Origin: Bifidobacterium asteroides
GTDB taxonomy: Bacteria; Actinomycetota; Actinomycetes; Actinomycetales; Bifidobacteriaceae
NCBI RefSeq assembly: GCF_030758775.1
Contig: NZ_CP132384.1
Coordinates: forward strand, 620,001 to 684,000
Direction of reading: 5' to 3'
DNA length: 64,000 nt
Numbering within the stretch: position 1 is the stretch's first letter; each line of letters starts with the position of its first letter. The notes beneath the pieces are model-generated. The model was not told where the DNA came from. It worked only from the letters and a program-made list of their open reading frames with translations, and searched no databases. Shown piece after piece: positions 1 through 64,000 of the stretch. The position numbers were made by a program, and so were the translations under genes.

Positions 1-1
1 G

Positions 2-1075
2 GCCGCTGGTGGTGCGCATGTTGAGCTCCTGGCCCGTCAAGCCCGTGATTTTGGCGTGACCCGTCTGGCTCTGGCCGACAGGGCCCAGGTTCCGGCCCTG
101 CAGGAGGCGCTCAAGGCCCTGGGATTGACTGGTATCCAAGTAGAAGCAGGCATGGAGGCGGTCCAGGCTCTGGCCGGCTCCGGCAGTGATCTGGTCCTCA
201 ACGGCATCACCGGATCAGTCGGTCTGCGCCCGTCCATTGCGGCCCTGCAGGCCGGATCCCAGCTGGCTCTGGCCAACAAGGAGTCCGTGGTGGCCGGCGG
301 CCATCTGCTCTTTGATGCCGAGATACGGCCGGGTCAGATCAACCCGGTCGACTCCGAGCATTCAGCCATCTGGCAGTCTCTGCGTTCGGGGCAGCATGGA
401 GAGGTGGCCCGTCTGGTGGTCACCGCATCGGGAGGTCCTTTCCGGGGCTGGAGCCGACAAGCCATGCGCGAGGTCACCCCTGAGCAGGCCCTGAATCATC
501 CGACCTGGTCCATGGGCCCGGTGGTCACCATCAACTCATCCACTATGGTCAACAAAGGGCTGGAGGTCATCGAGGCCAGCCGGCTCTTCCGAATCGAGCC
601 CGAACGGATCACCGTGGTGGTTCACCCCCAGTCCGTGGTCCACTCCATGGTCCAGTTCCAGGACGGGGCCACCATAAGCCAGGCTTCCCCTCCGGATATG
701 CGTCTGCCCATCGCCCTGGGCCTGTCGGCGCCCGTCCGTCTCGACCATGTGGCTGCGGCCTGCGACTGGTCCAAGCCCAATACATGGACTTTCGAGCCCC
801 TGGATGATGAGGCCTTCCCGGCGGTCAACCTGGCCAGGCGGGCCCTGGGCAGCTGCGAGCCCATGACCGCGGTTTTCAATGCCGCCAACGAGCAGGCGGT
901 CAGGGCCTTCCTGGATCACCGGCTGCCCTACCTGGGCATCGTCGAAACCATCCGTTCGGTCATGGATGCCATGGAAACGCATCTTCCGGGAACATTCACA
1001 TCCGTGGAGGTAATGGAGCAAGTCGAGCATGAGGCACGCCAAAGGGCTGATGCTTTGATAGACATGACAGCGTGA
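2..1075 (+). CDS. dxr: 1-deoxy-D-xylulose 5-phosphate reductoisomerase, 5' end cut by window
   Basis: This enzyme makes 2-C-methyl-D-erythritol 4-phosphate from DXP with NADPH, the second step of the MEP isoprenoid pathway, in the cytosol. The frame is open from base 2, so the N-terminal NADPH-binding region starts outside the window. Visible family motifs are [29 protein letters not shown], the STMVNKGLE loop and [11 protein letters not shown], which form the metal and substrate site. The C-terminal helical domain is complete. Its stop overlaps the GTG start of ispG by four bases (GTGA), so the two MEP genes are translationally coupled. Identification is secure; only the start is missing. 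Confidence 0.96.
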
Positions 1076-2301
1076 GTAGCATTCCCAAGACCGAACAGTC
1101 AACATCCTCTCAGGGGTTCCGCAAGACAGGCGAGCAGGCCATCAGCCAGACTCCGCTGCATCCTCGTCGCCGCTCCCGTCGGATCATGGTGGGGCCTGTG
1201 CCGGTCGGCGGGGGAGCCCCCATATCGGTGCAGTCCATGACCAACACGGTCACCGCTGACATCAATGCCACCCTGCAGCAGATCGCCGAGCTGGCCGCCG
1301 CCGGCTGCGACATCGTACGGGTGGCTGTGCCCAGCCAGGACGATGCCGACGCGCTTCCCATCATTGCCAAGAAGTCGCCCATCCCGGTCATCGCCGACAT
1401 TCACTTCCAGAGCAAGTACGTCTTCCAGGCCATCGATGCGGGCTGCGCAGCCGTCAGGGTCAACCCGGGCAACATCCGCAAGTTTGACCAGGTCGGCCCC
1501 GAGATCTGCAAGGCCGCCACCGATGCAGGCATCTCCCTGCGCATCGGGGTCAATGCCGGCAGCCTTGACAAGGACATTTACGCCCGCTACGGCGGACCCA
1601 CCCCTGAGGCCCTGGTCGCCTCGGCTTTGAAAGAGGCCCACATGTTCGAGGACGTGGGCTTCCATGACTTCAAGATCTCCGTCAAGCACCACGATCCCGT
1701 CACCACGGTCCAGACCTACAGGCTTCTGGCCTCCAAGGGCGACTGGCCCCTGCACCTGGGCGTGACCGAGGCCGGGCCCTCCTGGCAGGGGACCATCAAG
1801 TCCTGTCTGGCCTTCGGCGCGCTTCTGGCCGAGGGCATCGGCGACACCATTCGTGTTTCCCTGTCCGCACCGCCTGTGGAAGAGGTCAAGGTGGGCTGCA
1901 AGATCCTGGAGTACCTGGGGCTGCGCCAGCGCCACTTCGACATCATCTCCTGCCCCTCCTGCGGCAGGGCCCAGGTGGACGTGATCGAGCTGGCCAAGGA
2001 GGTCACCGAGGGGCTCAAGGACATCACCGCCCCCATCCGGGTGGCCGTCATGGGCTGCATCGTCAACGGACCTGGCGAGGCCAGGGAGGCCGATCTGGGG
2101 GTGGCTTCTGGCAACGGCAAGGGCCAGATCATCATCAAGGGCAAGGTGGTGCAGACCGTGCCCGAGGACCAGATTGTCCCCACGCTGCTGGAACGGGCCA
2201 AGGAAATCGCCGCCCAGATGGATGCCAAGGCGGCGGCCCAGGGTGAAACCCTGCCGGAGGCAGGGCCCATGGTGGTCCCGGTCACCGGCCGTGCCAGCTG
2301 A
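1072..2301 (+). CDS. ispG: 4-hydroxy-3-methylbut-2-en-1-yl diphosphate synthase (flavodoxin)
   Basis: IspG (GcpE) converts MEcPP to HMBPP, the penultimate MEP-pathway step, using a [4Fe-4S] cluster. The 409-residue protein has a short polar N-terminal extension, then the TIM-barrel start ([14 protein letters not shown]). The C-terminal cluster domain has Cys294 and Cys297 in CPSCGR and Cys328 in [12 protein letters not shown]. The GTG start lies inside the dxr stop. Placing dxr and ispG together is common in Actinobacteria. Nothing looks abnormal, and length is near the upper end for the family because of both tails. Confidence 0.97.
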
Positions 2302-2333
2302 GGGCGTAAGCGCCATCCCCGCCACCGGCTACA

Positions 2334-4055
2334 ATGGCCGACGTGTCCCAAGAGGTTGAGCGTTCCCTCCCTGCAAGCGGGTGGAGCAGGGTCAGGCGGC
2401 TCATGACCAGCCTGCCCGTCTTCATCATTCTCATGGGTCTGCTGGCCTCGGTCTCCCACTTGACCGCCGTCCCCTGGAAATACGAACCAGTGGATCAGAA
2501 TTTTCCCACGCTGACTCCGGACACCGCGGTCACCTTCGACTGGCCTGCTGGGGTTGACAGGGATGCCGTGGGGCAGTACCAGGTCGAATCCCGTCACCAG
2601 GAACTGAGCGTGGAACGGCCAGCCACTGGCGAGCACCAACGCATCCGAATACTGATCCGCGCCCCCAAGGAGGCCTCAGGGCATCGGCCAGCCGTAGTCT
2701 TCATGCACGGCGCCGGTTACGGCACCTGCGACAACTCCTTCGGGGATGTGGCCCGAACCCTGGCCTCTGCCGGTTTCGTCACCGCCGTGCTGGACAAGCC
2801 GGTCTGGTCCACCAATGATGCCGACCGGGACTATCCCGCCTCGGCCAAGGCCTACGAGCGGGTTGCCAATCTACTGCGCGACCGGGCTGATGTGGATGCA
2901 TCCAAGGTAGGCATCTATGCCACCAGCGAGAGCACTTGGATCGCCGCCATGCTGCTGACCATGGACCACCGGATCGCCTTCCAGATCCTGTTGAGCCCCA
3001 TGGTCTATTCGCCGCGGCACGCGATGGGCTTCTTCGTAGCCCAGGATTTCGCCATTGCCGGAGCCAACCAGGGCTACCAGTCGGTGGTCCGTCGGCTCTT
3101 CAGCACCGATGCCTCCCTCTTGGGCCTGAATAATCTGGACATCGACCCCACCGACCGCAGCACCTATGCCATTCCCACCCTGCTGGCCTACGGGGCCAAG
3201 GATGTCATGACCGCCCAGGTGGAGGGGGTGCAACGCGTGCTCGCCCAGGCCCACGCCTCGGGCAACGAGAACGTCACTGTGCGTTCCTACCCGGTCTCCA
3301 ACCATGTGCTGCGTTTGGGAGATGAGGCCCGGACCGGCACGCCCCTGGCCGACCACTACCAGCAGGACATGGTCGACTGGGCGGTGGGTCAGGTCCATGG
3401 CCTGCATCAGACCAGCCCCAGCGTGGGTGGGGCCACCATCCACCAGTCCATCGCCGTGCCTACTGACCTGCGGGGGCGACGCTCGCTGACCATCTATATG
3501 CTGGTCCTGCACCTGCTGACCCTGGTGCTTTTGCTGGCGGCCTTGATTATGGCTTTGGTGGCCGGTCTGATGAAATTATTCCGTCTGCGCCGGCGCAAGG
3601 ACCCGGTCCTGGGCTTCAGCCATGGCTTCGGCGGCACCTTGGTCACCATTACCGGCACCACCCTGGCTACCCTGGTCCTTTTCGGAGCTGGTCTGGGCCA
3701 GGTCATCATGGCCGTGGTACGCCTGGGCTGGGGCGGCGTGCCCGACCAGGCTGGGGTCAGCTACTGGAGCTGGCCGGTCATCCAGGTGGTCTGCGCCCTG
3801 GTCATCTGGGCCTGGTCGCGCACCTTCGCCCGTATGGTCGAGGTAGCCTCACTCAGGGGATTGGACCGGCTGCCCGACCAGGTGCGCACAAGCAAGGCCG
3901 GCGGCCCCAGTCTGCGCCAGCAGATGCGGAGCATGGATCCCAGGCCTGTGCTGGCCTCCACCCGCTTTGGCGTCGCGCTCTTCACCGTCACCACCCTGGC
4001 CATGTTCGGAGTCCTGCTGATCTTCGCTTTCTGGGGCCTGTTCATCTACCAATGA
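2334..4055 (+). CDS. membrane-anchored alpha/beta hydrolase with C-terminal transmembrane segments, function unknown
   Basis: The 573-residue protein starts with a hydrophobic segment (about residues 27-45). An alpha/beta-hydrolase-like domain follows at about 100-350: an HGAG oxyanion motif in FMHGAGYG, a probable nucleophile Ser198 in YATSESTW, Asp290 in YGAKDVMT and His324 in SNHVLRLG. The nucleophile elbow is A-T-S-E-S rather than the usual G-x-S-x-G, so activity is uncertain. About four more hydrophobic segments follow (roughly 385-415, 440-468, 475-500, 545-570). The fold probably faces outside the membrane. It sits between ispG and recO on the same strand, 15 bases before recO. Substrate is unknown; a lipid, peptide or ester hydrolase are all possible. 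Confidence 0.7.
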   Translation: MADVSQEVERSLPASGWSRVRRLMTSLPVFIILMGLLASVSHLTAVPWKYEPVDQNFPTLTPDTAVTFDWPAGVDRDAVGQYQVESRHQELSVERPATGEHQRIRILIRAPKEASGHRPAVVFMHGAGYGTCDNSFGDVARTLASAGFVTAVLDKPVWSTNDADRDYPASAKAYERVANLLRDRADVDASKVGIYATSESTWIAAMLLTMDHRIAFQILLSPMVYSPRHAMGFFVAQDFAIAGANQGYQSVVRRLFSTDASLLGLNNLDIDPTDRSTYAIPTLLAYGAKDVMTAQVEGVQRVLAQAHASGNENVTVRSYPVSNHVLRLGDEARTGTPLADHYQQDMVDWAVGQVHGLHQTSPSVGGATIHQSIAVPTDLRGRRSLTIYMLVLHLLTLVLLLAALIMALVAGLMKLFRLRRRKDPVLGFSHGFGGTLVTITGTTLATLVLFGAGLGQVIMAVVRLGWGGVPDQAGVSYWSWPVIQVVCALVIWAWSRTFARMVEVASLRGLDRLPDQVRTSKAGGPSLRQQMRSMDPRPVLASTRFGVALFTVTTLAMFGVLLIFAFWGLFIYQ

Positions 4056-4070
4056 AAGGACGGGGCCGTC

Positions 4071-4793
4071 GTGGCTATCTATCGTGACGAGGGCCTGGTC
4101 CTCAGAACGGTCAAACTGGGTGAGGCAGACCGGATCGTCACCATTCTGACCAGGGGGCACGGCAAGGTCAGGGCCGTGGCCAAGGGGGTGCGACGGACCA
4201 AGTCCCGCTTCGGCGCGCGGCTGGAGCCATTCATGCGTGACGACCTGCTCATCTCCCGTGGCCGCAACCTGGACATCGTCTCACAGGCGGTCTGCATAGC
4301 TCCCTATGCGGATGCCATATGCGCCGACTATGACCTCTATGCCAACGGGGGCGTCATGCTTGAGACCGCCGACAAGCTGGTGGTGGGCGAGCACGAGCCG
4401 GCCCCTGAGCAATACCGTCTGCTGGCCTCCGCCCTGGCCAGCCTGGCTGGTCACCGGCATGGACCCCGTGACATCGGCGCCTCCTACCTGCTGCGGTCCC
4501 TGGCGCTGGCTGGCTGGAGGCCCCGGCTGGATTCCTGCATCGTCTGCGGCCGGACCGACCAGCTGACCCACTTTTCGGTGCCTGGCGGCGGGGTGGTCTG
4601 CAGCCGGGACAGGCCTACCGACGCCGTGGCAGTGGATTCCGCCACCCTGGCCCGCTTCCGGGCGCTGAGCAGCGGGGACTGGTCCAAGCTGGACGGCAAG
4701 GACTCCACCCCCCTCTGCGACGGTCTTGTTGAGAAATGGGGCGAATATTACCTGGAGCGGCCCATCAGGTCTCTGCGGCTATTAGATTCTTGA
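4071..4793 (+). CDS. recO: DNA repair protein RecO
   Basis: RecO helps load RecA onto SSB-coated single-stranded DNA in the RecFOR recombination pathway. The start is GTG with an AAAGGA ribosome site ten bases upstream. The protein opens with the typical OB-fold sequence (YRDEGLVLRTVKLGEADRIV). It has the C-terminal zinc-finger region with Cys156 and Cys159 in CIVCGRTD and a further Cys in VVCSRD. Length (240 residues) is normal. It lies three bases upstream of uppS, a recO-uppS pairing seen in many Actinobacteria. Confidence 0.95.
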   Translation: MAIYRDEGLVLRTVKLGEADRIVTILTRGHGKVRAVAKGVRRTKSRFGARLEPFMRDDLLISRGRNLDIVSQAVCIAPYADAICADYDLYANGGVMLETADKLVVGEHEPAPEQYRLLASALASLAGHRHGPRDIGASYLLRSLALAGWRPRLDSCIVCGRTDQLTHFSVPGGGVVCSRDRPTDAVAVDSATLARFRALSSGDWSKLDGKDSTPLCDGLVEKWGEYYLERPIRSLRLLDS

Positions 4794-4796
4794 AGC

Positions 4797-5591
4797 ATGA
4801 GCTTTGACCCCGTCGACTACACTTCTCTGGATGTGCCTGCAGCCCCCTTCTCCGACCCCGCGCGTATCCCGCAGTTCCCCAAGGGCTCAGTCCCGCGGCA
4901 CCTGGGTGTGATCATGGATGGGAATGGCCGCTGGGCCAAGCAGAGGGGCATGGAGCGCACCCAGGGTCACCGGGCTGCCGAGCCGGTGGTCTTCGACACC
5001 ATAGCCGGGGCCATTGAGGCCGGGGTCCGCTACCTGAGCCTGTACACCTTTTCCACGGAGAACTGGAAACGCTCGCCCTCTGAGGTCCGCTTTCTCATGG
5101 GCTTCTCCCGGGACATCATCCACCGCCGGGTGGCCCAGATGGACGACTGGGGGGTGCGCGTGCGCTGGGCGGGTCGTCGGCCCCGGCTCTGGAAGTCGGT
5201 CATCGACGAGCTGGAGGCGGCCATGGAGCGCACCCGCCACAACACCAGGATCGATGTGATCTTCTGCATCAACTACGGGGGCAGGGCTGAGCTGGCCGAT
5301 GCAGCCACAGACATCGCCCGAGAAGTCGCGGCTGGGCGAATCAAGGGCTCCAAGGTGACTGAAAAGATGATCGCCCAGCACCTCTACAACCCCGACATTC
5401 CGGATTGCGACCTGGTCATGCGCACTTCTGGGGAGCAGCGCACCTCCAACTTTCTGCCCTGGCAGGCGGCCTATGCGGAGCTGGATTTCGTCCCTGAGCT
5501 CTTCCCGGACTGCGGGCGTGAGGTGCTCTGGCGGGCCATCGACGATTACATCCACCGGGACAGGCGCTTTGGCGGCGCGGAGAATGCCTGA
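4797..5591 (+). CDS. uppS: isoprenyl transferase (undecaprenyl diphosphate synthase)
   Basis: This cis-prenyltransferase extends farnesyl diphosphate with isopentenyl diphosphate to make the C55 (or shorter) carrier lipid used by MraY and MurG. The catalytic motif VIMDGNGRWAKQRG contains Asp41. The downstream YTFSTENWKRS and RTSGEQRTSNFLPWQ motifs bind IPP and magnesium. Length (264 residues) is normal. It follows recO by three bases. A weak 6-bp hairpin (5600-5605 with 5615-5620) lies after the stop, but no T-run follows, so a terminator is not convincing. Confidence 0.96.
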   Translation: MSFDPVDYTSLDVPAAPFSDPARIPQFPKGSVPRHLGVIMDGNGRWAKQRGMERTQGHRAAEPVVFDTIAGAIEAGVRYLSLYTFSTENWKRSPSEVRFLMGFSRDIIHRRVAQMDDWGVRVRWAGRRPRLWKSVIDELEAAMERTRHNTRIDVIFCINYGGRAELADAATDIAREVAAGRIKGSKVTEKMIAQHLYNPDIPDCDLVMRTSGEQRTSNFLPWQAAYAELDFVPELFPDCGREVLWRAIDDYIHRDRRFGGAENA

Positions 5592-5679
5592 GAAGACAGA
5601 ACCTCCAATTTTGTGAGGTTACCCATAGTCGTCCAAATTTACACGTCTGAACACCCTCGTAACGCCCATGAAAGGTAGT

Positions 5680-5695
5680 CTGTGACTTATCACAG
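5680..5695. promoter_or_regulatory. perfect inverted repeat upstream of the abgB-like gene, possible operator
   Basis: The sequence CTGTGACTTATCACAG is a 6+6 inverted repeat with a four-base centre. It lies about 65 bases before the preferred GTG start at 5760, where an operator would be expected. The half-sites resemble CRP/GlxR half-sites (TGTGA/TCACA), but the spacer is 4 rather than 6 bases. No regulator can be named. Confidence 0.35.
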
Positions 5696-5759
5696 CGGAG
5701 CAGGCCATGTGTCCGCCGTGGAAATCAGCGCAGCAAACGAAACGAAGGAGTCGACAGGC

Positions 5760-7190
5760 GTGGACGACAAGCAACGCATCATGCAGATCATCGAGGACAA
5801 GTCACAGGAGTTCATCGAGGCAGCCGATCATATTTGGGGCACCCCCGAGACCAGGTTTGCCGTCAAGGAATCGGTCCAGCAGCATTACAAGGTGCTGGAG
5901 CTGGAGGGCTTCGAGATCGAGAAGGGCGTGGGCCATATGGACTACGCCTACGTGGCGACCTGGGGTTCGGGCCGTCCGGTGATCGGCATCACCGGCGAAT
6001 ACGATGCCCTGGGAGGGCTCAGCCAGGTGGCCGACCTGGGCGAGCACAAGCCCCTGGTCGAAGGCGGCAACGGGCAAGGCTGCGGCCACAACATCCTGGG
6101 CATGGCCGCCGTCGCGGCAGGCGTGGGCATCAAGACCTTCATGCAGGAGAAGGGCCTCAAGGGGACCATCAAGGTCTTCGGCTGCCCGGCTGAGGAGTCG
6201 GGTTACGGCAAGGCCTTCATGGCCAGGGACGGGGTCTTCGACGGGCTGGATCTGGCCCTGTCCTGGCATCCCTCGGATGTGACCCAGGCCTGGGGCTCCT
6301 CCAGCCTGGCGGTCCTGCAGGCCTACTTCGACTTCACCGGTGTGCCGGCCCACGCGGCTGCGGCTCCCGAGCTGGGCCGGAGCGCCCTGGATGCCGCTGA
6401 GCTGATGAACGTGGGCGTGCAGTTCCTGCGCGAGCACATGATCGATGCGGCCCGTGTGCACTACGCCTTCATCGACGCAGGCGGCGAGTCGGCCAACGTG
6501 GTGCAGTCCCACGCCCGTCTCTACTACTTCGTGCGCGCCCCCAGGATGGATCAGGCGCAGGATCTGTTCAAGCGTGTTGAGAAGATCGCCCAGGGTGCGG
6601 CCCTGATGACCGAGACCCAGGTCAAGGAGGAGTTCGACGCGGCCTGCTACAACTTCATTCCGAACCATCCGCTGACCGAGGCCATAGACAGGAACCTGGA
6701 CCTCGTCGGCCCACTGCCCTTGGACCAGCAGGAGGTGGACTACGAGCGCCGCTACACGGACACGGTCCCCGAGGCGGGCAAGCAGCGGGTGCTCAGCCGC
6801 ACCAAGGAGGCCTTCCCTGATCTGACGGATGAGGAAGTCAGGAAGATGGCCGAGTCGACCATGGCCCTGAAGAAGTATCCACTGGTCTTCACCGATACGG
6901 CATCGGGATCCACCGACGTCGGCGATGTCAGCTGGCAGACGCCCACCGCCCAGTTCAGCGGCGGCTTCGAGCCCCAGGGCACTTCTGCTCACTCTTGGCA
7001 GTGGGCGGCCAACGGCAAGTCCTCGGTGGCTCACAAGGGCCTGCTGGCTGCGGGCAAGACCCTGGCCCTGACCGCCTACGATGCCTTTACCGATCCGGAT
7101 CTGGTCAAGGCCGCCAAGGAGGACTTCGACAAGACCTTCGCCGGTCAGGAGTACAAGGTCGTCATTCCTGACGATGTGATGCCCCACTGA
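5760..7190 (+). CDS. abgB: M20-family amidohydrolase, AbgB-like (p-aminobenzoyl-glutamate hydrolase subunit B type)
   Basis: It resembles AbgB of E. coli along its whole length. Visible motifs are GEYDALGGLSQ, GCGHNILG with metal ligand His110, CPAEESGYGKAF and the STDVGDVSWQ region near the C-terminus. AbgB with AbgA cleaves p-aminobenzoyl-glutamate; related M20D enzymes cleave other N-acyl amino acids or dipeptides. No abgA partner is visible. I prefer the GTG at 5760: it has AAGGAG nine bases upstream and gives 476 residues, close to the E. coli length. A longer start at GTG 5682 is possible but would put the palindrome at 5680 in coding sequence. An MFS carrier follows, suggesting uptake plus hydrolysis. 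Confidence 0.82.
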   Translation: MDDKQRIMQIIEDKSQEFIEAADHIWGTPETRFAVKESVQQHYKVLELEGFEIEKGVGHMDYAYVATWGSGRPVIGITGEYDALGGLSQVADLGEHKPLVEGGNGQGCGHNILGMAAVAAGVGIKTFMQEKGLKGTIKVFGCPAEESGYGKAFMARDGVFDGLDLALSWHPSDVTQAWGSSSLAVLQAYFDFTGVPAHAAAAPELGRSALDAAELMNVGVQFLREHMIDAARVHYAFIDAGGESANVVQSHARLYYFVRAPRMDQAQDLFKRVEKIAQGAALMTETQVKEEFDAACYNFIPNHPLTEAIDRNLDLVGPLPLDQQEVDYERRYTDTVPEAGKQRVLSRTKEAFPDLTDEEVRKMAESTMALKKYPLVFTDTASGSTDVGDVSWQTPTAQFSGGFEPQGTSAHSWQWAANGKSSVAHKGLLAAGKTLALTAYDAFTDPDLVKAAKEDFDKTFAGQEYKVVIPDDVMPH

Positions 7191-7206
7191 CCTCTACTGT
7201 TCGGCT

Positions 7207-7250
7207 GCCGCCAGGCCCTGTGATCTTTGCGGATCACCTTGCCCGGCGGC
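7207..7250 (+). promoter_or_regulatory. stem-loop between the amidohydrolase and MFS genes
   Basis: Two 19-base arms (7207-7225 and 7232-7250) pair with about four mismatches around a six-base loop. The inner GTGATC/GATCAC and outer GCCGCC/GGCGGC parts match perfectly. No clear T-run follows, so it is more likely an mRNA-processing, stability or partial-attenuation element than a full terminator. Confidence 0.4.
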
Positions 7251-7280
7251 GGCCGGTTTCTACTGAAGGATGACAGACCA

Positions 7281-8477
7281 ATGGCAATCAAGCAATCCTC
7301 AAAAACGGCGAGCGGAACGCTGATCTTCTCCCTGATGGCCGGTTACTCGATCGTGTACATGGACAAGAACATGATCTCGACCGCCATCATCCCCATCTCC
7401 GAGCAGTTCCACCTTGACTCGGGGCAGACAGGCATCATCATGTCGGCCTTCTTCCTGGGATACTCGCTCATGCAGATTCCCAGCGGCTGGCTGGCCGACC
7501 GGCTTGGGGCCAAGCGTGTGCTGATGGCCTCCATGATCATCATCGGTCTGTTCAGCTACTTGTTCGGCCTGGCCAATGGTCTGGCCTTCTTCATCATCGT
7601 CCGGTTCTTCGCTGGCATGGGCCACGGCGGCTACCCGCCCTCCTGCTCCAAGTCGATCGCGGAGAACTTCCCCCAGGAACGGCGTACCTTCGTCCAGTCG
7701 CTGATCCTGTCGACCTCGGGCATCGGCGGCATTCTGGCCTTCGTCCTGGGCGCCAACCTGGTCGCCATCAATTGGCACCTGGCCTACGCTGTGCTGGGCA
7801 CCCTCTACCTGCTGGCCTTTGTCTGCATCCTGATCTTCGTGCCCTCCAAGCCCCGCCAGCCCGAGGCTGACCAGAAGCCCGGAGCCAAGGGGGCAGGGTT
7901 CCTCGAGGTTCTGAAGAACCGGAACGTGCTGGTCCTCTTCGTGGCCATGCTGCTGCTGAACATCCTCCTGTACGGCAATATCTCCTGGATGCCCACCTTC
8001 ATCAAAAACACCTTCGGGCTCTCGATCGGTCAGGCAGGCATCCTGCTGGCGGTCAACGCGGTCTTCTCGACCGTTGCTACCATCTACGCTGGTCAGCTGC
8101 TCTCGAAGCTCTTCCTGGGCAGGGAGAAGTTGGCCATCCTGGGTGCCGGGGTGATCAGCGCCGTCCTGGTCGTATGCTTCGTCTTCTCGCGCAACATCTG
8201 GCTCTCCCTCCTGCTGCTGATCCTGGTATCCTGCGTCTCCGTGGTGGCCTTCACCGGCATCTTCACCTGGCCCCACAAGATCATGGACCCGCATATCATC
8301 GGCTCCGCCATCGGCATCATCAACACCGGCGGCACCCTGGGTGGATTCCTGGCCCCCATGATCATCGGCTACCTGGTCAAGGCGGCCGGCGGTTCCTTCG
8401 TCGGAGCCTTCCTCTTCATGGGCGCGGCGGCCATCGCCTCCGGGCTGATGGCTCTGCTGGTCAAGGTCGGCAAGTAA
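7281..8477 (+). CDS. MFS transporter, paired with the AbgB-like hydrolase
   Basis: This is a 398-residue major facilitator protein with about 12 hydrophobic segments. The loop 2-3 signature is visible as GWLADRLGAKRV, and a charged central loop falls near residues 188-210. The start at ATG 7281 has GAAGGA ten bases upstream; an upstream in-frame start at 7227 has no ribosome site and would run through the stem-loop. It lies 90 bases downstream of the M20 hydrolase on the same strand. An anion or organic-acid symporter that imports the hydrolase substrate, taking the role of AbgT, is a reasonable inference but is not shown by sequence. Confidence 0.82.
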   Translation: MAIKQSSKTASGTLIFSLMAGYSIVYMDKNMISTAIIPISEQFHLDSGQTGIIMSAFFLGYSLMQIPSGWLADRLGAKRVLMASMIIIGLFSYLFGLANGLAFFIIVRFFAGMGHGGYPPSCSKSIAENFPQERRTFVQSLILSTSGIGGILAFVLGANLVAINWHLAYAVLGTLYLLAFVCILIFVPSKPRQPEADQKPGAKGAGFLEVLKNRNVLVLFVAMLLLNILLYGNISWMPTFIKNTFGLSIGQAGILLAVNAVFSTVATIYAGQLLSKLFLGREKLAILGAGVISAVLVVCFVFSRNIWLSLLLLILVSCVSVVAFTGIFTWPHKIMDPHIIGSAIGIINTGGTLGGFLAPMIIGYLVKAAGGSFVGAFLFMGAAAIASGLMALLVKVGK

Positions 8478-8637
8478 AGCCGAAGTCGGATCGGCCACAC
8501 CAATGGCTTCCGGTCCCGCAGATCAAAGGTCTGAGACCTAGTCATGACTGGCGATCTCCGGCAAGGAGTCAGTGCTAAAGGACCGGTGCTTCCTCTAGGA
8601 TTTCCGATTCATTGGTTCTGACCATGGATGTTTGAAG

Positions 8638-8663
8638 GCGATGCTTGAAAGCGATGCTTGAAA
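8638..8663. repeat. tandem 13-bp repeat
   Basis: GCGATGCTTGAAA occurs twice head to tail (8638-8650 and 8651-8663), just before the bidirectional terminator. It is intergenic and probably a slippage duplication. Confidence 0.8.
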
Positions 8664-8673
8664 AACAAAAAGA

Positions 8674-8702
8674 CCTGCCCCCTGAGTGATTCAGAGGGCA
8701 GG
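8674..8702. terminator. bidirectional Rho-independent terminator between the MFS gene and cscA
   Basis: The arms CCTGCCCCCTGA (8674-8685) and TCAGAGGGCAGG (8691-8702) pair with one mismatch around a five-base loop. On the minus strand the stem is followed by a long T-rich tract (complement of 8661-8671), giving a strong terminator for the converging csc operon. On the plus strand CCTTTCCTT follows, a weaker tract for the MFS transcript. Confidence 0.85.
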
Positions 8703-8731
8703 CCTTTCCTTGTGCCGACCAGGACAGGGGA

Positions 8732-10255
8732 TCAGCGATCCGGCTCTTCCCAGATGGTGCCCAGCCTGGCGATGGAGAGGGAGTCGATCAGGGCCTTGCC
8801 CTCGCCGGATTCGGCGATCAGGCGGATGCCGCGGTGCCCTTCGGCGGGGAAGGAGTAGGAGGACATGATCTCAAGCCCGTCGTTGATGACGACCTCGATC
8901 GAGCCCCGGTCCACGATGATGCGCAGCTTGAGCTTGCCCGAGGACTTGTCGACGGGAGCAGTGCGGTAGCCACGGTCCCCATAGGTGTTGCAGTGGCGGT
9001 CGAGCACCACGCGGCCCAGCTGGTCGTCATAGCAGACCAGCGTGTGGTCACCTGATTGGGTCCGATGAATCTCCAGGCCGATGCGCTCGGCCTGGGACTT
9101 GTTCAGGTCGATTTCCATAGCGATGTCGGCGGTCTGCGCGTCGTCAACCAGATCCTGGCTGCCGTTGACCTCCAGCTCGATGGGACCGAAGTCCTGCCTG
9201 TCCTGGTCCAGGTCGGAGAACTCGCGCACCGGCAGGCAGCGCAGATGATCACCGGCCAAGGTGACCTCGCGGGGTACCGTGAACTGGCCGCACCAGCCAT
9301 CCTCCTGCATGGGGATGGGTTCGGTGAATGGGCTCATCCAGCCGAAGACCAGCCGGCGGCCGTCAGGGGCCTGGAAGGTCTGCGGGGCATAGAAGTTATG
9401 GCCGTCATCCCAGAGGTGGAACTCAGTCTCCTGCTGGAAGTCGCCGCCGGGCTGCCAGCTGCCGATCACGTAGCCGGCGTTGTTGTGGTTGCGGGCTTCG
9501 AACCCGTGGGGCTTCAGGCCCATGGCCGAGTAGCAGATCACCCACTTGTCCTCCAGGGGGAACATGTCGGGGCATTCCAGCATGAAGACCTCAGGGTCGG
9601 GGTGCCGGTAGATCACTCGGTCGAAGGTCCAGTGCTCCATGTCATTGGAGGTATACATCCAGATCTCGCCCCGGTGGGCGGGGGTGCTGACTCCGAAGAC
9701 CATGTACCAGAGCCCGCCCATCTTCCACACCTTGGGGTCACGGAAGTGCAGGATCTTGTCGTCGGGGCAGGGAACCACAACACCTTTCTTCTCGAAGTGG
9801 ATGCCGTCGGAGGAGACGGCCATGCACTGCTCCTGGAGGTTGCCGTCATCTTCGTTGACCCCATTGCGCCAGCGGTGACCGGTGTAGTAGATGGTCAGGC
9901 GGCCGTCGTCGCCCACAACGGCTGATCCGGAGAAGACTCCGTCCTTCTCGACCTCAAGGGTGGGCGCCATGGCCAGGGGCTCACGCCGCCAGGTGACCAG
10001 GTCGGCGCTGGAGACGTGACCCCAGTGCATGTTTCCCCACTCGCTCCCGTAGGGGTTGAGCTGGAAGTAGGCATGGTAGCGCCCCTTGTAATAGCTCAGG
10101 CCGTTGGGGTCGTTGATCCATCCGGCCTTGGAGGCGATGTGGCACTGGGGATACCAGCGGTCATTGCGGGTGGCGAAGAGCCGGTCGATGCTCTTCTGGG
10201 CCTTGTCCAGCTGAGCGCTCATGTCGGCGTTTTCCTTGGTTGTTGGCTGGTTCAT
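8732..10255 (-). CDS. cscA: GH32 beta-fructofuranosidase / sucrose(-6-phosphate) hydrolase
   Basis: This glycoside hydrolase family 32 enzyme cleaves the fructose residue from sucrose or short fructo-oligosaccharides. All three catalytic motifs are present: nucleophile Asp49 in WINDPNG, transition-state stabiliser Asp173 in FRDPK, and acid/base Glu227 in ECPD. The five-bladed propeller is followed by the C-terminal beta-sandwich. No signal peptide is visible, so it acts in the cytosol. The ATG has AAAGGA seven bases upstream. It lies 50 bases downstream of the sucrose permease and ends at a strong terminator. A proton-symport permease neighbour argues for free sucrose rather than sucrose-6-phosphate as substrate. 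Confidence 0.93.
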   Translation of the reverse strand: MNQPTTKENADMSAQLDKAQKSIDRLFATRNDRWYPQCHIASKAGWINDPNGLSYYKGRYHAYFQLNPYGSEWGNMHWGHVSSADLVTWRREPLAMAPTLEVEKDGVFSGSAVVGDDGRLTIYYTGHRWRNGVNEDDGNLQEQCMAVSSDGIHFEKKGVVVPCPDDKILHFRDPKVWKMGGLWYMVFGVSTPAHRGEIWMYTSNDMEHWTFDRVIYRHPDPEVFMLECPDMFPLEDKWVICYSAMGLKPHGFEARNHNNAGYVIGSWQPGGDFQQETEFHLWDDGHNFYAPQTFQAPDGRRLVFGWMSPFTEPIPMQEDGWCGQFTVPREVTLAGDHLRCLPVREFSDLDQDRQDFGPIELEVNGSQDLVDDAQTADIAMEIDLNKSQAERIGLEIHRTQSGDHTLVCYDDQLGRVVLDRHCNTYGDRGYRTAPVDKSSGKLKLRIIVDRGSIEVVINDGLEIMSSYSFPAEGHRGIRLIAESGEGKALIDSLSIARLGTIWEEPDR

Positions 10256-10305
10256 CCTTGAATCCTTTCGGGTTGGATGGGTGCTGATTACGGTTGACGT
10301 TGGGA

Positions 10306-11598
10306 TCAGCCCCGGGTCACGGCGGACTTCTGCGAATCCCTGATGAAGGGATCGCCGTCAACCTGCTGGTCGTCGCGCTTGAGCACGAAGATACCGTAGA
10401 TCAAGGCGACCAGTACTACCAGTGAGATGGTGTAGAAGGTGACCCGGTCGCCGGCGCGGTCGTGGAGGATGCCCAGCGGGGTGGACATGGCCACCTGGCC
10501 GACCTGGGAGGCGATCTGGAAGCCCACCATGTAGAGGGTGGCGGACAGCTTGGGGTTGAAGTGCAGGGTGAAGTAGCGGAAGGCCGGCAGGCTGAAGAGC
10601 GGGACCTCAATGGAGTGGAAGAGCTTGACAACAGAGACCATGACCGGATCGTGGAAGAAGCCGCACAGGCCGATCCTGGCGAACATGACCGTAGCTCCCA
10701 GCAGAAGGGAGTTACGCACGCCGATCTTGCGCATGATAATGGGAACCACGCCCATCATGGCTGATTCCAGGAACACTTGGATGGAGTTGAGGATGCCGTA
10801 GACCTCGTGACCCTGTTCCGGGGTGGGGAAGAGGTTGGCATAGTAGTTGGGGAACATCTGCTGGTCGAAGACCGTGTAGAAGGTGTTGGTGAAGATCACA
10901 AAGACGATCAGGAGCCAGAGGGCGGGCATGCCCAGGACATGGATCATGTCGCGCAGGGAGGGCTGGGACTTTTCGCCCTCGGGGGTGGACTCTCGCTTGA
11001 TCTCCTCGCGTTGCTCATCGGGGATCCAGAAGGCGTAGACCAGGAGCATGCACGCGCCGAAGGCGGACCCCAGCCAGAAGTTGATCATCGGGTTGATGTT
11101 GAAAGTGAACCCTGCGATCAGAGCCACAATGGCGTAGCCGAAGGAGCCCCAGGCGCGGGACTGGCCGTATTCGAATCCGAATTTGCGGCTGTACCGCTCG
11201 GTGATGGCCTCGATCAGGGAGCAGCCTGACATGAAACCTGCGGATAGAACGATTGAACCGAGTACGGCGCCCAGGATCAGGTTGGAATGCATGAGGGGGG
11301 CGTAGATGAACTGCACGAAAGGTCCGACCAGCGCTGCAATGGCGGCGATGAAGATGGCGAGCCTACGCTTGACCCCCAGCTCGTCCTGTATTACCCCGTA
11401 GACAAACATTATTATCAGCGTGCCCACGGAGTTGATGGAGTAGATGTTGCCGACCTGTGTGTTCGTCATGCCAAGGCCGTTGATCAGCCATGGCGAGTAG
11501 AAGGACCACCAGATGCCCCAGGCGCAGAAGAAGAAGAATATTCCGGTAGAGGATTCCAAATATGATGGATTCCTCCATGCTGATGATTTGGCGGCCAT
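10306..11598 (-). CDS. cscB: oligosaccharide:H+ symporter, sucrose permease (LacY/CscB family)
   Basis: This 430-residue, 12-helix MFS protein resembles E. coli CscB along its length. Shared features are the N-terminal aromatic run (FFFFCAWGIWWSFYSPWL), YGVIQDELGVKRR in loop 2-3, FEYGQSRAWGSFGYA, and FDQQMFPNYYANLF. It would import sucrose (or a related fructoside) with a proton. It is the first gene of the csc operon. Its promoter, about 90-120 bases upstream, carries two LacI-type operators. Family is certain; the exact sugar is inferred from the GH32 partner. Confidence 0.92.
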   Translation of the reverse strand: MAAKSSAWRNPSYLESSTGIFFFFCAWGIWWSFYSPWLINGLGMTNTQVGNIYSINSVGTLIIMFVYGVIQDELGVKRRLAIFIAAIAALVGPFVQFIYAPLMHSNLILGAVLGSIVLSAGFMSGCSLIEAITERYSRKFGFEYGQSRAWGSFGYAIVALIAGFTFNINPMINFWLGSAFGACMLLVYAFWIPDEQREEIKRESTPEGEKSQPSLRDMIHVLGMPALWLLIVFVIFTNTFYTVFDQQMFPNYYANLFPTPEQGHEVYGILNSIQVFLESAMMGVVPIIMRKIGVRNSLLLGATVMFARIGLCGFFHDPVMVSVVKLFHSIEVPLFSLPAFRYFTLHFNPKLSATLYMVGFQIASQVGQVAMSTPLGILHDRAGDRVTFYTISLVVLVALIYGIFVLKRDDQQVDGDPFIRDSQKSAVTRG

Positions 11599-11688
11599 GC
11601 TGCCCCTCCCTCACTTGTTGTGCACCGCTTCTCCGCAGTGCCTTCCGGTTCGATGCACTTACTGTGTGCAGAGCGAATCCTGGTAGGT

Positions 11689-11717
11689 ATAGTAGGCCGT
11701 CAATCGATTTACGTCAA
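11689..11717 (-). promoter_or_regulatory. promoter of the cscB-cscA operon
   Basis: On the minus strand, TTGACG (complement of 11712-11717) is 17 bases upstream of TACTAT (complement of 11689-11694). Transcription would start near 11682, giving a leader of about 85 bases. Both operator half-sites overlap the -35 box and spacer, so a bound LacI-type repressor would block polymerase. Confidence 0.65.
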
Positions 11718-11728
11718 ACGATTGACGG
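11697..11728. promoter_or_regulatory. paired LacI-family operators
   Basis: Two adjacent 14-bp sites, GTCAATCGATTTAC (11699-11712) and GTCAAACGATTGAC (11713-11726), have the LacI-family core with a central CG. Together they are bounded by a perfect 10-bp inverted repeat, CCGTCAATCG (11697-11706) and CGATTGACGG (11719-11728). The neighbouring LacI protein is the obvious ligand; this is inference. Confidence 0.75.
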
Positions 11729-11857
11729 TTGGTGTGCTTGCCTGTAAGTACGATTAGCAACTAGCAATGGAGGTTGGCCGATTGGCAATTGGCACGAAAT
11801 CCTCCAGGATTCAATCTTGCTTCACCGTCTTGCGATGAGGACGGATGTGATTCGGCT

Positions 11858-12931
11858 TTAGTGGGTGGCTGGGACCGTGTTCAAGGTGGCATCGAGGCGG
11901 GTGGAGCCCTTGCGGATTAGGGCGCAGTGAATGCGCACCACGCCAGCCTGATCGAGTGGCGGCAGGACGGCACGGGTTTTGGGCAGGGGCAGGGCAACGC
12001 GACGGGGATTGATTTGCGCCAGCAGTCGTCGCACCGCCCAGAAGCCCATCTCGTAGTGGGGGAGTTCGATTGTGCTCAGGGGAGGTGCCATTGTCTCGGC
12101 TATGACCTGGTGGTTGTCCACGCCCACCAGATTGAGGTCCCTGCCGATGACCAGATGGCGGGCTGCGGCCGCCTGGTAGAGGTAAATGGAGCGCGAATCA
12201 TTGAAGCAGAAGACCCCATCGGGGTGCTGGTCGTCCATCAGGTCGTTCGCCTGATCCATGGCATCCTGGTTGAAGCCCACCAGTCGGATCAAGGACTGGC
12301 CTGCAGGTAACCCAGCTTCCTTGAGAGCGGCCTGATACCCCCGCATTCTGTCTTCTTGCGCCGGCAGATCCTGTGTGGTGCCCAGGTAGGCCACCCGGCG
12401 GCAGCCTGATTCAATCAGGTGGCGGGTGGCATCGTAGCCGATCAGGAACTCGTCGGGGGCGATGCTGGGACAGCGGTTGGCCCGCTCCGCCGCGTTGACC
12501 ACCACGGCAGGGCAGGAGCGCAGAGCCTGGGGCAGGTCAACATCCTGGTCATACATCTTGGCGAAGAGGAAACCGTCCACCCCATAGCGTTTCAGGGCCT
12601 GGATCTGCTCGGCTTCCCGAACGCCCCCTTCGGTGGAGACGGTGAGAAGCACATAGCCGCGCTCGGCTGCCGCATCCTGCGCACCCTGAATGATGGCGCC
12701 GGCGTATGGCGTGGTGGCCACCTCTTGGCTGATGAAGCCCAGCATGCCGGTCTTGCTGGTGCGCAGCGACCGAGCCATGGGATTGGGCCGATAACCCAGG
12801 GTCTTGGCTGTGCTGCGCACTTTCCGGGCGGTCTCCGACTTGACTCTGCCCTTGTCGCGGCCGTTGAGCACCAGAGAGACTGTGGAGACGGACACGCCTG
12901 TGCGTTCGGCGATCTGCTTCATCGTGATCAT
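11858..12931 (-). CDS. LacI-family transcriptional regulator, probable sucrose operon repressor
   Basis: The N-terminal helix-turn-helix (MKQIAERTGVSVSTVSLVLNG) and hinge (YRPNPMARSL) are followed by a periplasmic-binding-protein-like sugar-sensing domain. That domain includes FNDSRSIYLY and VGVDNHQVIAE. The ATG at 12931 is preferred because AAGG lies seven bases upstream; a GTG at 12937 in the same frame has none. It is encoded upstream of cscBA in the same direction, separated by 259 bases holding the operators and csc promoter. Regulation of cscBA, with sucrose or a breakdown sugar as inducer, is inferred from this layout. Confidence 0.88.
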   Translation of the reverse strand: MITMKQIAERTGVSVSTVSLVLNGRDKGRVKSETARKVRSTAKTLGYRPNPMARSLRTSKTGMLGFISQEVATTPYAGAIIQGAQDAAAERGYVLLTVSTEGGVREAEQIQALKRYGVDGFLFAKMYDQDVDLPQALRSCPAVVVNAAERANRCPSIAPDEFLIGYDATRHLIESGCRRVAYLGTTQDLPAQEDRMRGYQAALKEAGLPAGQSLIRLVGFNQDAMDQANDLMDDQHPDGVFCFNDSRSIYLYQAAAARHLVIGRDLNLVGVDNHQVIAETMAPPLSTIELPHYEMGFWAVRRLLAQINPRRVALPLPKTRAVLPPLDQAGVVRIHCALIRKGSTRLDATLNTVPATH

Positions 12932-12992
12932 GGGCACACCTTAACTTGCTCAGGCGATTTCAGCCCGGCTGATCTTGAGCGGCAGGGAGCTT

Positions 12993-13328
12993 TCAGCGGC
13001 TTTCCCCGCCCAGAATCCGGTCGACCCGCTCCACCTTCTCATGGATCTGATCCCGCTTGCCGGGACGGATGTCCAGCCTGAGGCTGACGCCGGTCCTGTA
13101 TCCCTGCTCGGCCAGGACCCGTGTGGCTTCTTCCACGACCTCCATGACCCTATGCAGATCCCCTTCGACGACGGTGCTCATGGCATTGGTCTGGTTGGGC
13201 AGCCCCGAATCCCTGATGACCTTGATGACCTGGGCCACATAGGTGGACAGCTCCTCACCCTGACCAGAGGGCGCAATGGTGACCTCGGCTACGGTGTTCA
13301 GATAGGATGGGTCGTTCACATTAGGCAT
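12993..13328 (-). CDS. MTH1187-family thiamine-binding protein
   Basis: This is a small (111-residue) single-domain protein of the MTH1187/YkoF-like family (Pfam Thiamine_BP). It opens with VAEVTIAPSGQGEELSTYVA and has the core NAMSTVVEGDLHRVMEVV. Members bind thiamine-like ligands and form tetramers; a physiological role is not settled. An AGGAAAGG ribosome site precedes the ATG. It is divergent from glyS, with 198 bases between the starts, and lies 61 bases upstream of the LacI gene on the same strand. No TPP riboswitch is visible upstream. Confidence 0.82.
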   Translation of the reverse strand: MPNVNDPSYLNTVAEVTIAPSGQGEELSTYVAQVIKVIRDSGLPNQTNAMSTVVEGDLHRVMEVVEEATRVLAEQGYRTGVSLRLDIRPGKRDQIHEKVERVDRILGGESR

Positions 13329-13526
13329 ATCGGGAACCTTTCCTCGTCGACTGGGGTTGGCAGGCAGGATGCCCGGTGTCCCCTTGCGGTCACCTGCGCG
13401 GCCTCCCGCACCTTCCTCAAGGGTAGGCCTCTGCGCTGACAGCAGGTCACCCGCCGAAGGTATGCTGGAGGCCGGTCATCAGGTCGTATGTCCCCAGGAG
13501 GGGCTCCCGAGCAGAAGGTGTGATCA

Positions 13527-15044
13527 GTGGCAGTATCGAAACTGGATGAGGTCATCTCCCTGGCCAAGCGCCGAGGATTCGTCTTTCCCGCAGGGGAGAT
13601 CTACGGCGGGACGCGCTCGGCCTGGGACTATGGCCCCTTGGGCGTGGCCCTCAAGGACAACATCAAGCGTGAGTGGTGGCGGACCATGGTGGTCACCCGC
13701 GACGATGTGGTCGGCGTGGATACCTCGGTCATCCTGCCCACGGCGGTCTGGGAGGCCTCGGGCCACGTGTCCGTATTCAACGACCCCCTGATCGAGTGCC
13801 TGAACTGCCACAAGCGGCACCGGGCCGATACCTTGGAGGAGGCCTACGTCGAAAAGCACGGCCATGATCCGGAAAACGGCCTCAAGGACATTCCCTGCCC
13901 GGACTGTGGCACCAAGGGTCAGTGGACCGAGCCGCGCGACTTCAATATGATGCTGCAGACCCACCTGGGTCCTGTACAGGACGAGAAGAGCCTGCACTAC
14001 CTGCGCCCCGAGACCGCCCAGGGCATTTTCGTGGACTTCAAGTCCGTCATGGCCTCCTCCCGCTCCAAGCCCCCCTTCGGCATCGCCAACATGGGCAAGA
14101 GCTTCCGCAACGAGATCACTCCCGGCAATTTCATCTTCCGTACCCGCGAGTTCGAGCAGATGGAAATGGAGTTCTTCGTCCACCCTGGTACCGACGAGCA
14201 GTGGCACCAGTACTGGATCGACGCCAGGACCCGCTGGTACGTGGACCTGGGCGTCAAGCCCGAGAACCTGCGCCACTACGAGCACCCCAAGGAGAAGCTG
14301 GCCCACTATTCCAAGCGGACCGTGGACATCGAGTACCGGTTCGGCTTCCAGGGCTCCGAGTGGGGCGAGCTGGAGGGCGTAGCCAACCGCACCGACTATG
14401 ACCTCAAGGCCCATGCCGAACATTCGGGCGAGGATCTGAGCTATTTCGACCAGGCCAGCGGGGAACGGTATATTCCTTACGTGATCGAGCCCGCTGCCGG
14501 CCTGACGCGCTCGCTGATGGCCTTCCTGGTCGACGCCTATGACGTGGACGAGGCCCCCAACACCAAGGGCGGGGTCGACCGGCGCACCGTGCTGCGTCTG
14601 GACCCAAGGCTGGCCCCGGTCAAGGCCGCCGTCCTGCCCCTGTCCAAGAAGCCCGATCTGCAGCGGATCGCCCATGACCTGGCCGCCGACCTGCGCCAGA
14701 ACGAGTGGATGGTGGACTACGACGAGTCCGGCGCCATCGGTCGTCGCTACCGTCGCCAGGACGAGATCGGCACGCCTCTGTGCATCACCGTGGACTTCGA
14801 CACTCTGGACGACAAGGCGGTCACCATCCGCAACCGCGACTCTATGCAGCAGGACCGGGTGGCCCTGGACCAGGTGGAGGACTATGTGCGCCGGGTCGTC
14901 GGTGAGCAGCGGGTGCGTTATCCCATGGGCCCATCCGACCTGACCGGCTCACGTGCCGCTGACGGCTACACGGACCTGGCCAGCGAGCCAGGCACTGACG
15001 AGAGCGAACCCATCAAGGTGGCCGAGGCCGGTGGCCGGTACTGA
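13527..15044 (+). CDS. glyS: glycine--tRNA ligase, single-chain dimeric type
   Basis: This class II synthetase charges tRNA-Gly. Its 505 residues match the alpha2 form of Actinobacteria and eukaryotes rather than the GlyQ/GlyS tetramer. Visible motifs are [18 protein letters not shown] near the N-terminus, class II motif 2 in [19 protein letters not shown], and [14 protein letters not shown] before the anticodon-binding domain. It starts with GTG, with AGAAGG seven bases upstream. The C-terminal tail after the anticodon-binding domain is short and polar. The dusB frame overlaps or directly follows its end. Confidence 0.96.
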
Positions 15045-15075
15045 GACTGATCGCCCGACCCCGAAGGCTGCCCCT

Positions 15076-16209
15076 GTGCAGCTGGGCCCGATAACCGTGC
15101 CTGTGCCGGTCATGCTTTCGCCTATGGCGGGCGTGACCAACTGGCCCTTCCGCCTGCTCTGCCGGGAGTACGGTCCCGACGGACTGTATGTGGGTGAGAT
15201 GGTGACGGCCCGGGCCCTGGTGGCGCGCAACCCCAAGGCCTTCCGGCTCTGTCGCTTCGCCACGCAGGAGAAGGTGCGATCCCTGCAGCTGTATGGGGTG
15301 GACCCGCAGATCATGGAACAAGCTACCCGGATGGTGGTTGATGCGGGCTGGGCCGATCATATCGACATGAACTTCGGCTGCCCGGTTCCCAAGGTCACCA
15401 GACACGGCGGCGGGTCCGCCCTGCCCTGGAAGACCGACCTCTTCGCCGAACTGGTCCATCGGGTGGTCGCCGTCTGCTCGCCTGCCGGGATCCCCGTCAC
15501 CGCAAAGATCCGTGTGGGCATCGATCACCAGCACGAGACCTTCCTGGAGGCGGCGCACATCGCCCAGGAGGAGGGATGCGCCGCCGTGACCCTGCATGCC
15601 AGAACCACGGCTGAGTACTATGGCGGCCATGCTGACTGGGACCGGATCGCTCAGCTGGTCCAGGCCGTTGATATCCCCGTCTTCGGCAACGGCGACATCT
15701 GGACCGCCGAAGATGCCTTGGATATGTTTGCCCAGACCGGCTGCGCAGGCGTGGCCATCGGTCGGGGTTGCCAGGGCCGTCCCTGGCTCTTCGCCGACAT
15801 CGCGGCGGCCCTGGCTGGCTCCCCGGAAAGGCAGGAGCCAACCCTGGGCCAGGTAGGGGCCATCATGGCCCGCCATGCCCGGCTTCTGGTCGAGTTCTAC
15901 GACGGCGACGAGCGCATGGCCGTCCACGACATGCGCAAGCATGTGGCCTGGTATTTGAAGGGTTTCGCGGTGGGAGGCCAGGTGCGCCGCGACTTCATGG
16001 CCTGCGAGAGCCTGGAGGAGCTGGACCGCTGCATCGCCGATCTGGATCAGGACATGCCCTATCCACGAGCCGTGGCCGGCAAGCCCCGTGGCCGGGTCCG
16101 CTATGCCAAGAAGGTCCGTCTTCCCTATGGCTGGCTGGATTCGCGGACCACCACCCATCAGGAGCGCGAGACGCTCTTCGGCAACGACCCCATGGATGCC
16201 TCCTACTGA
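15076..16209 (+). CDS. dusB: tRNA-dihydrouridine synthase (DusB-type)
   Basis: This FMN- and NADPH-dependent enzyme reduces uridine to dihydrouridine in the D-loop of tRNA. Family motifs are LSPMAGVTNWPFR (FMN site), NFGCPVPKVTRHGGGSAL with catalytic Cys102, HARTTAEYYGG and GNGDIWTAEDA. I place the start at GTG 15076, with AAGG eight bases upstream; the frame is open back to 14953 and another GTG lies at 15031, so the N-terminus is uncertain. The frame overlaps or closely follows glyS. Confidence 0.92.
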   Translation: MQLGPITVPVPVMLSPMAGVTNWPFRLLCREYGPDGLYVGEMVTARALVARNPKAFRLCRFATQEKVRSLQLYGVDPQIMEQATRMVVDAGWADHIDMNFGCPVPKVTRHGGGSALPWKTDLFAELVHRVVAVCSPAGIPVTAKIRVGIDHQHETFLEAAHIAQEEGCAAVTLHARTTAEYYGGHADWDRIAQLVQAVDIPVFGNGDIWTAEDALDMFAQTGCAGVAIGRGCQGRPWLFADIAAALAGSPERQEPTLGQVGAIMARHARLLVEFYDGDERMAVHDMRKHVAWYLKGFAVGGQVRRDFMACESLEELDRCIADLDQDMPYPRAVAGKPRGRVRYAKKVRLPYGWLDSRTTTHQERETLFGNDPMDASY

Positions 16210-16440
16210 AGCCGGAAATATTCCTGTCGCCAACCGTGCGCATCGGGGTCTAGAATCAGGGTTTAGAATACGGACAGAACGGCGTGGAGGTTCTCTCGGA
16301 AGGCCAGGGCGGTTGGCTCTGTCCTCCCGGACCCTAGGCACATGGCCGTCAGGGAGGGTCGGAACGCCTGTGGGCAAATGCGTGTTGGCGTATACGACCT
16401 GCGCTAGAGTTGAGCGTAACGTGAGTGACGGGAGCATACT

Positions 16441-17613
16441 GTGAGCGAGATTGCCCAGAATGACAATTTCAATGACAAGACCAACATCAAGGTCGTTGGT
16501 GTTGGTGGAGCCGGTGGCAATGCTGTCAATCGCATGATCGCCGAGGGTCTGCAGAATGTCGAGTTTGTTGCCATCAATACCGATGCCAAGGATCTCCTGC
16601 GCTCAGAAGCCGATGTAAAGATCTCCCTTTCCGATGCCAACAGCCGCGGCCTGGGGGCCGGAGCCGATCCAGAGAAGGGCGCCAAGGCTGCCCAGGACCA
16701 TCAGTCCGATATCGAAGAGGTTCTCAAGGGCGCCGACATGGTCTTCGTCACTGCAGGGGAGGGCGGCGGCACAGGCACTGGCGCCAGCCCACTGGTTGCG
16801 CGTGCAGCCCGTCAGCAAGGCGCACTGACCATCGCCGTAGTCACCCGGCCGTTCACCTTTGAGGGACCCAGGCGCTCCGCTTCCGCCGAATCGGGCATCG
16901 AGAACCTGCGCAAGGAGGTCGATGCCCTTATCGTTATCCCCAATGATCGGCTTCTGGACCTCTCGGATCGCACAGTCTCGGTCATGGATGCCTTCAAGAC
17001 CGCCGACACGGCCCTGCTGGCCGGTGTTCAGGGCATCACTGACCTGATCACCATGAACTCCTACATTCACGTGGACTTCTCCGATGTCACCGCCATCTTG
17101 AAGGATGCAGGCACCGCCCTCTTCGGTATCGGCGCAGCCAGGGGCGAGGATCGAGCCACCCAGGCCGCCGAGATCGCCATCTCCTCCCCGCTCCTGGAGG
17201 AGAGCATCGAGGGTGCCCACGGGGCCCTGATCAACGTGGCTGGCCCCACCGACCTGAGCATGCAGGAGGCATCTGCCGCCGCCCAGCTGGTTCAGGATGC
17301 CATCCATCCCGAGGCGCAGATCATCTGGGGCCTGGCCTTGGACGACGCCTACGGGGACGAGGTGCGGGTCACGGTCATCGCCGCCGGATTCGATCCCACA
17401 CCAAAGAAGGACGAGACCCCGGCCCCTGCAGTGGACACGACCACCACGCCAGCAGCGGCCGCCCCGGTCCAGCAGCCCCAGCAGCCGCTGACGACCCCTT
17501 CCGCCCAGGCGGAGTCAGATGAGACTTCCGAACACGATGTGGTGCCCCCCGCCTCCGGCGACGACGGCACCTCCGACCCGGGATATCTGGATATCCCTGA
17601 CTTTCTGCGGTAA
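16441..17613 (+). CDS. ftsZ: cell division protein FtsZ
   Basis: FtsZ is the tubulin-like GTPase that forms the division ring. The signature GEGGGTGTGA lies near residues 107-116, with NAVNRMI and the NTD loop upstream and a T7-like loop further on. After a Pro/Ala/Thr-rich linker, the C-terminal tail ends in DIPDFLR, the peptide that binds SepF in organisms without FtsA. It starts at GTG with GGGAG upstream. It heads a cluster with sepF, yggT, divIVA and lspA and is about 29 kb from the mraZ-ftsQ cluster. Confidence 0.98.
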   Translation: MSEIAQNDNFNDKTNIKVVGVGGAGGNAVNRMIAEGLQNVEFVAINTDAKDLLRSEADVKISLSDANSRGLGAGADPEKGAKAAQDHQSDIEEVLKGADMVFVTAGEGGGTGTGASPLVARAARQQGALTIAVVTRPFTFEGPRRSASAESGIENLRKEVDALIVIPNDRLLDLSDRTVSVMDAFKTADTALLAGVQGITDLITMNSYIHVDFSDVTAILKDAGTALFGIGAARGEDRATQAAEIAISSPLLEESIEGAHGALINVAGPTDLSMQEASAAAQLVQDAIHPEAQIIWGLALDDAYGDEVRVTVIAAGFDPTPKKDETPAPAVDTTTTPAAAAPVQQPQQPLTTPSAQAESDETSEHDVVPPASGDDGTSDPGYLDIPDFLR

Positions 17614-17631
17614 TCAGGCGAAGGAGCAGGT

Positions 17632-18099
17632 ATGGCAGGATTGATGAAGAACGCAATGTCCTTTTTCGGCATGTCGGACGTCGTAGACGACGATGACGAC
17701 GACCTGGCCGACGATGACGAGGCCCGCGATGGCTTCGACACCGATCACTCTGTGACTCCCATGGCTCCGCAATCCACGTCCAGCAGCCAGGAGGCCGAGT
17801 CCACGCCCTTCCAGAGCCGGATCAACCGCATCACCACCATCCATCCCAAGTCCTATGAGGATGCCCAGATGGTCGGCAGGGCCCTGCGGGACGGAGTGCC
17901 GGTGGTCCTCAACCTGACTGGCGTGTCCGAGTCGGTGGCCTACAGGATCGTCGACTTCTCGGCAGGCGTGGTCTTCGGGGTACGCGGGTCCATCGAGCGG
18001 GTCACTCCCAGGGTCTTTCTGCTCAGTCCTGCGCAGGTCAACATCAAGGTGGAGGAGCCCGAGTCAGGCTCTTCGGCCAAGGGGCTTTTCGCCCAGTGA
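17632..18099 (+). CDS. sepF: cell division protein SepF
   Basis: SepF tethers FtsZ to the membrane and replaces FtsA in Actinobacteria. The 155-residue protein begins with a short amphipathic membrane helix (GLMKNAMSFFGM). An acidic Asp-rich linker follows, then the SepF core with HPKSYEDAQMVGRALRDG and VVLNLTGV. It starts 18 bases after the ftsZ stop with AAGGAG just upstream, so the two are co-transcribed. Confidence 0.96.
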   Translation: MAGLMKNAMSFFGMSDVVDDDDDDLADDDEARDGFDTDHSVTPMAPQSTSSSQEAESTPFQSRINRITTIHPKSYEDAQMVGRALRDGVPVVLNLTGVSESVAYRIVDFSAGVVFGVRGSIERVTPRVFLLSPAQVNIKVEEPESGSSAKGLFAQ

Positions 18100-18140
18100 G
18101 CGATGCCCTGGCAGCCGTGTCTGCAGGAGCCTAGAGACGC

Positions 18141-18425
18141 ATGCTTCTTCTTTTTATTCGATATCTGATAGACATCTGCATTGAGACCTACCTGCTGATC
18201 CTCTTCGTGCGGATGATTCTGGACTGGGTCCTGGTTCTGTCGCCTCGCTGGTACCCTCGTGGCTTCGTGGCCTCGCTCATTCGGGTCATCTATGCCTTGA
18301 CTGAGCCGCCCCTGCGCTGGCTGCGCCGGTATATTCCGCCTCTGCCCATGGGCAGGATCCAGCTTGACGTCTCCTTCATGGTGCTCTACGCGGCCCTGAT
18401 CATCATCCAGGTGCTGTTGGGGTAA
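18141..18425 (+). CDS. yggT: YggT-family membrane protein
   Basis: This 94-residue protein has two hydrophobic segments (about residues 1-33 and 75-94) around the YggT motif region with LTEPPLRWLRRYIPP. Family members sit in division gene clusters between sepF and divIVA; their exact role is unclear, with links to osmotic tolerance and division. Context here is the standard one. Confidence 0.9.
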   Translation: MLLLFIRYLIDICIETYLLILFVRMILDWVLVLSPRWYPRGFVASLIRVIYALTEPPLRWLRRYIPPLPMGRIQLDVSFMVLYAALIIIQVLLG

Positions 18426-18516
18426 GAGCAAGACCGTGGATACGGCAGACTCCGTGCTAGCATGCAGTAAGAGAACACAATCGGGCTGGTTGGCCTGAAG
18501 CGAGGTGGAGAAACAT

Positions 18517-19821
18517 ATGGCTCTATTGACGCCTAATGACATAAGGGAGCATACCTTCCAGACAGTGCGGTTTAAGGAAGGCTACGACGTCGACGAGGTC
18601 GACGACTTCCTGGATCAGGTCACCGATACGGTTGAAGCTCTGGGTAAGCAGGCCATGCAAGGCAACGCTGCTTCCACCCAGTCCCTGGGTACCGATGTGG
18701 CCTCGCTGAACTCGAAGATTTCCGACCTGACGGCTCAGGTCGAATCCCTGCAGAAGGAGAACCGGGATTTGAAGCAGGCCCAGGGGTCCGCCGCCCAACA
18801 GCCTGCCGTGGATGCCCAGACCAAGCGACTGCTGGCCGAGTCCCAGAGCCAGGTCAAGACCCTGGCCTCCCAGAACGACCAGCTCAAGCGTCAGGTCGAG
18901 CAGCTCAACTCCCAAATCGACCAGCTTACCGCCCAGGCCGCCGCAGGCAACAACACCCAGGCGCTGACCAACCAGCTGACGGCCATGCAAAAGGAGCGCG
19001 ACCAGGCCCGCCAGCAGGTCCAGGCTCTGACCAACCAGCTCAATGCCTCCCAGCAGGGCATGGCCACGGCCCGCCAGCAGGTCACCCAGGCCCAGAAGGC
19101 TTCTCAGGAGCAGCAACAGCGCACCGAACAGCTGAACAAGGAGCTGGAGGAGTCCCGCAAGCGCGAGGAGCAGCTGCGTCAGCAGGTCTCCAAGGCCGAG
19201 CCCTCCACCGAAACGGGCAGCCTGCAGCGGATCGCGGGCGCTGGCGCCGAGGCCAGCAGCGAACCCGAGAGGGCCACCGCCATGCTCACCCTGGCCATGC
19301 AACTGCACGATCAGTACGTCGACAAGGGCAAGGCCAACGCCTCCCAGCTGGTGGCCGAGGGCCACGCCCAGCACGACGACATCGTCAAGAAGGCGGAGGA
19401 CTACTCCAAGAGGACCCGCGCCGAAGTGGACGAGTATTCCAAGCGCGTGCACTCCGAGGCCGATGGCTACTCACAGCGCGTACGCTCCCAGGCTGACGAG
19501 TACTCGGTCAAGACCCGTTCCGACGCCGACGCCTATTCCAAGCGCCAGCACACCCAGGCCGACGAGTACGAGACCCAGGTGCAGACCCGTGCCCAGGAGT
19601 ACGACAAGAACACCCGCGACAGCGCCGACCGCTATGCCGCCGATGTCAAGAACAAGCTCATGGATCAGTCCAAGGTTCTGGAGGAGAACATCCAGGGTCT
19701 CAAGCAGTTCGAGGCGGGCTACCGCAGCAAGCTGACCGAGTTCCTCAACCAGCTCATCAACCAGATCTCGGACACCAGCAATTACCAGTCCATGGAAAAG
19801 AAGTCCGAACAGGCCCACTGA
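18517..19821 (+). CDS. divIVA: DivIVA/Wag31 polar growth and septum protein, extended
   Basis: DivIVA binds negatively curved membrane and directs polar wall growth and septum placement in Actinobacteria. The N-terminal lipid-binding domain (LTPNDIREHTFQTVRFKEGY, then DVDEVDDFLDQV) is standard. A long Gln-rich coiled coil follows (about residues 70-230), then eight 11-residue repeats (294-381) and a short helical tail. The 434-residue length exceeds most family members. ATG 18517 is chosen because GGAG lies seven bases upstream; the GTG at 18505 overlaps that site. It sits between yggT and lspA. Confidence 0.94.
   Translation: MALLTPNDIREHTFQTVRFKEGYDVDEVDDFLDQVTDTVEALGKQAMQGNAASTQSLGTDVASLNSKISDLTAQVESLQKENRDLKQAQGSAAQQPAVDAQTKRLLAESQSQVKTLASQNDQLKRQVEQLNSQIDQLTAQAAAGNNTQALTNQLTAMQKERDQARQQVQALTNQLNASQQGMATARQQVTQAQKASQEQQQRTEQLNKELEESRKREEQLRQQVSKAEPSTETGSLQRIAGAGAEASSEPERATAMLTLAMQLHDQYVDKGKANASQLVAEGHAQHDDIVKKAEDYSKRTRAEVDEYSKRVHSEADGYSQRVRSQADEYSVKTRSDADAYSKRQHTQADEYETQVQTRAQEYDKNTRDSADRYAADVKNKLMDQSKVLEENIQGLKQFEAGYRSKLTEFLNQLINQISDTSNYQSMEKKSEQAH
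19396..19659 (+). repeat. eight in-frame 33-bp-period repeats in divIVA
   Basis: Eight consecutive 11-residue units start at 19396, 19429, 19462, 19495, 19528, 19561, 19594 and 19627. The consensus is acidic or Gln, x, Tyr, usually Ser, then mixed charged residues, often ending in Ala. Examples are EDYSKRTRAEV, DEYSKRVHSEA and DGYSQRVRSQA. An 11-residue period fits a hendecad, right-handed coiled coil, unlike the heptads upstream. Confidence 0.9.
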
Positions 19822-19833
19822 TTCCATCCGGTA

Positions 19834-20364
19834 ATGACCAAGAACACATACAAGAGACGGCTGCGCGGGCGCGTGGCCGTCTTCGTCGCTCTGGCGGCAG
19901 TGGCCATAGCGTTGGATCAGGTGACCAAGGCCTTGGCCTTGGCTCGGCTGGGCAAGGGGGTCAGTGTGGCACTGCCGGGTCCTCTGCATGGTCTGCGACT
20001 GGTGCGCAACCCTGGGGCTTCTCTTGGATTGGGATCCGGGAGTACCTGGGTCATATCCCTGATCGCCCTGGCCGCCTGCCTGCTCATCATTGTTCTGGCC
20101 CTGCGGACCACCTCCATGGCCTGGACCCTGGCCCTCTCCCTGGCCTTCTCAGGGGCGGCAGGCAATCTGATCGACCGGGTGGCCTATGCATCAGGCTTTC
20201 TTGACGGTGCCGTGGTCGACTTTCTGGACTACGGATGGTCGGTGGGCAATGTGGCCGACATCTATCTGACTCTGGCCGGTATTGCCGTGGTGGCGCTCAT
20301 TGCCTGCAACGTGCAGTTCAGCGACAGATCCCAACCCAAAGAACATGGGGGAGCGGCCAAGTGA
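19834..20364 (+). CDS. lspA: lipoprotein signal peptidase (signal peptidase II)
   Basis: LspA cleaves signal peptides from diacylglyceryl-modified prolipoproteins in the membrane. Four hydrophobic segments are visible. The catalytic aspartates are Asp114 in NLIDRV and Asp142 in NVADIY. The conserved LRLVRNPGASLGLG loop is present. It follows divIVA by 12 bases. Its stop overlaps the GTG start of rluD by four bases, the usual lspA-rluD coupling. Confidence 0.96.
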   Translation: MTKNTYKRRLRGRVAVFVALAAVAIALDQVTKALALARLGKGVSVALPGPLHGLRLVRNPGASLGLGSGSTWVISLIALAACLLIIVLALRTTSMAWTLALSLAFSGAAGNLIDRVAYASGFLDGAVVDFLDYGWSVGNVADIYLTLAGIAVVALIACNVQFSDRSQPKEHGGAAK

Positions 20365-21290
20365 CCCGGCTTCTTCCCACGCCGGATGCCCTGGTGGGTC
20401 GGCGCCTGGATATGGCCCTGTCCAAGATGCTGGGCCTGTCCAGGGCCAAGGCCAGCGATCTGGTGGCCCAGGGCCATGTGCGGATCATGGGCCGTCGGGT
20501 GGACAAGGCCACCACCCTGATGAGCGGCGATCTGATAGAGCTGGACGAACCCGAGCCGGCCACACAGGTGGAGCCGGTGGCTGAGGACATGCCCGTGGTC
20601 TACGAGGATGAGGACGTGGTCGTCGTTGACAAGCCGGTTGGGGTGGCGGCACATCCCTCCATAGGCTGGACCGGACCAACTGTTCTGGGCAGCCTCCTGC
20701 AGCGGGGCACCCACATCACCTCCATGGGGGCCCAGGGCCGTCAGGGCATCGTCTCCCGCCTGGACGCAGGCACCAGCGGCCTTATGCTGGTCTGCAAGTC
20801 CGACCTGGCCTACAAGGAGATGCGCCGGCAGTTCGCTCGGCATGAGGTGGTCAAGATCTACCACGCCCTGGTCCAGGGCAATCTTTCCCAGGACAAGGCC
20901 ACCATCGAGGCTCCCATCGGCCGGGCCCGGGTCTCGGACTTCCGCTTCACCGTCACCCCTGCAGGCAAGGAGGCCATCACCCACTGGGACGTACTGGAGC
21001 GCTTCGGCTCGGCCACCCTGGTCAGCGTCAATCTGGAGACCGGGCGCACCCATCAGATACGCGTGCACTTCTCTTCCATAGGCCACCCCCTGGTGGGCGA
21101 CCACATGTACGGGGCCAACCCCGACCTGGCGGAGCGACTGGGCCTGAAGCGGCAGTGGCTGCACGCCATGCGCCTGGAATTCCGCCATCCCCGCACCAAG
21201 ATCTGGACCAAGGTGGTCTCCTCCTATCCGGCTGATCTGCGCCGCGCCCTGCAGATAGAACGCCAGAGCGCCACTGGTATACGCAGCTAG
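20361..21290 (+). CDS. rluD: RluA/RluD-family ribosomal large subunit pseudouridine synthase
   Basis: This enzyme isomerises uridines to pseudouridine in 23S rRNA. It has an N-terminal S4 RNA-binding domain (about residues 10-60) and the catalytic motif SRLDAGTSGL with Asp135. Further RluA-type motifs are VVDKPVGVAAHPS, TGRTHQIRVHF and HPLVGDHMYG. The start is the GTG overlapping lspA (309 residues). The exact rRNA target (positions 1911/1915/1917 for RluD) is inferred from the family only. Confidence 0.93.
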   Translation: MTRLLPTPDALVGRRLDMALSKMLGLSRAKASDLVAQGHVRIMGRRVDKATTLMSGDLIELDEPEPATQVEPVAEDMPVVYEDEDVVVVDKPVGVAAHPSIGWTGPTVLGSLLQRGTHITSMGAQGRQGIVSRLDAGTSGLMLVCKSDLAYKEMRRQFARHEVVKIYHALVQGNLSQDKATIEAPIGRARVSDFRFTVTPAGKEAITHWDVLERFGSATLVSVNLETGRTHQIRVHFSSIGHPLVGDHMYGANPDLAERLGLKRQWLHAMRLEFRHPRTKIWTKVVSSYPADLRRALQIERQSATGIRS

Positions 21291-21333
21291 CGGACTCCGG
21301 CGATTCGGCCAGGGTCCTGGGTAAGTTGGAGAT

Positions 21334-24300
21334 ATGTCCTCAACCCGGTCAGACTTCGTTCACCTTCACACCCATACCCACTATTCCACCCTGGACGGGG
21401 CCAGCAGGATCCCCGACCTGGTTGCCGAGGTGGGGCGGCTGGGGCAGCCGGCCGTGGCCATCACCGACCACGGCAACATGCACGGGGCCTACGAGCTCTG
21501 GCGGACGGCCGTGGATGCCGACATCAAGCCCATCATCGGCATCGAGGCCTACGTGACCCCTGAGACTGCCCGCCAGGACAAGAGCCGGGTCCACTGGGGA
21601 ACCGACGAGCAGCGTTCCGACGATGTCTCCGGAGGCGGCTTCATCACCCACATGACCCTCTGGGCCAGCGACGACACGGGTCTGGTCAACCTGATCAAGG
21701 CCTCCTCGGTGGCCAATCTGGAGGGCTTGGTCGGCAAGTGGCCCCGCATGGACAAGGACCTGCTGTCCACCTACCACCAGGGGGTCATCGCCACCACCGG
21801 CTGCCCCTCGGGCATCATCCAGACCAGGCTGAGGCTGGGCCAGTTCGACGAGGCCCTGCGGGCGGCAGGGGAGTTCCAGGACATCTTCGGCAAGGAGAAC
21901 TACTACGTGGAGCTGATGGACCACGGGCTGGAGATCGAGCATCGGGTGACCAAGGAACTGCTGGAGATCGCCCGTCGTCTGGATGCCCCCCTGGTGGCCA
22001 CCAACGACTCGCACTATGTGCGCAAGGAGGACGCCTCGGCCCAGGATGCCCTGCTCTGCATCAACTCGGGATCCCGGCTGACCGACCCTGGACGCTTCAA
22101 GTTCGACGGCACCGGCTACTACATCCGCTCGGCACAGGAGATGCGGGAGATCTTCAAGGAGTTCCCCGAAGCCTGCGACAACACCCTGGAGATCGCGGAA
22201 CGCTGCAACGTCATGTTCGACGATCACGAGGACGGGGCCTTCATGCCCCGCTTCGACTGCCCGGAGGGCTGGGACGAGACCTCCCTCTTCCTGAAGAAGG
22301 TGGACGAGGGGTTGAAGAACCGCTACCCGGACGGGGTGCCCGAGGAGGTCTCCCACCAGGCCGACTACGAGTGCGGGGTCATCTGCCAGATGCAGTTCAC
22401 CGGATACTTCCTGGTGGTGGCCGATTACATCAACTGGGCCAAGCAGCATGGCATCATGGTGGGGCCGGGCCGTGGATCGGCGGCAGGATCCATGGTGGCC
22501 TACGCCATGGGCATCACCGAGCTGGATCCGCTCAAGCACGGGCTGATCTTCGAGCGCTTCCTCAACCCCGAGCGCGTCTCCCTGCCCGATATCGACGTGG
22601 ACTTCGACCCCGAGGGGCGCATGAAGGTCCTGGACTACGTGGGCCGCAAGTACGGCTCCGACAAGGTGGCCCAGTGCGTGACCTACGGCACCATCAAGAC
22701 CAAGCAGGCCCTGAAGGACTCGGCCAGGATCATGGACTACGAGTACTCGGTGGGCGACCAGGTCACCAAGGCCCTGCCGCCCACGGTCAACGGCAAGGAC
22801 ATGAGCCTCAAGGAGATCTTCGACCCCCAGTCCAAGCGCTACCCGGAGGCCAAGGAGTTCCGTGACCTGTACGAGTCCAACCCGGACGTCAAGCGGATCA
22901 CCGAGGAAGCCAAGGGCATCGAGGGCATCATCCGCCAGACCGGCGTGCACGCCTGCGCCACCATCATGGCCTCCAACCCCATCACCAATACCTCGCCGCT
23001 GATGGAGCGCACCGACGGTACGGTGACCACCACCTTCGAGTACCACACCTGCGAAACCCTGGGGCTGGTCAAGATGGACTTCCTGGGGCTGTCCAACCTG
23101 ACGGTCATCAGGGACACGGTCGCCAACATCAAGCGCAATGGCAAGGAGCCCATCAGCATCGAGAAAGTCCCCCTGGACGACAAGGAGACCTATCAGCTGC
23201 TCTCCCGGGGCGACACCCTGGGCGTCTTCCAGCTCGATGGCGACGGGATGCGATCCCTGCTGCGCATGCTCAAGCCCGACAACTTCAACGACATCTCCGC
23301 CCTGATCGCCCTCTACCGGCCAGGGCCCATGGATATGAACTCGCACATCAACTATGCCAAGCGCAAGAACGGGCTGCAGAAGATCGAGCCCATTCATCCG
23401 GAGGTGGCCAAGCCCCTGGCGGGCGTGCTTGACGAGACCTACGGTCTGATCGTCTACCAGGAGCAGGTCCAGTCCGCAGCCCGGATTCTGGCCGGCTACT
23501 CCCTGGGCCGAGCCGACGTGCTCCGAAGGGCCATGGGCAAGAAAAAGCCCGATGTCCTGGCCAAGGAGCAGGTCCCCTTCTTCCAGGGCATGAAAGAGCA
23601 CGGCTACTCCCAGGAGGCCGCCCAAGCGGTCTGGGACGTCCTGGTGCCCTTCTCCGGCTACGCCTTCAACAAGGCGCACTCCGCGGCCTACGCCCTGATC
23701 GCATACTGGACCGCCTACCTGAAGACCCACTATCCGGTGGAGTTCATGGCCGCTCTGCTGCAGAACGAGAAGACCAACAAGGACAAGACCGCCCTCTACC
23801 TGGGTGAGGCCAGAAGGATGGGCATCCGCATCCTGGCGCCTGACATCAACGAGTCCGTGGCCGAGTACTCCGCTGTCGGCGACGTGGTCCGCTTCGGCCT
23901 GGGAGCCATCCGCAATGTGGGCGACAAGGTGGTGGCGGACATCATCAAGGAACGCCAGGGGCCCCGGGGCAAGTACGTCAACTTCATGGACTTCGTCAAG
24001 CGGGTGCCCATGGAGGTGCTCAACAAGCGAACCGTGGAATCCCTGATCAAGGGCGGCGCCTTCGACGGCATCGACCCCAACAGGAGGGCCCTCTTCCAGA
24101 TTCATGACGAGGCCGTCGACCAGGTCATGCCCATCAAGCGCAAGCAGGCCGAGGGCCAGTTCGATCTCTTCGCCGACCCCGATGACGACGTGCCCCAGCA
24201 GGATGCCTTGGGCGATGCCCAGGTGACCGTGCCCGACATCGACGAGTGGGACAAGTCTACCAAGCTCAACTTCGAGCGGCAGATGCTGGGTCTGTACGTG

Positions 24301-24891
24301 TCCGACCATCCCTTGAGCGGCATGACTTCGGTTCTGGCTGGCATGCGTGACATGTCCATCGCCCAGCTGCTCAACCGGTCCAAGGGCATGGACGGCAAGG
24401 CGGTGACCCTGGCGGGGCTGGTCACTGCTGTGGACCGCCGGGTCTCCAAGAAGGGCAATCCTTGGGCCATCGTCACCATCGAGGATCTGGAGAGCTCCAT
24501 TCAGTGCATGTTCTTTGGCAAGGTCTACGACGCCCACTCCGACGACCTGGTCCTGGACTCGGTCATCCGGGTGAAGGGTGTGGTCGAGCTGCGGGACGAG
24601 GCCACCAACATCCGCGTCACCGATATGGAGGTGCCCGTCCTGGAGTCGGCGGACGAGCGGCCTCTGACCATCACCCTGCCCAGGCAGGCCCTGGATCGGG
24701 GGCACATGGAGCGGCTGGCCCGGATACTCAAGTCCCACCCCGGCTACTGCCAGGTTCGTCTGGCGGTCACCGACGACCGGGGCAACGTCCGCCTGCTGAC
24801 CTTTGGCGACGGATTCCGCACCAGGCACGACACCTCCATGATGGCCGAGATCAAGTCGGTCTTCGGACCCTCCTGCCTGCCGTCGGCCTAG
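21334..24891 (+). CDS. dnaE: DNA polymerase III subunit alpha
   Basis: DnaE is the replicative polymerase catalytic subunit. The 1185-residue protein has the N-terminal PHP domain (HLHTHTHYSTLDGA), the C-family polymerase core with Asp419 and Asp421 in DIDVDF, a helix-hairpin-helix region, and a C-terminal OB-fold (VTLAGLVTAVDRRVSKKG). Length is that of actinobacterial DnaE1. No intein or frame break is seen. The upstream neighbour is rluD and the his operon follows on the same strand after 82 bases. Confidence 0.97.
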   Translation: MSSTRSDFVHLHTHTHYSTLDGASRIPDLVAEVGRLGQPAVAITDHGNMHGAYELWRTAVDADIKPIIGIEAYVTPETARQDKSRVHWGTDEQRSDDVSGGGFITHMTLWASDDTGLVNLIKASSVANLEGLVGKWPRMDKDLLSTYHQGVIATTGCPSGIIQTRLRLGQFDEALRAAGEFQDIFGKENYYVELMDHGLEIEHRVTKELLEIARRLDAPLVATNDSHYVRKEDASAQDALLCINSGSRLTDPGRFKFDGTGYYIRSAQEMREIFKEFPEACDNTLEIAERCNVMFDDHEDGAFMPRFDCPEGWDETSLFLKKVDEGLKNRYPDGVPEEVSHQADYECGVICQMQFTGYFLVVADYINWAKQHGIMVGPGRGSAAGSMVAYAMGITELDPLKHGLIFERFLNPERVSLPDIDVDFDPEGRMKVLDYVGRKYGSDKVAQCVTYGTIKTKQALKDSARIMDYEYSVGDQVTKALPPTVNGKDMSLKEIFDPQSKRYPEAKEFRDLYESNPDVKRITEEAKGIEGIIRQTGVHACATIMASNPITNTSPLMERTDGTVTTTFEYHTCETLGLVKMDFLGLSNLTVIRDTVANIKRNGKEPISIEKVPLDDKETYQLLSRGDTLGVFQLDGDGMRSLLRMLKPDNFNDISALIALYRPGPMDMNSHINYAKRKNGLQKIEPIHPEVAKPLAGVLDETYGLIVYQEQVQSAARILAGYSLGRADVLRRAMGKKKPDVLAKEQVPFFQGMKEHGYSQEAAQAVWDVLVPFSGYAFNKAHSAAYALIAYWTAYLKTHYPVEFMAALLQNEKTNKDKTALYLGEARRMGIRILAPDINESVAEYSAVGDVVRFGLGAIRNVGDKVVADIIKERQGPRGKYVNFMDFVKRVPMEVLNKRTVESLIKGGAFDGIDPNRRALFQIHDEAVDQVMPIKRKQAEGQFDLFADPDDDVPQQDALGDAQVTVPDIDEWDKSTKLNFERQMLGLYVSDHPLSGMTSVLAGMRDMSIAQLLNRSKGMDGKAVTLAGLVTAVDRRVSKKGNPWAIVTIEDLESSIQCMFFGKVYDAHSDDLVLDSVIRVKGVVELRDEATNIRVTDMEVPVLESADERPLTITLPRQALDRGHMERLARILKSHPGYCQVRLAVTDDRGNVRLLTFGDGFRTRHDTSMMAEIKSVFGPSCLPSA

Positions 24892-24904
24892 GATACGCCC
24901 GGAA

Positions 24905-24932
24905 CCGTCTCACCATATGGGACGGCGGTGAG
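24905..24932 (+). promoter_or_regulatory. two overlapping, mutually exclusive hairpins between dnaE and hisD
   Basis: CCGTC (24905-24909) can pair with GACGG (24921-24925). CTCACC (24909-24914) can pair with GGTGAG (24927-24932). The two stems cannot form together. No T-run follows and no His-codon leader peptide is present. This may be the dnaE transcript end or a his leader; support is weak. Confidence 0.3.
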
Positions 24933-24973
24933 TCGCTGGCTTTGGCGACACAAAAGTTCACTACCATCAAAGT

Positions 24974-26371
24974 ATGTCAAAGCTCATGATGAGAACCATG
25001 GATCTGCGCGGGAAAACCATGTCTCGCGCCCAACTCCTCGCCGCCATGCCCCGAGCCGATATGGGTACCCGGGAGGCCAGCGCCCAGGTGCGGCCCATAC
25101 TGGACCAGGTGCGCGAGCATGGGGCTGCGGCCCTGCGCGACCTGGAGGAGAGGTTCGACCATGTGCGTCCCCATGATCTGAGGGTCCCGGCATCGGCCAT
25201 GCAGGAGGCCTTGGACGGGCTGGACCCCAAGGTCAGGGCGGCAATCGAGGAGTCCGTTAGCCGCATCCGCAAGGTCTGCACCACCCAGGTGCCCAAGCCC
25301 ATGGCCACCGACCTGGCACCCGGCGCCCGGGTCAGCGAGCGGTGGATCCCGGTTCAACGTGTGGGTCTGTACGTGCCTGGAGGCAAGGCCCTGTACCCCT
25401 CCTCGGTCATCATGAACGCGGTCCCCGCCCAGATTGCCGGTGTCGATTCCCTGGCTGTGGCCACTCCGCCTGCCTCTGACGATCCCCGCGGTCTGCCAGC
25501 GGCCATCATCCTGGCCACCTGCGCCATCCTGGGGGTGGACGAGGTCTATGCCGTGGGCGGCGCCCAGGCCGTGGCCATGTTCGCATACGGGGCCAAGGGG
25601 TCCGAGCCCCAGGACGGGGAGATTCTCTGCGATCCGGTTGACAAGATCACCGGCCCGGGCAACATCTTCGTGGCGACAGCCAAGCAGATGGTCTCCGGCA
25701 TGGTGGGCATCGACGCCGTGGCCGGCCCCACGGAAATCGCTATTCTGGCTGACGGGCAAGCCAACCCCGACTGGGTTGCGGCAGACCTGATCGGCCAGGC
25801 CGAGCATGACGAGCTGGCCGGCTCGGTGCTGATCACCGACAGCCAGGATCTGGCCCAGGGTGTTCAGGAGGCTCTGGGGCGCAGGGTGCCTCGGACCGAG
25901 CATGCCGACCGGGTGCGCACCTCTCTGGGCGGCAACCAGTCGGGAATCATCCTGACCGACGGGATCGACCAGTCCATCGACGTGGCCAATGCCTATGCAG
26001 CCGAACATCTGGAGGTTCAGACGGCCGATCCTGATGCCGTCATCGACCGGATTCGAAACGCGGGCGCCATCTTCCGCGGCCCATACTCTCCTGTTCCCCT
26101 GGGCGACTACATGTCCGGGTCCAACCACGTCCTGCCTACCGGCGGAACCGCCCGGTTCGACGTGGCCCTGGGCGTCCACACCTTCATGAAGCCTGTCGAA
26201 GTCATCGAATATGACGAGGAGGGGCTCAAGCCCATCGCGGCCAAGATCAACGATTTCGCCGTAGCCGAGGACCTGCCCGCCCATGGCGAGTGCATTCTGA
26301 GCCGGTTCCTGGACGACCCCTATGACAAGGCCGACCTGGAAGCCAACGAAGAGAAGGCCGGTCTGCGGTGA
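24974..26371 (+). CDS. hisD: histidinol dehydrogenase
   Basis: HisD oxidises L-histidinol to L-histidine in two NAD-dependent steps, the end of the pathway. The 465-residue protein shows VGLYVPGGKALYPSSV, EVYAVGGAQAVAMFAYG, GPGNIFVATAKQ, AGPTEIAILAD and AEHLE motifs with zinc and substrate residues. Several ATG codons (24974, 24986, 24989, 24998) could start it; no strong ribosome site precedes any. It opens the his operon and overlaps hisC by GTGA. Confidence 0.96.
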   Translation: MSKLMMRTMDLRGKTMSRAQLLAAMPRADMGTREASAQVRPILDQVREHGAAALRDLEERFDHVRPHDLRVPASAMQEALDGLDPKVRAAIEESVSRIRKVCTTQVPKPMATDLAPGARVSERWIPVQRVGLYVPGGKALYPSSVIMNAVPAQIAGVDSLAVATPPASDDPRGLPAAIILATCAILGVDEVYAVGGAQAVAMFAYGAKGSEPQDGEILCDPVDKITGPGNIFVATAKQMVSGMVGIDAVAGPTEIAILADGQANPDWVAADLIGQAEHDELAGSVLITDSQDLAQGVQEALGRRVPRTEHADRVRTSLGGNQSGIILTDGIDQSIDVANAYAAEHLEVQTADPDAVIDRIRNAGAIFRGPYSPVPLGDYMSGSNHVLPTGGTARFDVALGVHTFMKPVEVIEYDEEGLKPIAAKINDFAVAEDLPAHGECILSRFLDDPYDKADLEANEEKAGLR

Positions 26372-27516
26372 GTGCCATACCAGCCGATCTGCCCCTGCGT
26401 ACGGATCTGGTGGGAGAGGAGCCCTACGGCGCCCCCCAGCTGGATGTCCCGGTCTGCCTGAATGTCAACGAGAACCCCTACCCCTTGGATCAAGAAGTGG
26501 TTGAGGCCATCTGCCAGCGTGTGCGCCAGGTGGCCCCCGGCCTCAATCGTTATCCGGACAGGGAGCATGAGGAACTGCGGCGGGCCCTGGCGGCCTATCT
26601 GAAGAGGGAATCAGGGACCTCGCTCGAGCCCGAGCAGATCTGGGCGGCCAACGGGTCCAATGAGATCATGCTCCAGCTCTTCCAGGCCTTCGGCGGACCG
26701 GGCAGGACCGCCTTGGGCTGCGACCCGACCTACTCCATGTATCCCGAGTACGCCAGGGACACCTTCACCGACTGGGAACTGGCCCATCGGCTGCCCGATT
26801 TCAGCCTGGACATGGATGCGACCATCGAGCGCATCAAGGCTTTGAGGCCAGCCATGGTTCTGGTGACCAGCCCCAACAATCCCACGGGGACGCCCCTGCC
26901 CATGGATCAGCTGACCAGGCTTCTTGAGGCCTGCTCCAAGGTCCCTGTAGCGGGCGCGGATCCGTCCTCCCGACCCATCGTGGTCGTGGACGAGGCCTAC
27001 ATCGAGTTCCGCGACCCGGGCACACCCTCGGCGGTCAGCCTGATCGGGCAGTACGACCATCTGGCAGTCAGCCGGACCATGTCCAAGGCCTTCGCCTTCG
27101 CTGGCGCCAGGGTGGGCTATTTGGCCGCATCCCAGGGAATAGTCGACGCGGTCCGCATCGTCCGAATGCCCTACCACCTGAGTGCTTTGACCCAGGCTGC
27201 GGCCCTGGCTGCCCTGGAGCACACGGACCTCCAGCTGGCTCGGGTGGATCAGCTTCGCCAGACCCGTCGGCGGACCGCCCAGTGGCTGGCCGGACAGAAG
27301 TTCCATGGTCAGCCCTTGACGGTGGTGCCATCGGCGTCCAACTTCATCCTCTTCGGCATCTTCCCCGACCGGGATGCCGTCTTCGATGCCATGAAGGATG
27401 AAGGCGTGCTGATCCGGGCCGTGGGCCCCCAGGGCTACCTGAGGGTCTGCATGGGCACGGACGCGGAGATGGATCGATTCCGTCAAACCCTGGTCCATGT
27501 CCTCAAGCGGTTCTAG
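26368..27516 (+). CDS. hisC: histidinol-phosphate aminotransferase
   Basis: HisC is a class II PLP aminotransferase that converts imidazole-acetol phosphate to histidinol phosphate. The PLP lysine is Lys240 in TMSKAFAFAGARVGY. Further motifs are NVNENPYP, SPNNPTGTP and VVDEAYIEF. The GTG start lies within the hisD stop. Length (382 residues) is normal. Confidence 0.96.
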   Translation: MSAIPADLPLRTDLVGEEPYGAPQLDVPVCLNVNENPYPLDQEVVEAICQRVRQVAPGLNRYPDREHEELRRALAAYLKRESGTSLEPEQIWAANGSNEIMLQLFQAFGGPGRTALGCDPTYSMYPEYARDTFTDWELAHRLPDFSLDMDATIERIKALRPAMVLVTSPNNPTGTPLPMDQLTRLLEACSKVPVAGADPSSRPIVVVDEAYIEFRDPGTPSAVSLIGQYDHLAVSRTMSKAFAFAGARVGYLAASQGIVDAVRIVRMPYHLSALTQAAALAALEHTDLQLARVDQLRQTRRRTAQWLAGQKFHGQPLTVVPSASNFILFGIFPDRDAVFDAMKDEGVLIRAVGPQGYLRVCMGTDAEMDRFRQTLVHVLKRF

Positions 27517-27615
27517 GAGGATGCAGACCAGCCGAACGGCTATGCTGGTGGTCTAGACGCCGTGCAGAAGACACAGTGCGAACTGGAGAGCGCGGCAGAA
27601 AGCGGAGGAGCAGCA

Positions 27616-28218
27616 ATGGCAGGCAGAACAGCCACCATCACCCGCCAGACCAGTGAATCCAAGGTGAGCCTGAGTCTGGACCTGGATGGCACCGGAGTGA
27701 CCGATATCGACACCTCGGTTCCCTTCTATGACCATATGATGACGGCCCTGGGCAGGCATTCCCTGATCGACCTGACCATCAAGGCCAGCGGGGACACCCA
27801 GATCGACGTCCATCACACCGTCGAGGACGTGGCCATCGTCTTTGGCGAGGCCCTGGCCCAGGCCCTGGGCGACAAGCGGGGCATCAAGCGCTTCGCCGAT
27901 GCCACCGTTCCCCTGGACGAGGCCCTGGCACGAGCCGTGGTCGACATTTCCGGCAGGCCCTATGCGGTCTGCACCGGCGAGCCCGAGGGGTTCGAGTACG
28001 CCATGATCGGCGGGCACTTCACCGGCTCCCTGGTCAGGCACGTCATGGAGTCCATCGCCCTGCATGCCGGCATCTGCCTGCACCTGACACTCTTGTCGGG
28101 CAGGGATCCGCACCACATCGCCGAGGCTGAGTTCAAGGCCCTGGCCAGGGCTCTGCGCTTCGCCGTGGAGCCTGATCCCAGGGTGAAGGGGATCCCCAGC
28201 ACCAAGGGGTCGCTATGA
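27616..28218 (+). CDS. hisB: imidazoleglycerol-phosphate dehydratase
   Basis: This single-function HisB dehydrates imidazole glycerol phosphate. The two metal-binding motifs are present as [12 protein letters not shown] and [21 protein letters not shown] 27616 follows a GGAGGAG ribosome site by five bases and gives the usual 200 residues; an upstream in-frame start at 27562 adds an unconserved 18-residue leader. The phosphatase half found in E. coli HisB is absent, as expected. Confidence 0.96.
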
Positions 28219-28967
28219 GCGCTGATGAACACGACAACAATGACAGCGAGGATCAGGGCTTGCCGGATTCCGGCCACCATCTGAGCGAGGAGGAGGTCGA
28301 GCGGGCCCTGGCCAGCTTTGAGGCCGAGTTCAATGAAGGCCAGAATCAGGCGGATCAGCCTGTTGGCCATACCGAATCAGGCGTGGCTGACGAGGCCGGT
28401 TTGGATTCCGGGTCCGCTGACGAATCGTCGGTGGAACCGGATGAGGCTGATGGCGTTGCTGCCGATTTCGACCAGGAGCTGGAAGGCCTGATCGGCAATC
28501 GGGCCAAGGCCGCCGTCATGGTGACCCGTCTGGCTTCGGCAGAGCTTTTGGCGGCCTTCTGCCAGATATCCGATATCTCAGCTTGGTGCATCCAGGCCCG
28601 TGAGGGTGCCGTGGCCGTCCTGAGAAACCTGGACGGTGACGGACCCGAGGCAGCCATCCGCGACCTGACCACGGTCGTATCCGGGCTCAGCGCCATCCTG
28701 GCGGTCAACCGGGCCGACAAACTCGAAGTGACCCTCTGGATCAGCGGGCAGTCGGGGCAGACGCTCGCACCGCCCATCCTCTTTGCCGCCACCGCCGACT
28801 TCGTGGAGGACCTGATGATCGGGACCACCACCGTGGACAGGCTGCGCCAGGATGGGGCCGCCATCTTCGATTCGGGGGAGTACAACCGCGAGAAGGCCAT
28901 GGGCATCATCGCCTCGCACACCAGGTTCGGGGCCGGCGGATCGACCCGCCAGGGCCGCGTCGAGTAA
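28215..28967 (+). CDS. hypothetical protein inside the his operon
   Basis: I do not recognise this 250-residue protein. The first 95 residues are acidic and low in complexity (Glu/Asp/Ser-rich, likely disordered). The rest looks folded and soluble, with alternating hydrophobic stretches ([20 protein letters not shown] and [18 protein letters not shown]). No signal peptide, membrane segment or catalytic motif is evident. Its ATG overlaps the hisB stop by four bases and hisH follows after 31 bases, so it is co-expressed with the pathway. A pathway-linked regulatory or scaffold role is possible but unsupported. Confidence 0.75.
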
Positions 28968-28998
28968 ACGTTCAGACAAAAGACCTGCTAGGAGGAAC

Positions 28999-29748
28999 AT
29001 GACCAGGATACAGGTGCTTGACTATGGGTTCGGCAATGTCAGATCCATGGTGCATGCCCTCTCCCAGCTGGGGGTCGATGCACAAATCAGCGCCGACCCG
29101 GACCTGGCCATGAAGGCCGACGGCCTGGTCATCCCCGGCGTGGGGGCCTACGGGGCCTGCATGGCAGGGTTGCGCGCCGTCGGCGGTGACCGCATCATCC
29201 TGGATCGCCTGGCCCAAGGGCTGCCGGTCCTGGGGGTCTGCATAGGCCTTCAGATCATGTTCCAGTTCGGGGACGAGGACGGCCGCAGCGAGCCCGGCCT
29301 GGGCCTGATCCCCGGTCGGGTGACCAGGCTGGACGCTGACGTGGTGCCCCATATGGGTTGGGACCATGTCCAGGCGCCTCAGGGAACACGACTGTTGGCA
29401 GGGGTCCAGGACCAGCGCTTCTACTTTGTCCACTCCTATGCCGCCATAGCGGTGCAGGGGGATGATCGGGCCGGCGTGGCGCAGCCCGATCTGTCCCTAC
29501 GAGTATCGGCGTTGAATGAACACAGCGACAGGCAGCCAGGGTCAACAGAGGGCGCATTGTTCGGCGAACCGCTGGTTACCTGGGCCACCTATGGGCGCAG
29601 CAGATTCGTGGCCGCCTATGAATGCGGTCCCTTGAGCGCCACCCAGTTCCATCCTGAAAAGTCCGGTCAGGCCGGGGCGCGGCTGCTGACCAATTGGGTG
29701 CGGACCCTTCCCGGGGCTTCCGGAATCCCCTCCGAGAAAGGTGAATGA
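28999..29748 (+). CDS. hisH: imidazole glycerol phosphate synthase, glutaminase subunit
   Basis: HisH releases ammonia from glutamine and channels it to HisF. The class I amidotransferase triad is visible: Cys81 in GVCIGLQ, and His218 and Glu220 in [12 protein letters not shown] 28999 has GGAGG four bases upstream; the open frame extends further 5' but without conserved sequence. The protein is somewhat long (249 residues) because of an insert around residues 150-185. hisF is not in this window. Confidence 0.95.
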
Positions 29749-29749
29749 G

Positions 29750-30481
29750 ATGCTGACGCTCCTACCCGCTGTCGATGTCCGCGACGGAAAGGCGGTTCGC
29801 CTCAGGCAAGGGGTCTCCGGCTCCGAGAAGGTCTACGGTGAGCCTGCCGATGCAGCCAAGGCCTGGGTCGACCAGGGTGCCCAGTGGCTCCACCTGGTGG
29901 ATCTGGATGCGGCCTTCGGCACCGGAGACAACCGTGACAAGCTGGCCGCCCTGGTCACCCAGCTGGGCGATCGCGTCAAGGTGGAGCTCAGCGGCGGCAT
30001 CCGTGACGATGCCAGCCTGGAGGCCGCCCTGGATGCAGGTGCCACCCGGGTCAACATCGGCACGGCGGCCCTGGAGGACCCGGAGTGGACCAGCCAGGTC
30101 CTGGAGCGTTACGGGCAGAGGATCTGCGTGGGTCTGGACGTGCGCGGACACACCCTGGCCGCACGGGGCTGGACCAGACAGGGCGGGGACCTTTTCGAGG
30201 CCATGGAGCGGCTGGACCGGGACGGGTGCAGCCGGTACGTGGTCACCGACGTGACCCGCGACGGGATGATGACCGGCCCCAACCTGGATCTGCTGGGACA
30301 GGTGGCTGACCGGACCCCGGCCAAGGTGACGGCATCGGGCGGCATATCCAGCCTGGATGACCTGAGCCACATCCTGGGTCTGGTGGATCGGGGCGTGGAC
30401 AGCGCCATTCTGGGCAAGTCCCTCTATGAGGGGGCCTTCACCCTGGGGCAGGCACTGGACCTGGTCTCAGGGCATTGTTAA
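29750..30481 (+). CDS. priA: phosphoribosyl isomerase A (HisA/PriA)
   Basis: This beta/alpha barrel isomerises ProFAR in histidine synthesis. In Actinobacteria the PriA form also performs the TrpF reaction in tryptophan synthesis; sequence alone cannot prove dual function here. The active-site aspartates are Asp9 in LPAVDVRDG and Asp171 in [10 protein letters not shown]. Phosphate-binding motifs are SGGIRDD and [13 protein letters not shown] 29750 is preferred, with AAAGGTGA just upstream; it begins one base after the hisH stop. Confidence 0.93.
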
Positions 30482-30527
30482 CGCTATAAGCAAGTCAGCG
30501 AAATATAGGAATGGGAGCATAAGCTCT

Positions 30528-31865
30528 ATGGATAAGCAAGAGGAATTCGCGCTGCGCACCGTCGAGGAGCGCGATGTCCGGTTCATTCGTCTCTGGTTCA
30601 CCGATGTCTTGGGAACCCTGAAGTCGGTGGCCATAGCACCCACCGAGCTGGAGGTGGCCTTCGAGGAGGGGCTGGGCTTTGACGGCTCGGCCATCGAGGG
30701 CATGACCAGGGTCTCCGAGGATGACATGATCGTCAAGCCCGACCCGTCCACCTTCCAGATCCTTCCCTGGAGGGGCGGACCGCAGGGCACAGCGCGCATC
30801 TTCTGCGACGTGCTCACCCCGGACGGCGAGCCCAGCAGCGGGGATCCTCGGCACGTGCTCAAACGGGCCCTGGCCAAGGCCAAGGAGAAGGGTTTCATCT
30901 TCTACACCCATCCGGAGATTGAATTCTACCTGTTCGAGAATCAGGAGGACTGGTCCCAGACCCCGACCCCCATCGATGAGGGCGGATACTTCGACCATGT
31001 GCCCCGCAGCCCGGGGATGGACTTCCGCCGGGCCTGCGTCAACATGCTGGAGCAGATGGGCATCTCGGTGGAGTACTCCCACCACGAGGCCGGGCCGGGG
31101 CAGAACGAAATCGACCTGCGCTATGCCGACGCCCTGACCACCTCCGACAACATCATGACCTTCCGGACCGTGGTCAAGGAGATCTCCCTGGAGCGGGGGA
31201 TCTACGCCAGCTTCATGCCCAAGCCCTTCACCGACCAGCCTGGATCGGGCATGCATACCCATCTGAGCCTGTTCGAGGGGGACACCAACGCCTTCTACGA
31301 GGTAGGCCAGGAGTTCAACATGTCCCAGACGGCCCGGCAGTTCGCCGCCGGCATCCTGGCCCATGCGGCCGAGATCTGCGCGGTGACCGACCAGTATGTC
31401 AACTCCTACAAGCGTCTCTGGGGCGGGGCCGAGGCGCCCAGCTACGTCTGCTGGGGGCACAACAACCGGTCCGCCCTCCTGCGCATACCCCAGTACAAGC
31501 CCGGCAAGGGCAACTCGGCCAGGATGGAGTTCCGCGGGCTGGATCCGGGGGCCAACCCCTATCTGGCCTATTCGGTGCTGCTGGCTGCCGGCCTGGACGG
31601 GATCGAGCAGAAGATGACCCTGTGCGAGCCCACCAGCGATGATGTCTGGGAGCTGACCGACGCCGAGCGGCAGGCCATGGGCATCGAGCCCCTGCCTGAC
31701 AGTCTGGACGCGGCGCTCAAGGTCATGGAGAAGTCGGACTTCGTGGCTCAGGTGCTTGGCGAGCAGACCTTTGAATACTTCCTGCGCAACAAGCACCGGG
31801 AGTGGGCCGGATACAGCCGGCAGGTCACCCCCTACGAGCTGGCCTACTACCTGCCCAGGCTTTGA
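30528..31865 (+). CDS. glnA: type I glutamine synthetase, GlnA2-like
   Basis: It ligates ammonia to glutamate using ATP. The 445-residue length and C-terminal ending (YSRQVTPYELAYYLPRL) match the short GlnA2-type synthetases of Actinobacteria. I see no NLYDLPPE-type adenylylation loop, which GlnA1 would carry. Active-site motifs include FDGSAIEGM, EIEFYLFE, GQNEIDLRYADAL, PGSGMHTHLSLF and RMEFRGLDPGANPYLA. ATG 30528 has GGGAG ten bases upstream. It follows priA by 46 bases, so nitrogen assimilation sits next to a glutamine-using pathway. Confidence 0.92.
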   Translation: MDKQEEFALRTVEERDVRFIRLWFTDVLGTLKSVAIAPTELEVAFEEGLGFDGSAIEGMTRVSEDDMIVKPDPSTFQILPWRGGPQGTARIFCDVLTPDGEPSSGDPRHVLKRALAKAKEKGFIFYTHPEIEFYLFENQEDWSQTPTPIDEGGYFDHVPRSPGMDFRRACVNMLEQMGISVEYSHHEAGPGQNEIDLRYADALTTSDNIMTFRTVVKEISLERGIYASFMPKPFTDQPGSGMHTHLSLFEGDTNAFYEVGQEFNMSQTARQFAAGILAHAAEICAVTDQYVNSYKRLWGGAEAPSYVCWGHNNRSALLRIPQYKPGKGNSARMEFRGLDPGANPYLAYSVLLAAGLDGIEQKMTLCEPTSDDVWELTDAERQAMGIEPLPDSLDAALKVMEKSDFVAQVLGEQTFEYFLRNKHREWAGYSRQVTPYELAYYLPRL

Positions 31866-31874
31866 AACCGGGGC

Positions 31875-32762
31875 TCACTGGTCCGATCGGCCGAACCAGT
31901 TGTTGTAGATGATGACGAAGTTGCGGTTGCCGTAGCTCGAGCAGCGGTCGCCTTCGCCGTCGCCTGCCTGCAACGCTGCCTCGTTGGGCTGGTAGGGCGT
32001 ATAGATGTAGAGCAGGGCGGTGGCGTCGTTCTCGATGTAGACCTTGCCGCTGCCGCAGGAGGCATCGGGGCTGAAGCGCACATCGTTCAGGGCCTTGGTC
32101 TGGTAGGAATACTGGTCCCGATGGGCCTGGTAGTAGCGGAATCGGTGGGCGGCCCCGTAGACCTGATTGAAGAATCCGGCATAGCGGGTGTCGCAGTCTG
32201 CATCGTCTGGGCAGGAGAGGCCCATGGCCGACTTGAGCTGGACCTGTGTGGGGGACTGGTTGGTGGCCACAAGATGCTGCTCCTTTTGCAGCATGGTCAG
32301 GAGGACCTTCTGGCTGATTCCACAGGAGCGGGCGGCACCGTCGATGATCTGAGCCGCGCTCTGCCTCTTGCCGCCCTTGTAGGCATCACATAGACCGTCA
32401 CCGGGACGGTCGGGGACATCCATCTGCAGGCTGCGCAGGCAGGTGGATCCGCTGCATGAGGCCTCATGCTTGTTTAAAAAGTCCTGGACATCGTCGGCGT
32501 TCATATCGACGGTGTCATGGAAGCGGTGATCGGTGATGATTTTGCCTGGATTGAAAACGTACTCCTGGGACAGCTCCTCCTGGTGGCGGATGACGCGGCC
32601 GACCATCAGCCGGTAGGAGACGAAGCGGACGGCCAGGATGCACAGGGCGACCACCAGGACTATGGCCATCAGGGCGGCCCCCAGGGTCTGCGCGCGGCGG
32701 AGGGTCATCCGTCCGCGTTTGGTGCTGCCCCTGCGTGATCGTCCCGATGGTTTCGTGCTCAT
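31875..32762 (-). CDS. Cys-rich extracytoplasmic protein with one N-terminal membrane anchor, function unknown
   Basis: This 295-residue protein has a basic N-terminus, one hydrophobic anchor (about residues 25-48) and a large outside domain. That domain has eight cysteines (in HEASC, GSTC, GLC, RSC, LSC, ADC, ASC and DRC), enough for four disulfides. The central part (AAQIIDGAARSCGISQKVLL, then TMLQKEQHLV and AMGLSCPD) resembles conserved actinobacterial surface proteins with a possible lysozyme-like fold. A wall-lytic role, with the Glu of LQKEQ catalytic, is only a guess. Its ATG overlaps the hrpA stop (ATGA), so it is the third gene of the methyltransferase-hrpA operon. It converges on glnA. 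Confidence 0.75.
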   Translation of the reverse strand: MSTKPSGRSRRGSTKRGRMTLRRAQTLGAALMAIVLVVALCILAVRFVSYRLMVGRVIRHQEELSQEYVFNPGKIITDHRFHDTVDMNADDVQDFLNKHEASCSGSTCLRSLQMDVPDRPGDGLCDAYKGGKRQSAAQIIDGAARSCGISQKVLLTMLQKEQHLVATNQSPTQVQLKSAMGLSCPDDADCDTRYAGFFNQVYGAAHRFRYYQAHRDQYSYQTKALNDVRFSPDASCGSGKVYIENDATALLYIYTPYQPNEAALQAGDGEGDRCSSYGNRNFVIIYNNWFGRSDQ

Positions 32763-35700
32763 GGCTTTCCTTCCAGCACCTTCCTGATCCGTTGCAGGCT
32801 GACAGGGATGGCCGTCCCCAGCTCCTGGGCCCAGATGGAGACAAAGTACTCCTCCATCATCCAACGTCCCCTTCGCGCACGGTCCATGGCCTGGTCTCGT
32901 CCGGGACCGGCGGGCAGGGCCTGGGCCGCCTTGGCCGCCTGGTCCACCAGATCCTGGGCGGTCTGCGCCTGCCATGCCCATCGTACGTCACGGTCCTTGT
33001 CCCTGCGGGCCTTGTTCAGGCGCATCAGGTCCGCCTTCAGATATGTGCGCAGGCGGGGAAGGGCGTAGGGCGGGTCGGCGCCGATGAAACCCTTGGCCAC
33101 CAATCCGCCGGCGTGCTGGCGGATCCACTGCAGGACCGAGAGCAGGGGAAGATCGGCCGGGCCAGACACGGCCTTGTCCACCTGGGCCGAGGTCTCCAGA
33201 ATGGCGACAACATCCTTGGCCACCTGGTAGACGGTGTCCTCGTAGACCTGGCTGACGCCGGCCACAGCCTCTTGCAGGGACCGGTCGTCGGTGATGGCCT
33301 CGGTGTGGGGGATCAGGCGCTTGACAGCAGCCATCTGCAGGTCTTCGGCAAGGGCGGAGGTGTCCGGGTAGGGGGCCGAGGCCAGCATCAGGGTCTCCCG
33401 GCTCAGCCAGCGCGAGGAGATCCTTTGGGCAGGCAGGTGGAGCTTGCCCAGGGCGGCCTGCCAGATCAGCTCCTCTCGCGGTTTGGTGGTGGCGCCGGAC
33501 TGGTGAAGCAGGTCGGCGCTCTTGACCACCTGGCCCTGTCGGGCGGCCTTGCTGGCCTGGGAGTCAACCCGGGACCGGGCCGACTGCCGGGCCTGTCCGG
33601 CCAGGTCGCGCTGCAGGTCGGTCAGGGACTTGGACCTGCCCAGGACCTTGGGATGGCCGTGGCGCCGTTTCTCCTCCACCTGGAAGGTGGGCCGCAGGTA
33701 GTCGGGCAGTCGTTCCAGCCTGTCCTGGGTGAAGACCTCCGGGTGCAGCTGGGCTCCGACCGTGTCTATGGCCGCGGCGGTGAAGGCCTGCTCGAAGTCC
33801 GGCCAGCCCTCGGCGGGGATGGCTTCTGCACCGGTTTCGTCCCCGGACGCAGACTGCTGGTCAGCCGATCCGTAGGTGGCCTGCTCTGCCGAGTCAGGAT
33901 CGGCGCCGGGCAGCAGGGGATAGTGGCCGTCTATCCAGGCGCGGATGGTCCGGGCGGCGTCAGGGGCGGGTACGAACTGGACCCGCAGGGCCTTGGGCAG
34001 GGACTTGATGGTGGCTGTGATCAGATCGTCCAGGAGGCCGGGCACGGTCCAGCTGAACTGTCCGGGCGTCAGCTGGTTCAGGCAGTGCAGGGGAATGTGG
34101 ACCGTGATGCCGTCGTCCGGCTCTCCCGGCTGATAGCGGTAGGTCAGGGGCAGATCCATGGGCCGGCCGTCGGTGCCCAGGGTGTGCCAGTGGTCGGGGT
34201 AGTCTCCGGGTCGGTAGGAGGCGGACTGGTCGTTCAGGCGCTCCACCTTGTCAGGGTCGAAGTCCAGCAGGTGGGGGTCCGCATCGTGGTGCCGCCGCCA
34301 CCAAGAGCCCAGTGCGGCCAGGGAAGTGGCCTCCTGGGGGATGCGCTCCTGGTAGAAGTCGTAGAGGTCCTCCTCGGTGACGGCGCCGGTCACCTGGCGG
34401 GTTCTGCTGGTCCGCTCACCGGCCTCGCTGAGCACCTGCCGGTTGGCCTGGATGAAGCCGTCATGCGGGAAGCGCTCGCGCACGTCACCTTGGACCAGGC
34501 CCTGGCGTATCAGCATGTCCCTGGCCTGGCCGGGGTTGATCCGGGCCCACTGGACCGTCCTGTCGCGCACGATGGGCAGGCCGTAGAGCAGGACCTTGGA
34601 AGTTGCGACCGCGGCACCACGGGAAGCCGACCAGTGGGGTTCGGCGTAGGTGGTCCTGGTCAGGGACTTGGCCAGGGGCTCGGCCCAGGCCGGATTGATG
34701 GCCGCGCAGCAGCGAGCCCAGAGCCGGGAGGTCTCCACCAGCTCGGCGGCCATGATCCAGGGCGGATTGGCCTTGGAGAGCGCAGATCCGGGGAAGATGG
34801 CGAAATGCGTGCCGCGCGCCCCCTGGTAGTCGTTCTTGGCCTGCCGGCGCGCCCGCTTCATGGCCTTGGCCCGGGCCGCGCCATGCAGGCCGGCGAAATC
34901 GGAGGCCTTGGGCTCGTGGATCACCTGCATGCCCAGGCTGGAGAGCAGGCCGGCCAGCATGGAACGATGGATGCCCTGGTCGTCCCAGGAGCAGACCAGG
35001 GCGTGTGCCGCCTGCTGCCCTATAGGCAGGGCCAGCAGAGCCTGGTCCGGACCCTTGACGGGGACGGGGGAGCCTACCTTCATGTGCAGGCCCCGGCACA
35101 TCTGGGCCAGCTGCCGGTAGAGGTCATGCCACTGCCGCATGCGCAGGAAGGCCATGTACTCCTGCTTGCAGGCCTTGCGCAGGGCCCCGTTGGATGGCTC
35201 CTTGTCCTGCGGGAAGAAGCGGTTCCAGATGTTCAGGGCGGTCAGGAAGTCGCTGGAGGGGTCCTCGTAGCGGGCATGGATCCTGTCGGCCTCCTCGCGC
35301 TTCTCCTCCGGGCGCTCGCGAGGGTCCTGCAGGGAGAGGAAGGCCACGACCACCAGAACGGCGGCCAGGGTGTCCGGGGTGGCGTCCTGGCCGGCCTGCA
35401 GGATCATTCTGCCCAGACGGATGTCGATGGGGATCCTGGCCAGCCGTCGTCCCAGATTGGTCAGCCGGATGAGGCCCTGCCGGCGGGAGATGGCCTGCAG
35501 CTCGGTCAGCTCCCGCAGACCGTCGCTGACCGCACGGGTGTCGGGCGGATCGATGAAGCCGAAGTCGGTGACGTCCTCGGCCGTATGGGCCACGCCCACC
35601 GAGAGCATGTGCAGGATGACTGAACCCAGGGAGGTGCGCAGGATCTCAGGATCGGTGAACTTGGGACGGGTGTCATAGTCATCCTTGGCATACAGACGAA

Positions 35701-36829
35701 TGGCGATGCCGTCGGCCACGCGCCCGCAGCGACCAGCCCGCTGATCGGCTGAAGCTTGGGAGATAGGTTCGATGGGCAGGCGCTGGACCTTGGCCGACTT
35801 GGAGTAGCGGCTGATCCTGGCCAGTCCCGGATCCACCACGTAACGGATGCCCGGCACCGTCAGGGAGGTTTCGGCCACGTTGGTGGCGATGACGATGCGC
35901 TGATGGCCGTGGCGTTCGAAGACCCGGTGCTGTTCCTTGGCCGACAGGCGGGCGAAGAGGGGGATGATCTCCAGGGCGTCCGGACGGCGCATGTCGGAGG
36001 TCCGAGGGCCGAAGTGCCGTCGCAGGGCGGTCTCGTACTCGCGGATATCGCGTTCTCCGGCGGCGAAGACCAGGATGTCCCTAGGGCCGTCCACGTGGGT
36101 GGAGTGGATGACCAGCTCGGCGCAGGCCCGGGCCACCGCCTGGGGCATGTCCGGCTCCTCCCTGTCCGGTCCCTCCTTCTCGGAGTCGAACCCGGGGACA
36201 TGCCGCATCAGGGCAGGGGCCGACCCAGCAGGCTCGTAGAGGGTCTGGACCGGATAGGTGCGGCCGGAGACCTCCAGCACGGGCACCTGGGTGTGCAGGG
36301 CCTTGGCGAAGTGGTTGCGGAACTTGACCGAATCAATGGTGGCCGAGGTGATGATCAACTTCAGATCGGGCCGTTTGGGCAGCAGGGCGGTCAGATACCC
36401 CAGCAGAAAGTCGATGTTCAGGCTGCGCTCGTGGGCCTCGTCGATGATGATGGTGTCGTAGGCCCGCAGCTGCGGATCGCCCTGGATCTGCGCCAGGAGG
36501 ATGCCGTCGGTGACCACTCGCAGACGGGTGCTTCGGCTGGACTTATCGGTGAATCGCACCTGGTAGCCGATCTGATCGCCCAGCCTGGTGCCCGTCTCCG
36601 AGGCGATGCGCTCGGCCACGGTTCTGGCGGCGATCCTTCTGGGCTGGGTGTGCACAATCTGGCGGCCGTGGTCGCCGCGACCCATTTCCAGGAGGATCTT
36701 GGGGATCTGGGTGGTTTTGCCCGAGCCGGTCTGGCCCGAGACGATGACCACCTGGGAGGACTGCACGGCATGGACGATGTCCTCCTTGGCCGCGCTGATG
36801 GGCAGCTCGGCAGGATACTCGAACCTCAT
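32759..36829 (-). CDS. hrpA: ATP-dependent RNA helicase HrpA
   Basis: HrpA is a DEAH-box helicase that acts in mRNA processing and in rescue of collided ribosomes in E. coli. The 1356-residue protein has Walker A GQTGSGKTTQ (Lys38), the DEAH box at 130-133, SATIDS, and motif VI QRAGRCGR. HA2/OB domains and the long C-terminal HrpA-specific region follow. Length is typical. Its ATG overlaps the stop of the upstream methyltransferase by four bases. Confidence 0.95.
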   Translation of the reverse strand: MRFEYPAELPISAAKEDIVHAVQSSQVVIVSGQTGSGKTTQIPKILLEMGRGDHGRQIVHTQPRRIAARTVAERIASETGTRLGDQIGYQVRFTDKSSRSTRLRVVTDGILLAQIQGDPQLRAYDTIIIDEAHERSLNIDFLLGYLTALLPKRPDLKLIITSATIDSVKFRNHFAKALHTQVPVLEVSGRTYPVQTLYEPAGSAPALMRHVPGFDSEKEGPDREEPDMPQAVARACAELVIHSTHVDGPRDILVFAAGERDIREYETALRRHFGPRTSDMRRPDALEIIPLFARLSAKEQHRVFERHGHQRIVIATNVAETSLTVPGIRYVVDPGLARISRYSKSAKVQRLPIEPISQASADQRAGRCGRVADGIAIRLYAKDDYDTRPKFTDPEILRTSLGSVILHMLSVGVAHTAEDVTDFGFIDPPDTRAVSDGLRELTELQAISRRQGLIRLTNLGRRLARIPIDIRLGRMILQAGQDATPDTLAAVLVVVAFLSLQDPRERPEEKREEADRIHARYEDPSSDFLTALNIWNRFFPQDKEPSNGALRKACKQEYMAFLRMRQWHDLYRQLAQMCRGLHMKVGSPVPVKGPDQALLALPIGQQAAHALVCSWDDQGIHRSMLAGLLSSLGMQVIHEPKASDFAGLHGAARAKAMKRARRQAKNDYQGARGTHFAIFPGSALSKANPPWIMAAELVETSRLWARCCAAINPAWAEPLAKSLTRTTYAEPHWSASRGAAVATSKVLLYGLPIVRDRTVQWARINPGQARDMLIRQGLVQGDVRERFPHDGFIQANRQVLSEAGERTSRTRQVTGAVTEEDLYDFYQERIPQEATSLAALGSWWRRHHDADPHLLDFDPDKVERLNDQSASYRPGDYPDHWHTLGTDGRPMDLPLTYRYQPGEPDDGITVHIPLHCLNQLTPGQFSWTVPGLLDDLITATIKSLPKALRVQFVPAPDAARTIRAWIDGHYPLLPGADPDSAEQATYGSADQQSASGDETGAEAIPAEGWPDFEQAFTAAAIDTVGAQLHPEVFTQDRLERLPDYLRPTFQVEEKRRHGHPKVLGRSKSLTDLQRDLAGQARQSARSRVDSQASKAARQGQVVKSADLLHQSGATTKPREELIWQAALGKLHLPAQRISSRWLSRETLMLASAPYPDTSALAEDLQMAAVKRLIPHTEAITDDRSLQEAVAGVSQVYEDTVYQVAKDVVAILETSAQVDKAVSGPADLPLLSVLQWIRQHAGGLVAKGFIGADPPYALPRLRTYLKADLMRLNKARRDKDRDVRWAWQAQTAQDLVDQAAKAAQALPAGPGRDQAMDRARRGRWMMEEYFVSIWAQELGTAIPVSLQRIRKVLEGKP

Positions 36830-37494
36830 GCCCGGCCCACCTCGATGATCCGGTAGCCCTTGGACGAGGCATACTTCTCCGCCGTCCAGCCGGGGCCCAG
36901 GGCGTCAGACAGCCATGGAATCAAGGAGTCGGCGCCCAGGTTGCGCTGAACCACCAGGTAGGCCAGGCCCTGGGGCTTCAGCCTGGGCAGGTAGGTCATC
37001 AGCAGGTCGTGCAGGGCCGCCTTGCCCACCCGGATGGGCGGATTGGACCAGATCAGGTCGAAGCGCAGATTGTCCGGCACCTGTTCCGGGGTCAGGGTAT
37101 GCACCCTGTCAAGGTTCTGGGATCGGGCGTTGCGGGCGGTCAGATCCAGGGCTCGCAGGTTGGTGTCTACAGCGTAGACGTTGGCCTTGGGCGACTGTAT
37201 GGCCATGTTCAGGGCGATGGGACCCCAGCCGCAGCCCAGGTCCAGAAAATCGCCTTCGGACGGGGGTTGGGGGACGCGTTTGAGCAGGACCGAAGTGCCC
37301 AGGTCAAGCCTGCCTGACGAGAAGACCCCGTGGGAGACCTCCACCTGGCAGGTGCGGCCGGCCAGCTCCACCTGGATGGTCCGCCGCTGGTCGGGGGAGG
37401 CCGGACGGGCTACGAAGTACTGTTCGCCTCCGTCCTTCCCGGTCCTGGAGGATTGCCCCCGGCTGCTGCCATGGTCCCTGTGCGTCATGTCCAT
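36826..37494 (-). CDS. class I SAM-dependent methyltransferase, RsmC-like
   Basis: The Rossmann methyltransferase core has the SAM loop DLGCGWGPIAL and the catalytic WSNPPIR motif, typical of enzymes that methylate the exocyclic amine of guanine or adenine. It resembles the C-terminal half of RsmC/RlmG, so rRNA N2-guanine methylation is likely but not certain. Two starts are possible, ATG 37494 and ATG 37488; the second has AGG six bases upstream. The open frame extends further 5' without conserved sequence. It is first in the operon with hrpA and is divergent from hflX. Confidence 0.87.
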   Translation of the reverse strand: MDMTHRDHGSSRGQSSRTGKDGGEQYFVARPASPDQRRTIQVELAGRTCQVEVSHGVFSSGRLDLGTSVLLKRVPQPPSEGDFLDLGCGWGPIALNMAIQSPKANVYAVDTNLRALDLTARNARSQNLDRVHTLTPEQVPDNLRFDLIWSNPPIRVGKAALHDLLMTYLPRLKPQGLAYLVVQRNLGADSLIPWLSDALGPGWTAEKYASSKGYRIIEVGRA

Positions 37495-37623
37495 CCTGTC
37501 CGTCTTTGAAATCTGCCCGTCCCTCGGGCATCCGCTGATGTCTGCTAAGAAGATGATAATAAAGACTGTGTCATGATTCCGCCTACACCGGATTCGTTCC
37601 CTAGTCCATAGATCAATGCAGAG

Positions 37624-39177
37624 GTGCCTTTGACCCAAGAAAAACCGACCCAAGAACATGGTTCAGCAGTTGTCGATGCCCACCAGGACCCGCTCGCCCA
37701 CAAGTCCGAGGTGCTGACCGGCAGCGAGGGGCAGGTCGGGCAGGACCAGGATCAGGAGTGGCAGGAGCGCAGCCGGCGCAATGCCTTCCGCCATGTCGAG
37801 GGACTGGGCGAGCTCCAGGACGTGACCGAGGTGGAGTACCGCAAGGTCCGTCTGGAGCGGGTGGTTCTGGTCGGCGTCTGGTCGGGTTCGCGGACCACGG
37901 TCGGTCAGGCCGAGGAGTCCCTGCGCGAGCTGGCCGCCCTGGCGCGGACGGCCGGGGCTCAGGTGCTTGACGGGCTGCTCCAGCAGCGGGTCAAGCCGGA
38001 TCCGGCCACCTACCTGGGTTCGGGCAAGGCACGGGAGCTGGCGGATATCGTGGCTGGGCTGGGCGCCGACACCATCATTATCGATGACGACCTTCATCCC
38101 TCCCAGCGACGTGCCCTTGAGGACGTCACCAAGGTCAAGGTGGTCGACAGGACAGCCTTGATTCTGGATATATTCGCCCAGCATGCCACCAGCCGCGAGG
38201 GCAAGGCCCAGGTGGAGCTGGCCCAATTGGAGTACATGCTGCCCAGGCTGCGCGGCTGGGGCGGATCCCTCTCCCGCCAGGCCGGCGGCCAGGCTGCGGG
38301 ACAGGCCGGCGGCATAGGCTCCCGCGGCCCGGGAGAGACCAAGATCGAGACCGACCGTCGGGTCATCAGGCGACGGATTTCCCGGCTGAAGCGTCAGATC
38401 GCCCAGATGGCCCCCTCGCGCCAGGTCAAGCGTGGGTCGCGTCGGCGTTACCAGCTGCCGGCAGTGGCCGTGGTGGGGTATACCAACGCCGGCAAATCCT
38501 CGCTGACCAACCGGCTGACCGGCTCCGAGGAGTTGGTGGAGAACGCCCTCTTCGCCACGCTGGACACGGCCGTCAGGCGCACCAAGACGGCGGACGGCCG
38601 GCTCTACGTCTACGTGGACACGGTCGGGTTCGTACGCCGTCTGCCCACCCAGCTGGTCGAGGCCTTCAAATCCACCCTGGAGGAGGTGGGGCAGTCCGAT
38701 CTGATTCTGCACGTCGTAGACGGCTCCCATCCCGATCCCTTCGGGCAGATCAGGGCTGTGGACGCCGTGCTGGCAGACATCCCCGGCGCTGAGTCCATTC
38801 CCCGCCTGCTGGTCTTCAACAAGGTTGATCTGATCGATCGGGATGCCCGGCAGCGCCTTGCCAACCTTGAGCCCGAGGCCTTCCTGGTCTCGGCCAGGCA
38901 GGGTCGGGGTCTGGAGCCCCTGCGCAGACGAGTGGAGGAGCTGCTGCCCGCCCCCGCTGTGCATGTCCAGGCTATCCTCCCGTACACCAGCGGCTCCCTG
39001 CTGGAGCAGGTGCGGCAGCTGGGACGGGTGGATTCGTTGGAATACCGGGCCGATGGGGTTGCGCTGAGCGCTGATGTGGATGACCGGCTGGCAGCTGCCG
39101 TGCTTGACCAGGCCATCGATCAGAAGCCCTTGCAGGCTTCAGCGGGTGACACGCCATCAGCCGGGCTGAGCTCATAA
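37624..39177 (+). CDS. hflX: ribosome-associated GTPase HflX
   Basis: HflX splits stalled or hibernating ribosomes under stress. The N-terminal HflX domain has the TYLGSGKARELADIV and DDDLHPSQRRALED motifs. A Gly-rich loop follows (GGQAAGQAGGIGSRGPGETK). The G domain has P-loop GYTNAGKSSL with Lys291, DTVGFVRRLP (G3) and NKVDLID (G4). The start may be GTG 37624 or TTG 37630; AGAGG lies five bases before the TTG. Length (517 residues) is usual for Actinobacteria. Confidence 0.95.
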   Translation: MPLTQEKPTQEHGSAVVDAHQDPLAHKSEVLTGSEGQVGQDQDQEWQERSRRNAFRHVEGLGELQDVTEVEYRKVRLERVVLVGVWSGSRTTVGQAEESLRELAALARTAGAQVLDGLLQQRVKPDPATYLGSGKARELADIVAGLGADTIIIDDDLHPSQRRALEDVTKVKVVDRTALILDIFAQHATSREGKAQVELAQLEYMLPRLRGWGGSLSRQAGGQAAGQAGGIGSRGPGETKIETDRRVIRRRISRLKRQIAQMAPSRQVKRGSRRRYQLPAVAVVGYTNAGKSSLTNRLTGSEELVENALFATLDTAVRRTKTADGRLYVYVDTVGFVRRLPTQLVEAFKSTLEEVGQSDLILHVVDGSHPDPFGQIRAVDAVLADIPGAESIPRLLVFNKVDLIDRDARQRLANLEPEAFLVSARQGRGLEPLRRRVEELLPAPAVHVQAILPYTSGSLLEQVRQLGRVDSLEYRADGVALSADVDDRLAAAVLDQAIDQKPLQASAGDTPSAGLSS

Positions 39178-39212
39178 GAGCAGGTGCGCGCCAGGTCATC
39201 TATGCTGGGTAG

Positions 39213-40238
<1,026 letters not shown>

Positions 40239-40309
40239 GGATTTGGCATAAGACCCTTGCCTTGCAGCCCCTGGTGACTTACCTTGGTGACTGATGAATC
40301 GGGGTATGC

Positions 40310-41239
40310 ATGAGTGCTCATGAAGGTGGTGTCCAAGGCGGCGGATCCGCCCATCGTCGACAGTTGCTGACGACCCTGGCGCTGACGGGATCGGTCTTTG
40401 TTGCCGAGGTCGTCGGCGCCTTGGTCACCCGCAGCCTGGCCCTGCTGGTCGATGCCGGGCACATGATGACCGACATGGCTGTGCTGATCGCCTCCACGGT
40501 AACCGCTGTGTTGATGGATCGCCGCCCCACGAACCGACGGACCTGGGGCTGGTCCCGTCTGGAGGTCATCACGGCGGCTGGCGGTGCTCTGGTTCTGCTG
40601 GCTGTGGGCATCTATGCCATCGTGGAGGCCGTCTTGCGGCTCTGGTCGCCCGGTCGGGATCAGGTCCATCAGCAGGGACTGCTGCTCTTCTTCGGACTTT
40701 TGGGTCTGGCTGCCAATGTGGGATCCATCCTGGTCCTGGCCTCAGGGCACAAGGACAATTTGAACATGCGTGCCGCTTTTCTCGAGGTGGTTAACGATGC
40801 ATTGGGCTCGGTGGCGGTTCTGGTATCAGCCGTGGTCATGATGATCACCGGCTGGGCCGGGTTCGATGCCGTGGCGGGAGGACTGATCGCCCTGCTGATG
40901 ATTCCCCGTGCGATCAAACTGCTGGCCAGCAGCGTCTCTGTGCTGCTTGAGGAGACTCCGGCGGACCTCGACATGGCCAAGGTCAGGAAGCACCTGGAGG
41001 GCGTGCCTGGCGTACTTGAGGTACATGACCTGCATGCCAACAGTGTTTCCACCGGTCTGCCGCAGCTGACGGCGCATGTGGTAGTGCGTCAGGGCACGAC
41101 GGCTGTTGAGAGCGAACGCATTCTTACCAGCATGCAACGCTGCCTGCGCGATCATTTCCCTGTTTCGGTCGAACACACGACCTTTCAGATAGAACCCCAG
41201 GGCCACCGGGATAGCAGCGGCGAGCATTTGGACATGTAG
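40310..41239 (+). CDS. czcD: cation diffusion facilitator (CzcD-like metal exporter)
   Basis: This 309-residue CDF protein exports divalent metals such as zinc in exchange for protons. Six hydrophobic segments are followed by a ferredoxin-like cytoplasmic domain (about residues 210-295). The helix-2 metal site HxxxD is present in DAGHMMTD. In helix 5 the usual HxxxD reads ExxxD (LEVVNDALGS), a variant I recall from actinobacterial members that may alter metal choice. It converges on lexA with only three bases between stops. No metal regulator is adjacent. Confidence 0.88.
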   Translation: MSAHEGGVQGGGSAHRRQLLTTLALTGSVFVAEVVGALVTRSLALLVDAGHMMTDMAVLIASTVTAVLMDRRPTNRRTWGWSRLEVITAAGGALVLLAVGIYAIVEAVLRLWSPGRDQVHQQGLLLFFGLLGLAANVGSILVLASGHKDNLNMRAAFLEVVNDALGSVAVLVSAVVMMITGWAGFDAVAGGLIALLMIPRAIKLLASSVSVLLEETPADLDMAKVRKHLEGVPGVLEVHDLHANSVSTGLPQLTAHVVVRQGTTAVESERILTSMQRCLRDHFPVSVEHTTFQIEPQGHRDSSGEHLDM

Positions 41240-41242
41240 TCT

Positions 41243-42058
41243 TCAGACCTTGCGCAGAACGGTGACTACCTTGCCCATGATGACGGCGTGGGTGCCGTCG
41301 ATGGGGGAGTAGGCCGGGTTGTGGGGAATCAGCCAAACGTGGCCCTCCTCGCGGCGGAAGGTTTTTACCGTGGCTCCATCGTCAAGCAGGGCTGCAACGA
41401 TATCTCCGTTCTCAGCTTCCTGCTGGCGGCGGACAACGACAAAGTCCCCGTCGCAGATGGCGGCATCGACCATGGAATCCCCATGGACCTCAAGCATGAA
41501 GAGCTCCCCGGATCCGGTCAGACGTTCGGGCAGACGCATGACATCGTCCACATGCTGCTCGGCCAGAATAGGCTGGCCGGCGGCGATTCTGCCGACCAGG
41601 GGCACGTCGCGCGACTGCATGATGGCCTCGTCGGCCTGTGTATCAGGGAAGGGCATGATCTTGGCGATTCCAGCAGTTGGCTCAGGCTGATCCTGGACCA
41701 GCTCTATGGCACGTCCCTTGTTGGCAGTCAGACGGATATAGCCCAGATCCTGCAAGACCTGAAGCTGGTGCTTGACGGAAGAAGTGCTGCGCAGTCCCGC
41801 GTCTCTGCCGATCTCCCTGTAGGAGGGCAGGAATCCGCGCTCTGACAGGTGCCGCTTGATGGCTTCCAAGACCTTGGCCTGGCGATCGGTCAGTTTGGGT
41901 CTGGACTCCAGATTCGGACTCTTGGAGGTGGCTGCCTTTTCTTTCGTCGTCTCCTTGGCTGAGGGTGAGCCGGTTTCCTGAGATCCGGCGCTGTTGGCAA
42001 GAGTGGACTGGTTGAGGGAGCTCGTGGCCGTGGACCCGGTGAAGGGGATGGTACTCAC
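41243..42058 (-). CDS. lexA: SOS repressor LexA with long N-terminal extension
   Basis: LexA represses the SOS regulon and self-cleaves with RecA filament. After a roughly 50-residue Ser/Thr/Lys-rich extension comes the winged helix (LTDRQAKVLEAI, LPSYREIG and STSSVKHQLQVL). The S24 peptidase domain has cleavage site Ala160-Gly161 (GRIAAGQP), Ser195 in HGDSM and Lys232 in ATVKTF. Normal LexA is 200-240 residues, so 271 is long; a shorter start further in is possible. A SOS box overlaps its own promoter, which implies autoregulation. Confidence 0.95.
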   Translation of the reverse strand: MSTIPFTGSTATSSLNQSTLANSAGSQETGSPSAKETTKEKAATSKSPNLESRPKLTDRQAKVLEAIKRHLSERGFLPSYREIGRDAGLRSTSSVKHQLQVLQDLGYIRLTANKGRAIELVQDQPEPTAGIAKIMPFPDTQADEAIMQSRDVPLVGRIAAGQPILAEQHVDDVMRLPERLTGSGELFMLEVHGDSMVDAAICDGDFVVVRRQQEAENGDIVAALLDDGATVKTFRREEGHVWLIPHNPAYSPIDGTHAVIMGKVVTVLRKV

Positions 42059-42088
42059 GATGGGCTCCTTTCCTTGGAAACTGAACTC

Positions 42089-42117
42089 AGTCTAACCTGC
42101 CTGAAGTGAAAAATCAA
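42089..42117 (-). promoter_or_regulatory. lexA promoter
   Basis: On the minus strand TTGATT (complement of 42112-42117) is 17 bases from TAGACT (complement of 42089-42094). The -35 box overlaps SOS box 1, which fits autorepression. Confidence 0.55.
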
Positions 42118-42128
42118 ACAAATGTTCG
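42115..42128. promoter_or_regulatory. SOS box 1 (LexA operator, lexA side)
   Basis: CAAACAAATGTTCG matches the Gram-positive LexA consensus CGAAC-N4-GTTCG except in the second position. It overlaps the -35 region of the lexA promoter. Confidence 0.75.
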
Positions 42129-42136
42129 AATCAGCC

Positions 42137-42165
42137 TTGCCAAATAACCATCGCGGTGCCAGAAT
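42137..42165 (+). promoter_or_regulatory. promoter of the LysM / SOS division inhibitor gene
   Basis: TTGCCA (42137-42142) and CAGAAT (42160-42165) are 17 bases apart. The start would fall near 42172, inside SOS box 2, so LexA binding would block it. Confidence 0.5.
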
Positions 42166-42166
42166 G

Positions 42167-42180
42167 AGAACATCTGTTCG
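42167..42180. promoter_or_regulatory. SOS box 2
   Basis: AGAACATCTGTTCG fits the GAAC-N4-GTTC core perfectly. It lies at the predicted start of the LysM gene transcript. Confidence 0.85.
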
Positions 42181-42182
42181 AT

Positions 42183-42196
42183 AGAACAAATGTTCG
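42183..42196. promoter_or_regulatory. SOS box 3
   Basis: AGAACAAATGTTCG is a second perfect GAAC-N4-GTTC core, 16 bases from box 2 and 14 bases before the LysM gene ATG. Confidence 0.85.
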
Positions 42197-42209
42197 AAAG
42201 AGGTGTGCC

Positions 42210-42638
42210 ATGGTTGTCCGTACCTGTGCCGGTTCCCGCATGTCTGCGCCGACGAACCCGTTTTCGGTCTGCCTGGCCTATGTGCGTTCTGTGTTCTCGT
42301 CCGTCTTGGCTCGTCTTCGCAGAGCTGTCAATGCCTGTCTGCCTGATCAGGGGTTTGCGGGTGTCGTCGTGCGCAGAATCGCGGTTTTCCTGGCTGTCGG
42401 AGCTTTGACCCTGGCTGGGTTCGGATGGATGGCTCGTCCGGCCAGCTCTGCTCCAGGACCACAGGAAGTCGTCACCAGAACAGTTCGTCCGGGCGACAAT
42501 GTCTGGTCCTATGCGGCCGCAATCACCCCGCAAGGCGAGGATGTCACCAAGAACGTAGACCGCATCATGCAGATCAACAATATGTCCTCACCCAACCTGC
42601 GCGTTGGGGACCGAATTCTGATTCCCAGCGACGAGTGA
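42210..42638 (+). CDS. LysM-domain membrane protein, probable SOS-induced division inhibitor (YneA / Rv2719c type)
   Basis: The 142-residue protein has a variable N-terminus, one transmembrane helix (about 55-74) and a C-terminal LysM domain (about 88-139) with TVRPGDNVWSYA and NLRVGDRILIPS. This is the layout of B. subtilis YneA and M. tuberculosis Rv2719c, which halt division during the SOS response. The divergent position next to lexA, with two perfect SOS boxes just upstream, strongly supports this. AGAGG lies six bases before the ATG. nrdR follows, as in mycobacteria. Confidence 0.85.
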   Translation: MVVRTCAGSRMSAPTNPFSVCLAYVRSVFSSVLARLRRAVNACLPDQGFAGVVVRRIAVFLAVGALTLAGFGWMARPASSAPGPQEVVTRTVRPGDNVWSYAAAITPQGEDVTKNVDRIMQINNMSSPNLRVGDRILIPSDE

Positions 42639-42782
42639 GGCATCGGCTTTAGATCCAGAAGATGCACGACGGGGCCTCAATGACCTCTCGTTTGGATGAA
42701 GGCAGTAGCTGAATTCGAGGAGTTTGTCCAGTGTTATACGCTGATAGGCCCGGTATACGTGGGTCTTGAGATTCTTTGGCGC

Positions 42783-42788
42783 TATGAT
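42783..42788 (+). promoter_or_regulatory. possible -10 box giving a leaderless nrdR mRNA
   Basis: TATGAT lies eight bases before the nrdR ATG, so a transcript from it would begin at or next to the start codon. No ribosome site is visible upstream. No good -35 box is seen at 17 bases. Leaderless mRNAs are common in Actinobacteria. Confidence 0.4.
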
Positions 42789-42795
42789 ATTGCAT

Positions 42796-43278
42796 ATGCA
42801 CTGTCCTTTCTGCCAGAATCCCGATACCAAGGTTGTGGATACGCGAATCAGCGACGACGGCCATGCCATCAGACGCCGCCGTGAGTGTCCGCACTGCTCG
42901 CGTCGGTTCACCACGGTGGAGACCTCGATCCTCTTGGTCATGAAACGCTCAGGCAATGCCGAGCCCTTCAACCGCGACAAGGTCATTGCTGGCGTGAGGA
43001 AGGCCTGCCAAGGCAGGCCCATCGACGAGAATGACCTGAAACTCCTGGGCCAGCAGGTTGAAGAGGATCTGCGCTCACGCGGCCTGGCTCAGGTGGATTC
43101 GGAAGAGGTCGGCAGGGCCATCCTGAAGCCTCTCAGGGAGTTGGACGAAGTGGCCTATCTGCGCTTCGCCTCGGTCTACCGCAACTTCAGCAACCTGGAG
43201 GACTTCCAGCAGGCCATCGACACCTTGCGCGCCGAAGACCAGTCTGCCGAAGACCAGTCTGCAATTCAGCAGTCCTAG
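42796..43278 (+). CDS. nrdR: transcriptional repressor NrdR
   Basis: NrdR represses ribonucleotide reductase genes when it binds ATP/dATP. The zinc ribbon is complete: Cys3 and Cys6 (CPFC), Cys31 and Cys34 (CPHC). The ATP-cone follows ([20 protein letters not shown] to [13 protein letters not shown]). ATG 42796 gives the classical MHCPFC start; the frame is open to 42766. The C-terminus carries a duplicated AEDQS unit. No nrd genes are in the window. Confidence 0.95.
43231..43260 (+). repeat. perfect 15-bp tandem duplication at the end of nrdR
   Basis: GCCGAAGACCAGTCT occurs twice in a row (43231-43245, 43246-43260), coding AEDQS twice. It is in frame and lies beyond the ATP-cone, so it should not harm function. 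Confidence 0.9.
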
Positions 43279-43392
43279 AATTGGCTATTCTGGCATCGGT
43301 CATTCTGCCAGCAACAGGCCAGCAGCTTTCGTCAGTGTGCGACTGGGCCAGCTTGTGACGAGATCGGACTGTGTCTGGAAGCGAACTGGGGC

Positions 43393-43415
43393 GCCAGGCA
43401 CGATGTAGGCCTGGC
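43393..43415. other. hairpin between convergent nrdR and helD
   Basis: GCCAGGC (43393-43399) and GCCTGGC (43409-43415) form a perfect 7-bp stem. No T-run follows on either strand, so it is at best a weak terminator. Confidence 0.3.
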
Positions 43416-43426
43416 ACCTAGGCACT

Positions 43427-45661
43427 TCATCCCAGGTCCAGCAGCCTGTGGTCCCCGGAAGTCTGGGCTATGACCAGCTCCTGTGTCGGTCGCGTCATGG
43501 CCACATAGAGGTCAGCCGCCGCGCTCAGCCTGGAAGGGGCTTCATCCTGAATGGCTCCAGGCTCAACCAGAACCACGGCATCGAACTCCAGGCCCTTGGT
43601 GTGACCGGTGGTCGTGACCGTGATCTGGTGCTCCTGAGCCTTGTCAATATGCAGCCGTGAGATTACTTCAGCTTCCAGGGCGCCAGGAACGATAATGGCC
43701 AGGCGTCCGGTGCCGTCCTTGCCCAGATGACGTTTTGCCAGCTCGCTTACCAGGTCAGGCAGCTGGTCCAACAGGCTTGCTTGATCCTCTGCCCGCAGGC
43801 GGCTGACTGAGCCTTCCACCTCTCGTACGGCCTTGAGCGTTGAAACTTCAAGACCTTCGGAGGCTGCGAAGGAGGAGGCCAGGTTGGATACCTGACGAGG
43901 GTTGCGATAGTCGATGGTCAGCTGTCGCAGGTCCCAACCATCCGGTCCGAAAAGCGCATCCATAGTGGCGGCCCAGGACCGGGTGCCGCCCAGGGCTGCG
44001 GTCTGGGCCACGTCCCCGACGATGGTGAAGGATCGGGAGGGGCAGCGCCGGATCAGCATCCTCCAGTCCATGGCCGTCAGTTCCTGGGCCTCGTCAACCA
44101 CGATGTGCCCGTAGACCCATTCACGGTCGGCGGCCGCCTGGGTGGCTGCCTGGTTCTCGTCCTGACCGTTGATGGAATCAAGCAGCATCTGGGAGGTCAC
44201 GATCCCTGTGCCGATGCCATTCTGGGCCAATGTGTCGCTGGCAAACCGCCGTTCCTCATCGCGACGGGCCTTTTCAGCCTGTTCGCGGTCCGCCTGGCGT
44301 GGGTCGGGGCCCAGCAGCTCCATGGCCTCGTCCATGATGGGGATGTCGGATACGGTCAGTTCGGCGCCATCCTGGCGGGTCAGCAAATCAATCTGTTCAG
44401 GAGTCAGCCAAGGGGCGAACCGGCGTAGACGGTCCGGCCTGGACCAGAGGTCGTTGACCAGCCAGCGGGGGTTCATGGGAAGCCAGGCCAGGTTGAGAGT
44501 CCTCCGCACCTGGTCGTTCAGCCGCAGCAGGGAGGTGACCCGGGCGAGTTCCTCGGCTCCGGGCTGATAGTCCACCCCTTCGGCATAGCGGGCGGTCATG
44601 GCGTTCAGGGCCGAGCGCACAAAGGTGTTCCTGGCTTTGTTGTGGGGCTGGTGGCTGCGTCGGGCATCGATCAGGGCCTGTTCCAGGTCGACCGCCAGCA
44701 TGGGGACGGCCACCCCATCCACCTTGACCGTGGGCAGGGAGGCAGGCACCCGCTCACGGGAGGCGACGGCGTTGGCTACAGCCTCGGCCATGCGGATGTC
44801 CCCCTTGAGCCGGGCCACGTGCGGGTCCTCCTGGCGGTCGGTGCTGATGCCGGGGATGAGGTCGCCCATGGTGCGGCTGAGCACTCCGGTCTCGCCCAGG
44901 GAGGGCAGAACCTGGTCGATGTAGTGCAGGAAGGCGTTGCTGGGCCCGACGATCAGCACGCCTGAACTCTCCAGTCGGCGCCGGTGAGTGTAGAGCAGAT
45001 AAGCCGCCCGGTGCAGAGCCACGGCCGTCTTGCCGGTGCCCGGTCCGCCCTGGACCACCAGCGGACGGGTCATGGGGGAGCGGATGATCCGGTCCTGTTC
45101 AGCCTGGATGGTGGCCACGATGTCGGTCATCTGCCCGGTGCGGCGGCTGGACAGGGATGCCATGAGCGCGCCCTCGCCGGCCAGGGTGCCGCCCTGGGCC
45201 GCCTTGTCCACTTCCGGGGCCGACAGGTCCAGAACCTCATCCTCGATGCCGGTGACCTGGCGGAAGTTGAGGGTGATGTGCCTACGCATGACGATGTCGC
45301 CGTGATCCGCCGGGGTGGCCTCGTAGAAGGGGCGTGCGGCCTCGGCACGCCAGTCGGTCAGGATTGGCTCGTGATTGCTGTCCAGCAGGCCCAGTCGCCC
45401 GATATATCGCCGGCCGCCCTGGGCTGTATCCAGTCGGCCGAAGACCAGACGGTCCTCTACGGCCCGCAGCTGGGTGAGCCGGTCCTCATACATGTTGGCG
45501 AAGGAATCCCGCTCGGTACGCTGCGTGGGGGAACCGTGGGAGCCGGCGGCCCGAACCGCGTCCAGTCTGGTCCTGGCCTGCGCCCGCAGCTCGTCCAGAC
45601 GGCCGTAGGCCCTGTCCACCGCCGTCTGCTCTTCATGCAGCTGTGAGGAATAGCTCGACAT
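43427..45661 (-). CDS. helD: HelD-like RNA polymerase recycling helicase (UvrD/Rep superfamily)
   Basis: HelD binds stalled RNA polymerase, pries it off DNA and aids recycling. The 744-residue protein starts with a coiled coil (about 5-75) that enters the polymerase secondary channel in known HelD proteins. Then come Walker A QGGPGTGKTAVALHRAA (Lys211), DEAQELTAMDW, the YRNPRQVSNLA region, and TGHTKGLEFDAV with VAMTRPTQEL near the end. ATG 45661 is chosen by fit to the family; an in-frame ATG at 45736 and an open frame upstream exist. A TATATT at the complement of 45701-45706 could be its -10 box. Confidence 0.87.
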   Translation of the reverse strand: MSSYSSQLHEEQTAVDRAYGRLDELRAQARTRLDAVRAAGSHGSPTQRTERDSFANMYEDRLTQLRAVEDRLVFGRLDTAQGGRRYIGRLGLLDSNHEPILTDWRAEAARPFYEATPADHGDIVMRRHITLNFRQVTGIEDEVLDLSAPEVDKAAQGGTLAGEGALMASLSSRRTGQMTDIVATIQAEQDRIIRSPMTRPLVVQGGPGTGKTAVALHRAAYLLYTHRRRLESSGVLIVGPSNAFLHYIDQVLPSLGETGVLSRTMGDLIPGISTDRQEDPHVARLKGDIRMAEAVANAVASRERVPASLPTVKVDGVAVPMLAVDLEQALIDARRSHQPHNKARNTFVRSALNAMTARYAEGVDYQPGAEELARVTSLLRLNDQVRRTLNLAWLPMNPRWLVNDLWSRPDRLRRFAPWLTPEQIDLLTRQDGAELTVSDIPIMDEAMELLGPDPRQADREQAEKARRDEERRFASDTLAQNGIGTGIVTSQMLLDSINGQDENQAATQAAADREWVYGHIVVDEAQELTAMDWRMLIRRCPSRSFTIVGDVAQTAALGGTRSWAATMDALFGPDGWDLRQLTIDYRNPRQVSNLASSFAASEGLEVSTLKAVREVEGSVSRLRAEDQASLLDQLPDLVSELAKRHLGKDGTGRLAIIVPGALEAEVISRLHIDKAQEHQITVTTTGHTKGLEFDAVVLVEPGAIQDEAPSRLSAAADLYVAMTRPTQELVIAQTSGDHRLLDLG

Positions 45662-45845
45662 GTGTGTCCGTTCTGTGGAATGTTCAAAATCGGATGATCC
45701 AATATACCGCTCGACCTCTACATTTTTTCGGTCCATCTGACCCCTGGCCGCGCCCTCCTTGCCGGGTGGCGAAACGCCGAGGCGAACCCGTCGGTGAGGC
45801 GAATGGTTGGATTTGGGCCTGAGGTGGTGTCGAGGTGGTGAGCAA

Positions 45846-45880
45846 TGGGGATAAGTGGGGTAAAGTGGGGAGCACTGCGT
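45846..45880 (+). promoter_or_regulatory. MraZ-binding boxes upstream of mraZ
   Basis: TGGGG occurs at 45846-45850, 45856-45860 and 45866-45870, exactly 10 bases apart, with a degenerate fourth unit TGCGT at 45876-45880. This is the TGGGN-N5 direct-repeat pattern reported for MraZ, which represses its own dcw operon. A further GAGGTGGTG pair at 45821 and 45832 lies just upstream. Confidence 0.8.
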
Positions 45881-45939
45881 AGGGGACGCTACCCGATGGG
45901 GCCGTCCCATGGTTACCAAACTGGCATTGGAGGTGGGGC

Positions 45940-46422
45940 ATGGCCGATACATACGACGCAGATGCCGCCTCGCCTTCCCTGCCGCCCATGCTTCTGGGCA
46001 CCTACACCCCCAAGATGGATTCCAAGGGCCGCCTGGCTCTGCCCGCCAAGTTCCGCGCCCAGCTGGGTCAGGGCCTGGTCATGGCCCGTGGCCAGGAACG
46101 TTGCGTCAGCCTGCTGCCCACCGAGGAATTTCGACGGATGGCCGTGCGCATCCAGCACACCTCCATGGGCGACAAGTCGGCCAGGGACTACCTGCGCGTA
46201 TTTCTGTCCGGCGCCGTCGACCAGGTCCCCGACAAGCAGGGCCGCATCCTGGTCCCGCCCATGCTGCGCTCATATGCACGGCTGACGGGCCCCGTCGTGG
46301 TCATCGGCGTGGGCACCCGTGCTGAGATCTGGGATCAGGATTCCTGGACTGCCTACCTGGAGAGCAAGGAGCAGGGCTACGCCGACATTGCCGATGATGT
46401 TCTTCCGGCGGTGGATTGCTGA
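45940..46422 (+). CDS. mraZ: transcriptional regulator MraZ
   Basis: MraZ is an AbrB-like DNA-binding ring protein that controls the division and cell wall operon. The 160-residue protein has two MraZ domains with the signatures YTPKMDSKGRLALPAKFR and VDQVPDKQGRILVPPMLR. GGAGG lies seven bases before the ATG. It is the first gene of the cluster and its binding repeats lie 60-95 bases upstream. Its stop overlaps or abuts the rsmH start region. Confidence 0.97.
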   Translation: MADTYDADAASPSLPPMLLGTYTPKMDSKGRLALPAKFRAQLGQGLVMARGQERCVSLLPTEEFRRMAVRIQHTSMGDKSARDYLRVFLSGAVDQVPDKQGRILVPPMLRSYARLTGPVVVIGVGTRAEIWDQDSWTAYLESKEQGYADIADDVLPAVDC

Positions 46423-46433
46423 TGGAGGCCCTG

Positions 46434-47525
46434 ATGTCAGATCGCAATCCTCCCGACCAGGAGGCCGTGGACAGCGGCAGGGTCCACCGTCCCGTCCTGC
46501 TGGAACGCTGCCTTGCGCTGGCTCGACCCGCCTTGGAGCACCCGGGGGCCGTGGCTGTGGATTGTACGCTGGGCCTGGCTGGTCACGCCACCGCCTTTCT
46601 CAAGTCCTGCCCTGAGGCCCGTCTTATTGGCATAGACAGGGACAGCCAGGCCCTGGATCTGGCCACTGGCCGGATGCGCGACGAGGGTCTGGCCGACCGC
46701 TTCACGCCGGTTCACGCCCCCTTTGATCAGCTGGACCAGCAGCTTGATGCCCTGGGCCTGGGGCAAGTGGACCTGGTTTTCATGGATCTGGGATTGTCTT
46801 CTCTGCAGATCGACCAGCGCGACAGGGGATTCACCTACCGTCAGGATGCCCCGCTGGACATGCGCATGGATACCAGCCAGGAGCTGACGGCCGCGCAGGT
46901 CCTGGCCGAGTACGACCAGGCCCGGCTGGCTGACATCTTCTCCCGGTATGGGGAGGAACGCTATGCAGGACGCATCGCTCGGGCCATCGTCGAGGCCAGG
47001 CAGGAGCAGCCGCTGACCACATCGGCCCAGCTGGACCGTCTGGTCGACAGGGCAGTGCCGCGTGGCCATCGTCCGCCGGGCAATCCGGCCAAGAGGGTTT
47101 TCCAGGCCCTGCGCATCGAGGTCAACGGGGAGTTGGATCGTTTGAGGCGCACCCTGCCCCAGGCCATGCTGCGGCTGGCTCAGGGGGGCCGTCTGATTGT
47201 GGAGTCCTACCATTCTCTGGAGGACCGCATGGTCAAGCGCTTCATGGCGCCAGGGCTGCATGTGGACCTGCCGGCGGGCATGCCGGTGGTGCCCGATCAG
47301 GCCCGCCCCTATCTATCGGATCTGACTCATGGGGCCATTAAGGCCGACGCGGCCGAGCGGGAACACAACCCAAGATCGGCTTCAGTGCGTCTGCGGGCCG
47401 TGGAGATGATCGGAGCCATCCCCGAGGAGCGTCGCCATCGGCTTCAGGCCGAGGCCCGTGGTGAGGGCTCGGATGGTCGTCATCGCCGCGTCGGCCATGG
47501 TTCGGAATCGAGGCGCCGGTCATGA
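46434..47525 (+). CDS. rsmH: 16S rRNA (cytosine1402-N4)-methyltransferase
   Basis: RsmH (MraW) methylates C1402 in the ribosomal P site. Motifs are HRPVLLERCL, the SAM loop DCTLGLAGHA, FMDLGLSSLQIDQ, GFTYRQDAPLDMRMD, RVFQALRIEVNGEL and SYHSLEDRMVKRF. ATG 46434 has GGAGG five bases upstream; ATG 46422, overlapping the mraZ stop, is an alternative. The 363-residue length reflects a charged C-terminal tail. It overlaps ftsL by ATGA. Confidence 0.96.
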   Translation: MSDRNPPDQEAVDSGRVHRPVLLERCLALARPALEHPGAVAVDCTLGLAGHATAFLKSCPEARLIGIDRDSQALDLATGRMRDEGLADRFTPVHAPFDQLDQQLDALGLGQVDLVFMDLGLSSLQIDQRDRGFTYRQDAPLDMRMDTSQELTAAQVLAEYDQARLADIFSRYGEERYAGRIARAIVEARQEQPLTTSAQLDRLVDRAVPRGHRPPGNPAKRVFQALRIEVNGELDRLRRTLPQAMLRLAQGGRLIVESYHSLEDRMVKRFMAPGLHVDLPAGMPVVPDQARPYLSDLTHGAIKADAAEREHNPRSASVRLRAVEMIGAIPEERRHRLQAEARGEGSDGRHRRVGHGSESRRRS

Positions 47526-48013
47526 CCATGCCAGCACGTTCAGTCCGTTCCAAGGCATCTGCGGACAAGGGCCATCCCCGCATTCAGGAGATGCCCACCA
47601 GGCCTGAGCTCAGTCTGATCAAGGGCACAGGCAAACCGGGCAAGGACCGCCATCCCGAACGAGGCCCGGTGGCTGAGGGGGCCAGGCGTCTGATTGGCTG
47701 GACGCGCACCCGCGGCAACCCCCTGCTGCGGATCATGGCCTCCGTGGTTTTTCTGGCTGCCTGCATGTTCGGTTCCCTGATGCTGCGCACCCAGATGGTC
47801 CAGGACTCCTTCGAAGCTACCCAGATCCAGCATGAGATCAGCAATCTCAACCAGGATGTCCAGGATGACCAGAACAAGCTCGACCAGCTCCAGGCTTCTT
47901 TGCCGGACAAGGCCCAGCAGTTGGGCATGCAGTCTCAGCAGGGCCTGAACTCCATCGATCTGCAGGGCTACAAGCCCCCTCAGGATGCCCAGGGCAAGGC
48001 GGGGCATCCATGA
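47522..48013 (+). CDS. ftsL: FtsL-like septum protein
   Basis: This bitopic protein has a basic cytoplasmic N-terminus, one transmembrane helix (about residues 70-90) and a short outer coiled coil (about 95-135, rich in Gln, Asp and Leu). This is the FtsL layout. FtsL joins FtsB and FtsQ and activates FtsW/FtsI. Sequence conservation is low in this family, so the call rests on topology and on its place between rsmH and ftsI, with four-base overlaps on both sides. Confidence 0.85.
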   Translation: MTMPARSVRSKASADKGHPRIQEMPTRPELSLIKGTGKPGKDRHPERGPVAEGARRLIGWTRTRGNPLLRIMASVVFLAACMFGSLMLRTQMVQDSFEATQIQHEISNLNQDVQDDQNKLDQLQASLPDKAQQLGMQSQQGLNSIDLQGYKPPQDAQGKAGHP

Positions 48014-49791
48014 GTGGCAAGGGAACCAAGCGCTCCTGGCACCTCTCCTTCTGCAAGCGTTCGCTGTCTGTGGGCCTGATCCTGGTCCTGGTGGCCGCCC
48101 TGGCCCTGGGCAAGCTGGCCTATATCCAGCTCTTCGACGGAAGGTCCATGGCCCAAGCCGCTGCGGCGGGCCGCACCGTGCCGCATACCATCAAGGCCCA
48201 GCGTGGCCGCATCCTGGACGTCAATGGCCGCGTGCTGGCCCAGAGCCTGGAGCGGTACAACATCATCGGTGACCCCGAGGCGGCCGCCTCCTTCATACCT
48301 GTCAACTGCACCAAGCGCACAGGCAGCGACTGCCACAGCATCAAAGGCCACCCGGTGGGCGCTGACGGTGCTGCCGGCGTGGCCCGCCTCCTGGCGCCGG
48401 CCCTGGGAATGAACGCCATGGAGCTGGGCGGCAAACTCAGCGTCCCCGGACGGTACGTGGTCTTGGCCAAGCGGGTGACTCCCGAGGTCAAGCGCTCCAT
48501 CGACAAGCTGGGGCTGCAGGGGATCATCACGGCAGAGCTGAGCAGCGAACGCACCTATCCTCATGCGGATCTGATGGGAGCCCTGATCGGGGGCATCGAC
48601 GACAGCGGCAAGGGCGTGGCCGGGATCGAGCAGATGGAGAATCGGCAGCTGACCGGCTCTGACGGCTACACGGTCTACCAGCAGGGGATGCTTGGCCAGG
48701 AGATCCCCGGAACCGTGACCCGTCAGCGCAATCCGGTCAACGGCAAGGATGTGACCCTGACCGTTGATCAGGACGTTCAGTGGTACGTCCGTCAGGCCCT
48801 CAAGTCGGGCTGCCAGCGCTTTCATGCCGACTGGGCCCTGGCCGTCGTCCAGGACACCCGCACCAACGAGATCCTGGCCCTGGCCGACACTGACGATTAC
48901 CAGGCTGGCAGCGACCAGGCCAAGGTCAACTCCTCGCGGGCGGTGGCGGAGACCTTCGAGCCCGGCTCCATCGGCAAGACCATCTCGATCTCCGGCATGC
49001 TTCAGGAGCAGGTGCACTCCATGAGCGACCGCTTCACTGTGCCCGACCACATCACCGTGGACAACCAGCAGTACAAGGATGCCTTCGACCATCCAGCCGA
49101 GCACTGGACCCTTGCCGGCATTCTGCAGAACTCCTCCAACGTGGGCATGGTCATGGCCGGCGAACACTACCCGGATCAGAAGCGCTACGACTATCTGACC
49201 CGCTTTGGCATCGGCCAGGCCTCGTCCCTGGGCCTGCCGGGGGAGTCCAAGGGCCTGCTGACTTCGCCTCAGACCTGGGACCGACGCACGCGCAACACGG
49301 TATTGTTCGGCCAGGGCTATGCCACCAACGCCATCCAGCTGACCAACGTCATCGCCACCCTGGCCAACAAGGGGGTCCGGGCCGACCAGACCATCATCCG
49401 CGGCCAGGGTGCCGTCAACGCCAACCGGGTGAGGGTAGTGGACGAGAAGGTGGCGGCTACGGTCATGAACGGCATGGAGTCGGTGGCTGAAAAGTACCAG
49501 AATACAGCCAAGGTGGATGGCTATCGGGTGGCCTCCAAGACCGGCACCGCCGAGGTGGCCGACAGCTCGGGCGGCCTGGGCGGCATCATCAGCGACTGGG
49601 TGGGCATCCTGCCTGCTGACGACCCCCATTATGTTGTCACCGTAGTCCTGAAGAATCCCCACAGCAGCGATGGCGTTTTCGGCAGCATCACCGCCGGCCC
49701 CATCTTCGCTCAGATCGGTGAATTCCTTATGCAGAAATACCAGGTCCCCACGTCTGGGCCCAGAACTGATGCTATCCCGGTAACATGGTGA
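48010..49791 (+). CDS. ftsI: septal peptidoglycan transpeptidase FtsI (PBP3)
   Basis: This class B penicillin-binding protein cross-links septal peptidoglycan. It has one N-terminal membrane helix (about 17-37), a dimerisation region (QRGRILDVNGRVLAQS) and the transpeptidase domain. The three catalytic motifs are present: Ser320-x-x-Lys323 in FEPGSIGKT, Ser375-Ser-Asn377 in LQNSSNVG, and Lys510-Thr-Gly in KTGTAEV. No PASTA domain is seen. The ATG overlaps the ftsL stop. Confidence 0.95.
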   Translation: MSGKGTKRSWHLSFCKRSLSVGLILVLVAALALGKLAYIQLFDGRSMAQAAAAGRTVPHTIKAQRGRILDVNGRVLAQSLERYNIIGDPEAAASFIPVNCTKRTGSDCHSIKGHPVGADGAAGVARLLAPALGMNAMELGGKLSVPGRYVVLAKRVTPEVKRSIDKLGLQGIITAELSSERTYPHADLMGALIGGIDDSGKGVAGIEQMENRQLTGSDGYTVYQQGMLGQEIPGTVTRQRNPVNGKDVTLTVDQDVQWYVRQALKSGCQRFHADWALAVVQDTRTNEILALADTDDYQAGSDQAKVNSSRAVAETFEPGSIGKTISISGMLQEQVHSMSDRFTVPDHITVDNQQYKDAFDHPAEHWTLAGILQNSSNVGMVMAGEHYPDQKRYDYLTRFGIGQASSLGLPGESKGLLTSPQTWDRRTRNTVLFGQGYATNAIQLTNVIATLANKGVRADQTIIRGQGAVNANRVRVVDEKVAATVMNGMESVAEKYQNTAKVDGYRVASKTGTAEVADSSGGLGGIISDWVGILPADDPHYVVTVVLKNPHSSDGVFGSITAGPIFAQIGEFLMQKYQVPTSGPRTDAIPVTW

Positions 49792-49837
49792 TACCGGCAG
49801 GCATCATGGCGTTCCCGGACGAAGGAGAGATTGCAGC

Positions 49838-50719
49838 ATGAGTGCGCTGAGTGAATCAATCTCCCGACGGTTGACCCTGGGTCAGCTCAAAGGACGCTAC
49901 GGGCTGACCTTGGTCCCCGATTTCGCTGAACCAGTTACGGTGACCTCACTGGTGGACGACCTGCCCTCAGTGCGGCCCGGCAGTCTGTATGTGCCAGCAG
50001 ACCAGCAGGTGGACCAGGGCATGATCGAGGAGGCCGAGCGTCGAGGGGCTTACGCAGCCCTGCTGCCGACCTCGGCCCGTCAACAGGTGGGACGAGCCCG
50101 CATACCCCTGCTCTTCGGCACCATGCACGCCTGGCAGATGGGCCAGCTGCTGTCCAACGCCGCAGGGGACCCTTCGGGAGCCCTGGCCGTCTTCGCCCTG
50201 GTCGGTTCCCAGGTGCAGGAGCAGGTGGATCTCTTGGCCGACTTCCTGCACGTGCTGGGCAATCCCGTCGGCATTCTCAGCTCCAAGGGCTCATACTCGC
50301 TGGACCGGCGACTGGACCTGGAATATCCCCTGAGCATGTTCGATGTGCAACGCAGTCTGTCCATCGCCCTGGAGGACGGGGCGGCCGCCGTGGTCATCTC
50401 CGTGGACGAACAGACCCTGGCCAGGGATGCCCTGCAGGCGGTGGATCTGGATGTAGTGGCCCTGGGCGCCCAGGAGGGCTCCACGCGCGATATGCGGCAC
50501 GTACGGCTGATCTCCAGGGCCCGCCGATATGGGTTCAGCCTGGGCGGGCACACCATCGTAGCCCGGCGCAACGAGGAATCCGACGGGCTGGCCCGGCAGT
50601 CCCTGCCCGCCGATGCACAGAGCGACGACCTGTCCCTGTGCATCGCCATGACCATGGCCGCCGGCGTCAAACGCAACAACATCAGGAGCGCCCTGCGCGT
50701 CTCCCGCGAAATGTCCTGA
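49838..50719 (+). CDS. MurE-like pseudoenzyme lacking the ATP-binding loop and the C-terminal ligase domain
   Basis: The 293-residue protein aligns by eye with the first two domains of MurE. The N-terminal part (VTSLVDDLPSVRPGSLYVP, then AERRGAYAALLP) matches the MurE UDP-MurNAc-tripeptide-ligase N-domain. Where MurE has the TGTNGKTTT P-loop, this protein has VGSQVQEQV, with no Lys or Thr. The next block (FDVQRSLSIALEDGAAAVVI, then DEQTLARDALQAVDLDVVAL) matches the MurE region around MEVSSHGL. The protein ends where the C-terminal domain should begin. It cannot be an active ligase. Position between ftsI and murF is where murE normally lies, so it is probably a decayed or repurposed murE copy, with the real MurE elsewhere. 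Confidence 0.75.
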   Translation: MSALSESISRRLTLGQLKGRYGLTLVPDFAEPVTVTSLVDDLPSVRPGSLYVPADQQVDQGMIEEAERRGAYAALLPTSARQQVGRARIPLLFGTMHAWQMGQLLSNAAGDPSGALAVFALVGSQVQEQVDLLADFLHVLGNPVGILSSKGSYSLDRRLDLEYPLSMFDVQRSLSIALEDGAAAVVISVDEQTLARDALQAVDLDVVALGAQEGSTRDMRHVRLISRARRYGFSLGGHTIVARRNEESDGLARQSLPADAQSDDLSLCIAMTMAAGVKRNNIRSALRVSREMS

Positions 50720-50728
50720 GAGGTGAGG

Positions 50729-52255
50729 ATGAGTCAGTCTGTAGGGGCCGGGTCCATGCCCATGACCCTGGAAGAGGTCGTCGAATATGTGCACGGTCGG
50801 CTGGTCGAGGTCAGTCCTGGTCACGAATCCGACCAGCGGTCCGTGCGCATGCGGGTGGTGACCGACTCCCGTCAGGCCAAGCCCGATGGACTCTTCGTAG
50901 CCATCAAGGGCGAGCACGTGGATGGTCATGACTATGTTCCCGGCCTGGGAGCCAAGGGCTGCCGGGCGGCCCTGGTCGACCATCTCGTTCCGGGCGCTGA
51001 CCTGCCCCAGATTCTTGTGGACGATACGGTTGACGCCTTGGGGCTGCTGGCCCGGGCCAGCATAGACCGTCGGCGCGCAGCGTCAGAACCCTTTACGGTG
51101 ATCGGCATCACCGGATCCGTCGGCAAGACCACCACCAAGGATCTGCTGTCCTCTCTGCTGGCACTCCTTGGTCCGGTGGTGGCCCCTGTCGGGTCTTTCA
51201 ACAACGAGATCGGCCTTCCTCTGACAGCCTTGGAGGTGGGGCCTGACACCCGGTATCTGGTGGCCGAGATGGGTGCCAACCACCTGGGTGAGATCGCCCG
51301 GCTGACCACAATGGTTCCCCCGGACATGGCTCTGGTCCTCAAGGTGGGAGTGGCCCACCTGGGCGAATTCGGCTCCGTGGATCGCATCGCCCAGGCCAAG
51401 AGCGAGATCGTGCAAGGTCTGGTGCCGGGCGGGACCGCCGTGCTCAACGCAGACGATTCCCGGGTGGCTGCCATGGCTGATCTGGCCTCTGGGCCTGTTC
51501 TGCGGTTTGGCATGGCCGCTGAGGACGGCGGTCAGGACCGCAGCCTGGACGGCTCGGCTCGCTACCTTGACAGCGACAGCCTGGACAGGCCGGCCTTCGA
51601 GCTGCGTCTGCCTGGCCAGCAACCAGTGCGGTTGCGTCTGGGCATCCCGGGACGGCATAATGTCATGAACGCCCTGGCTGCCGCCACGGTAGCCCACGCT
51701 CTGGGTCTGGACGCAGAACGCATCGCCGATGAGCTGGGTCGACAGCAGCAAATAAGCCCGCATCGGATGGCCCTGTCTTCGGTCCGGCTGCCGGATGCCT
51801 CCTTCACGCTGATCGATGATTCCTTCAACGCCAATCCCGACTCCGTGCGGGCTGGTCTGGACGCCCTGGCCGCCTGGAAGGGATCCGATGGCCCGGTCTA
51901 TCGGATAGCTGTCCTGGGGGTCATGCTTGAGCTGGGCGGCCAAGGGGAGCGGCTGCACCAGGAGATCGGCGCCTACTGCCGTCGGTTGGGCATTGATGCA
52001 TTGGTCGCGGTGGGCTGCCGGGATCAGCAGATGGACGGGTTGGTTCATGCCCTTGTCCGTGGCGCTGGCGGCCTATCTGGTCGGAGCGAGGAACAGTCTG
52101 GGGCCATGCGCGTCCTCTTCGCCCAGGATGCTGACCAGGCCGATCAAATGGTTCGCCGCCTATGCGCCAAGCATCCTGACCGGCAAAATCTTGTCCTGCT
52201 CAAGGGCTCGCACATGTCCGGCCTGTCCGGTCTGGCCGACCGGTGGCAGGGCTGA
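50729..52255 (+). CDS. murF: UDP-N-acetylmuramoyl-tripeptide--D-alanyl-D-alanine ligase
   Basis: MurF adds D-Ala-D-Ala to the UDP-MurNAc-tripeptide, the last cytosolic step. The protein has the N-terminal domain (VVTDSRQAKPDGLFVAIKG), P-loop GITGSVGKTTTK with Lys133, NNEIGLPLT, EMGANHLGEIARLT, and the C-terminal DDSFNANPDSVRAGLDAL. ATG 50729 is preferred (GAGG upstream); GTG 50723 is in frame. It follows the MurE-like gene by nine bases. Confidence 0.96.
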   Translation: MSQSVGAGSMPMTLEEVVEYVHGRLVEVSPGHESDQRSVRMRVVTDSRQAKPDGLFVAIKGEHVDGHDYVPGLGAKGCRAALVDHLVPGADLPQILVDDTVDALGLLARASIDRRRAASEPFTVIGITGSVGKTTTKDLLSSLLALLGPVVAPVGSFNNEIGLPLTALEVGPDTRYLVAEMGANHLGEIARLTTMVPPDMALVLKVGVAHLGEFGSVDRIAQAKSEIVQGLVPGGTAVLNADDSRVAAMADLASGPVLRFGMAAEDGGQDRSLDGSARYLDSDSLDRPAFELRLPGQQPVRLRLGIPGRHNVMNALAAATVAHALGLDAERIADELGRQQQISPHRMALSSVRLPDASFTLIDDSFNANPDSVRAGLDALAAWKGSDGPVYRIAVLGVMLELGGQGERLHQEIGAYCRRLGIDALVAVGCRDQQMDGLVHALVRGAGGLSGRSEEQSGAMRVLFAQDADQADQMVRRLCAKHPDRQNLVLLKGSHMSGLSGLADRWQG

Positions 52256-52329
52256 GCCATGAATCTGCTGGCATCCCCACAGCGGGGTAGAACGTTCAAG
52301 GACAGAATCCAAGAGTTGGAGTACACACT

Positions 52330-53433
52330 GTGATTGCCCTCATCATCGGAATCCTGGTCGCCCTGGTGGTGACGCTGGCAGGCACCCCCCTGCTGATACG
52401 GCTGGTCCACCGTCTGCACTACGGCCAGTACATCCGCCAGGATGGGCCCAAGTCCCACCTGGTCAAGCGCGGCACCCCGACCATGGGCGGGCTGATCATC
52501 AACCTGGCCATCCTGCTGGGTTGGGCAGCCTCGGCGCTCTACCGCTACCTGTCGCGGGGGGAATCCGTGTCCCTGTCGGCCATGCTGGTGCTGTTCGCCA
52601 TGCTCTCCATGGGCTTCCTGGGCTTCATCGACGACTTCGCCAAGGTGCGCAAGAAGCAGAACCTGGGCCTGTCGGTCAGGGCCAAGTTCATCGGCCAGTT
52701 CATACTGGCCACCATCTACGCGGTGCTGGCTCTGAAGCTGCCCACCAAGAACGGGTACCCCAGCGCCCAGGCGGGCATCTCCTTCGTGGAGCAGCCCATC
52801 ATCGACTTCAGAATGGCAGGCAGCGTCCTGTCCGTGGTGCTGTTCATCATCTGGGTCAATCTGCTGATGACGGCCTGGAGCAATGCGGTCAACCTGACTG
52901 ACGGCCTTGACGGGCTGGCTTCAGGCTCCTCCATGATCGCCTTCGTGGGCTACACGGTCATCGCCTTCTGGGAAAGTTACCACTTGAAGGGCGGCAGCCA
53001 TCCCGGCCATGCCTACGCGGTCTCCGACCCCCTGGACCTGGCCATCATCGCCTGCTGCGCGGCCGTGGCCTGCTTCGGCTTCCTCTGGTACAACACCAAT
53101 CCGGCCTCCATCTTCATGGGAGACACCGGATCCTTGGCCCTGGGCGGGCTCTTCGCAGCCCTGTCCATCGCCACTCATACCGAGCTTCTGGCGGTCATCC
53201 TGGGCGGGCTCTTTGTGGGTGAGGCCGCCTCCGACGTCATCCAGGTGGGCTACTTCAAGCTCACCCACAAGCGGGTCTTCAAGATGGCGCCCATCCACCA
53301 CCACTTCGAGCTGATGGGTTGGCAGGAGTCCAAGGTGGTTGTCCGGTTCTGGATGGTGGACCTGATCTTCGTCCTGCTGGCCCTGGTCTGCTTCTATGCA
53401 GACTGGGTGGTCCGCTCTGGGCTGCCCATCTGA
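52330..53433 (+). CDS. mraY: phospho-N-acetylmuramoyl-pentapeptide transferase
   Basis: MraY moves phospho-MurNAc-pentapeptide onto undecaprenyl phosphate to make lipid I. The 367-residue protein has about ten hydrophobic segments. Catalytic motifs are GFIDDFAKVRKKQNLGLS, NLTDGLDGLASG and APIHHHFELMGW. It starts at GTG with GGAG eight bases upstream. A 74-base gap separates it from murF. Confidence 0.96.
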   Translation: MIALIIGILVALVVTLAGTPLLIRLVHRLHYGQYIRQDGPKSHLVKRGTPTMGGLIINLAILLGWAASALYRYLSRGESVSLSAMLVLFAMLSMGFLGFIDDFAKVRKKQNLGLSVRAKFIGQFILATIYAVLALKLPTKNGYPSAQAGISFVEQPIIDFRMAGSVLSVVLFIIWVNLLMTAWSNAVNLTDGLDGLASGSSMIAFVGYTVIAFWESYHLKGGSHPGHAYAVSDPLDLAIIACCAAVACFGFLWYNTNPASIFMGDTGSLALGGLFAALSIATHTELLAVILGGLFVGEAASDVIQVGYFKLTHKRVFKMAPIHHHFELMGWQESKVVVRFWMVDLIFVLLALVCFYADWVVRSGLPI

Positions 53434-53512
53434 GCGCGTCCATTCACGGTACCGGACTTCGGCAGCCGGTATCATGCCAAGCAGATGCCGGAGCTAGCGG
53501 AATGAGGTGTTC

Positions 53513-54952
53513 ATGGATATGGACTTGAGCCAGAAGCATGTACTGGTCGCCGGGCTGGGCATTTCCGGACGGAGCGTGGCCGCAGCCCTGCGAGGCCGGG
53601 CGGCCGGGGTGATCACTGTGGACCAGCGCGCCCCGCAGGCCGATCTTCATGACTTCGACCAGGTGGATTGGAGCCAAGTGGACCTGGTCATGGCCTCGCC
53701 CGTCTTCAATCCGCGCACCCCATTTGTCCTTGAGGCGCAGCGTCGGGGCATCCCTGTGGTCAGCGAAGTGGAGATGGCTTGGATGCTGCGGGTGCCCGCA
53801 GCCCGGACCGGCCGGCCAGCCCCCTGGATCGGAATCACCGGCACCAATGGCAAGACCTCGACCACCAGGATGGTCGCCGCCATGATGCAGGCCAGCGGGT
53901 TCACGGCCCCTGCGGTGGGCAACATCGGCAAGGCCGTCTCCACAGCCGTTCTGGACTCCGACAACGACATGCTCTGCGTAGAGCTGAGCTCCTTCCAGCT
54001 GCACTTCACCTTCTCGCCGACCCTGGAGTGCGCGGCCATCACCAATCTGGCCGACGATCACCTGGACTGGCACGGTGGCTTTGAGGCCTATGCGGCCGAC
54101 AAGGCGCGCATCTACCGGGGCGTGCGCAAGGCCCTGGTCTACAACGCTGACGACTCCCGGGTCTCTGAACTGGCCAGGCAGGCGCAGCCAGCCCCAGGCT
54201 GCCGACGTGTGGGGTTCACCCTGGGTCGGCCCGAGCCTGGGCAGTTGGGCGTAGAGGATGGCTGGGTCATAGACCACAGCGGATTGACCGGTCATGACTT
54301 TGAGGAGGGCGTCAGGCTGGTCCGGGTGGCCGACCTGACGGATCTGTGCGAGCCTGACGGCACGGTCTACCCCCATCTGCTGGCTGATGCCCTCTGCGCC
54401 CTGGCTCTGGCCCTGGGTGCTGGGGCCAAGGTCGACGCGGCCATCGAAGCCATGCGTGCTTTCACCCCTGGCGACCACAGGATCAGTACGGTGGCCACCC
54501 TGGGCCAGGGTTCGCAGGCCATCCGTTTTGTCGACGACTCCAAGGCCACCAACGCCCATGCCGCCGAGGCCTCCCTGGCCAGCTACCATGACGGCCAGGT
54601 GGTCTGGCTGGCCGGCGGGTTGGCCAAGGGCGCCCGCTTTGACGATCTAGTCCGGTCCCGCAGGTCCAAGCTGGCTGCAGCCGTGATCATCGGCCGGGAT
54701 CAGCAGCCCATGGCCCAGGCCATCAAGGACCAGGCGCCCGATCTGCCGGTTACCCTGATCGACCCTGGTGCCGGCGATCAGGTTATGGCCCGGGCCGTCC
54801 GTGCCGCTGGCTCCTATGCACAGCCTGGCCAGGTGGTTCTGCTGGCCCCCGCCTGCGCCTCCATGGATCAGTTCGCCTCCTATGCCGACCGGGGCGACCA
54901 GTTTGCCCAGCAGGCCGAACAGTGGGTCCACGAGCATGAAGCGCGACACTGA
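53513..54952 (+). CDS. murD: UDP-N-acetylmuramoyl-L-alanine--D-glutamate ligase
   Basis: MurD adds D-glutamate to UDP-MurNAc-L-Ala. It has the N-domain Rossmann start ([17 protein letters not shown]), P-loop [12 protein letters not shown] with Lys114, [12 protein letters not shown], and C-domain [15 protein letters not shown] 53513 has GAGG five bases upstream; GTG 53507 is in frame. Length (479 residues) is usual for Actinobacteria. Its end overlaps ftsW by 17 bases. Confidence 0.96.
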
Positions 54953-56159
54953 TCCGCACAAGGCTCCCTCCCGGGGGTCTGGCGGCAAGGAAGACTACCG
55001 GGGCTGGCGGGCCATCCTCAACCCGCTCTGGTGCTACTACGGCTTTTTGGCCACGGTCGTCGCCACCACGGTTTTTGGCCTGATGATGGTCTTTTCCTCC
55101 TCGTCTGTGGATCTGGTGGCCCAGGGCAGCTCTCCCTGGAGCCAGGTTATTCGTCAGAGCATATACGCTGTGGTGGGACTGTTGCTGGCCCTTCTGGCTG
55201 TGCGGATCAGCATCGACCGCTACCGGAGCTGGAGTACGGGGTTTCTGATTGTCAGCCAGGGTATTCAGCTGCTGACGCGTACTCCCCTGGGGCGGTCTGC
55301 CAACGGCAATGAGGGATGGATCTCGGTGGGGGGCATCTCCATGCAGCCGGCTGAGCTGCTCAAACTGGCCCTGTGCCTGTGGCTGCCCCAGGCCCTGATC
55401 GAAGCCCAGCGGCAGGCTGGCAAGGATTCCGACCTGAAGAGCCTGGCCAAGGCCTATGCCAAGCCTGCCGCCGGTTTTATCGTCAGTTTCCTGCTGATCA
55501 TGCTGGGCAAGGATCTGGGAACGGCCATGATCATCGTCATCATCGGCTTCGTGGCCTTCCTGGTCTCGGGCTTCCCCCTGCGCTGGCTGCTCAGCCTGGC
55601 AGTCCTGGGGATGGCGGCGGTCATCGGCTTCTCGGTCTATGGCAACAGCAACCGGACCCAGCGGATCATGGCCGCCTATGGCAAGTGCTCGGCGGATGAC
55701 ATTCAGGGTGTCTGCTACCAGTCCATCCATGGACTGTATGCCATGGCCTCGGGGGGGCTGACCGGGGTCGGGCTGGGCAACTCCAGGGAGAAGTGGAACT
55801 ACCTGCCCGAGGCGCACAATGACTTCATCTTCGCTGTCATCGGCGAGGAGCTGGGCTTTGTAGGGGCGGCCATGCTTATTCTGGTCTTCGTGGTCATGGG
55901 CTGGTGCATGCTGAGGATCGCCCTGACCACCAGGAACCGGTATGCGGGCATGGTGCTGATCTGCCTGGATGTATGGCTGGTGGGTCAAGCCCTGGTCAAC
56001 ATCTGCGTGGTTCTGGGCCTGTTGCCGGTTATCGGCCTGCCCCTGCCCTTCGTGTCGGCTGGAGGGACCGCCCTGATCTCCTGCCTGGCTTCGGCCGGGG
56101 TGGCCCTGCAGATGATTCGGACTCAGCCGGACGTGAAGGCGGCCACGGACGGGTCATGA
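54936..56159 (+). CDS. ftsW: SEDS peptidoglycan glycosyltransferase FtsW
   Basis: FtsW polymerises septal glycan strands from lipid II with FtsI. The 407-residue protein has about ten hydrophobic segments. Family motifs are [52 protein letters not shown] and [18 protein letters not shown] 54936 lies inside the murD 3' end; an open frame extends further 5' but codes a murD shadow. Confidence 0.95.
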
Positions 56160-56199
56160 GATATGGAATGGATATGGCGGAAAGGAAGCGGATTCAGGG

Positions 56200-57461
56200 A
56201 TGACGACAGCGACGAGGACCGTGAACGGGATGCCTGGGGACGACCAGGAGCATGCCGGTAAGGGCGCTGGCCCCCATCTGGTGCTAGCCGGTGGTGGGAC
56301 GGCAGGGCATGTCAACCCCCTGCTCAGCGTGGCTGCGGCCATTCGGGAACGCTGCCCCCAGGCGGCTGTCAGCGTGATCGGTACTGCTGTCGGGCTGGAG
56401 CACGACCTGGTGCCGGCCGCCGGACTTCCCCTGGACCTGATTGAGAAGGTGCCCTTCCCCGTCGCCCCGGCAAGGCCGCCCTGGGCTTTCCCCGGCGTTG
56501 GCGGCATGAGGTGCAGCGAGTCCGAGAATATCTGCAGGAACGGTCGGCCGACCTGGTGGTCGGCTTTGGTGGCTATGCCTCGGCGCCGGCCTACAGGGCT
56601 GCGCGGAACCTGGGTCTGCCCATCGTCGTCCACGAGCAGAACGCCCGGGCAGGCATGGCCAACAAGCTGGGCGCTCGCTGGGCTGATTTCGTAGGTACAG
56701 CCTATGAGGATACCGGCATCCGAGCCCGGGCCGGAGTGCCTGTGCGCCGCGTGGGTCTTCCCCTGCGGCCAGCTATCGCCCGACTGGCCAAGCGGATGGA
56801 GGCTGATCCCTCGGGCGCTCGCCGGGAGTCGGCGCAGTCCTTGGGTCTGGATCCCGATAGGCCCATCCTGCTGGTCACCGGGGGATCCCTGGGTGCGCTC
56901 AGCCTGAATAAGGCGGTGGCTGGCGCGGCCCGGCAACTATTGGAGCGAACCCAGGTCATTCATCTGACGGGCCGCGGCAAGGCCGACCAAGTCAGAGAGC
57001 AGGTGGCGGCTGATCTGGGCGATGCGGCCATCAACGATTTGGACCCGGCCCACCAGGGCCGGGGGGACTACCATATGGCCGAATACTTGGAGCGGATCGA
57101 TCTGGCCTTCGCCTGCGCCGATCTGGTGGTCTGCAGGGCTGGTGCTGGCTCTGTCAGCGAGCTGGCCGCCCTGGGGGTGCCCGCAGTCTACGTGCCCCTG
57201 CCCATCGGCAACGGCGAGCAGCGATTCAACGCCCAGCCAGTCGTTCAGGCCGGGGGAGGGCTCATGGTCGATGATGCGGCGCTGGACGCCAAATGGGTGG
57301 TCGAGCATGTCCCTGCTCTTATGGCTGATAAGGATAGGCTGGCTGATATGCGCCGCCGGGCCTGGGGGTACGGGATTCGTGACGCTGCCCAGGTTATGGC
57401 CGAGCAGATTCTGACCATGGCCGACCAACACCTTGCCCGCCAGGACTCAGGGAGGGCCTAA
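56200..57461 (+). pseudogene. murG: murG (lipid II-forming N-acetylglucosaminyltransferase), interrupted by an apparent -1 frameshift
   Basis: MurG adds GlcNAc to lipid I. The first part (from ATG 56200) has the N-domain loop [19 protein letters not shown] and runs to IEKVPFP. The frame must then move back by one base at the CCCC run 56457-56460. Read that way it continues as [20 protein letters not shown] and joins the second part ([48 protein letters not shown]) up to 57461. The merged protein is about 420 residues and otherwise complete. Unshifted, translation ends at 56694. Because murG is normally essential, a one-C sequencing deletion in the run is the most likely cause; real mutation or ribosomal slippage are alternatives. 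Confidence 0.88.
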
Positions 57462-57536
57462 TCGGGCATAATGGAGGCAGGCGACGGGCGACCCCGTCCT
57501 GGATGGTCCTGAACTGTTGGAGGAGATGCAACTACT

Positions 57537-59171
57537 GTGCCCAAGCATGAATTGAATACTGTGCCCGGTCGGCAGGACGGCGGCGACCGGTCCCTGCCGG
57601 TTCTGGACCCCTGCCTGCCTGCCTTGGCCCAGGCCGGAGTGCGCGACCCCAGGGATTTGGGGCCCACCCACTTCATCGGCATCGGCGGGGCCGGGATGAG
57701 CGTGCTGGCCGAGATGCTCCACCAGGAGGGGGTGCAGGTCTCGGGCTCCGACCGCGCCGAGGGGGACAAGACCCGCCGCCTGTGTCAGCTGGGAATCCCG
57801 GTCGCCATCGGCCAGGACGCCAGCAACGTGGCCGGGGCTCGCACGGTGGTCTGGTCCAGTGCCATCAAGCCCGACAATCCCGAAATTCTCGCGGCTCGTG
57901 AGGCCGGCGCCCGGCTGGTCCATCGCAGTGACATTCTGGCCCTGCTCATGGCATCCAGGATTTCAGTCACCGTAGCTGGAGCCCATGGCAAGACCACCAC
58001 CAGCGCGCTCTTGGCCCACCTGCTGACCAAGGGCGGCCAAGGGGATCTGGCTGATTCCAGCTACGCCATCGGGGGCAGCCTTCAGAGCGGCCAGGGGCCC
58101 ATGGACGGAGGGCATATGGGGGCCGGACGGGTCCTGGTGGCTGAGGCGGACGAGTCCGACGGCAGCTTTGGCAAGTACACTCCCGACATCGCCATCATCA
58201 CCAACGTGGAGCCCGACCATCTGGACCACTACGGCACGGCTGACGCCTTCCACCAGGCCTTCGTGGAACATGCCAGGCATGCCCGCCGCTTCCTGGTGGT
58301 CTGCGGGGACGACCAGGGAGCCCTGGAGGTGCTGCGGCGGCTGCACGGGGACTGCCAGGCCAAGATCATCGTCTATGCTTCGGATCCCCAGCTGAATATG
58401 GACTCCCTGCCCGGGGTCCTCGGCCTGGTTCGCATCGAGTCCGAGTCCGAAAGCAGCGGCAGCGGTCGTGAGCATTGCCGTTTGGCTCTCCCGGCGCAGG
58501 TGCTTCAGGCAGCAGGGTTGGATGCCAGCAAGCCGCTCGAATTGCAGGTGGACTTGGCGATTCCCGGCATTCACAATGCCCGCAATGCAGCCGCGGCCAT
58601 CATCGCCGCCATCCTGTTGGGAATGGATCCCGATGCAGCCGCCGCTTCTGCAGCCGACTTCCGTGGGGCCTCTCGACGCTTCGAGGTCCGCGGAATCCAG
58701 CACGGGGTCACCGTAGTTGATGATTACGCCCATCATCCTACGGAGATCGCCGCCCTGCTGACAGCCGCCAGACGGCGTTATCCGGGGCGGACCATCAGGG
58801 TGCTCTTCCAGCCTCACCTGTATTCGCGAACGGCCATCTTTGCTGACCGGTTCGCAGATGCTTTGTCCCTGGCGGACGATGTGACCGTCACCGACATCTT
58901 CCCCGCCCGCGAGCTGGCCAGCGATTTTCCGGGCGTGGATGCCGGGACCATCCCTGCCGCCGCTCGCAAGGCATCGAATCAGGAGTCCCGGGATTCCGGG
59001 AAGAGGTCGACCGGAGCTGTCTTCCGGGCCTGCCCGGACATGCATCAGGCAGCTCTGGATCTGGCCGAGCGGGCAGAGCCGGGGGATGTGATCCTGACTG
59101 TGGGCGCCGGTGATGTCACCGCCATGGGAACGGTCATTCTTGACAAGCTTGCTGAACGGGACGAGCAGTGA
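57537..59171 (+). CDS. murC: UDP-N-acetylmuramate--L-alanine ligase
   Basis: MurC adds the first residue, L-alanine, to UDP-MurNAc. Motifs are HFIGIGGAGMSVLAEML, P-loop VAGAHGKTTTSALL with Lys152, NVEPDHLDHYG, and the C-domain DDYAHHPTEIAALL. The start is GTG; GGAGGAG lies 11 bases upstream, slightly far. The protein is long (544 residues) owing to a 35-residue N-terminal tail and loops near 290-310 and 480-495. Confidence 0.95.
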   Translation: MPKHELNTVPGRQDGGDRSLPVLDPCLPALAQAGVRDPRDLGPTHFIGIGGAGMSVLAEMLHQEGVQVSGSDRAEGDKTRRLCQLGIPVAIGQDASNVAGARTVVWSSAIKPDNPEILAAREAGARLVHRSDILALLMASRISVTVAGAHGKTTTSALLAHLLTKGGQGDLADSSYAIGGSLQSGQGPMDGGHMGAGRVLVAEADESDGSFGKYTPDIAIITNVEPDHLDHYGTADAFHQAFVEHARHARRFLVVCGDDQGALEVLRRLHGDCQAKIIVYASDPQLNMDSLPGVLGLVRIESESESSGSGREHCRLALPAQVLQAAGLDASKPLELQVDLAIPGIHNARNAAAAIIAAILLGMDPDAAAASAADFRGASRRFEVRGIQHGVTVVDDYAHHPTEIAALLTAARRRYPGRTIRVLFQPHLYSRTAIFADRFADALSLADDVTVTDIFPARELASDFPGVDAGTIPAAARKASNQESRDSGKRSTGAVFRACPDMHQAALDLAERAEPGDVILTVGAGDVTAMGTVILDKLAERDEQ

Positions 59172-60433
59172 AGACCGGCAAGGGTCGCAGCGCCTCCGGC
59201 GGAGCCTCTTCCAGAAGCAGGGCCGTCCGGGCTGCCAAGGCCGCACGGACAGCCCGGTCTGGGCGCACCGCCAAGCCTTTGGGAGAGGAACCGCAGACCG
59301 GCAGAAACGCCAGATCGGGAAGGTCGGCCGCTTCCGATGCTGCGGGATTGGCAGGTCGCCGGTCCAAGGCTGAAAAGACAGGCGGCAGGGGCAGGCGTCT
59401 CAAGCGGTCCAAGCGTCTCAAGAGTCGTCCCAATCGTGCCAAGAATGCAGGCGGATCCCGGACGCGTAGCCCAAGGTCGGCCTCTTCATCCTCCCGCTCG
59501 CTGGTCAAAGGCAGCAGCGCCTCAGCCTCCAAGTCTGTGGCATCCAAGTCTGCAGAATCTCGTTCGACGAGTTCGGCCGGCGGATTCGTCGATGCCCGGA
59601 CCATACCGCCGGACCGACCCGTCTCAGGCAGGATTGGCACCGACCAGGAGGATCAGGGGCTGGGGATCTTCGTACGGCCCAAGGTTCTGGACTTTCAGGC
59701 CCGGGTGCGCGAGAAGAAGAAGGTCAGTCGCAGGCTGGTCCTGATCCGGACAGGTGTCGTCCTCCTGGTCATGGCTCTGATTGCAGGACTGTCATGGCTG
59801 CTTTTTCTCTCGCCGGTCTTCCGCCTGCAGACCGAAAAGATCGATGTCAGCGGCGGCAATGCATGGGTGTCCAACGATCGGGTGGCCTCAATCGTGGCTC
59901 ATCAGGGGGATCGCTCGCTGCTGCTGATTTCCACTAATGGAGTCGAGGAGGAGATCAGCGGCATGGCCGGGGTGACCGATGCCAAGGTCCGCAAGAGTTT
60001 TCCGCACGGTCTGGAGGTGACCTTCGATGCCCAGGAGCCCACTGCGGTCTTCAAGGATGCACAGGACAGACTGACGGCCGTAGACAGACAGGGAAGGGTG
60101 CTCAATACTGTGTCCAAGCCGGTGAAGGGAGTGCCGGTCATCCAGGTCTCCACCGTCAACCGTGCCCAGCAGGATCAGGCGGTCAGGCAGACCCTGCGGA
60201 TACTGTCGACCATGCCCGAGGCCATGCGTCATTCGGTGACCAAGGTGACTGCGGAAACCCAGGACTCCATCACCACCGAGCTGGACCAGGGCAAACATGT
60301 CATCATCTGGGGCGACGGCTCCGACCTGAAGCTCAAGCAGGCGGTGGTCGACAAGATCATCAATGATCCGTCCAAGATCGGCGACAAGCATCAGTTGGAT
60401 GTGTCGGCGCCCCTGCGACCCATCGTTAAATAG
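59168..60433 (+). CDS. ftsQ: cell division protein FtsQ
   Basis: FtsQ bridges FtsB/FtsL to the division machinery. The first 160 residues are a basic Ser/Arg/Lys/Ala-rich cytoplasmic tail of low complexity. A transmembrane helix (about 190-215) and a POTRA domain (about 222-290, with EKIDVSGGNAWVSNDRV and GVTDAKVRKSFPHGLEV) follow, then the beta domain. The GTG start lies in the murC stop. It converges on dtd with an eight-base overlap. No ddl or ftsA follows. Confidence 0.92.
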   Translation: MKTGKGRSASGGASSRSRAVRAAKAARTARSGRTAKPLGEEPQTGRNARSGRSAASDAAGLAGRRSKAEKTGGRGRRLKRSKRLKSRPNRAKNAGGSRTRSPRSASSSSRSLVKGSSASASKSVASKSAESRSTSSAGGFVDARTIPPDRPVSGRIGTDQEDQGLGIFVRPKVLDFQARVREKKKVSRRLVLIRTGVVLLVMALIAGLSWLLFLSPVFRLQTEKIDVSGGNAWVSNDRVASIVAHQGDRSLLLISTNGVEEEISGMAGVTDAKVRKSFPHGLEVTFDAQEPTAVFKDAQDRLTAVDRQGRVLNTVSKPVKGVPVIQVSTVNRAQQDQAVRQTLRILSTMPEAMRHSVTKVTAETQDSITTELDQGKHVIIWGDGSDLKLKQAVVDKIINDPSKIGDKHQLDVSAPLRPIVK

Positions 60434-60926
60434 TCGCTGAAGGAGCAGCCGTCTTCAGCAGCCTGTCGGTATCCAGCAGGATGGTCACCGGTCCGTCGTT
60501 GACCAGATCCACTCGCATGTGGGCGCCGAATTGTCCGACGGCAACTGGCACACCGGTCGCGGCCAGGGCTCGGTTCAGGTCCTGCCAGACGCTTTGGGCG
60601 TGTCGGGGCTCTCCGGCCGCCATGAAGCTGGGACGATTGCCGCGACGCAGATCCGCATAGAGGGTGAACTGGGAGATGGAGAGGATGGAGCCGCCGCAGT
60701 CCAGGACCGACCGGTTCATCCGGCCCTCCTCATCGGCGAAGATGCGCATCCGTGTCAGCTTGCGCACGGCATAGTCCACCTGGGCATCGCCGTCGCTGTC
60801 CTGGACGGCCACCAGGAGCAGGAGACCCGTGCCGATGCTCTGTGGCGTGAAATCGGGATCCGGCTGCCCCTGCTCGTCGACCACATCGACCCGTGCACGG
60901 CTGACCCGTTGTATAACGATTCTCAT
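60426..60926 (-). CDS. dtd: D-aminoacyl-tRNA deacylase
   Basis: Dtd removes D-amino acids (and mischarged glycine) from tRNA. The family motifs SQFTLYADLRRGNRPSF and NDGPVTILLD are present, and the N-terminus (MRIVIQRVSRARVDV) is typical. The 166-residue length is slightly long because of an insert near residues 20-35. Its 3' end overlaps that of ftsQ. Confidence 0.95.
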   Translation of the reverse strand: MRIVIQRVSRARVDVVDEQGQPDPDFTPQSIGTGLLLLVAVQDSDGDAQVDYAVRKLTRMRIFADEEGRMNRSVLDCGGSILSISQFTLYADLRRGNRPSFMAAGEPRHAQSVWQDLNRALAATGVPVAVGQFGAHMRVDLVNDGPVTILLDTDRLLKTAAPSATI

Positions 60927-60944
60927 GGTTCCAGTCTAAAGACT

Positions 60945-61214
60945 TCAGGCGTTGTTATAGTGCCGAAGGGAAAAGCTGGGCCGGTATTTGGTGGGGGTCA
61001 GGGTAAAGAGCCGTTTGAAGACCAGCATGAGGGATGCCCGCTTCAACGGAGGCATGACAGAGCGATTCTTGTCAACGGTCCAGTCAATGGCTATTTCCAC
61101 AACTCTTTCGGTATGCAGCTTCAGGCCGAAGTCCACTATGCCCGTGTTATTAAGGTAATCCTGACAGACTGGATCATCGATACAGTCCTGATCAGTGTGC
61201 ACGGATGATGTCAT
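60945..61214 (-). CDS. small hypothetical ORF upstream of dtd
   Basis: This 89-residue frame lies 18 bases before dtd on the same strand. I do not recognise it. It has no membrane segment and an AT-richer composition than its neighbours. A weak AGCAGG lies nine bases before the ATG. It may be a real small gene or leftover coding sequence, as the next gene (GNAT) is also broken. Confidence 0.3.
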   Translation of the reverse strand: MTSSVHTDQDCIDDPVCQDYLNNTGIVDFGLKLHTERVVEIAIDWTVDKNRSVMPPLKRASLMLVFKRLFTLTPTKYRPSFSLRHYNNA

Positions 61215-61485
61215 GATGAATTACCTGCTTCCCTCTGGGGGGCGGATTCTGGCCACTCATGGTTTGCGTCGGGTCGTCTCCGATCCGTCGGTGCCGCTCG
61301 GCTGTACAGACGCATCCGTCAATTGACTGCTGCGTCATGCTCCAGTCGGTCTGAACGTCGGTGCCCAAGGTGAAGGCGTGCTCGCCGGTCCGTTTGAAGC
61401 CCATGGCCTGATAGAAACGTTGAGCGGGCTCATTTGTTCTTAATTCGGTCGCTGGGATATGTCTGTGTTGATGGCCACTGTTCTC
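61192..61485 (-). pseudogene. truncated GNAT-family N-acetyltransferase
   Basis: The frame reads HIPATELRTNEPAQRFYQ, then AMGFKRTGEHAFTLGTDV and QTDWSM. That is the C-terminal third of a GNAT acetyltransferase (the NEPAxxFYxxxGF motif and the TDW ending). The N-terminal acetyl-CoA-binding part is missing: upstream the frame runs into the 3' end of the SMR gene. The tail after TDWSM is also non-standard. It appears to be a remnant left by insertion or deletion at the SMR gene boundary. Confidence 0.7.
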
Positions 61486-61801
61486 AGTTGACGACCTTGA
61501 GTCCGACCACGCAGGCGACCAAACCGATGATGAGCAGAATGCGGGCGAGTGAAACAGGCTCCGAGCCCGTAGCCATGGCGTATAGGACAGTCAAGGCAGC
61601 TCCGATGCCGACCCAGACCGCGTAGGCCGTGCTGGTAGGGATGTTGCGCATGGCAAAGGCTAGACCCATCATGCTGAGAATCAATCCAACGATGAAAACC
61701 ATGTCCGGGACGATTTTGGTAAAGCCTTGAGACTTGCCTAGGGCGGTGGCCCAGACTGATTCACAGATGCCAGCGAGTATGAGTACGATCCACGAGGACA
61801 T
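61484..61801 (-). CDS. gdx: SMR-family exporter, probable guanidinium exporter (Gdx/SugE type)
   Basis: This 105-residue, four-helix small multidrug resistance protein has the key Glu in GICESVWATALG. The MRNIPTSTAYAVWVGIG stretch fits the Gdx (SugE) branch better than EmrE. Gdx proteins export guanidinium in exchange for protons. ATG 61801 has AAAGG five bases upstream. A guanidine-III-like riboswitch lies directly before it, which strongly supports guanidinium as substrate. An in-frame ATG at 61846 would lie inside the riboswitch and is rejected. Confidence 0.87.
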   Translation of the reverse strand: MSSWIVLILAGICESVWATALGKSQGFTKIVPDMVFIVGLILSMMGLAFAMRNIPTSTAYAVWVGIGAALTVLYAMATGSEPVSLARILLIIGLVACVVGLKVVN

Positions 61802-61804
61802 GGC

Positions 61805-61853
61805 TGCCTTTCGGCAAGTCTTGTCGCTGTCCGGGTACTTGACCATCGTCCGG
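61805..61853 (-). promoter_or_regulatory. guanidine-III (ykkC-III) riboswitch with RBS-sequestering hairpin
   Basis: On the minus strand, 61853 down to 61813 (41 bases) has CCGGACGA at the 5' end, GTACCCGG in the middle and GACAAGAC near the 3' end. These sit in the order and spacing of the guanidine-III aptamer as I recall it from Thermobifida/Thermus-type structures. The pairing arms covary: GGTCAAG pairs with CTTGCC here. The 3' arm overlaps TGCC-GAAA-GGCA (61805-61816), a hairpin that hides the AAAGG ribosome site. Ligand binding would free the site, so this is a translational ON switch. Confidence 0.85.
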
Positions 61854-61870
61854 GAACCTGCATCAGGTTC
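61854..61870 (-). promoter_or_regulatory. perfect hairpin directly upstream of the riboswitch
   Basis: On the minus strand GAACCTG and CAGGTTC form a perfect 7-bp stem with a three-base loop, touching the aptamer 5' end. It may be part of the leader or insulate the aptamer; function unknown. Confidence 0.5.
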
Positions 61871-61878
61871 TGCGCATC

Positions 61879-61884
61879 AGAGTA
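61879..61884 (-). promoter_or_regulatory. possible extended -10 box of the SMR gene
   Basis: On the minus strand TGCTACTCT gives a TGn-extended -10 (TACTCT). Transcription would begin about 75 bases before the ATG, leaving room for the hairpin and riboswitch. No good -35 box is visible. Confidence 0.3.
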
Positions 61885-62094
61885 GCACGGGTTGAATCGT
61901 AAGATGTTGAGTCAGATATTTTTATGGCGGTTCAAAGGCCGTAAATGATCAATGCCGATTCAATTCGTCAAAGATCCTGCACATTTGGGATTACATTGTT
62001 GCTTGTCCACGAGGAATGGAGAACGCTGCAACCTAGGTGATCTGGTCGATTAAAGCTGTCAAAAGCACACATGGTTACATCGCATGTCTTGGCT

Positions 62095-63696
62095 TCACCG
62101 CCTCACTAGCGTCAGTATCAGCTGCCACCTTCCTTTGAAGCTGGAAAAACTATGAGTGATGACTTTTTGTAGTCTTTCCTCGTTATCAGCCTCTGAGCTT
62201 ATAGATGTTGATAAGTACTGACGATCATCGAAGATAGCAGCTAAATAGATTTTGCAGTCCTCTTGGTCGCAACAATTGAACTCTGGATCATTGGTGTCGA
62301 TTTTATTTATCAAGCGTGTGATAGCGCGTTGACGTTCTGTTGCTTCAGGACTTATATCGTTTTTCTGTTTGAGGTTATCAGATTCTAGGGTTTTCTGAAG
62401 TTCCTGAGTTGATAAAGAAAGCAAGGGAACTTGATTTGTGGTGCGGGAAGCGGGATCACATATTTCTGCCCATTTCCCTTTTTCAGCGGGTATTATGACG
62501 GTATGCATCAAATACTCGCGATGAGTATCCACGGATAATTCGGAGCTTAAGTATGACGCCGCAATTTTTGTGAATGCTTCGTAGTGAATCTGTTCTATAT
62601 TACGCTGGTCATCTTTTATCAAATTGCTAACCCACCATTTATGAATGGGAGCTAAAAACCAATTCCAGCAGGGTAGCAGATAGATGACGACGATCAATAT
62701 CGGCACCAAAAGAGTGATTAAGAACATAGGCATAGTTGTTGGATTCAATACGATGGCAAAGGTAAGCACTGATATAAGCCAAGAAGACAATACTGTAAAG
62801 ACTCGATATATCCATTTACAAACCATGCGACCCTTGTAGTGTTCTAGGTTCTTTCTACTTGGGCGACCGCCAACGCCGATGTCTAGCATAAACAGAGGAT
62901 CTAACAAGCAAGGAACCAGCTCAAAAGCAACAGTTATAATAAACGTCCCTATAGAGGCCACTGGGTGATTGTTTATTCTGGCGAATAGCGCTGCTATTCC
63001 ATATGTTATAAAAGCAGCAGGAGTAGTCATGAGTATCAATCCGCAAGTAATACGAAGAAAAGCATCGGCTTTCGGGTGTCTTCTGACCAATGATCCCTTA
63101 GCTAATGACTGATATTCATTGAGGTGATCTGATCTCAGCATTTCGTTTTCCTGTATCATGTGAAACGAAAAGACCTGTTTTACGCCATAGCTAAGAGCAA
63201 AGGCTGCGATATTGAGGCTGACGAATATCAATAACAGGCTCAGACCAAAATCGTTCTGCTGCAACATATCAGGAGATATGTAGCCTGTGACAATGCTAAT
63301 AGCACATGACAGGAAACAGACGAATACAATGAATGCTCTCGCTTTGCTGGATGATTCAGGAGTTTTTGTTTCCAAAAAAGCTGTCACAATAATGACGCTT
63401 ATGATTAATGTCCACAAAGCCAGCAGCATATTTGCAGAGTCTTTATAGGGATTGTCAAGCACGAAATTGTGGGGGAAGGTATTTTGCTTATACCAACTTC
63501 GCTCTGCTTTATTTTCAATTAAGTTATATTCTGCCAACCTGAGACCGATTCCTGATGCTAAAAGCAGGACAGAGTATGCTATTGCTACAAAGAATTGCCT
63601 TACATTTTCAGCGTGCCAGCTTTCTGCTGGATGGAATATTGGAGCAATACTCGAATGATCTCTTGTAGTGGACATAATTGAAACCCGCTCTATCAT
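62095..63696 (-). CDS. large multi-pass membrane protein of unknown function, low GC
   Basis: I do not recognise this 533-residue protein. About eight hydrophobic segments occur between residues 33 and 352 (near 33-55, 87-108, 118-142, 148-170, 216-240, 246-268, 300-322 and 327-352). A soluble, charged C-terminal domain of about 180 residues follows, with a Cys-rich patch (EFNCCDQEDCKIY). Base composition is far more AT-rich (about 40-45% GC) than the rest of the window, a sign of transfer. Possible starts are ATG 63696 (GAGAG three bases upstream) and ATG 63675. No partner gene is visible in the window; the next gene to the right is outside. Confidence 0.75.
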   Translation of the reverse strand: MIERVSIMSTTRDHSSIAPIFHPAESWHAENVRQFFVAIAYSVLLLASGIGLRLAEYNLIENKAERSWYKQNTFPHNFVLDNPYKDSANMLLALWTLIISVIIVTAFLETKTPESSSKARAFIVFVCFLSCAISIVTGYISPDMLQQNDFGLSLLLIFVSLNIAAFALSYGVKQVFSFHMIQENEMLRSDHLNEYQSLAKGSLVRRHPKADAFLRITCGLILMTTPAAFITYGIAALFARINNHPVASIGTFIITVAFELVPCLLDPLFMLDIGVGGRPSRKNLEHYKGRMVCKWIYRVFTVLSSWLISVLTFAIVLNPTTMPMFLITLLVPILIVVIYLLPCWNWFLAPIHKWWVSNLIKDDQRNIEQIHYEAFTKIAASYLSSELSVDTHREYLMHTVIIPAEKGKWAEICDPASRTTNQVPLLSLSTQELQKTLESDNLKQKNDISPEATERQRAITRLINKIDTNDPEFNCCDQEDCKIYLAAIFDDRQYLSTSISSEADNEERLQKVITHSFSSFKGRWQLILTLVRR

Positions 63697-64000
63697 CGTC
63701 TCTCATTGTGACCTTATAAAGTTAAATATAAATATGATTAAAGGACATGTAGTTTGTATACTGTCCTGGTTGTGGATCGAGAAACAAGATGACCATCGAA
63801 CTGGCCAGTGAGTTGGAATTGCTTGTTTGCTAGGTCTTTCCATTTAAAGGGTTTCACTCTAATGCTGTGACGCCTAGACGATGTAAGGCATACGCTCACA
63901 ATGAGCTCGGTATCATAAGGTTGAATCAGGGTTGATTCAGGGTCGTTTCAGGGGTTTGCCGGATGTTGTCTTACGCGCCGATCGGCTATTCATGTAAATA
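63697..64000. other. AT-rich region without a recognised gene at the window end
   Basis: No convincing coding sequence, tRNA or terminator is seen. The first 60 bases are very AT-rich and should hold the promoter of the membrane-protein gene. Near 63923-63955 there are short imperfect direct repeats of a TTGATTCAGGG-like unit. The window ends here, so a neighbour may begin beyond. Confidence 0.5.

Follow-up and report, generated by a model that had tools for sequence, protein, structure and literature searches.

A guanidine-III riboswitch ahead of a likely Gdx-type SMR exporter gene in Bifidobacterium asteroides

In the 64,000-nucleotide stretch of Bifidobacterium asteroides DNA analyzed here (the window), a guanidine-III (ykkC-III) aptamer stands on the minus strand directly before a gene for an SMR transporter. 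We consider it very probable that a Gdx-type SMR exporter is under the control of this riboswitch, which would open a short leader, and that guanidinium frees the start region, so that the cell produces the pump in the presence of guanidine. The riboswitch had been guessed from raw sequence in an earlier note and is now confirmed by a covariance model and by comparison with relatives; guanidine sensing can thus be placed in the asteroides group of Bifidobacterium, which lives in bee guts.

Results

The aptamer and the conservation of its structure

When the 4227 covariance models of Rfam 15 were run on the whole 64-kb window, only RF01763 passed its threshold, with a single match to the minus strand at 61873-61810 (Table 1). 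The match scores 54.3 bits where the gathering threshold is 36 bits, which bears out the class proposed in the earlier note, and no aptamer of the genus scores higher. The 41-base core described there proved exact, running from CCGGACGA to ACTTGCC (61853-61813), and the conserved blocks CCGGACGA, GTACCCGG, and GACAAGAC lie where they had been placed; the full Rfam motif extends beyond this core by an additional 5′ hairpin, P1. The core is unchanged at the invariant class III positions. The window RNA agrees with the RF01763 class in core, P1, P2, pseudoknot, occurrence in Actinobacteria, and place before an SMR (emrE/sugE) gene; no difference was seen in the aptamer, whereas the downstream pairing with the potential to mask the start is unlike that of sister species.

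Table 1. Features of the riboswitch locus and of the second guanidine-III locus of the same genome (window positions unless stated).
Feature	Position	Strand	Details
Extended -10 element TGCTACTCT	61879..61887	-	TGnTAnnnT pattern
Guanidine-III (ykkC-III) aptamer, full Rfam motif	61810..61873	-	RF01763, 54.3 bits, E 1.8e-8
P1 hairpin GAACCTG-ATG-CAGGTTC	61854..61870	-	Model pairs columns 6-10/16-20
Pseudoknot 5′ strand CCGG	61850..61853	-	Partner CCGG 61834-61831; 100% paired in 32 sequences
Invariant ACGA	61849-61846	-	Directly after pseudoknot 5′ strand; identical in all 32 aligned sequences
P2 5′ strand GGTCAAGT	61837..61844	-	GG(U)CAAGU with U bulge; pairs with ACUUGCC 61819-61813
AC, then pseudoknot 3′ strand CCGG	61834-61831 (CCGG)	-	3′ of P2 5′ strand
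GACAAGAC block	61825-61818	-	Present in window aptamer; class feature of most members
P2 3′ strand ACTTGCC	61813..61819	-	Common to alternative RBS hairpin
Alternative hairpin TGCC-GAAA-GGCA of the earlier note	61805..61816	-	12 bases, -5.0 kcal/mol
SD-like GAAAGG	61807..61812	-	5 nt ahead of ATG, within TGCC-GAAA-GGCA hairpin
SMR transporter gene, Gdx/SugE (guanidinium exporter) type	61484..61801	-	105 aa; Pfam PF00893, 4.9e-22
Relic of PaiA/LcGNAT-like N-acetyltransferase	61336..61437	-	C-terminus, 34 residues; 79% identity, E 8.2e-14
Decayed type B locus	L058:4480-5206 (C1 about 1403479-1404205)		Window's own genome

Structure conservation was evaluated in an alignment of 32 aptamers that we selected from a larger set. 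Standard pairs filled 98.7% of the 317 cells formed by the pseudoknot, the P2 core, and the C-G pair, compared with 18-49% when partners were slid by 1-3 columns, and the window aptamer forms all 10 of the 10 pairs. Two-sided changes occurred in 38 cells, whereas shuffles averaged 12.9 and none of 500 reached that number, although the number of pairs bearing such changes, 4 of 10, was not above shuffles (286/500). The P2 core pairs were 97.5% kept, with two-sided changes at three of the five, and in five family members the CCGG/CCGG pseudoknot has become CCUG/CAGG, a compensatory replacement of one G-C pair by U-A. The pseudoknot and P2 therefore covary across relatives. The GACAAGAC block is more variable: five of the aligned aptamers carry GCAAAGAC and three rows from the type B loci described below are shortened there. 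The CCUG/CAGG loci are L065, L066, L070, L071, and L072; L070 and L071 also have perfect GACTTGCC/GGCAAGTC hairpins ahead of the SMR start.

The transporter gene

The gene after the aptamer had been called an SMR gene in the earlier note, an assignment now secured by Pfam, and comparison with known structures narrows it further. The best PDB match of the protein is 6wk5 (Gdx-Clo; 3.6e-21), with EmrE far behind (1.5e-7). The match is full-length, and E14, W17, S43, Y60, and W63 align with Gdx-Clo residues E13, W16, S42, Y59, and W62, whose roles are described in part of PMC7695847; a passage of the same paper gives Trp16 as the mark of the Gdx subtype, with Gly or Ala at that position in Qac. 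The 6wk5 match taken together with W17 makes a guanidinium exporter of the Gdx subtype the likely product, although the protein differs from Gdx/SugE exporters in scoring 81.9 bits with the NCBIfam SugE model, below its cut-off of 126. A start at 61846, which would give an ORF of 120 aa, was rejected in favor of the ATG at 61801 with its SD, as it would place part of the aptamer within the gene.

A search of the genome for the CT_A_B carboxylase domain of guanidine breakdown found none. The B3/4 domain occurs once in the genome, inside a 921-residue frame that we take to be PheT, so there is no sign in this genome of a stand-alone canavanyl-tRNA deacylase.

The promoter and the leader

The extended -10 element at 61887-61879 would set the start of the transcript at about 61872, the 5′ edge of P1, which suggests that the leader is short and begins with the aptamer itself. 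The same TGnTAnnnT pattern precedes the CCGG core by 27-47 nt at 36 of 43 bifidobacterial loci, compared with a mean of 0.77 and a maximum of 4 in 200 shuffles, the pattern and distance having been picked after inspection of the leaders. A general sigma-70 scan, which requires two hexamers, found no minus-strand promoter. Transcription termination was rejected, since no terminator-like site lies within 61440-62090 and the 11 bases between the end of P2 and the ATG at 61801 leave no room for one. Control of translation, as expected in the earlier note, or of stability is thereby supported over termination.

Pairings between the aptamer and the start region

According to the earlier note, the 3′ arm of the aptamer alternatively forms TGCC-GAAA-GGCA, covering the ribosome binding site in a fold that excludes the aptamer. 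The hairpin exists and covers GAAAGG, SD-like by its complementarity to the 3′ end of 16S rRNA, and it takes four bases of the P2 3′ arm, so that hairpin and P2 are mutually exclusive. In isolation the hairpin has a z of -3.8 (5 of 200 shuffles equal it); the leader in its full length is no more stable than shuffled versions, whether 80 bases (z -0.94, 37/200) or 106 bases (z -0.52, 51/200) are taken. However, complementarity between the P2 arm and the start region of the window leader was not above chance in either of two tests (p 0.342 and p 0.227), and none of the 16 remaining leaders at SMR loci of the genus has the hairpin in this form. The part of the proposal that concerns the existence and placement of the hairpin therefore stands, while the pairing is not above chance and is confined to 1 of 17 genus loci.

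The cost of opening GAAAGG, computed with fold programs that do not model the pseudoknot, was 6.29 kcal/mol in the free leader vs. 1.00 kcal/mol with the aptamer locked, a difference matched by 16 of 200 shuffled leaders and variable with the length of the fold window. A start could be assigned at 14 of the 17 SMR loci of the genus (the other three are decayed), and the locking difference was positive in 13 of these 14. In the shuffle test, which covered 13 genus leaders and left out G017, the nine asteroides-group sisters showed effects no larger than shuffles (98-150 of 200; 0.21-1.57 kcal/mol). Among SMR leaders outside the genus the effect was positive in 7 of 13 and negative in 6 of 13, down to -2.99, and it was negative in G066 despite a perfect hairpin. 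Leaders entered this last comparison when a start and an SD were found by rule; G073, G153, G103, and G043 had a start but no SD, and G110 and G098 were left out for their core pattern and start, respectively.

Pairing with the start region recurs elsewhere in other forms. In seven sister leaders a GGTTCCC in the P1/pseudoknot region is complementary to a GGGAACC or GGGAGCC before the ATG, giving a 7-bp pairing with p 0.0015-0.0065, or 0.020-0.035 when a longer region is allowed; because the seven species are closely related, this is nearer one observation than seven. The corresponding pairing did not pass the threshold in G008 and G010 (p 0.08 and 0.11). The decayed loci of G011, G012, and G025 retain the complementarity (p 0.027-0.047), which indicates that it is not tied to function. 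Use of the P2 arm is seen in the B. psychraerophilum group, with p 0.02-0.03 in G016 and G023 and 0.21 in G024, and in more distant bifidobacteria with perfect 8-bp P2-arm hairpins, namely G057 and G066 (p 0.0005) and G094 (p 0.002). Across the 32 of 46 leaders that entered the pairing test (excluding seven type B loci, two acetyltransferase loci, G119, three decayed SMR loci, and G098), p was below 0.05 for the P2 arm in 11 and for the P1/pseudoknot strand in 8; a start was found by rule at one of the seven type B loci. Fisher's method, applied to 14 representatives of our own choosing, some of which may share ancestry, gave p 7e-6 for the P2 arm and p 0.02 for the P1/pseudoknot pairing.

Our reading of these leaders is that masking of the start site may be a common plan in which the masking strand has been swapped between lineages. 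The window hairpin is compatible with such a plan but does not establish it. The OFF fold in the window leader would most likely be the P2-arm hairpin over GAAAGG, and in the sister species pairing by the P1/pseudoknot strand appears more likely; the window leader is likely an ON switch. The earlier note is thus partly supported: it was correct in naming a guanidine-III riboswitch, an SMR target, a Bifidobacterium-like host, and the probable direction of control, but it specified the form of the switch too narrowly.

Distribution of the aptamer and its decay with the gene

Guanidine-III matches were found in 18 of 27 genomes of the genus (at E 0.001 or better; 17 above the cut-off), 39 of 189 genomes of the family (33 above), and 51 of 396 genomes of the phylum sample (42 above), the family and phylum searches having used stricter filters by which weak matches are lost. 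The 24 matches in the genus fall at two kinds of locus: 17 (14 above the cut-off) precede an SMR gene, hereafter type A, and 7 (4 above) precede a gene for a CBU_0592-ACT_7 protein, hereafter type B. Every orthologous SMR locus of the genus, whole or damaged, has the aptamer (17 of 17; 14 above and 3 below the cut-off), and the one other SMR match in the genus, in G026 (33% identity), has none. Of 29 phylum loci, 9 lacked the core by pattern and were left unclassified; an SMR match was present at 15 of the remaining 20 and at all of 27 further loci selected by pattern (partial in L081). At the phylum loci L129 and L147 the downstream ORFs match none of the SMR, acetyltransferase, and type B queries, that of L129 resembling a small membrane protein. 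In G119 a guanidine-III match of 45.3 bits (L057:4069-4134) has no SMR, acetyltransferase, or type B match within 9 kb.

Within the genus, decay of the gene and decay of the aptamer are linked. Aptamers of at least 36 bits precede 15 of 15 intact genes and 3 of 9 broken ones (Fisher p 6e-4, a value too optimistic because the species are related), and all six sub-threshold aptamers precede broken genes. In G011, G012, and G025, for example, the SMR gene is damaged and P2 pairs have been lost from the aptamer. The link is limited to the genus: elsewhere in the family, low-scoring aptamers in G057, G066, G101, and G110 (28.9-35.5 bits) precede SMR genes without a break visible by tblastn. The CCUG/CAGG pseudoknot, to which the Rfam model probably gives poor scores, is present in three of the four.

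The acetyltransferase neighbor and the type B locus

An N-acetyltransferase (GNAT) gene follows the SMR gene at 11 of the 17 type A loci. It is broken in G008 and G019 and has one in-frame stop in G010, while the copies at eight sister loci show no break. No intact GNAT gene was found in the riboswitch operon of the window genome; what remains, shortly after the SMR gene, is the 34-residue relic alone, corresponding to residues 134-167 of the sister GNAT. The ORFs that flank the locus have no Pfam match. One of 89 residues (60945-61214, minus strand) lies between the relic and a gene at 60426-60926 that is presumably dtd-like, and one of 533 codons (62095-63696, minus strand), upstream of the riboswitch, resembles a membrane protein and has a similar ORF in G004 (L040).

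The sister GNAT matches LcGNAT (8osp; 2.9e-38 over residues 3-167 of 167) and B. subtilis PaiA (1tiq; 8.3e-40). Being equally close to both, it was not assigned a substrate from its family. LcGNAT acetylates canavanine, as described in part of PMC10416765, and a passage of PMC9788692 places it under the control of a guanidine-IV riboswitch in Lactobacillus curiae. The sister-species GNAT adjoins a pump under a guanidine riboswitch; it is no closer to LcGNAT than to PaiA, and the window keeps the relic only. Additionally, a GNAT gene with a guanidine-III aptamer of its own is present in G143, and in G096 (probably B. phasiani; L055:3968-4934) separate aptamers, about 900 bases from one another, precede the GNAT gene and the SMR gene. 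A search of the literature, largely outside the subscription journals, found no report of class III in Bifidobacterium or together with a GNAT.

The type B product, judged from the G009 protein, combines a CBU_0592 membrane domain with an ACT_7 domain. In GACAAGAC, the AA is missing from every one of the seven type B aptamers. Intact copies of the gene occur in G009, G018, and G025, where the aptamers score 44.4-44.6 bits. The window genome has its second copy of the aptamer, a type B copy, at genome position 1403479; this copy scores 28.9 bits, and the CBU_0592-ACT_7 gene that follows it is frame-broken.

Discussion

In the mechanism that we favor, binding of guanidinium would stabilize P2 and the CCGG/CCGG pseudoknot, which would then occupy strands otherwise able to pair with the start region, and guanidine would thereby induce the pump. 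If it behaves like the class in general, the folded aptamer may also shield the RNA from RNase E: a passage of the review PMC12186494 describes guanidine-III as both freeing the Shine-Dalgarno sequence and protecting the RNA from RNase E, and credits the protection to Richards and Belasco 2021.

The balance between these two effects could be quite different, with the aptamer acting mainly through mRNA stability, its 5′ knot blocking RNase E scanning while directly masking the ribosome binding site very little. Protection from RNase E scanning is described for guanidine-III in part of PMC12186494, and such an effect would suit the position of the aptamer at the probable 5′ end of the transcript, the nine asteroides-group sisters in which the SD-locking signal is absent beyond shuffles, and the 6 of 13 leaders outside the genus in which the locking effect has the wrong sign. 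The strong start-region pairing in G057 and G066 (p 0.0005) and in G094 (p 0.002) argues against it, as does the 7-bp pairing in seven sisters (p 0.0015-0.0065, in related species), and we regard stability as the main mode of action as rather unlikely.

Two further explanations concern what the RNA senses and whether it still works. An aptamer responding to another guanidino compound, such as hydroxyguanidine from canavanine, would accord with a GNAT family beside the pump that includes the canavanine acetyltransferase LcGNAT (8osp; described in part of PMC10416765), and a guanidine-I riboswitch that responds to hydroxyguanidine is reported in part of PMC10018355. However, the invariant class III core positions are unchanged at the SMR locus, for which reason a changed ligand there is thought unlikely, and the target is a Gdx-type exporter; this alternative is in our view very unlikely. 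It seems highly unlikely that the window sequence is a relic which has drifted and no longer works: the GNAT relic downstream and the decayed second aptamer (28.9 bits) do point to a system eroding in this lineage, and damage to the SMR locus goes together with a decayed aptamer in three other species, but the window copy has the top score of the genus, keeps all three of the conserved blocks, and is accompanied by a promoter element and an SMR gene without damage. Control of a guanidinium exporter by guanidinium thus remains the reading that we prefer.

With considerable doubt, we also suggest that guanidine-III in bifidobacteria might serve more than guanidine export, namely a small regulon that counters canavanine and other guanidino toxins, in which one copy would act on the pump and a PaiA/LcGNAT-like acetyltransferase and a shortened-junction variant on the CBU_0592-ACT membrane protein, with masking pairings refitted in each lineage and the regulon being lost piecewise in the asteroides group. 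The pairing of pump and acetyltransferase provides a class III example for the connection that has been proposed between the sensing of guanidine and toxins resembling canavanine. Furthermore, the species series, with the same aptamer and gene, differing pairings, and natural losses, offers ready variants for studying how expression platforms come to be swapped.

Guanidine-III riboswitches also precede speB genes, as described in part of PMC2864571. The aptamer is the same in that setting, whereas here the target is an exporter, in a genome without the CT_A_B carboxylase domain. In our phylum sample, speB-like ORFs, so named by the look of their translations, lie downstream of the aptamer at three loci (L124, L135, and L136).
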